A stretch of DNA of 22,578 nt from positions 1-22,578 of the IMG/VR virus record IMGVR_UViG_3300044630_000443. The stretch is one strand, 5' to 3'. A program made the translations under genes and the position numbers. Every line of letters begins with the position of its first letter. Position 1 is the first letter of the stretch. The notes below the pieces were generated by a model. The model made no database searches. It saw only the letters and a program-made list of their open reading frames with translations, and was not told the DNA's origin. Source of the DNA: a virus. This document shows positions 1 through 22,578 of this stretch, piece after piece.

Positions 1-1177
1 TATCTACTGACTTTTGTTTGACTTGCTCTAGTTCCTGAATGATAGTTTGTTTTTGTTTCCCATCTGCTTGTATGTAAAGTTCTGCTTTGTTGACCATATC
101 TGCTAATTTAAAATAGCATTGAGACTTTAAGTTATCAAAGTTTTCCTTTTGTCTTGTTACAGGGTTCACTAAAGGAGAACTATTATTTACAAATCCTTTG
201 CACCTAAGAATATCTACTACTCCACCTCCTACTCCATCCTCATCGCAAACAATATTAGATGTAGGCACTTTATGTTCTGTTGCAAAGTTCTTTATAAGTT
301 CAGCGACCTCAACAACTGATTTACCATTGAATTGATAAAACCTAACGCGAAAGCCACTCCATATACCAATAACAGTACTGTCATTACCAAAACGTGCCAC
401 ATCACAAGTAATATAAGAATCCCCGATAGCGACAAAAGAGTTACTAAAAGAATCAAGTATTTTATCATAGTCTATAAGTTGTGCAGGGTCATCTAAATAT
501 TCCCAGTTACCAAATAAAAGCCTTTCTTTAGATACACTATCCAAAGTTAGTAAGTTCTCCTTGTAATGCTTAGAGATAAAAGGATTGTCATCTATCAGGG
601 AAGTTATAAATCTTTTATTCTTAGATATTGTGCCATCTTGCTCTGGTTTGTAGAACTCCGAGTAGGTCCAGTTCTTTGCTGGGTTACAAGTGTAAAGAAT
701 CTTAGGCACTAAATCGTTTTGGTCCAGTTGGAATCTTATCCTTGATTTGATAATGTTTCTAGCCTTATCATCTACTTGGTTAGCCTCATCAATAAATGCA
801 TCGGTAATCTCTAATGAACCTAATTCATCAAAGTTAGGGTCGGAAGGGTAGGAGTAAAGGTCTTTTAGTAGGATAGTAGAACCATTAGGGAACTCTATTT
901 GGCTTGTTTGTCCGTTAAACTTATAATGCTTGTTGGCTTCTAGTCCTTGCATCTTAGCTATCTGAAAGAAGGATACTAAGGTAGTTTCTTTTAGGGTTTT
1001 TAATACGGCTCTCCCAATTAAGCCTCTTGTATTGGGATATTTTAATCTTTGTTTAAGCTGCCAGTAACAACCTAATGCCGTTTTTCCACCACCGGCGCCG
1101 CCTCCAAATAGAATCTCATTTGTTGTTTTATCTTCTAATAGGTCTAAAGCAGTTGTTTGTTTTATGGATAATTCCAT
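1..1177 (-). CDS. terL: Terminase large subunit (3' end beyond window)
   Basis: DNA-packaging motor: an ATPase that pumps DNA into the prohead, plus a nuclease that cuts the concatemer. The reading frame is open from an ATG at 1177 to the left edge, giving 392 residues with the C-terminus missing. Seen in it: Walker A GGGAGGGKTA at about residues 25-34, Walker B-type AFIDEAN at 127-133, a coupling motif TCNP at 163-166, and the start of the RNase H-like nuclease with CDVARFG at 258-264 and CDEDGVGGG at 311-319, which supply acidic metal ligands. The start overlaps the stop of the preceding small-subunit-like gene by one base (TAATG), so the two are probably translationally coupled and share the promoter near 1552-1582. 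Portal and capsid genes are expected next, outside the window. Confidence 0.95.
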   Translation of the reverse strand, partial: MELSIKQTTALDLLEDKTTNEILFGGGAGGGKTALGCYWQLKQRLKYPNTRGLIGRAVLKTLKETTLVSFFQIAKMQGLEANKHYKFNGQTSQIEFPNGSTILLKDLYSYPSDPNFDELGSLEITDAFIDEANQVDDKARNIIKSRIRFQLDQNDLVPKILYTCNPAKNWTYSEFYKPEQDGTISKNKRFITSLIDDNPFISKHYKENLLTLDSVSKERLLFGNWEYLDDPAQLIDYDKILDSFSNSFVAIGDSYITCDVARFGNDSTVIGIWSGFRVRFYQFNGKSVVEVAELIKNFATEHKVPTSNIVCDEDGVGGGVVDILRCKGFVNNSSPLVNPVTRQKENFDNLKSQCYFKLADMVNKAELYIQADGKQKQTIIQELEQVKQKSVD

Positions 1178-1524
1178 TATAGGCTTCCTGTTTTTTCAAC
1201 GTAAGTTTTTTTCTCCTCCCAATTTACTTGCAGTCCTCCTGATAGTTCTATTTCGTTTGTTTGTTTTGCTCTACCTTCTAGTCTATCAAGAATCTCCTGA
1301 TAAGCCTTTAAATCTCCTTTAAATGCCTTTTGTAGTACCATCATATCTAATTGCTCTGCCACAGTAAACTCCTCTTTCTCTCCTGTAATAGGATTAGTCT
1401 TTACTTGGACCAATTCTAACAATCTTAGCAATCTAGTCTTGCTATTAGGTATTCCTTTAGGTCTGCCATTAGGGTTTGCAACTTCCCCTTTCTTAAATGG
1501 GGTTAAATTTTGTTCGTTAGCCAT
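1177..1524 (-). CDS. Small terminase-like protein (DUF5681-type N-terminus)
   Basis: A 115-residue protein directly before the large terminase. Its N-terminus has the pattern F-KKGE-x-x-NPNGRPKG-x-x-N (residues 10-27), which matches the short basic DUF5681-type domain found in phage and mobile-element proteins. The rest is predicted helical, with a KAFKGDLKAYQEILDRLEG stretch like those of small terminase or packaging-site recognition proteins. The role, recognition of the packaging site and loading of the large subunit, is inferred from position and size. It is the first gene after a near-perfect promoter, with a leader of about 20 bases, so it begins the packaging and presumably head operon. 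Confidence 0.7.
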   Translation of the reverse strand: MANEQNLTPFKKGEVANPNGRPKGIPNSKTRLLRLLELVQVKTNPITGEKEEFTVAEQLDMMVLQKAFKGDLKAYQEILDRLEGRAKQTNEIELSGGLQVNWEEKKTYVEKTGSL

Positions 1525-1545
1525 AATCTCACTATTGTTTCACTA

Positions 1546-2676
1546 TTATTGCAAAGTTACTCCGTTCTTTTTGATTTCCAAAGCTGGGTCTAGTTTACGC
1601 ATCCTATCTACAATCACTTGACAATATTTAGGGTCAAACTCCATTCCGTAACAAATTCTATTTAATTGATGAGAAGTTACCATTGTAGTTCCAGAACCAA
1701 GATAGGCATCCAAAACTAACTTAACTTCATTCTTTGAATGTCTATCTGCATATTCAAAACACCAAGACATTATTTCAACAGGCTTTTGAGTTGGATGATT
1801 CTTTTCTTCTTTATTTGCTTTAGCCCTTGCATATTCTTTAATTCTTAAAGCATTGTTAAAAGAAGTCCAAGCCATTTCTCCATCTGCTAAACTAAATCCT
1901 CTTTGTCCTTTATCCCAAATTAACCAACCCATAGTTGGTGGCAAATCATCTGTAAAGTAATTACCACCCCAAATAATTTGATTTTCTGTTATTTGGCATA
2001 GGTATTGTAAAACCCCACTATTTGGTTTTGACTTATCCCATTCAGGATTGCCAAAGTTTCTCCATCCGTGTTTATTTGTTTTTTCTGCAAACTCATCACC
2101 TTTTACAAGTTGATTACCATAATCTATTCCGTAAGGTGGGTCAGTTAGTAATAATTCGGGCTTTTTATTTTGTAATAATAAATCCAAATTATTCGTATCC
2201 GTACTATCACCACATAGCAATCTATGTTCGCCTATCTCAAATAAATCTCCTAAGACTATATCGGTTTCAATACCTCCCTCTGGTGCTGCAAAGTTATCTT
2301 CTTGTGCCTCTAATACCTCTGCATCAAAGTTTGGTATATCTAAACCCCATTCGGTTAGTTCTAATGCATCCCAATTATTTGCAAGGTCATCCCAGTCCCA
2401 TTCGCCATAGCCTACATTATCTTTTACAATAAACTCTTTCTTTTTCTCCTCTGATAGATTGTTTGCGTGAATCACAGGCACATCGGTTAGCCCAGCTTCA
2501 AGACAAGCCTTTAGCCTCATATTGCCACCTAAAACCATATTGTTCTCATCAATGACAATAGGTCTAAGTTCTAGCATTTGTGGGAAATCCTGAATAGACT
2601 TTACAAGTTGCTTAAACTTATGGTCCTTAATTAATCTAGGATTGTTAGGATTAGATTTTATTTCTTGTATTAGCAT
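1546..2676 (-). CDS. ParB-like domain fused to DNA adenine/cytosine-N4 methyltransferase
   Basis: A 376-residue fusion. Residues 1 to about 115 form a ParB/Srx-type domain, with NPNNPR at 9-14 and LGGNMRLKA at 49-57. Residues about 140-365 are an amino-methyltransferase: the catalytic motif DPPYG at 179-183, NHPTQKP at 293-299, and the S-adenosylmethionine site DAYLGSGTT at 323-331. The catalytic motif comes before the cofactor motif, which is the beta-class order seen in phage orphan methylases. Likely role: methylation of phage DNA to evade restriction or mark packaging or replication sites; the target sequence cannot be read from this sequence. It overlaps the HNH gene by 7 bases upstream, and its 3' end carries the terminase promoter. 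Confidence 0.9.
   Translation of the reverse strand: MLIQEIKSNPNNPRLIKDHKFKQLVKSIQDFPQMLELRPIVIDENNMVLGGNMRLKACLEAGLTDVPVIHANNLSEEKKKEFIVKDNVGYGEWDWDDLANNWDALELTEWGLDIPNFDAEVLEAQEDNFAAPEGGIETDIVLGDLFEIGEHRLLCGDSTDTNNLDLLLQNKKPELLLTDPPYGIDYGNQLVKGDEFAEKTNKHGWRNFGNPEWDKSKPNSGVLQYLCQITENQIIWGGNYFTDDLPPTMGWLIWDKGQRGFSLADGEMAWTSFNNALRIKEYARAKANKEEKNHPTQKPVEIMSWCFEYADRHSKNEVKLVLDAYLGSGTTMVTSHQLNRICYGMEFDPKYCQVIVDRMRKLDPALEIKKNGVTLQ
1552..1582 (-). promoter_or_regulatory. Bacteroidota-type promoter before the terminase genes
   Basis: On the minus strand TTTG (1582-1579) is followed after exactly 19 bases by TAACTTTG (1559-1552), a full match to the Bacteroidota -33 TTTG / -7 TAnnTTTG consensus. It sits across the last codons of the methyltransferase gene, and transcription would start about 20 bases before the terminase gene ATG at 1524. 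It allows packaging genes to be switched on separately from the replication genes upstream. Confidence 0.75.
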
Positions 2677-3125
2677 AATTGGGATAATTCCATTTTATAG
2701 ATGTTATTAGCTTGTTCTAATGTCTTAAATGTACCTAAATGAACTTGCTTTTTGTTCTTATATATTTTCACAGAATAGGTATTTGCTTTTGTAACTTGAA
2801 CGCAAGGATTATCAGAATTAAAATAATGTAGGACATTTTCTCTGTTATTGCACCATTCTAAGTTATCAATCCTATTATTAGTTTTTACTAAATCTTTATG
2901 ATTAACTAAATCCTTATTCTCAATTTTAGGCAAAAAGGCATTTGCAACTAATCTATGTACTGAATAATCTTTGCCACATAATGATACTCTATGATAGCCA
3001 TTAGTATCTTTAAATGGGCTTAATATTATTGGCTCTTTTCTCCTAAACGACTTTACATTACCAAAATTGCTTATTTTGTATAATCCTATAAAGCCTTGTA
3101 TATCAACATATATTTCTTTTAACAT
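2670..3125 (-). CDS. NUMOD4/HNH endonuclease with AP2-like C-terminus
   Basis: 151 residues with the layout of a free-standing homing-type endonuclease. The N-terminal IQGFIGLYKISNFGNVKSF segment (about 9-27) is a NUMOD4-type DNA-binding motif. HRLVANAFLP (57-66) followed by VNHKDLVKTNNRIDNLEW (74-91) and CNNREN is the HNH_3 core with its catalytic histidine and Asn residues. The C-terminal YSVKIYKNKKQVHLGTFKT stretch (about 117-135) resembles an AP2-type DNA-binding strand set. Its ends overlap both neighbours by 7 bases, so it fits the operon tightly. It may be a selfish gene, or an HNH enzyme taken into packaging or recombination; NinG, another nuclease-like gene, lies just upstream. Confidence 0.88.
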   Translation of the reverse strand: MLKEIYVDIQGFIGLYKISNFGNVKSFRRKEPIILSPFKDTNGYHRVSLCGKDYSVHRLVANAFLPKIENKDLVNHKDLVKTNNRIDNLEWCNNRENVLHYFNSDNPCVQVTKANTYSVKIYKNKKQVHLGTFKTLEQANNIYKMELSQLC

Positions 3126-3241
3126 CTTCCTTGTTTTACATATTTCTTAGTAGGTTTGTCTTTAGGACCAGATGTCTTTTTGTACTTACCACATTTGCGT
3201 TTCCCAAAGCTGACTTTGTTATTGTTACTTAGTTTCGCCAT
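3119..3241 (-). CDS. Small basic protein following NinG
   Basis: A 40-residue protein, extremely rich in Lys and Gly (GKRKCGKYKKTSGPKDK), with two cysteines. It starts inside the end of the NinG gene (17-base overlap) and its stop overlaps the HNH start (ATGTTAA), so it fills what would otherwise be an empty gap. Short Lys-rich proteins like this are common in phage nucleic-acid modules and could bind RNA or DNA by charge alone. No function can be assigned. The open frame, tight overlaps and compositional bias support a real gene. Confidence 0.6.
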   Translation of the reverse strand: MAKLSNNNKVSFGKRKCGKYKKTSGPKDKPTKKYVKQGRC

Positions 3242-3605
3242 ATTTATTTATTAATTCGTTTAACTCTGTTCTAGTCCATTTCTTTATTAGTCTGGACTGA
3301 CTTTCTAAGTGTATTACCATTCTTTCGCCTATCTTATCTATTAGGTTTTTTCGATAACCTATCAGGTGGAATTGGTCAAACCCATTACAAGCCTTGCATT
3401 CTCCGTTTACATTATACTCATCAAATCTTAAAGCTGAACTATTCTTGACAGGCACATAATGACCTGCATCCATTTGGGAGGTATCTTTAGTAGAGCCACA
3501 CGATATGCAAGTAAAGTAACCATTTTGACTATCTCTTTGTCGTATATAACGATTAAAAATTGTTTGTGTCTTTCCTGTAAGTTTTGGAATGGTTTGTAAT
3601 GCCAT
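3225..3605 (-). CDS. NinG-like recombination protein (Rap family)
   Basis: 126 residues matching the lambda NinG/Rap family, which acts on branched DNA during phage recombination. A zinc-binding CISCG sits at about residues 33-37 and CKACN at 70-74, with the characteristic DAGHY at about 46-50 and FDEYNVNGE between them, then YRKNLIDKIG in the C-terminal part. Such a Cys4 plus DxGHY arrangement is an HNH-like fold. It lies downstream of the replication genes and near ERF, so with the annealing protein it would process recombination intermediates. The start at 3605 lies 16 bases after the stop of the PAPS-reductase-like gene. Confidence 0.9.
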   Translation of the reverse strand: MALQTIPKLTGKTQTIFNRYIRQRDSQNGYFTCISCGSTKDTSQMDAGHYVPVKNSSALRFDEYNVNGECKACNGFDQFHLIGYRKNLIDKIGERMVIHLESQSRLIKKWTRTELNELINKYGETK

Positions 3606-3621
3606 AGCACAAAATTAGGGA

Positions 3622-4350
3622 TTAACTTGTACACGAACAATTAAAAGCTGGATTTAAATCCGAAAGGTCTTGCCCTTTGAATAAATCGTTTTGAGCATAA
3701 TTTAGCATTTGCTTGTAGGTTGTATCTTGGAAATATGTATGCCCATTACCTTTTAATTTGCTTAATTCTTCATCTTCTATCCATTCGTTTGCTAGTTCTG
3801 GGTATGACCTTAAAATATTAATTATTGCATTTTTACCTTTAAGAAAGCATAAAGTACAATTACCAAGAATTGCTGGTATTTCTAATGTGTAAGGTTTTTT
3901 ACTCCAATAATCATTTACTTGTGCCTTATCTATTCCAGCTTCATATAAAGGGAATCTTGGGTGTATATAGGCTTGTCGTTTCTCATATCCTTTTACTCTG
4001 CGTTCCTCATCTGCCCTAAACCCTACTAGCCATTCATAGTTTTGTTTGCCATAGTTTGCTCTAAGATATCTTTTAGCAGTCTTAATCTTAAGTTCAATAG
4101 TGCATTCTCTTTTAACTCTATTAGGTATTAATTTCCATTTTTTATGTTCTAACATTCCTCTAAAACCACCTTCGTAACTAATTCTAATAATTGGAATATT
4201 CTCGTGTGCCTCAAAGTCATTAATAAACTTATATGTTTTTGGATGCTCTCTTTTAGTATCAGCAAATATTACTAAGTCTCCTTTACGATAATTTAAAATT
4301 GTCATCAAAGCACTTGTTTTCCCCCCACTAAAGTTTATTACTCTTATCAT
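3622..4350 (-). CDS. PAPS reductase / DndC-like PP-loop protein
   Basis: 242 residues of the adenine-nucleotide alpha-hydrolase superfamily. The PP-loop SGGKTSA is at residues 8-14 and ADTKREHP, the family's second strand, at 30-37. Cysteines occur at C83 (RECTIELKIK), C165 and C168 (GNCTLCFLKGK), and C238/C240 at the very end; this could hold an iron-sulfur cluster, as in some PAPS/APS reductases and in DndC. Phage copies are often labelled phosphoadenosine phosphosulfate reductase, but the substrate is unproven. A role in sulfur-containing DNA modification, another nucleotide modification or nucleotide-sulfate metabolism is possible. Only this one gene is present; no other Dnd or 7-deazaguanine pathway gene is seen here. 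Confidence 0.82.
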   Translation of the reverse strand: MIRVINFSGGKTSALMTILNYRKGDLVIFADTKREHPKTYKFINDFEAHENIPIIRISYEGGFRGMLEHKKWKLIPNRVKRECTIELKIKTAKRYLRANYGKQNYEWLVGFRADEERRVKGYEKRQAYIHPRFPLYEAGIDKAQVNDYWSKKPYTLEIPAILGNCTLCFLKGKNAIINILRSYPELANEWIEDEELSKLKGNGHTYFQDTTYKQMLNYAQNDLFKGQDLSDLNPAFNCSCTS

Positions 4351-4351
4351 T

Positions 4352-4558
4352 TTACTTTTTTATACGGAACGCTATTTGTCTATTTTGGTACTCAAATCTT
4401 TTTTTCTTGACTGGGTTAAGGCTTTCCTTTATTTGGTATTCATTTACTCCTGTTACTCTTTTTGCGTAGGCTACTGACTTAAATTCTATTTCCTCCTTTG
4501 TATCTATAAATATCAATCTTATAGGCATTGCGTTCTCGTGTCCTTTTATCTTACTCAT
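4352..4558 (-). CDS. Small HTH-like protein, unknown function
   Basis: 68 residues from the ATG at 4558. A longer form from 4579 is possible, but the 4558 start overlaps the stop of the preceding mini-gene by 8 bases (ATGAGTAA), which is the pattern of this operon. The middle, FKSVAYAKRVTGVNEYQIKE, resembles a NUMOD1-type helix-turn-helix, and the C-terminus is strongly basic (PVKKKRFEYQNRQ). It probably binds nucleic acid. Its stop is next to the ATG of the PAPS-reductase-like gene. Confidence 0.6.
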   Translation of the reverse strand: MSKIKGHENAMPIRLIFIDTKEEIEFKSVAYAKRVTGVNEYQIKESLNPVKKKRFEYQNRQIAFRIKK

Positions 4559-4661
4559 ATAGTTCTTTAAGTTCAACATAAATCATAATAGTACAATAAA
4601 CACATAGGAATACTGGTACTGATATAAAAAAGAATTTAATCATTGCTAAAGTTTCTTTCAT
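4551..4661 (-). CDS. 36-residue single-span membrane peptide
   Basis: Begins MKETLAMIKFFFISVPVF and continues with one hydrophobic stretch of about 20 residues (FFFISVPVFLCVYCTIMIYV), then an acidic tail, ELKELYE. The start overlaps the previous mini-gene's stop as ATGA, and its end overlaps the next gene's ATG, so it forms one link in a chain of three coupled reading frames. No homologue is recognised. Confidence 0.55.
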   Translation of the reverse strand: MKETLAMIKFFFISVPVFLCVYCTIMIYVELKELYE

Positions 4662-4744
4662 TTGTCTTTTTTTAATGGTGCGTTAATCATTTCGTAAATT
4701 ATCCAAATCCAAAGGATAATAAATACTATTATAGTTTCTATCAT
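4658..4744 (-). CDS. 28-residue single-span membrane peptide
   Basis: Translates as MIETIIVFIILWIWIIYEM followed by INAPLKKDK: one hydrophobic segment with a positive tail. Its ATG overlaps the stop of the 233-residue gene upstream (ATGA), and its own stop overlaps the next ATG (ATGA). The double coupling is the main evidence that it is translated. Function unknown; its position among replication genes suggests membrane tethering or host-process inhibition, which is inference. Confidence 0.55.
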   Translation of the reverse strand: MIETIIVFIILWIWIIYEMINAPLKKDK

Positions 4745-5442
4745 AATTCGTTGTCGTAATAAAGTTTAAGGGAATATTTTTTACATTGTTGTATCATAGT
4801 TTCCTCATCTACTAACATATCCTCTGGCTTCTTAGCTTGTGCTAAATGATAGGCTTTTACTTTAGATTTTATGTACTCAGCTTTATCAGGGCTTATCTTT
4901 AGCAGCTTTCTTTTCCACAGGTAATCAAAGCATTGATAGTTTAGGAATCTCCAGTCTTTCTTAGATGTTTTCCAATACTCGGCTTCCTCTCTCATTACTT
5001 GCTCTTCATCTACTTGCATTTCTATTTGTTTAGGTTGTTCTGGTTCTATTTTGTTTCTTACTTGTACTGCTATCTTCTTATAGGCATTCATTACCTCCCC
5101 AATTAACTTAGGACTAAAGTTTATATGATTGCAAATAGTAAACTTATCCTCTGCAAACATCTTAAATGCTACTCCTAGTTCTTTTAGTTTGTATTGTCCG
5201 TAAGATTCTATTGTAAAAGAAACGCATAGATTAAATATTTGATTTGTTGGCACTTGCATACCACTCAAAGCAATACAAGTCTTTAAATGCTCTGTTACTT
5301 CTATCCTTGAGCATTTGCCTATGTGCATCGATTCCATAGCCTTATAAACCTTTATTTCATCCTTATCCAAGATTTTTAAGTCGTTCCCATTCAAGTTCTG
5401 CGTAGCTAAGTTTTGTACTAATAGTTCGTTCAATAATTTCAT
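4741..5442 (-). CDS. Protein downstream of the replication protein, unknown; helicase-loader position
   Basis: 233 residues, not recognised. The N-terminal half is mixed and may be globular (cysteines in KTCIALSG and IFNLCVS). Residues about 130-150 are a Glu/Gln-rich linker (EPEQPKQIEMQVDEEQVMREE) split between two helical parts, and the C-terminal part, DWRFLNYQCFDYLWKRKLLK, is aromatic and basic. It lies directly after the DUF4373-type replication gene, where phages often place a helicase loader or second replication factor. The ATG at 5442 overlaps the upstream gene by 80 bases; the next in-frame ATG at 5337, preceded by purine-rich sequence, would remove the overlap, so the true start is uncertain. 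Confidence 0.7.
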   Translation of the reverse strand: MKLLNELLVQNLATQNLNGNDLKILDKDEIKVYKAMESMHIGKCSRIEVTEHLKTCIALSGMQVPTNQIFNLCVSFTIESYGQYKLKELGVAFKMFAEDKFTICNHINFSPKLIGEVMNAYKKIAVQVRNKIEPEQPKQIEMQVDEEQVMREEAEYWKTSKKDWRFLNYQCFDYLWKRKLLKISPDKAEYIKSKVKAYHLAQAKKPEDMLVDEETMIQQCKKYSLKLYYDNEL

Positions 5443-6073
5443 CGTTAAAAGATTTACTGTTTAGATAGGTTGTAGGATGTTTACGGAATTGTTTATCAGG
5501 GGTTGATTGAGCATATACTGGTGCGTGTTGTAAAGCTAAAGCCTTTTCCTCTTGATTTAAAGTTTTCCAAGCCTTTTCTGCTTTATCCCTAGATTTCTTA
5601 TAATCGTATAAATCCCAAAATTCCTCAAATTGCTCATCTATTATATTTACTTTATTTACTTTCTTTTCATTTATTTCTTTTCCTTTCCTTTCCTTTATAG
5701 CATTGCCTTCGCATTGCGATTGCATTGCGTTCGCATTAGTCCATCTCTTATGTGCTGATTCTCTAGCCTTTACACTTTTAGAATCTCTTTCATCTATTCT
5801 TTTTTGCACTGATAAGCTACCAAAATGCTCTGCATCAAAAACAAATAAATCAAAATCGTTTATTACACTTGTAACAATAGAAACATCTATTCTGTAATCA
5901 TAAGCAATGCCTTCGTAATCCGTTCGCAATGCGTTCGCATTATTGTATAAATCTTCAATAATGGACCAAAATAAACCATAGCCTAATAATCCGTGTTTCC
6001 TTATTAGAAACTTAATCTTTTCATCATTACGGCTATTGTAGTCGTGGGAGAAATAGAATGTATCTTTTGACAT
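5363..6073 (-). CDS. DUF4373-type phage replication protein
   Basis: 236 residues. Residues 1 to about 90 match the DUF4373 (Lin1244/Lin1753-like) N-terminal domain: FYFSHDYNSRND at 6-17, then FLIRKHGLLGYGLFWSIIED. This domain is a winged-helix-like module common in phage replication-initiation proteins. Residues about 105-150 are a polar, lysine-rich linker (KERKGKEINEKKVNK). The C-terminal part, FEEFWDLYDYKKSRDKAEKAW to PTTYLNSKSF, resembles the C-terminus of DnaD/lambda-O-type proteins. Two arrays of 11-bp DNA repeats lie inside the gene at 5904-5941 and 5700-5737, with an A-rich stretch after the second, so the gene may contain the origin it acts on. A structured leader precedes the ATG. 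Confidence 0.85.
   Translation of the reverse strand: MSKDTFYFSHDYNSRNDEKIKFLIRKHGLLGYGLFWSIIEDLYNNANALRTDYEGIAYDYRIDVSIVTSVINDFDLFVFDAEHFGSLSVQKRIDERDSKSVKARESAHKRWTNANAMQSQCEGNAIKERKGKEINEKKVNKVNIIDEQFEEFWDLYDYKKSRDKAEKAWKTLNQEEKALALQHAPVYAQSTPDKQFRKHPTTYLNSKSFNDEIIERTISTKLSYAELEWERLKNLG
5700..5737 (-). repeat. 11-bp iteron array A in the replication gene
   Basis: Reading the minus strand from 5737: AATGCGAACGC, AATGCAATCGC, AATGCGAAGGC, then AATGC. That is three and a half direct repeats with an 11-base period. As 11 is not a multiple of three, successive units encode different residues (NANAMQSQCEGNA), which argues for selection or duplication at the DNA level. Immediately downstream (5699-5640) the strand is almost only A, G and T, strongly A-rich. 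Confidence 0.75.
5904..5941 (-). repeat. 11-bp iteron array B in the replication gene
   Basis: Reading the minus strand from 5941: AATGCGAACGC, ATTGCGAACGG, ATTACGAAGGC, then ATTGC. Same 11-base period and same unit order as array A; the first units of both arrays are identical and the third units share CGAAGGC. It lies 204 bp from array A, inside the DUF4373 domain coding region (protein NNANALRTDYEGIA). Confidence 0.7.
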
Positions 6074-6160
6074 AAAATAAAAAGCCCCATTGAATCCCTA
6101 CCAGTCGGATTGGTAGTTCATCGCAAGGGCAATAAGTTCTTAATGAGTATCCGACACTCA
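6074..6160 (-). ncRNA. Structured leader with a kissing-loop hairpin pair and terminator-like stem
   Basis: Transcribed from high to low coordinates. Hairpin 1 (6160-6144): stem TGAGT/ACTCA with 7-base loop GTCGGAT. Hairpin 2 (6116-6098): stem CTACCA/TGGTAG with 7-base loop ATCCGAC. The two loops are exact reverse complements, so they can kiss or form a long-range helix. Around hairpin 2, GCCC plus TTG (6130-6124) can pair with CAA plus GGGC (6092-6084), followed by CTTTTTATTTT running into the ATG. The same CAATG (6092-6088) can instead pair with CATTG at about 6163-6159, so two folds compete. This looks like a conditional attenuator; no ligand or known class is recognised. Confidence 0.6.
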
Positions 6161-6163
6161 ATG

Positions 6164-6196
6164 CAAATATAACCTATTTTAACGAATATTGTGCAA
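6164..6196 (-). promoter_or_regulatory. Promoter candidate before the replication gene leader
   Basis: TATATTTG (6171-6164) fits the TAnnTTTG -7 box, with TTG (6196-6194) 22 bases upstream inside the end of the HTH gene. The spacing is at the long end of the accepted range. Transcription would start close to 6160-6157, at the first leader hairpin. Confidence 0.5.
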
Positions 6197-6368
6197 TCTG
6201 CTTCTTATTCTCTAGCGTAATAATCTTAGTTGCTATATTCATTCCATCATTCCTTAGATCAGATATTCTGGCTGCTAATCTAAAGCATCCAAATTTAGTT
6301 AAGGCATCAAGAGTAGTTAGCTTTTTACCTTTATTTAGGTAGTCTGCTATTTGTTTGTTTTGGCTCAT
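6174..6368 (-). CDS. Small winged-HTH protein (HTH_39-like)
   Basis: 64 residues. The stretch IADYLNKGKKLTTLDALTKF followed by GCFRLAARISDLRNDGMNI matches the winged helix of the HTH_39 type, common in phage replication modules: helix, turn, then FRLAARISDLR as recognition helix and NIATKIITLENKKQI as the wing. It probably binds DNA; regulatory target unknown. It sits between the SSB-tail protein and the replication protein, 100 bases before the latter's ATG, and its 3' end holds the -33 element of the promoter. Confidence 0.75.
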   Translation of the reverse strand: MSQNKQIADYLNKGKKLTTLDALTKFGCFRLAARISDLRNDGMNIATKIITLENKKQIAQYSLK

Positions 6369-6391
6369 AGTTTTTGTTTTTAGATAGTTAA

Positions 6392-6628
6392 TTAAAACGG
6401 CAAGTCATCTTCGCTTTCTTGTTGGTTTACTGGAGATGCGTACTCCATTTTGGTTTCGGCTTTTGGCTTGTAATCATTAGGATAAATCTTGTAATCTGGT
6501 TCTTTTGATTCAGGCTTTTTGTATTGATTTAACCACATTGAGTAGCGTTTGTCCTCAATAGTAAATTCAATTACTTCTCCTTTTGATGTTGTTTTTTTCC
6601 AAGCACCATAGTTTACTTTCTTTTCCAT
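6392..6628 (-). CDS. Small protein with SSB-like C-terminal tip
   Basis: 78 residues ending ESEDDLPF, the acidic-hydrophobic tail (DDLPF) by which bacterial single-stranded DNA-binding proteins recruit repair and replication partners. The N-terminal part (YGAWKKTTSKGEVIEFTIED to YKIYPNDYK) is short and beta-rich, about half an ordinary OB domain, with aromatic residues W8, Y28 and W32. It could be a minimal single-strand binder or a decoy that uses the host SSB-interaction network. Position between the ERF cluster and replication genes fits a recombination or replication role. Family-level assignment is uncertain; the tail itself is clear. Confidence 0.65.
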   Translation of the reverse strand: MEKKVNYGAWKKTTSKGEVIEFTIEDKRYSMWLNQYKKPESKEPDYKIYPNDYKPKAETKMEYASPVNQQESEDDLPF

Positions 6629-6631
6629 TTT

Positions 6632-6799
6632 TTATTTGTTTTGTTTATTAATTAATTCTTCATCAATTTGGTTTTCAGTTTGCCTATCTTCTTCCAACTC
6701 ATCTTCCTCTAAATCTTCCCAGTCGCAATGCTCTTGGCATTCTGGACATAAGTCATAAGATATACGGCTTTCATAACCACAACAAGTGTTTATTAACAT
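6632..6799 (-). CDS. 55-residue zinc-ribbon protein with acidic tail
   Basis: Direct translation of the gap gives INTCCGYES at residues 3-11 and YDLCPECQEHC at 15-25: two Cys clusters spaced like a small zinc ribbon. The second half is very acidic (DWEDLEEDELEEDRQ). One base separates its ATG from the stop of the gene upstream, and its stop is 3 bases before the next ATG, so it completes the operon. Function unknown; such small zinc ribbons often mediate protein contacts, and the acidic tail may mimic DNA. Confidence 0.7.
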   Translation of the reverse strand: MLINTCCGYESRISYDLCPECQEHCDWEDLEEDELEEDRQTENQIDEELINKQNK

Positions 6800-6800
6800 A

Positions 6801-6980
6801 TTAATTGTTTTTAGATTTAAAATAATTCATTTCCTCGTTCTTAATATCTAAAGCTAATCTTAACGCTGCGTTCAATGTTCTTAATACATAGTTTTCGCTT
6901 GACATAGATGTAGCTTCAATATCCTTGATTGATTTATTTAACTGACCTATCATTAAGTCAATGCTAGGAAATTCATTCAT
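6801..6980 (-). CDS. Small helical protein, unknown
   Basis: 59 residues from the ATG at 6980 (MNEFPSIDLMIGQLNKSIKD). A start at 7007 would add nine residues but overlap the upstream gene by 35 bases; the 6980 start overlaps by 8 (ATGAATGA), as elsewhere in this operon. It is predicted to be all helical. Not recognised. Confidence 0.6.
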   Translation of the reverse strand: MNEFPSIDLMIGQLNKSIKDIEATSMSSENYVLRTLNAALRLALDIKNEEMNYFKSKNN

Positions 6981-7203
6981 AGTTTTCGTATTCTTCAGTC
7001 CAGTCATTCATTCTTGAGAATGGCTTAGGCTGGGTTAATAATGGGGTTGATGGGTAATGTTTAGTCTTATATTCCTTTAAGTTTTGTCTTGCCTTTTTAA
7101 GTTCTTGATAGGTTTCTTTTACCCAAAACTTATGACAGGCACTAGATTTCCATTCCCAATAAGAAACCAAGTCTCTTAGTTTTATTAGTTTTTGGTCAAT
7201 CAT
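6973..7203 (-). CDS. Small protein, unknown
   Basis: 76 residues with a basic, aromatic N-terminal half (YWEWKSSACHKFWVKETYQE) predicted as helical, then a Pro-rich segment (PSTPLLTQPKPF) and an acidic C-terminus. It overlaps the end of the ERF gene by 4 bases, so it is probably co-translated with the annealing protein and could be a partner, but no family is recognised. Confidence 0.6.
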   Translation of the reverse strand: MIDQKLIKLRDLVSYWEWKSSACHKFWVKETYQELKKARQNLKEYKTKHYPSTPLLTQPKPFSRMNDWTEEYENYE

Positions 7204-7754
7204 AATTTAGATTTTTTACTTGTAAATAATGCAGTAATTCCTTCATTCATTAAATCCTTATTTAATCCGTGTAGCTTAGTTAATTCTGCAACTGATTCGC
7301 ACATATCAATAGCTAATGTTAAATCTAGTATTGACTTATGTTTCTTAATAAATACAGATGCAGCTTTTTCTCCAGAGGCATCGGTATCTTTATCAGTTAC
7401 TAAGCCTAAGGCAGCAGATAGGGCATATCTCCTGTAATAGGTTATCCCACTTCCGAAAGATTGATACTCGTTCATACCCCTAAGAGTAATTTGTGGGATC
7501 GTTGCATTAGACTCAATTGCCTCTCCACTAATAGTGTGAAAGATAATTGTCTTTAGTCCATCCTCAATAAGAAGCTGCGTAAATCCTAGATTATGTTTCT
7601 TAAGCAAAGGATTTATTACTTCAAGAATTGTAGGGAAGTCTGCATAAGTGTAATTATGCCCAGTTGTTCCCTTGTGTATTACAGGGCATTCTTGTTGAAA
7701 GGATGCTAAAGCCTTGTAAATGTTGATAAGTGAGTTTGTTTGTAAGTTAATCAT
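7200..7754 (-). CDS. erf: ERF-family single-strand annealing protein
   Basis: 184 residues of the ERF family of phage recombinases, which pair complementary single strands in genome circularisation and RecA-independent recombination. Family marks: the N-terminal helix IYKALASFQQECP, then YTYADFPTILEVINPLLKKHNLGF (Y37 on), and the hallmark GSGITYYRRYALSAALGLVTDKDTDA segment at about 104-129. The length is close to the family core without a long C-terminal extension. No partner exonuclease is seen in the window; NinG and the SSB-tail protein are the nearby helpers. Confidence 0.92.
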   Translation of the reverse strand: MINLQTNSLINIYKALASFQQECPVIHKGTTGHNYTYADFPTILEVINPLLKKHNLGFTQLLIEDGLKTIIFHTISGEAIESNATIPQITLRGMNEYQSFGSGITYYRRYALSAALGLVTDKDTDASGEKAASVFIKKHKSILDLTLAIDMCESVAELTKLHGLNKDLMNEGITALFTSKKSKL

Positions 7755-7799
7755 ACTATGGTTTTTTGGTAAATAATAATTAAAATTAAGACTATTTTG

Positions 7800-8156
7800 T
7801 TAATAAGTCAAATTATTTATAATCTTTTTTATTTCAGTTAATTCATCGGAAATATCAGTATCGTACTTAAGTGTTAAAGTATCGTTAATAATTTTAATAG
7901 AGTGCAAAATCGTTGAATGATCTCTATTAAATATCCTACCAATAGCACTTAATTTAAAGTCTGTCTCAGTCCTGATAATATAGATAGATATAAACCTAGC
8001 TTTTACTATTTCCCTCTTACGGCTCTTGCCTTTTACTTGATCCTGAGTTAAAGAATAGTATTTGCATATTTCCTTAATTATATTATCTACATAATTAATC
8101 TTTTCCTTCATCGCTTTTTGCCTTTCTCTTAGGCTTGGCATTGACCAGTAGTTCAT
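7800..8156 (-). CDS. Stand-alone DnaA domain IV-like DNA-binding protein
   Basis: 118 residues that match the C-terminal, DnaA-box-binding domain of DnaA with no ATPase part. The basic segment GKSRKREIVKARFISIYIIR (43-62) corresponds to the arginine-containing loop and helix, and the signature RDHSTILHSIK (78-88) matches DnaA's DHTTVLH recognition motif. It could bind the phage origin or compete with host DnaA at host boxes. The ATG at 8156 overlaps the upstream coiled-coil gene by 62 bases; internal ATGs at 8141 and 8111 keep the whole domain and reduce the overlap to 47 and 17 bases, so the start is uncertain. No clear TTATNCACA box was found. Confidence 0.85.
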   Translation of the reverse strand: MNYWSMPSLRERQKAMKEKINYVDNIIKEICKYYSLTQDQVKGKSRKREIVKARFISIYIIRTETDFKLSAIGRIFNRDHSTILHSIKIINDTLTLKYDTDISDELTEIKKIINNLTY

Positions 8157-8265
8157 TGATTTCTAATTTAAGTTTTCTAATTTGGTTTCTAAGCATCTCA
8201 TTCTCTACCTCTAAAATGTAGTTTTCTCGTAATAATTGGGATTTGCTATTGTCTATGTATGTCAT
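8095..8265 (-). CDS. 56-residue coiled-coil protein
   Basis: Translates as MTYIDNSKSQLLRENYILEV followed by heptad-like ENEMLRNQIRKLKLEINELL and a basic tail (AKPKRKAKSDEGKD). The a/d pattern of L, V and I suggests a parallel coiled coil like a leucine zipper. It lies between the 101-residue gene and the DnaA-domain gene, whose start overlaps its end. It may dimerise or attach to the DnaA-like protein, which is inference. Confidence 0.6.
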   Translation of the reverse strand: MTYIDNSKSQLLRENYILEVENEMLRNQIRKLKLEINELLVNAKPKRKAKSDEGKD

Positions 8266-8266
8266 A

Positions 8267-8572
8267 TTAAAAGTGTAAAAGGTTTATAGGTAACATAAAA
8301 TCTTCGGTAATCTCATAAAGGTCCAGTATCAAGAAGTGATAAGACTTTAAGATTCTCTTTTGTACTTGGTTCATTCTAGCAATCTTAATAAGGTAGTCAT
8401 CCTCGTACTTGTTCATTAGCTTGATAGGATTGTCCCAAGTAGCACCTCTCCACTTTAAAAGGTCTGATTCAATGCTAGATTGTCTTGATTGTGCCTTCTT
8501 TAATAGTTCTAGTAGGCAAGTTGCTCTCTGGTGAAGTTTTAGTTGTTTTCCTTGATAGATTAATGGTTGCAT
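8267..8572 (-). CDS. Helical protein, unknown
   Basis: 101 residues, predicted mostly helical with a basic N-terminal half (KQLKLHQRATCLLELLKKAQSR). Nothing recognised. The gene starts 5 bases after the RHH gene and ends 1 base before the coiled-coil gene, so it is part of the early operon. Confidence 0.6.
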   Translation of the reverse strand: MQPLIYQGKQLKLHQRATCLLELLKKAQSRQSSIESDLLKWRGATWDNPIKLMNKYEDDYLIKIARMNQVQKRILKSYHFLILDLYEITEDFMLPINLLHF

Positions 8573-8576
8573 TGGT

Positions 8577-8723
8577 TTAGTTTTTAGATTCGTAATATTT
8601 TTGTACGATTATTGATACTAATTTACTTGGTGCTAAATACATCTTTTTAGCTTCGGCATCTACTTTTTTCTTGATTGATTCTGGCAGTCGGATGCAGACT
8701 ACTTCTTTTTTTTCTACTTTCAT
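8577..8723 (-). CDS. 48-residue ribbon-helix-helix DNA-binding protein
   Basis: Residues 7-20 (EVVCIRLPESIKKK) and the following helices (VDAEAKKMYLAPSKLVSIIV, then QKYYESK) match the Arc/CopG ribbon-helix-helix fold: an alternating strand that enters the major groove, then helix A and helix B with the usual S-x-L-V-x-x-I-V pattern. Such proteins act as dimers on direct or inverted operator repeats and usually control their own operon. It lies third in an operon whose promoter has two TTATCAGTC repeats just upstream, so it is the best candidate repressor in the window. Confidence 0.8.
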   Translation of the reverse strand: MKVEKKEVVCIRLPESIKKKVDAEAKKMYLAPSKLVSIIVQKYYESKN

Positions 8724-8731
8724 ATTTTGGT

Positions 8732-8818
8732 TTAAATGTTTTGTAAGATTCCTGTTACAATAAAGACAAAGATTAAAATAACGATTGCCTGAAAATTCCT
8801 GTTTTGTTGTTGGTTCAT
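8732..8818 (-). CDS. 28-residue membrane peptide
   Basis: Starts MNQQQNRNFQ and continues AIVILIFVFIVTGILQNI: one membrane segment of about 16 residues with a short polar N-terminus. It starts 3 bases after the previous stop and ends 8 bases before the RHH gene ATG. Real status rests on operon fit and hydrophobic pattern. Confidence 0.5.
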   Translation of the reverse strand: MNQQQNRNFQAIVILIFVFIVTGILQNI

Positions 8819-8821
8819 AAT

Positions 8822-9001
8822 TTAGATTTTTTCGATTGAGATAATGATTTGATTGTTGGCTAGATCAATAGTCCTAAACTTTACTACAAAGAACTTGGTA
8901 TCTTCTATTGTATAGTCTAAGAAAATGTTGTCTCCAGCTTGTGGGATAAAGTTCCCATTGTAGGGATAAAAATTTGTGTTGAGGCTTAATAGTGTTTTCA
9001 T
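8822..9001 (-). CDS. First gene of the early operon, unknown, 59 residues
   Basis: Beta-rich protein (MKTLLSLNTNFYPYNGNF, then FLDYTIEDTKFFVVKFRTID and IIISIEKI) of the size of a single small barrel. It begins about 14 bases after the predicted transcription start of the strong promoter, so it would be the first early protein made. Not recognised; early small phage proteins often disable host functions, which is only a general inference. Confidence 0.65.
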   Translation of the reverse strand: MKTLLSLNTNFYPYNGNFIPQAGDNIFLDYTIEDTKFFVVKFRTIDLANNQIIISIEKI

Positions 9002-9021
9002 ACTAATTTGGTTTGTTTCAA

Positions 9022-9051
9022 CAAAGATACAAACAATTACAATACAAACAA
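9022..9051 (-). promoter_or_regulatory. Early promoter
   Basis: TATCTTTG (9029-9022) matches TAnnTTTG, with TTG (9051-9049) exactly 19 bases upstream. The start would fall near 9015, about 14 bases before the ATG at 9001. It drives the leftward replication and recombination operon. Confidence 0.8.
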
Positions 9052-9071
9052 TAAATTATTTAAATTTCTTT

Positions 9072-9114
9072 TTATCAGTCTAAAATGAGCCTATTATCAG
9101 TCATTTACGGCTCA
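9072..9114. promoter_or_regulatory. Operator-like repeats upstream of the early promoter
   Basis: TTATCAGTC occurs twice (9072-9080 and 9094-9102), 22 bases apart start to start, or about two helical turns. Overlapping them is an inverted pair TGAGCC (9086-9091) / GGCTCA (9109-9114). They lie 21-63 bases upstream of the -33 element at 9049-9051, where a regulator could bind. The ribbon-helix-helix protein is the natural candidate. Confidence 0.5.
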
Positions 9115-9200
9115 AAGTTGCCTTATTAGGTAACTTTTATGATTGATAAAGTTTACTATTAGAGAACTTTGTAACCAAATTGGGAACATTGTACAATGTT
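9114..9200. promoter_or_regulatory. Cluster of dyads including a perfect 16-bp palindrome
   Basis: The inverted pair AAAGTT/AACTTT occurs twice: 9114-9119 with 9132-9137, and 9148-9153 with 9165-9170, spacers 12 and 11. AACATTGTACAATGTT at 9185-9200 is a perfect 16-bp palindrome. A 12-bp perfect palindrome, AAGTTATAACTT, follows at 9314-9325. Together they make a gene-free, dyad-rich stretch between terminators and early promoter, probably a control region or replication-related site. No open frame longer than about 40 codons is believable. Confidence 0.45.
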
Positions 9201-9336
9201 TTAGGTACAATATGTAAAATGTTGTAATGTGATTAGGGCAAATATGCTACTGATTTATAGGTATTTGTAACAAAATATGTTAAATGTTAGTAGTAGTACT
9301 ACGCAAATAAGTAAAGTTATAACTTGACTAAAGGGC

Positions 9337-9370
9337 AAAAAAAGCCCCTCAGCGTAGAAACGCAAGGGGG
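9337..9370 (-). terminator. Rho-independent terminator 2
   Basis: On the minus strand a hairpin CCCCT..GCGT, loop TTCT, ACGC..AGGGG (9369-9345) is followed by C and seven T (9343-9337). A good stem plus T-run, in a place with no gene. It would stop any read-through of the lysis operon before the early promoter. Confidence 0.75.
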
Positions 9371-9404
9371 TAACCATTAGTATAATCTATAAACAAATAT
9401 AAGC

Positions 9405-9434
9405 AAAACTCCCCAGCTTTTTAGGGCTAGGGAG
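9405..9434 (-). terminator. Rho-independent terminator 1 of the lysis operon
   Basis: On the minus strand CTCCCTAGC (9434-9426), an 8-base loop and GCTGGGGAG (9417-9409) form a 9-bp stem with one wobble pair, followed by TTTTGCTT. It comes 29 bases after the last gene of the operon (stop at 9463), so it is the main end of the late lysis transcript. Confidence 0.7.
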
Positions 9435-9462
9435 AACCTGATATGAACCAAGAAAAAACAAC

Positions 9463-9732
9463 CTAAATTGAACCATCTTGCAAAGGGAGGTCGATTGTAT
9501 CATCAATTTTCCGATACCCTTCCTTCCACAAGACCTTAGTCAAAGTTACACTTTTGCGAATTATGGTTTTTTCATCATCCTTTGGGTTTAATAAATGTAA
9601 TATCTCGTGAATCAATATCTCCATCATTTTCTTACCTTTTAGCCTTTCATCAATCTCTATTACCCCATCACTAGAGGATATGCCGTAAGCCTGTTCCTTA
9701 CCAAGTTTACGATATATGATTTTAATTTTCAC
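9463..9732 (-). CDS. Mini HExxH metallopeptidase-like protein
   Basis: 89 residues starting at GTG (9732), which overlaps the stop upstream as GTGA. The motif HEILHLLNPKDDE (42-54) has the two metal-binding histidines and catalytic glutamate of HExxH zinc proteases, with an acidic cluster after it; the core before it (GVIEIDERLKGKKMMEILI) resembles ImmA/SprT-like small peptidases. It is far shorter than usual family members, so it may be a stripped-down protease or a zinc-binding fold only. Last gene before the terminators. Confidence 0.7.
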   Translation of the reverse strand: MKIKIIYRKLGKEQAYGISSSDGVIEIDERLKGKKMMEILIHEILHLLNPKDDEKTIIRKSVTLTKVLWKEGYRKIDDTIDLPLQDGSI

Positions 9733-9914
9733 GCTTTCAGTAAGGCTTCATCTGGTCTTTCAATCTCCTTAACTACAATTCTATTGCCACCTCTTATCTT
9801 GGCTAACATCTTAGATACTGATTCTACTTCGCTTATCATTTCTTGATACTTCTTTACTAACCAGCTTTCTTGTTCTGCTAAATTCATTTTGTTCCACTTA
9901 GACGGCATTTTCAT
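9729..9914 (-). CDS. Small helical protein, unknown
   Basis: 61 residues, probably a coiled coil in the middle (EQESWLVKKYQEMISEVESV) with a basic end. Its stop overlaps the GTG of the metallopeptidase-like gene, so the two are coupled and may act together. Not recognised. Confidence 0.6.
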   Translation of the reverse strand: MKMPSKWNKMNLAEQESWLVKKYQEMISEVESVSKMLAKIRGGNRIVVKEIERPDEALLKA

Positions 9915-9924
9915 AGTTTTATTT

Positions 9925-10941
9925 TTAAAATACTTTTCCTTTTGTTATTCTCTTATTGTGAACTCTATAATCTCCATTAGTCTCTTTCTCTAGTAAAGCA
10001 AACCCAGCGTTATATTGGTCTACGTGCTTACAATACTCAACGTTTGGATGCATTAGCATTCCAGTTGTCCAACAAGTAAACATTTCGCCATCAAATTGGT
10101 TCTTAGTAGTGTACTCGCTTGTCCTATGAACGTGAGATGCAATAGCTGATTGCTTAACCCTATCGTAAAGGGTCTTAGCAGGGCTTACACCACTTCCTCT
10201 CTTAAAGGTAGTATCTCCGTGTATAATTGGCAACTTGCCAAATTTAACGTGGTCTAAGTTCTTTAGAGGCTTTATCCCAAATTCATTTAGCTTCAACAAA
10301 TCTTCTAACTCGAACAATTGCAAACTTAACAATTCTGGTGCTTTTGTCCTCATATATCTTTCGTAACGAAATTCGTGATTTGCATCCAGATTGTAATAAA
10401 TAATTAAATTAGGGAATGACCTTCTTATAAATCCTAGCATCTCTAATATGCTCTCATATTCATCGTTAAACTTTCTTACTCTTGGGTCTTTTTGGAAGTC
10501 GCTTAATTGGTAGAAATCCACTAAGTCTCCGTTTATAAATAACGTATCTATCCCTTCTTTGTTTAAGTAGTTAAAACAAACATCTATCGCTTTTGGGTCG
10601 TGGAATGGGACTTGTATATCACTAATAAATCCCATCTTCTTAATACCTAATGGTAAATCAAATACAACCTTTTCCTCTGCCCAAGTATCAGGTTGCACAA
10701 AATGACTGCAACTTCTTTTAGTCTTTTCTAAATATTCTTTATTGTTTACTGAAATCTTATCTGTACCAGTCTTGCCTCTGTAATAGCGTATTAGATAACG
10801 CACATTTTCTTGGTCGCTAAAGTGATTCTTATTCTCTTTAAGGATTAAACTAGCTAATGTATTTGAGGGCATCCACGCAGGATACTTTGCCAAGTAGTCT
10901 AAGACTATTTGACCACTCATTGTTGGTTTACTTCCAGCCAT
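9925..10941 (-). CDS. Calcineurin-like metallophosphoesterase with N-terminal wHTH-like region
   Basis: 338 residues. The catalytic part begins near residue 100: SDIQVPFHD (107-115), GDLVD (138-142), DANHEFR (186-192), HGD (241-243) and SHVHRT (269-274) are the five metal-binding motifs of calcineurin-like phosphoesterases. Motif I has D-I-Q where D-x-H is usual, so one metal ligand may be replaced. The first 100 residues (YLAKYPAWMPSNTLASLILK to VRYLIRYYRGKTG) look like a small winged-helix domain. Substrate unknown; phage members act on nucleic acid ends or nucleotides. Placed after the endolysin gene, in the tail end of the lysis operon. Confidence 0.85.
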   Translation of the reverse strand: MAGSKPTMSGQIVLDYLAKYPAWMPSNTLASLILKENKNHFSDQENVRYLIRYYRGKTGTDKISVNNKEYLEKTKRSCSHFVQPDTWAEEKVVFDLPLGIKKMGFISDIQVPFHDPKAIDVCFNYLNKEGIDTLFINGDLVDFYQLSDFQKDPRVRKFNDEYESILEMLGFIRRSFPNLIIYYNLDANHEFRYERYMRTKAPELLSLQLFELEDLLKLNEFGIKPLKNLDHVKFGKLPIIHGDTTFKRGSGVSPAKTLYDRVKQSAIASHVHRTSEYTTKNQFDGEMFTCWTTGMLMHPNVEYCKHVDQYNAGFALLEKETNGDYRVHNKRITKGKVF

Positions 10942-10955
10942 ATTTTAGGTTTTTG

Positions 10956-11561
10956 TTATGCTAACGAATCGCGAATCAAGTCTGCTTCTGCTTCCCTTCT
11001 CACTACTAAACCATCTAATCCTTTGCCTTCCCAATGTCTCTTACTGCTCTCTATTGCCTCTGCAATTCCATCATAATCCTTGTTCTTAACCATCTCTACT
11101 ATTCGCTTCATCTCAACCCTAGAATCACCTTCTAGCTTATTACCTCTATTGTAAACCATAGAAACCAACGCACCCTGAGTATCCTCATTTAACGTTTCTA
11201 ACTCTGGGTATATTGCCTTAGTCATTTTAAAATACTTAGGAACCGAGCATTTAACGAATACCTCGTAAGCAATATTATATGATATTTTAACTTGCATTAA
11301 TTCCCCTCTAAGCATTTGTTTAGCTTGTATGCCTTTAAGTCCAATAGTCTTTCTTAATGGCTCTAAAAAGTTAGGAGTAAGTTTATTACCCCAGTCTAAA
11401 AAGAATTGCTTTTCACTTACAAAACCACAATCGTAGCCCATTCCGATAGTTATACCTGATTCGCCACCTGCCCAAATAGGGGATTGTAGTTTCTTGTCGT
11501 AGTATGCCCTACCTCCAACCTCAAATTGGATAATAAGGTCTATTGCTTTTTTACTTAACAT
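10956..11561 (-). CDS. Endolysin, lysozyme-superfamily muramidase
   Basis: 201 residues from the ATG at 11561; an upstream TTG at 11588 would add nine residues that do not look like the family. It cuts cell-wall peptidoglycan. Glu14 in LIIQFEVGG and SGITIGMGYDCG (35-46, Thr38) reproduce the T4-lysozyme/pesticin-type E..(T) catalytic layout, here with a longer insert (YYDKKLQSPIWAGGE) between them. The C-terminal half, ALVSMVYNRGNKL, matches the helical lobe with the conserved NRG. No signal peptide, so it depends on a holin. Its ATG overlaps the mini membrane gene's stop by 7 bases. Confidence 0.88.
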   Translation of the reverse strand: MLSKKAIDLIIQFEVGGRAYYDKKLQSPIWAGGESGITIGMGYDCGFVSEKQFFLDWGNKLTPNFLEPLRKTIGLKGIQAKQMLRGELMQVKISYNIAYEVFVKCSVPKYFKMTKAIYPELETLNEDTQGALVSMVYNRGNKLEGDSRVEMKRIVEMVKNKDYDGIAEAIESSKRHWEGKGLDGLVVRREAEADLIRDSLA

Positions 11562-11626
11562 AAAAATAATATTAGTAAAACAACCCAAAGAATAAAAGCA
11601 CCCTTTAAAATTGTTTCTTGTTTCAT
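11555..11626 (-). CDS. 23-residue hydrophobic peptide between holin and endolysin
   Basis: MKQETILKGAF followed by ILWVVLLILFLC: one membrane segment. Its ATG overlaps the holin candidate's stop (ATGA) and its stop overlaps the endolysin ATG (ATGTTAA), linking both genes. It may be a pinholin-like, antiholin or coupling peptide; the position is exactly where lysis timing genes lie. Confidence 0.5.
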   Translation of the reverse strand: MKQETILKGAFILWVVLLILFLC

Positions 11627-11838
11627 TTTGAGAATTTATCTATTGTTGTAGTACCCATTGCAGCGATACAAATTACCAAAACTGCATCCACTAATTTATC
11701 ACTAGGTGCTACTTCGATATGACTAAATGAATTAGCTATCAATGTAATACAAAGAAATAAAGCCGATACTAAAGCAATTACTCTTTTAGTGCTTATGCTT
11801 CCTCTCTCATCACTAAGTAAATTTTTTATCCATTCCAT
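11623..11838 (-). CDS. Holin candidate, two membrane spans
   Basis: 71 residues with a short charged N-terminus (MEWIKNLLSDERGSISTKRV), a first hydrophobic stretch VIALVSALFLCITLIANSF (20-38), a short polar turn with DK, and a second VLVICIAAMGTTTI (about 53-66), ending in DKFSK. Size, topology and position directly upstream of the endolysin fit a class II holin that opens the inner membrane. Function is by context; no sequence family is claimed. Confidence 0.65.
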   Translation of the reverse strand: MEWIKNLLSDERGSISTKRVIALVSALFLCITLIANSFSHIEVAPSDKLVDAVLVICIAAMGTTTIDKFSK

Positions 11839-11840
11839 AT

Positions 11841-12233
11841 TTAAAGTTTGCTAAATTGTAAAATAATTATAAAGATTAAAAGGTATTTGCCTATTTCTTT
11901 GGCTTTGTCGTCTTTTTCGTGGTCTTGGGTTCTATAATTGGTAAGTTCTCTTGCAGCTTCATACCTAACTTTCCATAGATAGATAGAATCAGTTTTCTCA
12001 AATATTTTTTTATTAAGTTTTGCATAGTTTAAGTTTGAATTGATTATTGAATCATTTAATTTAACAATTGAATCGTTATAGTTCTTGTATAGGTTGTTTA
12101 TGTTATTTGCTTGGTCGATAGTTATTATTATAACAGAATCAGCACCTATTCTTTTACTTCTTGGGTATTGGCAATAAGCTGAATGAACTTCCAGTATCAA
12201 TAGTAATAGAATCCAACCTAGCTTTAACCTCAC
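11841..12233 (-). CDS. Secreted protein with C-terminal membrane anchor, spanin candidate
   Basis: 130 residues from a GTG start at 12233. Signal peptide with hydrophobic core GWILLLLILEV, likely cut before Q at AYC-Q (about 21-22). Residues about 40-95 are a helical, Asn/Asp-rich periplasmic segment with coiled-coil character. The C-terminus KYLLIFIIILQFSKL is a membrane anchor. A span from outside to the inner membrane with a helical rod is what spanins need. The signal peptide is coded in an 80-base overlap with the previous gene in another frame, as in nested Rz/Rz1 pairs, though here it is not clearly a lipoprotein. Confidence 0.6.
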   Translation of the reverse strand: MRLKLGWILLLLILEVHSAYCQYPRSKRIGADSVIIITIDQANNINNLYKNYNDSIVKLNDSIINSNLNYAKLNKKIFEKTDSIYLWKVRYEAARELTNYRTQDHEKDDKAKEIGKYLLIFIIILQFSKL

Positions 12234-12450
12234 TTAATTCAGTTTTTAAATTGTTAATATTATTTATCGTATTAGTAATTATTTTCTTTTCTTTTTTAGA
12301 TGCCTCTTTTTGAACTAAAGATGAATTGACATTGTTTTCATTTACTTTATTAAGCAATAATTGGAACTCATTATCTATCTTTTGTTCTTTACTTGGCTCT
12401 TGAGCAGTCAAACTACAACCATACAAAAATATGAATAATAAATACCTCAT
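12154..12450 (-). CDS. Lipoprotein candidate, spanin-type
   Basis: 98 residues. N-terminus MRYLLFIFLYGCSLTAQEP has a hydrophobic segment and a lipobox-like LYGC at 9-12, so it may be an outer membrane lipoprotein; cleavage before Q at TA-QE is an alternative. The rest is polar and helical (NEFQLLLNKVNENNVNSSLV, then KLKTELSEVKARLDSI-like heptads) ending in a Pro-containing tail. Together with the membrane-anchored protein upstream it resembles an Rz1/Rz pair. Start overlaps the upstream stop by one base (TAATG). Confidence 0.55.
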   Translation of the reverse strand: MRYLLFIFLYGCSLTAQEPSKEQKIDNEFQLLLNKVNENNVNSSLVQKEASKKEKKIITNTINNINNLKTELSEVKARLDSITIDTGSSFSLLPIPKK

Positions 12451-12713
12451 TATTTTGGTATCATTTTAAGGTCAGTTAGCACCTGAAGTTTAGTAGTAGA
12501 AACTGCACTCAATGAATCTGATTTCCTTAATGCGTTTTGTACTAAATCTAATCTGCCCTCTACCTTTTCTATTCGTACATTTTGTGCCTTTGCTTGGTCT
12601 TGGAATGTTGATCTTACATCTACATACAAAGCCGATATTCCACATAATACAATAAATAAAGTAGCCACAATGGGCTGCTTAACGAACTCTTTATATGATA
12701 CAGGTAGTTTCAT
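12450..12713 (-). CDS. Single-span coiled-coil membrane protein, Rz-like candidate
   Basis: 87 residues. One membrane segment at about 14-31 (PIVATLFIVLCGISALYV), then a helical periplasmic part VRIEKVEGRLDLVQNALRKS with heptads. This type II topology fits an i-spanin, with the lipoprotein candidate directly downstream. Starts and ends overlap neighbours by one base. Confidence 0.55.
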   Translation of the reverse strand: MKLPVSYKEFVKQPIVATLFIVLCGISALYVDVRSTFQDQAKAQNVRIEKVEGRLDLVQNALRKSDSLSAVSTTKLQVLTDLKMIPK

Positions 12714-13246
12714 TAGAATTTTTTGTAATATCCGATTGAATATTGATTAGTAGTAGCCGATATAGTAAATAAGCCCTTTTTAGGCACTTTAAATCCTAAG
12801 CCAACTCCTATCCCCACTTTATTGTCAAATGTCCTTAAATCGGCTAATATACCCCAATAAAGCTCATTTTTGGATGGTATTGTCCTGATAGTTTCCACTT
12901 TTATCGTTTTTTGACTTATATCTGCGTAAAAACCACGATTTTTTATCTTGTTTTGGCTGATTGTGTCGTTTATAATAAAAGTACTTGAATCTATCTTTAT
13001 AGTGTCCGAGTAAGCTCGTACGTACGCATAATCTTGAACTATACGTACAGTATCGTGTACAATGGTCGTATCAATACCTAAAACGACAAAAGGGATAGAA
13101 TCCCCTTTAATATATTTCTTTGTTATGTCGTGCTTATAAATAGTATCGGTATGCGTTACTATTGTAGGCTCATTTCCGTTATACCTTCCGTTGAAGATGA
13201 AGATAAGTGCTACTGCAATCACTAAAGTAATTACAATGTCTCTCAT
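12713..13246 (-). CDS. N-terminally anchored envelope protein, unknown
   Basis: 177 residues. A hydrophobic segment at 3-19 (DIVITLVIAVALIFIFN) anchors the protein. The remaining 155 residues are beta-rich with repeated DTI elements (THTDTIYKHD, DTTIVHDTV, YSDTIKIDS, NDTIS) and a C-terminal run GVGLGFKVPKKGLFTISATT ending YSIGYYKKF, which resembles the strands of outer-membrane barrels with a terminal aromatic residue. It may bridge the membranes or act in lysis; alternatives are superinfection exclusion. Not recognised by family. Confidence 0.6.
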   Translation of the reverse strand: MRDIVITLVIAVALIFIFNGRYNGNEPTIVTHTDTIYKHDITKKYIKGDSIPFVVLGIDTTIVHDTVRIVQDYAYVRAYSDTIKIDSSTFIINDTISQNKIKNRGFYADISQKTIKVETIRTIPSKNELYWGILADLRTFDNKVGIGVGLGFKVPKKGLFTISATTNQYSIGYYKKF

Positions 13247-13461
13247 TATCTGTCTTGTTTATTTTGTAAATCAATAGACAAGGCATTTAATGTAGCTTGA
13301 ATCTGGTCAAGTTTCTTAGCAATTATGTCATCTTGTTTCTCAACCATACTTACCCTTACTTCTAGTTCTTTTAGTTTAAGGCTAACCTTAACATAAATAC
13401 TTACTAATCCAATAAGGATAAATATGGCTTGTCCTGCTATGAAAATGACTACTGATTGCAT
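13246..13461 (-). CDS. Membrane protein with coiled coil, holin/hemolysin-like
   Basis: 71 residues: a membrane segment IFIAGQAIFILIGLVSIYV (about 6-24) followed by a long helix KLKELEVRVSMVEKQDDIIA and KKLDQIQATLNALSIDL with heptads. This resembles XhlA-type holin accessory proteins in layout, although those have the span at the other end. Second gene of the lysis operon; one-base overlaps on both sides. Confidence 0.55.
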   Translation of the reverse strand: MQSVVIFIAGQAIFILIGLVSIYVKVSLKLKELEVRVSMVEKQDDIIAKKLDQIQATLNALSIDLQNKQDR

Positions 13462-13607
13462 TAGTCCACTTTTGCTTCCTCTATTGGAGGATTTTGTTCT
13501 GCATTTAATTTACCTAAAAACTGCAATAATGGTAAGCCATAAGCAGTTGGAATCGTGTTAATAAATGCTTCTAATTCTTTTAATTGGTCGTTTTTGATTT
13601 GTATCAT
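13461..13607 (-). CDS. First gene of the lysis operon, 48 residues, unknown
   Basis: MIQIKNDQLKELEAFINTIP, then TAYGLPLLQFLGKLNAEQNP and IEEAKVD: short, helical, with no membrane segment. Its ATG lies about 10 bases after the predicted transcription start and its stop overlaps the next ATG (TAATG). Unrecognised. Confidence 0.6.
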   Translation of the reverse strand: MIQIKNDQLKELEAFINTIPTAYGLPLLQFLGKLNAEQNPPIEEAKVD

Positions 13608-13622
13608 AATATTGTTTTTTTA

Positions 13623-13656
13623 CAAATATAAGTATTAAATATGTTTTAATACCAAA
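13623..13656 (-). promoter_or_regulatory. Lysis-operon promoter with an embedded palindrome
   Basis: TATATTTG (13630-13623) is a -7 match, with TTTG (13656-13653) 22 bases upstream. Between them lies GTATTAAA-N5-TTTAATAC (13632-13652), a perfect dyad with 8-bp arms that fills the whole spacer. A bound protein would block polymerase, so this is promoter plus likely operator. Confidence 0.6.
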
Positions 13657-13657
13657 T

Positions 13658-13996
13658 CTAATTTATTGGTACTTGCCAAGGCAAAGGTAAAACTATAATA
13701 GGAGGGTTAATAATATTCTCTATTTGCTTGTCTAATCCTAAGTCTATTGATGCAACATCTAATCCAGCATCTAACCAGCTACAAACTTGCTCATAAGTTA
13801 AATCAGGATAAGCAGTAAAGTCAGTTGAACTTGGAGTTGTGCAACCCATAGTTCCGTAACAAGAAACATTGATAGGTTCTCCACCTACATATTGTTCAGC
13901 AGTTCTAGTCCAATGAACTACGACTACAACATCTGTTAATCCATCTTCAGTTGGCTTTGTGTCCATTTGGTTTATTACCCATTGATAAGTATTCAT
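13658..13996 (-). CDS. Small fibre-associated protein (DUF7936-like)
   Basis: 112 residues beginning NTYQWVINQMDTKPTEDGLT then DVVVVVHW, a pattern seen in small phage proteins next to tail fibres and probably of the DUF7936 type; I am not certain of the family number. It is beta-rich with a later YPDLTYEQVCSWLD segment, which resembles the YxxLTxxxVxxWL end of these proteins. It starts one base after the fibre stop. A role as fibre cap, assembly factor or virion decoration is inferred. Confidence 0.6.
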   Translation of the reverse strand: MNTYQWVINQMDTKPTEDGLTDVVVVVHWTRTAEQYVGGEPINVSCYGTMGCTTPSSTDFTAYPDLTYEQVCSWLDAGLDVASIDLGLDKQIENIINPPIIVLPLPWQVPIN

Positions 13997-13997
13997 A

Positions 13998-16900
13998 TTA
14001 TTTATTTTTTAACTCGTTTATTTGAGATTGTAATGATGTGATTAATGCTTGTTGCTCTTCAGATTTGGTATTCATCTCTTGAATAGCTTTTACTAAAGCA
14101 GCTATTATTGGGTTATAGTTTAATCCTATGAATATTTCATCACCATTCATTGATTCACTATATGCTTGAGGAATAAAATCTTTTACCTCTTGAGCAATAA
14201 AGCCTAATTGCTTAGGTACAGTTTCATCATCTGTTTTAATTCTATATAAAGTAGGCTTTAATCCTAAAATAGCATTTAAACCTATTGTAGATTCTTCAAA
14301 ATCCTTTTTTCTATTTCTATCAGAAAAGGCAGTATAAGTTCCAGCACTATTTATTTTAGCAGCAGCATTTCCATTATAACCAAAATAATAATCACCATCA
14401 CCTCCAGCAACTACTCCCCAATAATTCAATCCAGTATTATATATTCTTAAACCATCATTAAATGTATTCCCAGCTTGTTTTATATATACTAAACCAACAC
14501 TTGTAATAACCATTCTTTCGGTAGCCGAAAAAGATGAATTTGTTGCACCTGTAAAAAATCTAAAAATATTATCAGTAGCAGCGTTTGCAGCACCAGCAGC
14601 AGAAAATAAGAATCCATCACCACCTGAACCTATACAAAATTCAGCAGTAGAATTTGTTGACCTTAGTATTAAGCCTGGTACTGATGCTCCACCTATTTCA
14701 ACTATTCTATTTATTCCAAGAGTACTTTGAGAAGGACTACTTGTACCAATACCTACATTACCTGCTGCTGAAATACGCATTCTTTCGGTATTGTTGGTAT
14801 ACAATACCATTGGAAGATTTCTAGCCTCTTGTATAAAAGATTGACTACTATTAGAACCAAAATAAATAGCTGAAGCACCATTTGTTTGACTTTCTATTAC
14901 GCCACCTTCAGTTGAGTTACTACCATTTACAGATAATGTTTTATAACCTGCTCCAAAAGCAGTAGGGCTACTTGTACCAATACCTACATTACCAGCTGAT
15001 GTTATGGTTAATCTATTTGTAGTATTTGTAGCAAAATTTAAAGTATTTGCAGCACTTAAATACATTCCATTTGAAGGTATTGTTGCACCACTTGGAATAA
15101 ACGCAGTTGCAGTTGCAGTACTTGAAAAACTTGCACTTGTGCCACCCAATGCTCCTGTTAAAGTTCCACCAGCTAAAGGAAGGTAAGAACCTAAATCACT
15201 TGTTAAAGCAAAAGTTCCAGTAGCAGAAGGAAATGTATATATATAACTTGCAGAATTAGTAAATAACAATCTATGAGTAGCACCTACTAATGCTATTTGT
15301 AATTCATTTGTATTAGCACCTAGCCCAAGATATCCACTAGCAGCAGCACTTGAACCATTTTGTATAAGGATACCAGCATTAGATTTTATACTAGAAGTGA
15401 AACTCTTTTCTCCACTTATTGTTTGAGATGTTGCTAAAGTTACATAATTACTTAAATCAGCAGTAGATGCTTTATTGTTAAAAGTTGTCCAATCTGCAGA
15501 ACTTAACGCACCTCTATTTGTTGCACTAGCAGTTGGAACATTTAAAGTTATTACAGGAGTTGTTGTACTATCTGCAACAGTTGAACTTAAATCCGTTCCT
15601 GTTGTACCTAAAGTTAAAGCTGCTACTGAAGTAACAGTTCCTACACCTGAACCACCTACCAAAGCTAAAGTTCCTGTTGCACTTGGTAAAGTATAAGTAT
15701 AAGTTCCGTTTCCTATTGTACTAGAAAAGTTTACATTATTAGCAAAAATATTATTAGTTCCGTCAAATTGATATCTAACATTCCCATTTCCATCTGCTAG
15801 AATAATATTATTATTCATTGCAGAAGTACCAACATAATTTCCTATAATAGTATTATAACTACCAGTAGTAATTGCAGCAGCAGAACTTCTACCAATAGCT
15901 GTATTATATTGACCAGTTGTATTACCAATTAATGAACCATAACCTACTGCTGTATTATTACCACCAGTTGTATTAGTTTGTAATGAATTTCCGCCATAAG
16001 CAGTATTATAAGAACTTGTAGTATTATTTTGTAATGAATATATTCCTACAGCTGTATTTGCAAAACCAGTAGTATTTGATTCTAATGCTTGAGTACCAAC
16101 AACAGTATTTCCAACTCCAGTTCCAGCACCTTTACCTATTGTTATGCTATTTACAGTTAAATTAAAAGCACCTAGATTAACCGCACTTGTTGCTCCTGTA
16201 TATGGAACATAAGTTGCAGCCGCTGTTGCAGTACTTAATTTGTTATTGAATGTACTCCAATCCGTAGAACTTAACTTACCTGTATTTGTAGCCGAAGCCA
16301 CAGGCAAATTAAAAGTATGTGTATCTACAAGTGAATTTATATTAAAGTCAGTTCCGCTTGTTCCTGTAGTTAAATTTTGCACTTGCGCAGTCAACCCATT
16401 TAATGCAGTAATTCCTGTACTGAATGTAGTAATAACTTCACATAAATGACTATTTTCAGTATGTAAAGTAATTGTTCTTCCACTATTATTTACATAAACT
16501 CTAATGGCTAATCTATCCGTTATAGTTAATGCTGTAGAAGGTACTGCTAAAGCAGTTAAATATAAATCAATAGCAGTTCCATTTGTTATTCCTTCAGGTG
16601 TAGCAGAACTACTTGCTATTAATGTAAATACAACTCCATCATATTTGTAAAGTTCAACATAAAAAGATGGAGCACCTCCACCTGATGAGGCGCTAAAATA
16701 CATTTCAAAGTTCCAATTACCTGCAGGAATATTTAATAAAGAAGGGTCTCCTGCATCCGTAATAAATTGAGAAATATATCCATTAGAACTTATAGTAAAA
16801 TCAGTGCCTGTACCTATAATTGCTACTTTACTCATTTCGTAATAAGTATTGCCACCAAAAGTTCCTTGATTAACACTTCCGTTTAAATAATATGCTACCG

Positions 16901-17579
16901 AACTTCCACCACCACCACCTGTTGGCAAAGTAGCCAAAGTACCATCACCTCTAATATATTGAGAAGCAACACCCGCTCCTGTTATTGCAATCGTTCCATT
17001 GCTTGTTAGAGGGCTATTAGAGACGTTAAAAGCACTTGGCATAGATAAACCCACACTTGACAATAAAGTCGGAAATGTAGTTAAATCACCTGCTCCATTT
17101 ATATACTGAAGATTAGTTCCGTTAAAACCTATGTTTATTGTTCCACTTGTAGTAATTGGCGAACCTGTAATATTTAATGAATCTCCACTCTCCGTAACTG
17201 CTACACTTGTTACTGTTCCTGTCGAACCACTTGCTCTTTGCCATATAGTACCTGAATAGATAACTTGGTCTCCTACAACGAAAGCTATTGGACCAGCACC
17301 AAAGTTTACTGTACCAGCTACATTACATAAATAAACATCTCCTTGATTACCTGTTCCATTCACAAGAGTAGGAGTGTTTGTCGCTGCGTTCCAAGTACCT
17401 TGATACTCCATTACAGAGTTAGGTAATTGAGATACTAATATCTTACCATTAACATCTAATTTAGGAACCCCATTAGCTACGTTAAAAGCTAATGAACTCA
17501 ATACTCCACTTGTGCCTATAATGACATCGTTTAAATTCCTAACCTTTGCACCTGATGAAACAACTATTTGATTTGCCAT
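13998..17579 (-). CDS. Tail fibre with C-terminal S74 intramolecular chaperone
   Basis: 1193 residues. The N-terminal 130 residues (LDVNGKILVSQLPNSV, YQGTWNA) are a virion-attachment domain common in phage fibres of this host group, followed by Gly/Thr/Ser-rich beta repeats (VTSVAVTESGDSLNITG, LSSTDWSTFNNK and LSSADWTTFNNK), five 17-residue YadA-like repeats, two NVGIGTSSP blocks and a C-terminal Peptidase S74 domain. In the last, SDRNRK puts Ser1086 five residues before Lys1091, the autocleavage dyad, so about 108 residues (GFIAQEVKDFIP, ending in a coiled coil) should be released after trimer folding. It binds the host receptor. Confidence 0.9.
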   Translation of the reverse strand: MANQIVVSSGAKVRNLNDVIIGTSGVLSSLAFNVANGVPKLDVNGKILVSQLPNSVMEYQGTWNAATNTPTLVNGTGNQGDVYLCNVAGTVNFGAGPIAFVVGDQVIYSGTIWQRASGSTGTVTSVAVTESGDSLNITGSPITTSGTINIGFNGTNLQYINGAGDLTTFPTLLSSVGLSMPSAFNVSNSPLTSNGTIAITGAGVASQYIRGDGTLATLPTGGGGGSSVAYYLNGSVNQGTFGGNTYYEMSKVAIIGTGTDFTISSNGYISQFITDAGDPSLLNIPAGNWNFEMYFSASSGGGAPSFYVELYKYDGVVFTLIASSSATPEGITNGTAIDLYLTALAVPSTALTITDRLAIRVYVNNSGRTITLHTENSHLCEVITTFSTGITALNGLTAQVQNLTTGTSGTDFNINSLVDTHTFNLPVASATNTGKLSSTDWSTFNNKLSTATAAATYVPYTGATSAVNLGAFNLTVNSITIGKGAGTGVGNTVVGTQALESNTTGFANTAVGIYSLQNNTTSSYNTAYGGNSLQTNTTGGNNTAVGYGSLIGNTTGQYNTAIGRSSAAAITTGSYNTIIGNYVGTSAMNNNIILADGNGNVRYQFDGTNNIFANNVNFSSTIGNGTYTYTLPSATGTLALVGGSGVGTVTSVAALTLGTTGTDLSSTVADSTTTPVITLNVPTASATNRGALSSADWTTFNNKASTADLSNYVTLATSQTISGEKSFTSSIKSNAGILIQNGSSAAASGYLGLGANTNELQIALVGATHRLLFTNSASYIYTFPSATGTFALTSDLGSYLPLAGGTLTGALGGTSASFSSTATATAFIPSGATIPSNGMYLSAANTLNFATNTTNRLTITSAGNVGIGTSSPTAFGAGYKTLSVNGSNSTEGGVIESQTNGASAIYFGSNSSQSFIQEARNLPMVLYTNNTERMRISAAGNVGIGTSSPSQSTLGINRIVEIGGASVPGLILRSTNSTAEFCIGSGGDGFLFSAAGAANAATDNIFRFFTGATNSSFSATERMVITSVGLVYIKQAGNTFNDGLRIYNTGLNYWGVVAGGDGDYYFGYNGNAAAKINSAGTYTAFSDRNRKKDFEESTIGLNAILGLKPTLYRIKTDDETVPKQLGFIAQEVKDFIPQAYSESMNGDEIFIGLNYNPIIAALVKAIQEMNTKSEEQQALITSLQSQINELKNK
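14737..14993 (-). repeat. Identical 26-bp repeat in the fibre gene
   Basis: Positions 14737-14762 and 14968-14993 are identical over 26 bases, coding NVGIGTSS within both copies of NVGIGTSSP. Identity at wobble positions suggests a recent duplication or gene conversion within the fibre. Confidence 0.8.
15855..16109 (-). repeat. Five tandem 17-residue (51-bp) repeats in the fibre
   Basis: Each unit follows NTAVG-x3-L-x2-NTTG-x2 (for example NTAVGYGSLIGNTTGQY) and five follow one another without gaps. The pattern resembles the YadA-type head repeat that forms a trimeric left-handed beta-roll. It would make a stiff, receptor-facing part of the fibre. Confidence 0.8.
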
Positions 17580-17600
17580 TATTATTAATTTATAACTAAA

Positions 17601-18305
17601 TTATTGAAAAAGACTTCTTACGAACTCCCCACTCTCTAAAACCCTACTAAATGTTAATATTCCAGTAGAACTTACCCACTTCACTTGCTCATCTACAGGA
17701 GTACCACTTGATAAAATTCCTTGAACATCAATACCACCTCTTGATACATAAAGACAAGACTTGCCTATCATATCTGAATATGTTATTGTAGTTTCTCCAC
17801 CTGCTGCAGTTGTTCCTTTCGTATAAACTGCTCCACCACCTATTATTACCACACCTTCTGGGTTTATTGTTGTTCCTGTTAAGCCATAAGCACCTGATCC
17901 TTGTAATGATACTGAGTAAGTAGCTATGTCTTTATATGGTCCGTTTATTTGTAAACTTGTTAGATTACAATTACCACTTATAATAACTAAACCATCTACT
18001 CCGTTATCAATAACAAACTTTACTTCTATTTGAGTTCTATTTTGTTGCTGCTCAAGTAAGAAAAGATATCCGTAACCATTTAAGGTTATTAAGCCTTCAC
18101 AACTAATACTCCAAGAAGCTACATCGTTCTTAAATTCACGATACCAAGCACTTGTTTGAGAAGTTACTTCCTTTTGCTCAACATCAACTGAAAATGAACA
18201 ATTCGTTGAACAAGCAAATGCAATATCTCTACCCTCTGGATATGCCTCCGAAGGTGGTTCGTGATAATAAAGCATTATATTTTTACCGATTACATTGTCT
18301 GCCAT
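17601..18305 (-). CDS. Tail-tube-like protein with extra C-terminal domain
   Basis: 234 residues. The first 140 resemble siphovirus major tail proteins: FACSTNCSFSVDVEQKEVTS, then SAWYREFKNDVASWSISCEG, a beta-sandwich with the typical E-x-T-x-x-x-x-W-R/Y-E pattern. Residues about 150-234 (CLYVSRGGIDVQGILSSGTP, FVRSLFQ) are an extra domain, glycine-rich at the join. Usually the tube gene is before the chaperones and tape measure; here it comes after the hub and before the fibre. It could be a second tube-like protein of the tail tip, or this phage's only tube protein. A TAACTTTG is upstream without a -33 element. Confidence 0.65.
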   Translation of the reverse strand: MADNVIGKNIMLYYHEPPSEAYPEGRDIAFACSTNCSFSVDVEQKEVTSQTSAWYREFKNDVASWSISCEGLITLNGYGYLFLLEQQQNRTQIEVKFVIDNGVDGLVIISGNCNLTSLQINGPYKDIATYSVSLQGSGAYGLTGTTINPEGVVIIGGGAVYTKGTTAAGGETTITYSDMIGKSCLYVSRGGIDVQGILSSGTPVDEQVKWVSSTGILTFSRVLESGEFVRSLFQ

Positions 18306-18346
18306 ATTGCAAAGTTAAACTATATTAATATTAGAATATTATTTTA

Positions 18347-20293
18347 TTAGTCTGTAAATTTATAAGAAGTAAATTTATCAATTGTTGCCTCTATATCTGT
18401 ATTAGATATCTCTAATAAAGTAGCAGCTATACTATTATTTACATATTCAATAGTACAGTTTCCTAGCATATAAGGTTTATTAGCTACACTTATTTGTACT
18501 GGGTCGGTATCTGTTGCCTTAATTAATTTAGAAGCATTCATATTAGGATAATTAGCATTAGTAGTAACAAAACTACTTACATAACCATCTATATTAATAA
18601 TTTTCTTAGCAAAGCAATTTATTTGCTGTTGTAGTATTAATTCATTTAAACTAGTACCTGTATAAGTCATACCATATCTAGTCCATCCTTGAAGTGTTGC
18701 AGAAGTGCTTGATAATAACTCCCCCTCTGCTGTAGGAAATTCTGTTGTAGGAACAAACCCATAAGGCAAATCTATTTGTTTAATATATTGATTTGAGGAA
18801 TTTATAAAAGCATTAAACTCTTGTTTTTCTGCTATATATGACGATGTTAAGTTAAAATTAGTTACGCTACAAGTTTCTAAACCATCATTTACCCAATTAA
18901 TATATAATTGTCCAGTATTTTTAGTTTTAGGGAGTGTTATACTAAATACAGACCCATCATCTCCTACATTAAACCCAGGTATTAGATATCCATTACCATC
19001 ATCAATAAGATTCCAATAAGGCTTACCATCTACATCTTTTAATAAATAATAAGTAGATATAGCATCTACTACTTTTATTTTTAATCTACCAAATGCATTT
19101 GATATTGGGCTATTTGCATTTTTAAAAAACATTGAATATGTAAGATTATTAGAAACAGAAACCTTAGGTAAGTTTAGTAGGTCTATTGTAGTACTTCCCC
19201 CTCCTCCTACATATGTTATATCTATTGTAGTAAAATTTAATCTTGCAGGTGATGTACTCCAATCATAATATGTAAAAGTAGAACCAGCACCAGTATTATA
19301 TATAAAAAATGATTGAAACTCTAATATTGGACTAGTATTATATACCATAAAATTTCCGTTATCAATTAAATTTTTATCATAGTTTATATCTTTAACTAAA
19401 CTTATTCTATTGTACCCTTTAAGAAATAATTTCATTTGACTATTATCAATAAAATATAAACCACTTGTATTATTTATATAAGGCTGAATAGTACTAAGAG
19501 TATTTAAGTTGCTACCACTTGTTACAACCGAACCAGCTGAATTGTATTGAGTAAAAAAATTATTTTCATTAGCAAATTCATTTACAGCTACTATCCACCA
19601 TTTGCCACCTGCTTGAAATAATCTACAACCAAAAGACCTTATTATTTTTGTTAAAACATCATAACAAGACTCGTATGTATAATCTTGGTTTTTAAATGTT
19701 CTTACAGGTAAGTATGTTTGATTAAAAGGCTCGTATTGAGTACCAGATGCTCTAGTTGTCATTCCTGAAGCATAATAAGAGCATACTGTCATTAAATTAA
19801 GATTTGTAGGAAAGTTTAATGAGTTTAAAGCTGTTAACATATATGTAAGAAGTGTTCTTACATTATTTGTAATATTGTTAACATTTGTTGTGTATATAGG
19901 AATACTAGCTAACATACCAATCCCATCAACAGCATTAAATGACATTTGTTTCCTACCTGTGCTAAATGATATTTGTATATTATCATTAAGTGTATATCCA
20001 ACCCATTCTAAATCATCCCCTAAAAATAACTTAACAAAATATTTTCTATCATTATTGCTAACAAAATCTGGTACATTATCTAAATTGTCAGTAACATCTA
20101 TTGTTACACTTAACTGACTTGCATATATAGGTTCAAATGGGTCATCTGAATTTGGTAAATATTGTAAATTTATATTTACTCCTAGATATTCAATAACTGT
20201 TGGAGCAGAGCCTAAATCCTCTTGTAAATACAGATAAGCAGTTTTATTAGCTCTTGTAGCAAACGTAAATTTATATTTATTATAATATGCCAT
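18347..20293 (-). CDS. Large tail-tip / baseplate hub protein
   Basis: 648 residues. N-terminal region (YIQ-like strands YLYLQEDLGSAPTVIEYLGV, then VKLFLGDDLEWVGYTLNDNI) and RSFGCRLFQAGGKWWIVAVN at about 220-240 fit the hub (Dit/Tal-like) proteins found after the tape measure in phages of Bacteroidota. From about 310, LIDNGNFMVYNTSPI starts a jelly-roll resembling carbohydrate-binding modules, possibly gripping surface glycans. It shares one base with the tape measure stop (position 20293) and is followed by the tube-like gene. Distal-tail role inferred from order. Confidence 0.75.
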   Translation of the reverse strand: MAYYNKYKFTFATRANKTAYLYLQEDLGSAPTVIEYLGVNINLQYLPNSDDPFEPIYASQLSVTIDVTDNLDNVPDFVSNNDRKYFVKLFLGDDLEWVGYTLNDNIQISFSTGRKQMSFNAVDGIGMLASIPIYTTNVNNITNNVRTLLTYMLTALNSLNFPTNLNLMTVCSYYASGMTTRASGTQYEPFNQTYLPVRTFKNQDYTYESCYDVLTKIIRSFGCRLFQAGGKWWIVAVNEFANENNFFTQYNSAGSVVTSGSNLNTLSTIQPYINNTSGLYFIDNSQMKLFLKGYNRISLVKDINYDKNLIDNGNFMVYNTSPILEFQSFFIYNTGAGSTFTYYDWSTSPARLNFTTIDITYVGGGGSTTIDLLNLPKVSVSNNLTYSMFFKNANSPISNAFGRLKIKVVDAISTYYLLKDVDGKPYWNLIDDGNGYLIPGFNVGDDGSVFSITLPKTKNTGQLYINWVNDGLETCSVTNFNLTSSYIAEKQEFNAFINSSNQYIKQIDLPYGFVPTTEFPTAEGELLSSTSATLQGWTRYGMTYTGTSLNELILQQQINCFAKKIINIDGYVSSFVTTNANYPNMNASKLIKATDTDPVQISVANKPYMLGNCTIEYVNNSIAATLLEISNTDIEATIDKFTSYKFTD

Positions 20294-21978
20294 TATGAGC
20301 CATTTCTTAAGTTTAATGATTTTTCAGACCTATTTAAAGCTAATACTAAATCGTTACCTCTTAATACAAATTGGCCACCACTAGCTGCATTATTACCACT
20401 ATTTGCTCCACTTGCAAAAGCATTACCTAAAACGCTATCTAATTTTGATAAAGGCATAACTGCTTCACTTTCTCCACCCTCACCAACCATTGCGAATGTA
20501 GGTTTACTTACTATACCACCTTCTGCCATTGGAGTAAATCCTAATAACTTACCTAATCCTCCAAGCAATCCTCCTGTTGCACCACTACCTGATCCAGCAG
20601 CACCACCCATTCCTAAAGCAGTCATAATTGCTTTAAATATTAAAGCCTGTACAACCATTTGTGCAAGTTGTATAGCCATATTTTTAAATACATTTAAAAT
20701 TGCATCTCCAATATTTTCACCACTTTGCAATGCTTGAAATATATTTCCAATACCTTCTGAAAGGAAAGTGGCTGTTATTTGAGCTTCATTTAATAAATAA
20801 TTAAATTTAGCTTGTTCGGTAGCAGCTAATGCAATTGCCTGTGCGTCTAAAATTGCCTGTGATGGTCCTTCAGTTATAGGTGTTTGTGGTGCTAATGGTG
20901 CTGCTGGTAAAGCATTTCTTTCTTGTGGAATAAATGTTCCAACTTGTTCTGCAGTTAATTTAGTAAACGCTTTATAGTTTTTAGTTACTTGTATAATAGT
21001 TTTATCTAAATCTTTTGCACCTTTATCCATTACATAATACGCATTATTTGATTTTAACGCATTATCTATTGTTGTAAATACTTCTTTATTTAAATCTGCA
21101 ATTCCATTTGTTAAATCCGTTACTGATTTGTTTGCTGCATCAAAAGCATTTTTATCTCTAGTAGTTACGGCTGACATTGTTACTGAAGCATCAACATAAC
21201 CATTGACCATATTTTTAGACCTTTCTACACTTGCAGCATAATCTTCACCAGCTTTTTTTGCTAATTTTGTAGCATCTGCTAATTTTATATTTTTATCAGC
21301 AATTTCATCTATATATCTTGAAGTAATTGCTTGTGCAACTAAAGCATCTGTATACATTGTAACTGCTGCTCTTGCGTCATCAGTTGTTTTAATTGTAGTG
21401 GTATAAGCAGCATTTACTTTCCCTAATTCGCTTCTAACTGCATCTAATGCTTCTTTCCTTCTTGCATCAGTATTTGTTGCATCTTCAGCAACTCTAATAT
21501 AAGCTAGTAATTTAATTCCACTTTCACTTGCACTTGCTCTAGCCTTATTTAAACTTTCTGCAAACTTATCTTGTGCTTCACTAGCTTCATCCGTACCATT
21601 AATAAACTTTGCTATTTTAGGACCAAATGCAACTATTAAAGATGAAACAACACCTAATGCAAGACCAATACCTGCTGGGCCCATTAAACCTTTAGCCATC
21701 TCCTTTAAAGCTGATCCTGCTGATCCACTTGTTTCTTTTAATCTTTGGAATGATTCTAATAAAGGGTTTAAGTTATTTGCAATACCAATAAAACCATATG
21801 GAGCATCTTGAGCAACTCTTGAAACATTGACCAAAGCCTGTGTAGCTTGATTACTTGCTGGAGTTACTTTTTTAAATGCAGCACCTAATTGAGTTGTAGC
21901 AGTAACAGTTTCCTGTATATTTTGAACGGCTTGTTTATTGTCAGCCGTTATCGTAATTTTTAATGTTTCTTGTGCCAT
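20293..21978 (-). CDS. Tail tape measure protein
   Basis: 561 residues that set tail length and fill the tube lumen. Signs: Gln/Ala-rich coiled coil at the N-terminus (NKQAVQNIQETVTATTQLGA), a first hydrophobic stretch GIGLALGVVSSLIVAFG at about 105-121, a long Ala/Lys/Asp helical middle, a second hydrophobic zone MVVQALIFKAIMTALGMGG at about 440-458, a Gly/Ser-rich stretch, and the conserved end AEGGIVSKPTFAMVGEGGES. Short for a tape measure; a tail of roughly 80 nm is expected if the usual 1.5 angstrom per residue rule holds. Starts 4 bases after the chaperone fusion. Confidence 0.9.
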   Translation of the reverse strand: MAQETLKITITADNKQAVQNIQETVTATTQLGAAFKKVTPASNQATQALVNVSRVAQDAPYGFIGIANNLNPLLESFQRLKETSGSAGSALKEMAKGLMGPAGIGLALGVVSSLIVAFGPKIAKFINGTDEASEAQDKFAESLNKARASASESGIKLLAYIRVAEDATNTDARRKEALDAVRSELGKVNAAYTTTIKTTDDARAAVTMYTDALVAQAITSRYIDEIADKNIKLADATKLAKKAGEDYAASVERSKNMVNGYVDASVTMSAVTTRDKNAFDAANKSVTDLTNGIADLNKEVFTTIDNALKSNNAYYVMDKGAKDLDKTIIQVTKNYKAFTKLTAEQVGTFIPQERNALPAAPLAPQTPITEGPSQAILDAQAIALAATEQAKFNYLLNEAQITATFLSEGIGNIFQALQSGENIGDAILNVFKNMAIQLAQMVVQALIFKAIMTALGMGGAAGSGSGATGGLLGGLGKLLGFTPMAEGGIVSKPTFAMVGEGGESEAVMPLSKLDSVLGNAFASGANSGNNAASGGQFVLRGNDLVLALNRSEKSLNLRNGS

Positions 21979-21982
21979 TTTA

Positions 21983-22578
21983 TTATTTTACTCCGTACAA
22001 CTTTAATGTTCTTGCTAGTTGTTCTTGCGTTAGTTTTGGCTTTTCCTCTTCTACTTCATCACTAGGCAAAGGGAAAAAGGACTTTATACTTTTCGGATTT
22101 TTATCCGTTGAATTAGACCTATAAATCATATAAGCTAAAGTTCTTGTCCTTTCCCATTCCTTTATCTGCCGATTATCATAAGCCTTTTTATATAATAAAA
22201 ATTCTCGCCAAGTAAGTTGCCAAAACTCATTAATTGTCAAGCCAACTTCTATCGCGAGAATAATTATTGAATCCCAGCTAAATATTCCTATTTTTTTTTT
22301 CCTTTCTCTTTTATTACTTCGGCAGTTTCTTTTGTTTCAGGAACCATTGATGTCTGCATAAATTTAATAAACTCTATTAGCTGACCATCTTTTGCAGATA
22401 ACCCTCCCACTTCATCTATCCAGTCGCAAACGATTACATCGTTAAAATCAATTGGTTGATTTAGTGTTTTGCATCCACTTTCGGCAGATGCTTGGATTAT
22501 ATGCACTATTGTTCCTAATTCAAAAGAACCACTTGATAAAATATTGATTAAGTCTAAAAGAGATTTGTTCTCTAATTC
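21983..22578 (-). CDS. Tail assembly chaperone GT-type fusion by -1 frameshift (5' end beyond window)
   Basis: The second chaperone form arises by slipping -1 in the A10 run at 22300-22291. From there the frame stays open for 102 codons: KIGIFSWDSIIILAIEVGLT, then INEFWQLTWREFLLYKKAYD, which is the LTxREF-type domain of siphovirus GT products. The frame has no ATG near its start; a TTG at 22240 is the only nearby alternative. The domain begins with an amphipathic WDSIIILA helix directly after the slip site, as in lambda gpG-T. GT binds the tape measure, and the tape measure gene follows. Low-abundance product relative to the G form is expected. Confidence 0.8.
22288..22578 (-). CDS. Tail assembly chaperone G-type (5' end beyond window)
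   Basis: Open frame from the right edge to TAG at 22288, 96 visible residues, upstream part missing. SGSFELGTIVHIIQASAESG, then LNQPIDFNDVIVCDWIDEVG, GGLSAKDGQLIEFIKF: all-helical with the DWID..GG..-x-G pattern of siphovirus gpG-like chaperones, ending in KEKGKKK. The internal GTG at 22506 is not the start because the frame continues to the window edge. It shields the tape measure during tail assembly; the ribosome either stops at TAG or slips to give the longer form. Confidence 0.75.
   Translation of the reverse strand, partial: ELENKSLLDLINILSSGSFELGTIVHIIQASAESGCKTLNQPIDFNDVIVCDWIDEVGGLSAKDGQLIEFIKFMQTSMVPETKETAEVIKEKGKKK
22291..22300 (-). promoter_or_regulatory. Programmed -1 ribosomal frameshift site, run of ten A
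   Basis: In zero frame GGA AAA AAA AAA TAG; the -1 frame reads AAA ATA GGA and stays open for 102 codons. A AAA AAA is a canonical X-XXY-YYZ slippery heptamer. A purine-rich GAGAAAGG lies just upstream; no convincing downstream stem was found by eye. Confidence 0.8.

Follow-up and report, generated by a model that had tools for sequence, protein, structure and literature searches.

The gene at positions 7800 to 8156 raises the question of why a phage would encode domain IV of DnaA by itself, and whether such a protein would serve the phage's own origin of replication or act against that of the host. The window analysed, meaning the whole stretch of DNA, is a linear IMG/VR virus record of 22,578 bases (IMGVR_UViG_3300044630_000443). 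Its host probably belongs to the Bacteroidota, as suggested by a tail-region protein for which all eight phage matches were found in Cellulophaga phages (24-26% identity) and by the DnaA-like protein itself, which possesses a loop of the Bacteroidota DnaA type (SRKREIV-AR). This protein was found to share 36-43% identity with the seven best-scoring host DnaAs and 25% with E. coli domain IV, the latter figure being derived from a Foldseek alignment and thus by a different method.

The initial annotation had described the product as DnaA domain IV only, and both its extent and its nature were borne out. The ORF runs from 8156 to 7800 on the minus strand and encodes a protein of 118 amino acids (here called DnaA-IV), with the plus strand reading of the same stretch being interrupted by stop codons. 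Residues 23-89 were found to match model positions 1-68 of 69 of Bac_DnaA_C (PF08299, E 7e-23), placing it in this family over the whole domain with a score of 80.9 bits, above the cut-off of 31.5. Full-length DnaA models of NCBIfam matched at their C-terminal ends alone (TIGR00362, positions 336-436 of 437), the score of 80.8 bits falling far below the 343.9 bits of the full-length DnaA equivalog (TIGR00362, NF001154), and the AAA+ part is therefore absent from DnaA-IV. Six of seven matches among solved sequences were DnaA chains (best 3pvp, E 2e-9; 1j1v, E 1.7e-7), with the seventh being a TAL-effector repeat protein in which no stretch passed alone. An AlphaFold2 model built from 29 sequences (pLDDT 81.7) superposed on 3pvp_B with a TM score of 0.93 (target length) and an rmsd of 1.1, and on 1j1v with a TM score of 0.88, identifying the fold of the model as that of DnaA domain IV. 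DnaA-IV very probably adopts this fold and binds DNA, the binding being judged from sequence.

Nine near relatives were identified at 82-97% identity. Among the window and the eight relatives with the whole gene, dN/dS was 0.03-0.18 in 35 of 36 pairs, the remaining pair having zero synonymous changes and so standing outside this range. The ORF is thus not a chance one, and its product is under purifying selection. An N-terminal motif is also conserved (YWSMPS in the window, YWxxPS in general), with W4 and P7 present in each of the 47 distinct sequences in which the N-terminus is covered.

The residues expected to contact DNA were compared by alignment with 1j1v in E. coli numbering, taking the first residue of 1j1v to be 374, which we assume and which places R46 on Arg399. 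The DHSTILH signature occupies residues 79-85 and the basic loop KSRKRE residues 43-48, such that R46, R54, F55, R78, D79, H80, S81 and T82 correspond to R399, R407, Q408, R432, D433, H434, T435 and T436. In DnaA, Arg399 enters the minor groove and the helix of residues 434-451 the major groove, with R399A and T435M being defective, according to a review (PMC5742627). R46, R54, D79, H80 and T82 were invariant in 11 phage proteins, three from this group and eight from distant phages. Across the 29 sequences, R54 was present in all and R46 in at least 90%, a set that is uninformative on DHxTILH as that motif was used to select most of its rows. Within the phage family, 50 distinct members were compared, one of them truncated and without some positions. 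The equivalents of R399 and R407 were each retained in 49 of 49 and that of H434 in 50 of 50, position 79 being D in 44 and N in six (a D433N allele), position 81 (T435) being T in 41 of 50 and S in nine, and position 82 (T436) being T in 30 of 50 and S in 20 (a T436S allele). The base-reading residues (equivalents of R399, R407, H434 and T435/T436) are therefore kept in DnaA-IV. Conservation of the signature and basic loop, as first proposed, was thus upheld, with R46, R54 and H80 unvarying in the family and R46 and R54 near-constant in distant phages; the loss of signature arginine or histidine residues in relatives, which had been named as the finding that would count against this proposal, was not seen. 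As the R399, R407 and H434 equivalents do not vary, DNA binding by DnaA-IV is likely.

A different picture was obtained for the Q408 position, which was F in 48 of 49 family members and Y in one, versus Q in 37 of 38 distinct, mostly Bacteroidota, DnaAs. These 38 sequences had been preselected for RDH[ASTG]T[IV] and are therefore informative for this position only. The sole exception, a reading frame of 148 amino acids in L081, a contig of a bacterial genome, has a phage-like F and may be a prophage copy. With Q408 replaced by F across the family, the target site of DnaA-IV may differ from that of DnaA, and this replacement together with the D433N and T436S alleles suggests that DnaA-IV has a site of its own.

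The genomic neighbourhood was then considered. In order of transcription, a protein of 101 amino acids without assigned function (8267-8572, minus strand) is followed by a zipper-like coiled-coil protein of 56 amino acids (8095-8265, minus strand; heptads recognised by eye), DnaA-IV, an ERF single-strand annealing protein directly downstream (7200-7754, minus strand; PF04404, E 9e-26; phrog_2324), small genes, an HTH_39 gene and a lambda-O-like replication initiator (5363-6073, minus strand; phrog_2562 and phrog_270, replication initiation protein). The coiled-coil protein and ERF that the initial annotation had placed nearby are thus present. The zipper-like and DnaA-IV genes are in different frames, the 3' end of the former extending 62 bp into the latter, and the zipper-like product scored 15.3 bits against the YabA model of Pfam, for which the cut-off is 30. 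Look-alikes of the 101-aa protein were seen by eye upstream in four loci (L147, L151, L171 and L172).

Using ERF as bait, the best 80 of 151 viral loci were inspected, and DnaA-IV was found directly upstream of ERF in 66. In two of the other 14, the DNA upstream amounts to 0-75 bp, and the remaining 12 match ERF partly, three of them with less than 620 bp upstream. Every one of the 66 loci that combine adequate upstream DNA with an ERF matching well (65-99% identity) has DnaA-IV immediately upstream of ERF, a set that comprises many close relatives and one ERF cut by the contig end (L173). The adjacency may be mere gene order of one phage lineage. In 59 of the 66 loci the zipper-like ORF runs, in a different frame, over the start of DnaA-IV; it was not found in three whose DNA ends immediately upstream. 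It is absent from a further three (L147, L171 and L172), and therefore is not always needed. In L151 it is in frame with DnaA-IV, giving a single protein of 145 amino acids (approximately 565 to 59 bp upstream of the ERF at 6001); this fusion, seen on a single contig, could be real or the result of a frameshift error.

Several further genes were noted. Beyond the initiator lie genes with PAPS-reductase (3622-4350), NinG, NUMOD4-HNH (2670-3125) and ParB_N-methylase (1546-2676) features, the three with coordinates being on the minus strand. The PAPS-reductase-like gene lies among the early genes, and the homing-type endonuclease gene is situated between those of NinG and the methylase. The latter encodes an N6/N4 DNA methylase, part of which resembles the ParB N-terminal domain and scored just under the Pfam cut-off (22.6 versus 26.3 bits). 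A 48-aa ORF (8577-8723, minus strand) has by eye the look of a ribbon-helix-helix regulator, with no Pfam match. Two related loci (L002 from 9979 and L004 from 9982 onward) possess, between the HTH_39 and initiator genes, what appears by eye to be a cytosine DNA methylase gene, which is absent from the window.

Several features point to a role on the phage's own side, namely that the initiator is separate, that ERF is a constant neighbour, that a zipper-like partner is encoded and that the contact residues are shifted. DnaA-IV is best explained as a sequence-specific DNA-binding accessory, coupled to the zipper-like protein, of a lambda-type replication and recombination module, a reading we hold tentatively and at slightly less than an even chance. 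DnaA-IV would bind a DnaA-box-like site on phage DNA, probably shifted from the canonical box; the 56-aa protein would probably pair two copies of it, and the bound protein would assist either the O-like initiator or the adjacent ERF. A precedent that gives a mechanism for this is found in lambda, where DnaA-box-like sites were footprinted downstream of pO and binding of host DnaA near ori-lambda stimulates transcriptional activation of the origin (PMC3985674). By analogy, both systems would have DNA binding of the DnaA type next to an O-type initiator whose gene contains the iterons, the difference being that the host supplies DnaA to lambda, whereas here the phage encodes the reader domain only. 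Counted against the accessory role are the lack of an enriched 8-10-mer site and of canonical box enrichment (see below), the 12 loci with a partly matching ERF and no DnaA-IV, and the three loci missing the zipper-like ORF. A narrower version, in which a two-subunit, zipper-paired reader of a shifted DnaA box, encoded by the overlapping genes, does at a lambda-type origin what host DnaA does for lambda and passes single strands to ERF, is a speculative form that we consider improbable.

An alternative to the accessory role is that DnaA-IV is directed at the host, acting as a decoy that sits on the DnaA boxes of oriC and of the dnaA promoter. Being unable to form oligomers or to open DNA, it would block or disturb initiation in the host at an early stage of infection. 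The kept DNA-contact residues, the Bacteroidota-type loop with its resemblance to host DnaAs, and the location of the gene, surrounded by early-type genes and with a separate initiator alongside, are in keeping with this. So is the absence of TTATNCACA from the window. The initial annotation had seen no canonical DnaA box; this almost holds, as no TTATNCACA was found in the window and one TTTTCCACA occurs at 4911, the pattern TTWTNCACA being present once in the window. With up to one mismatch permitted, 58 sites were counted against 79 expected. In eight loci of this phage group, eight exact sites were seen against 17.3, 12.7 and 8.2 expected under order 1, 2 and 3 models, with 22% of 300 permuted motifs being as low as the DnaA box count. 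Depletion of boxes as a sign of host targeting was consequently rejected, since the deficit disappears under the tetranucleotide model (8 versus 8.2) and no avoidance is evident. Furthermore, the replacement of Q408 by F throughout the family and the alleles D433N and T436S would not be expected of a protein reading ordinary host DnaA boxes, and weaken this explanation. A host-directed decoy is possible but rather unlikely.

The search for a site on phage DNA gave the following. Canonical boxes were not enriched in the eight loci of this group, and no clustering of three boxes was found in 21 other loci for which positions were inspected, the closest pairs being 81 bp (L023), 215 bp (L015) and 278 bp (L046) apart. 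In motif discovery with 8-10-mers, the iteron core and gene-start contexts stood out most, and no box-like word stood out. The word TTATCCACA occurred six times in 26 IMG loci against 1.8 expected, with two copies in L050, 0.9 kb apart, and two in L052, 4.2 kb apart. A near-box pair at 7721 and 7798 (TTATCAACA and TTATTAACA) is identical in nine of nine relatives; the surrounding stretch is just as conserved, and the pair was therefore dismissed as evidence for a site. DnaA sites in alphaproteobacterial phage genomes are reported to be without positional asymmetry (PMC9437464).

DnaA doubles as a transcription factor, and DnaA-IV could correspondingly be a transcription regulator only, controlling the early operon or other phage genes via one or a few sites with no direct part in replication. 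A well-conserved non-coding leader lies upstream of the operon (9005-9195, minus strand; 9005-9210 when the inverted repeats are considered) and contains the best-conserved 24-base stretch of the early region (9022-9045), inverted repeats and a promoter-like sequence, TTG...TATCTTTG, which we take to resemble the Bacteroidota-type promoter motif. The repeats (AAAGTTACC-TAATAA-GGCAACTTT and AACATTGTACAATGTT, the second not being present in all relatives) are candidate operators of another regulator and suit a different repressor rather than being DnaA boxes, no exact one of which was found in the leader. Upstream of the domain IV genes of 35 loci, three boxes were found within 300 bp against 0.97 expected and two within 150 bp against 0.48, with the shorter core WTNCACA occurring nine times within 150 bp against 4.8 expected. 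Two of the three boxes within 300 bp belong to the distant locus L023, where two relaxed boxes precede the gene by 31 and 112 bp. The excess is slight and mostly due to one locus, and a purely regulatory role is considered unlikely.

The possibility that DnaA-IV is itself the phage initiator, with the iterons or other repeats as its origin, was also weighed. A tblastn search with DnaA-IV matched 83 phage records, among which those that are unannotated may include bacterial DNA; all were below 60% identity, and several of the 60 listed are annotated as DnaA or replication initiator. In pelagiphage HTVC204P, the homologue is the sole replication-annotated gene in the 28.8 of 34.1 kb inspected. 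Iteron arrays had been reported about 2 kb away and suspected as the site of DnaA-IV. They are indeed present, as 11-mers at 5700-5737 (GCATTGCGTTC, 3.5 copies) and 5904-5939 (GCAATGCGTTC, 3.3 copies), but within the O-like initiator gene, and the suspicion was not supported, as the arrays go with the N-terminal type of the initiator. This N-terminal part is swappable, being Lin1244_N in the window (PF14297, E 3e-9) and in L006, where iterons are also present. The iteron core words are absent from the initiator genes of L002, L004, L005 and L009, which have other N-termini on a related C-terminus (DUF1376 below cut-off in L002 and L009, no match in L005) and for which other short repeats, mostly weak, were reported. 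Labelling DnaA-IV alleles by recognition motif (our T1 and T2) and initiators by type (I1, I2 and I3), T1 and T2 were each found with all three types, in 9 and 41 loci, respectively; some of these loci are two pieces of one contig, the distinct sequence pairs numbering 5 and 18. None of the T3-T5 loci had an initiator recognised by the C-terminal pattern. Initiator type and iterons are thus swapped independently of the DnaA-IV allele, and the iterons follow the initiator, which together with the missing core in the four loci disfavours them as DnaA-IV sites. DnaA-IV thus does not qualify as an initiator of the lambda-O type here, as the iterons lie in, and change with, gene 5363-6073. Tandem repeats (8-30 bp, at least 2.5 copies) were found in or within 400 bp of only two of 35 domain IV genes, and an initiator role for DnaA-IV is regarded as highly improbable. 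Regulation of late genes, considered on grounds of position, was dropped because the DnaA-IV gene heads the early operon. In the search for defence genes, one weak PADLOC match (PDC-M38B, E 0.002) was judged to be chance.

Stand-alone DnaA-IV proteins of phages are a kind already on record. Compared with DnaA domain IV (PF08299; PDB 1J1V, 3PVP), the protein described here has the same fold and contacts equivalent to R399, R407, D433, H434 and T436. Unlike DnaA, it lacks domains I-III and possesses the YWxxPS motif, F at the Q408 position and an overlapping zipper-like gene. Small domain IV proteins also make up phrog_16091, phrog_27829 and phrog_30669, and are exemplified by gene 62 of Sulfitobacter phage phiGT1, annotated as 'DnaA C-terminal domain IV', with others in pelagiphages and Flavobacterium phages. 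A 'DnaA', which may or may not consist of domain IV alone, has been reported in Polaribacter phages (PMC4615864) and in all HTVC010P-type phages (PMC6811365). No laboratory test of a stand-alone phage DnaA-IV protein was found among the open-licence PMC papers listed. Nine annotated phage loci among the 83 records were opened. ERF, RecT or an annealing protein was identified within approximately 6 kb of the domain IV gene in six (L011, L013, L015, L017, L018 and L019), with none annotated in the stretch inspected of L012, L014 and L016; the nine differ from the window in that an annotated ERF directly adjoins the domain IV gene in none. Among 146 neighbouring ORFs of 16 other domain IV loci, the commonest named families (3-4 members each, among 25 of 186 families listed) were primosomal proteins, helicases, DNA methylases, ParB-like proteins and small terminase subunits, with nucleases also among those named. 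Such proteins are found in phages infecting many hosts and frequently bear the label 'DnaA' or 'replication initiator'. The family studied here, in which a reader of conserved contacts has a zipper-like partner, ERF as its constant neighbour and an initiator that is separate and swappable, offers a clean test case that would show whether phages use such readers for their own origin or against that of the host.

When viral DNA was searched with a pattern encoding R-DH[ST]TILH in AT-rich codons only, 42 loci were retrieved, including two on contigs of this group. The reading frames of the 35 with a closed 5' end spanned at most 316 codons between stops, none reaching full DnaA length, and seven were open at the 5' end. 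In contrast, 245 of 247 bacterial genomes (phylum of uncultured Flavobacterium) gave a match, 15 of them twice, with open frames of 466-593 amino acids among the matches listed; no relative of the window DnaA-IV was found in bacterial genome contigs scanned with it (0 of 314 candidate stretches). The four longest viral readings (263-300 amino acids from the first ATG, one being 5'-open) contained Bac_DnaA_C and no AAA+ domain. One viral protein of 300 amino acids (L053, 3655-4554, minus strand) was found to contain two Bac_DnaA_C stretches (142 bits), making it a tandem double reader.
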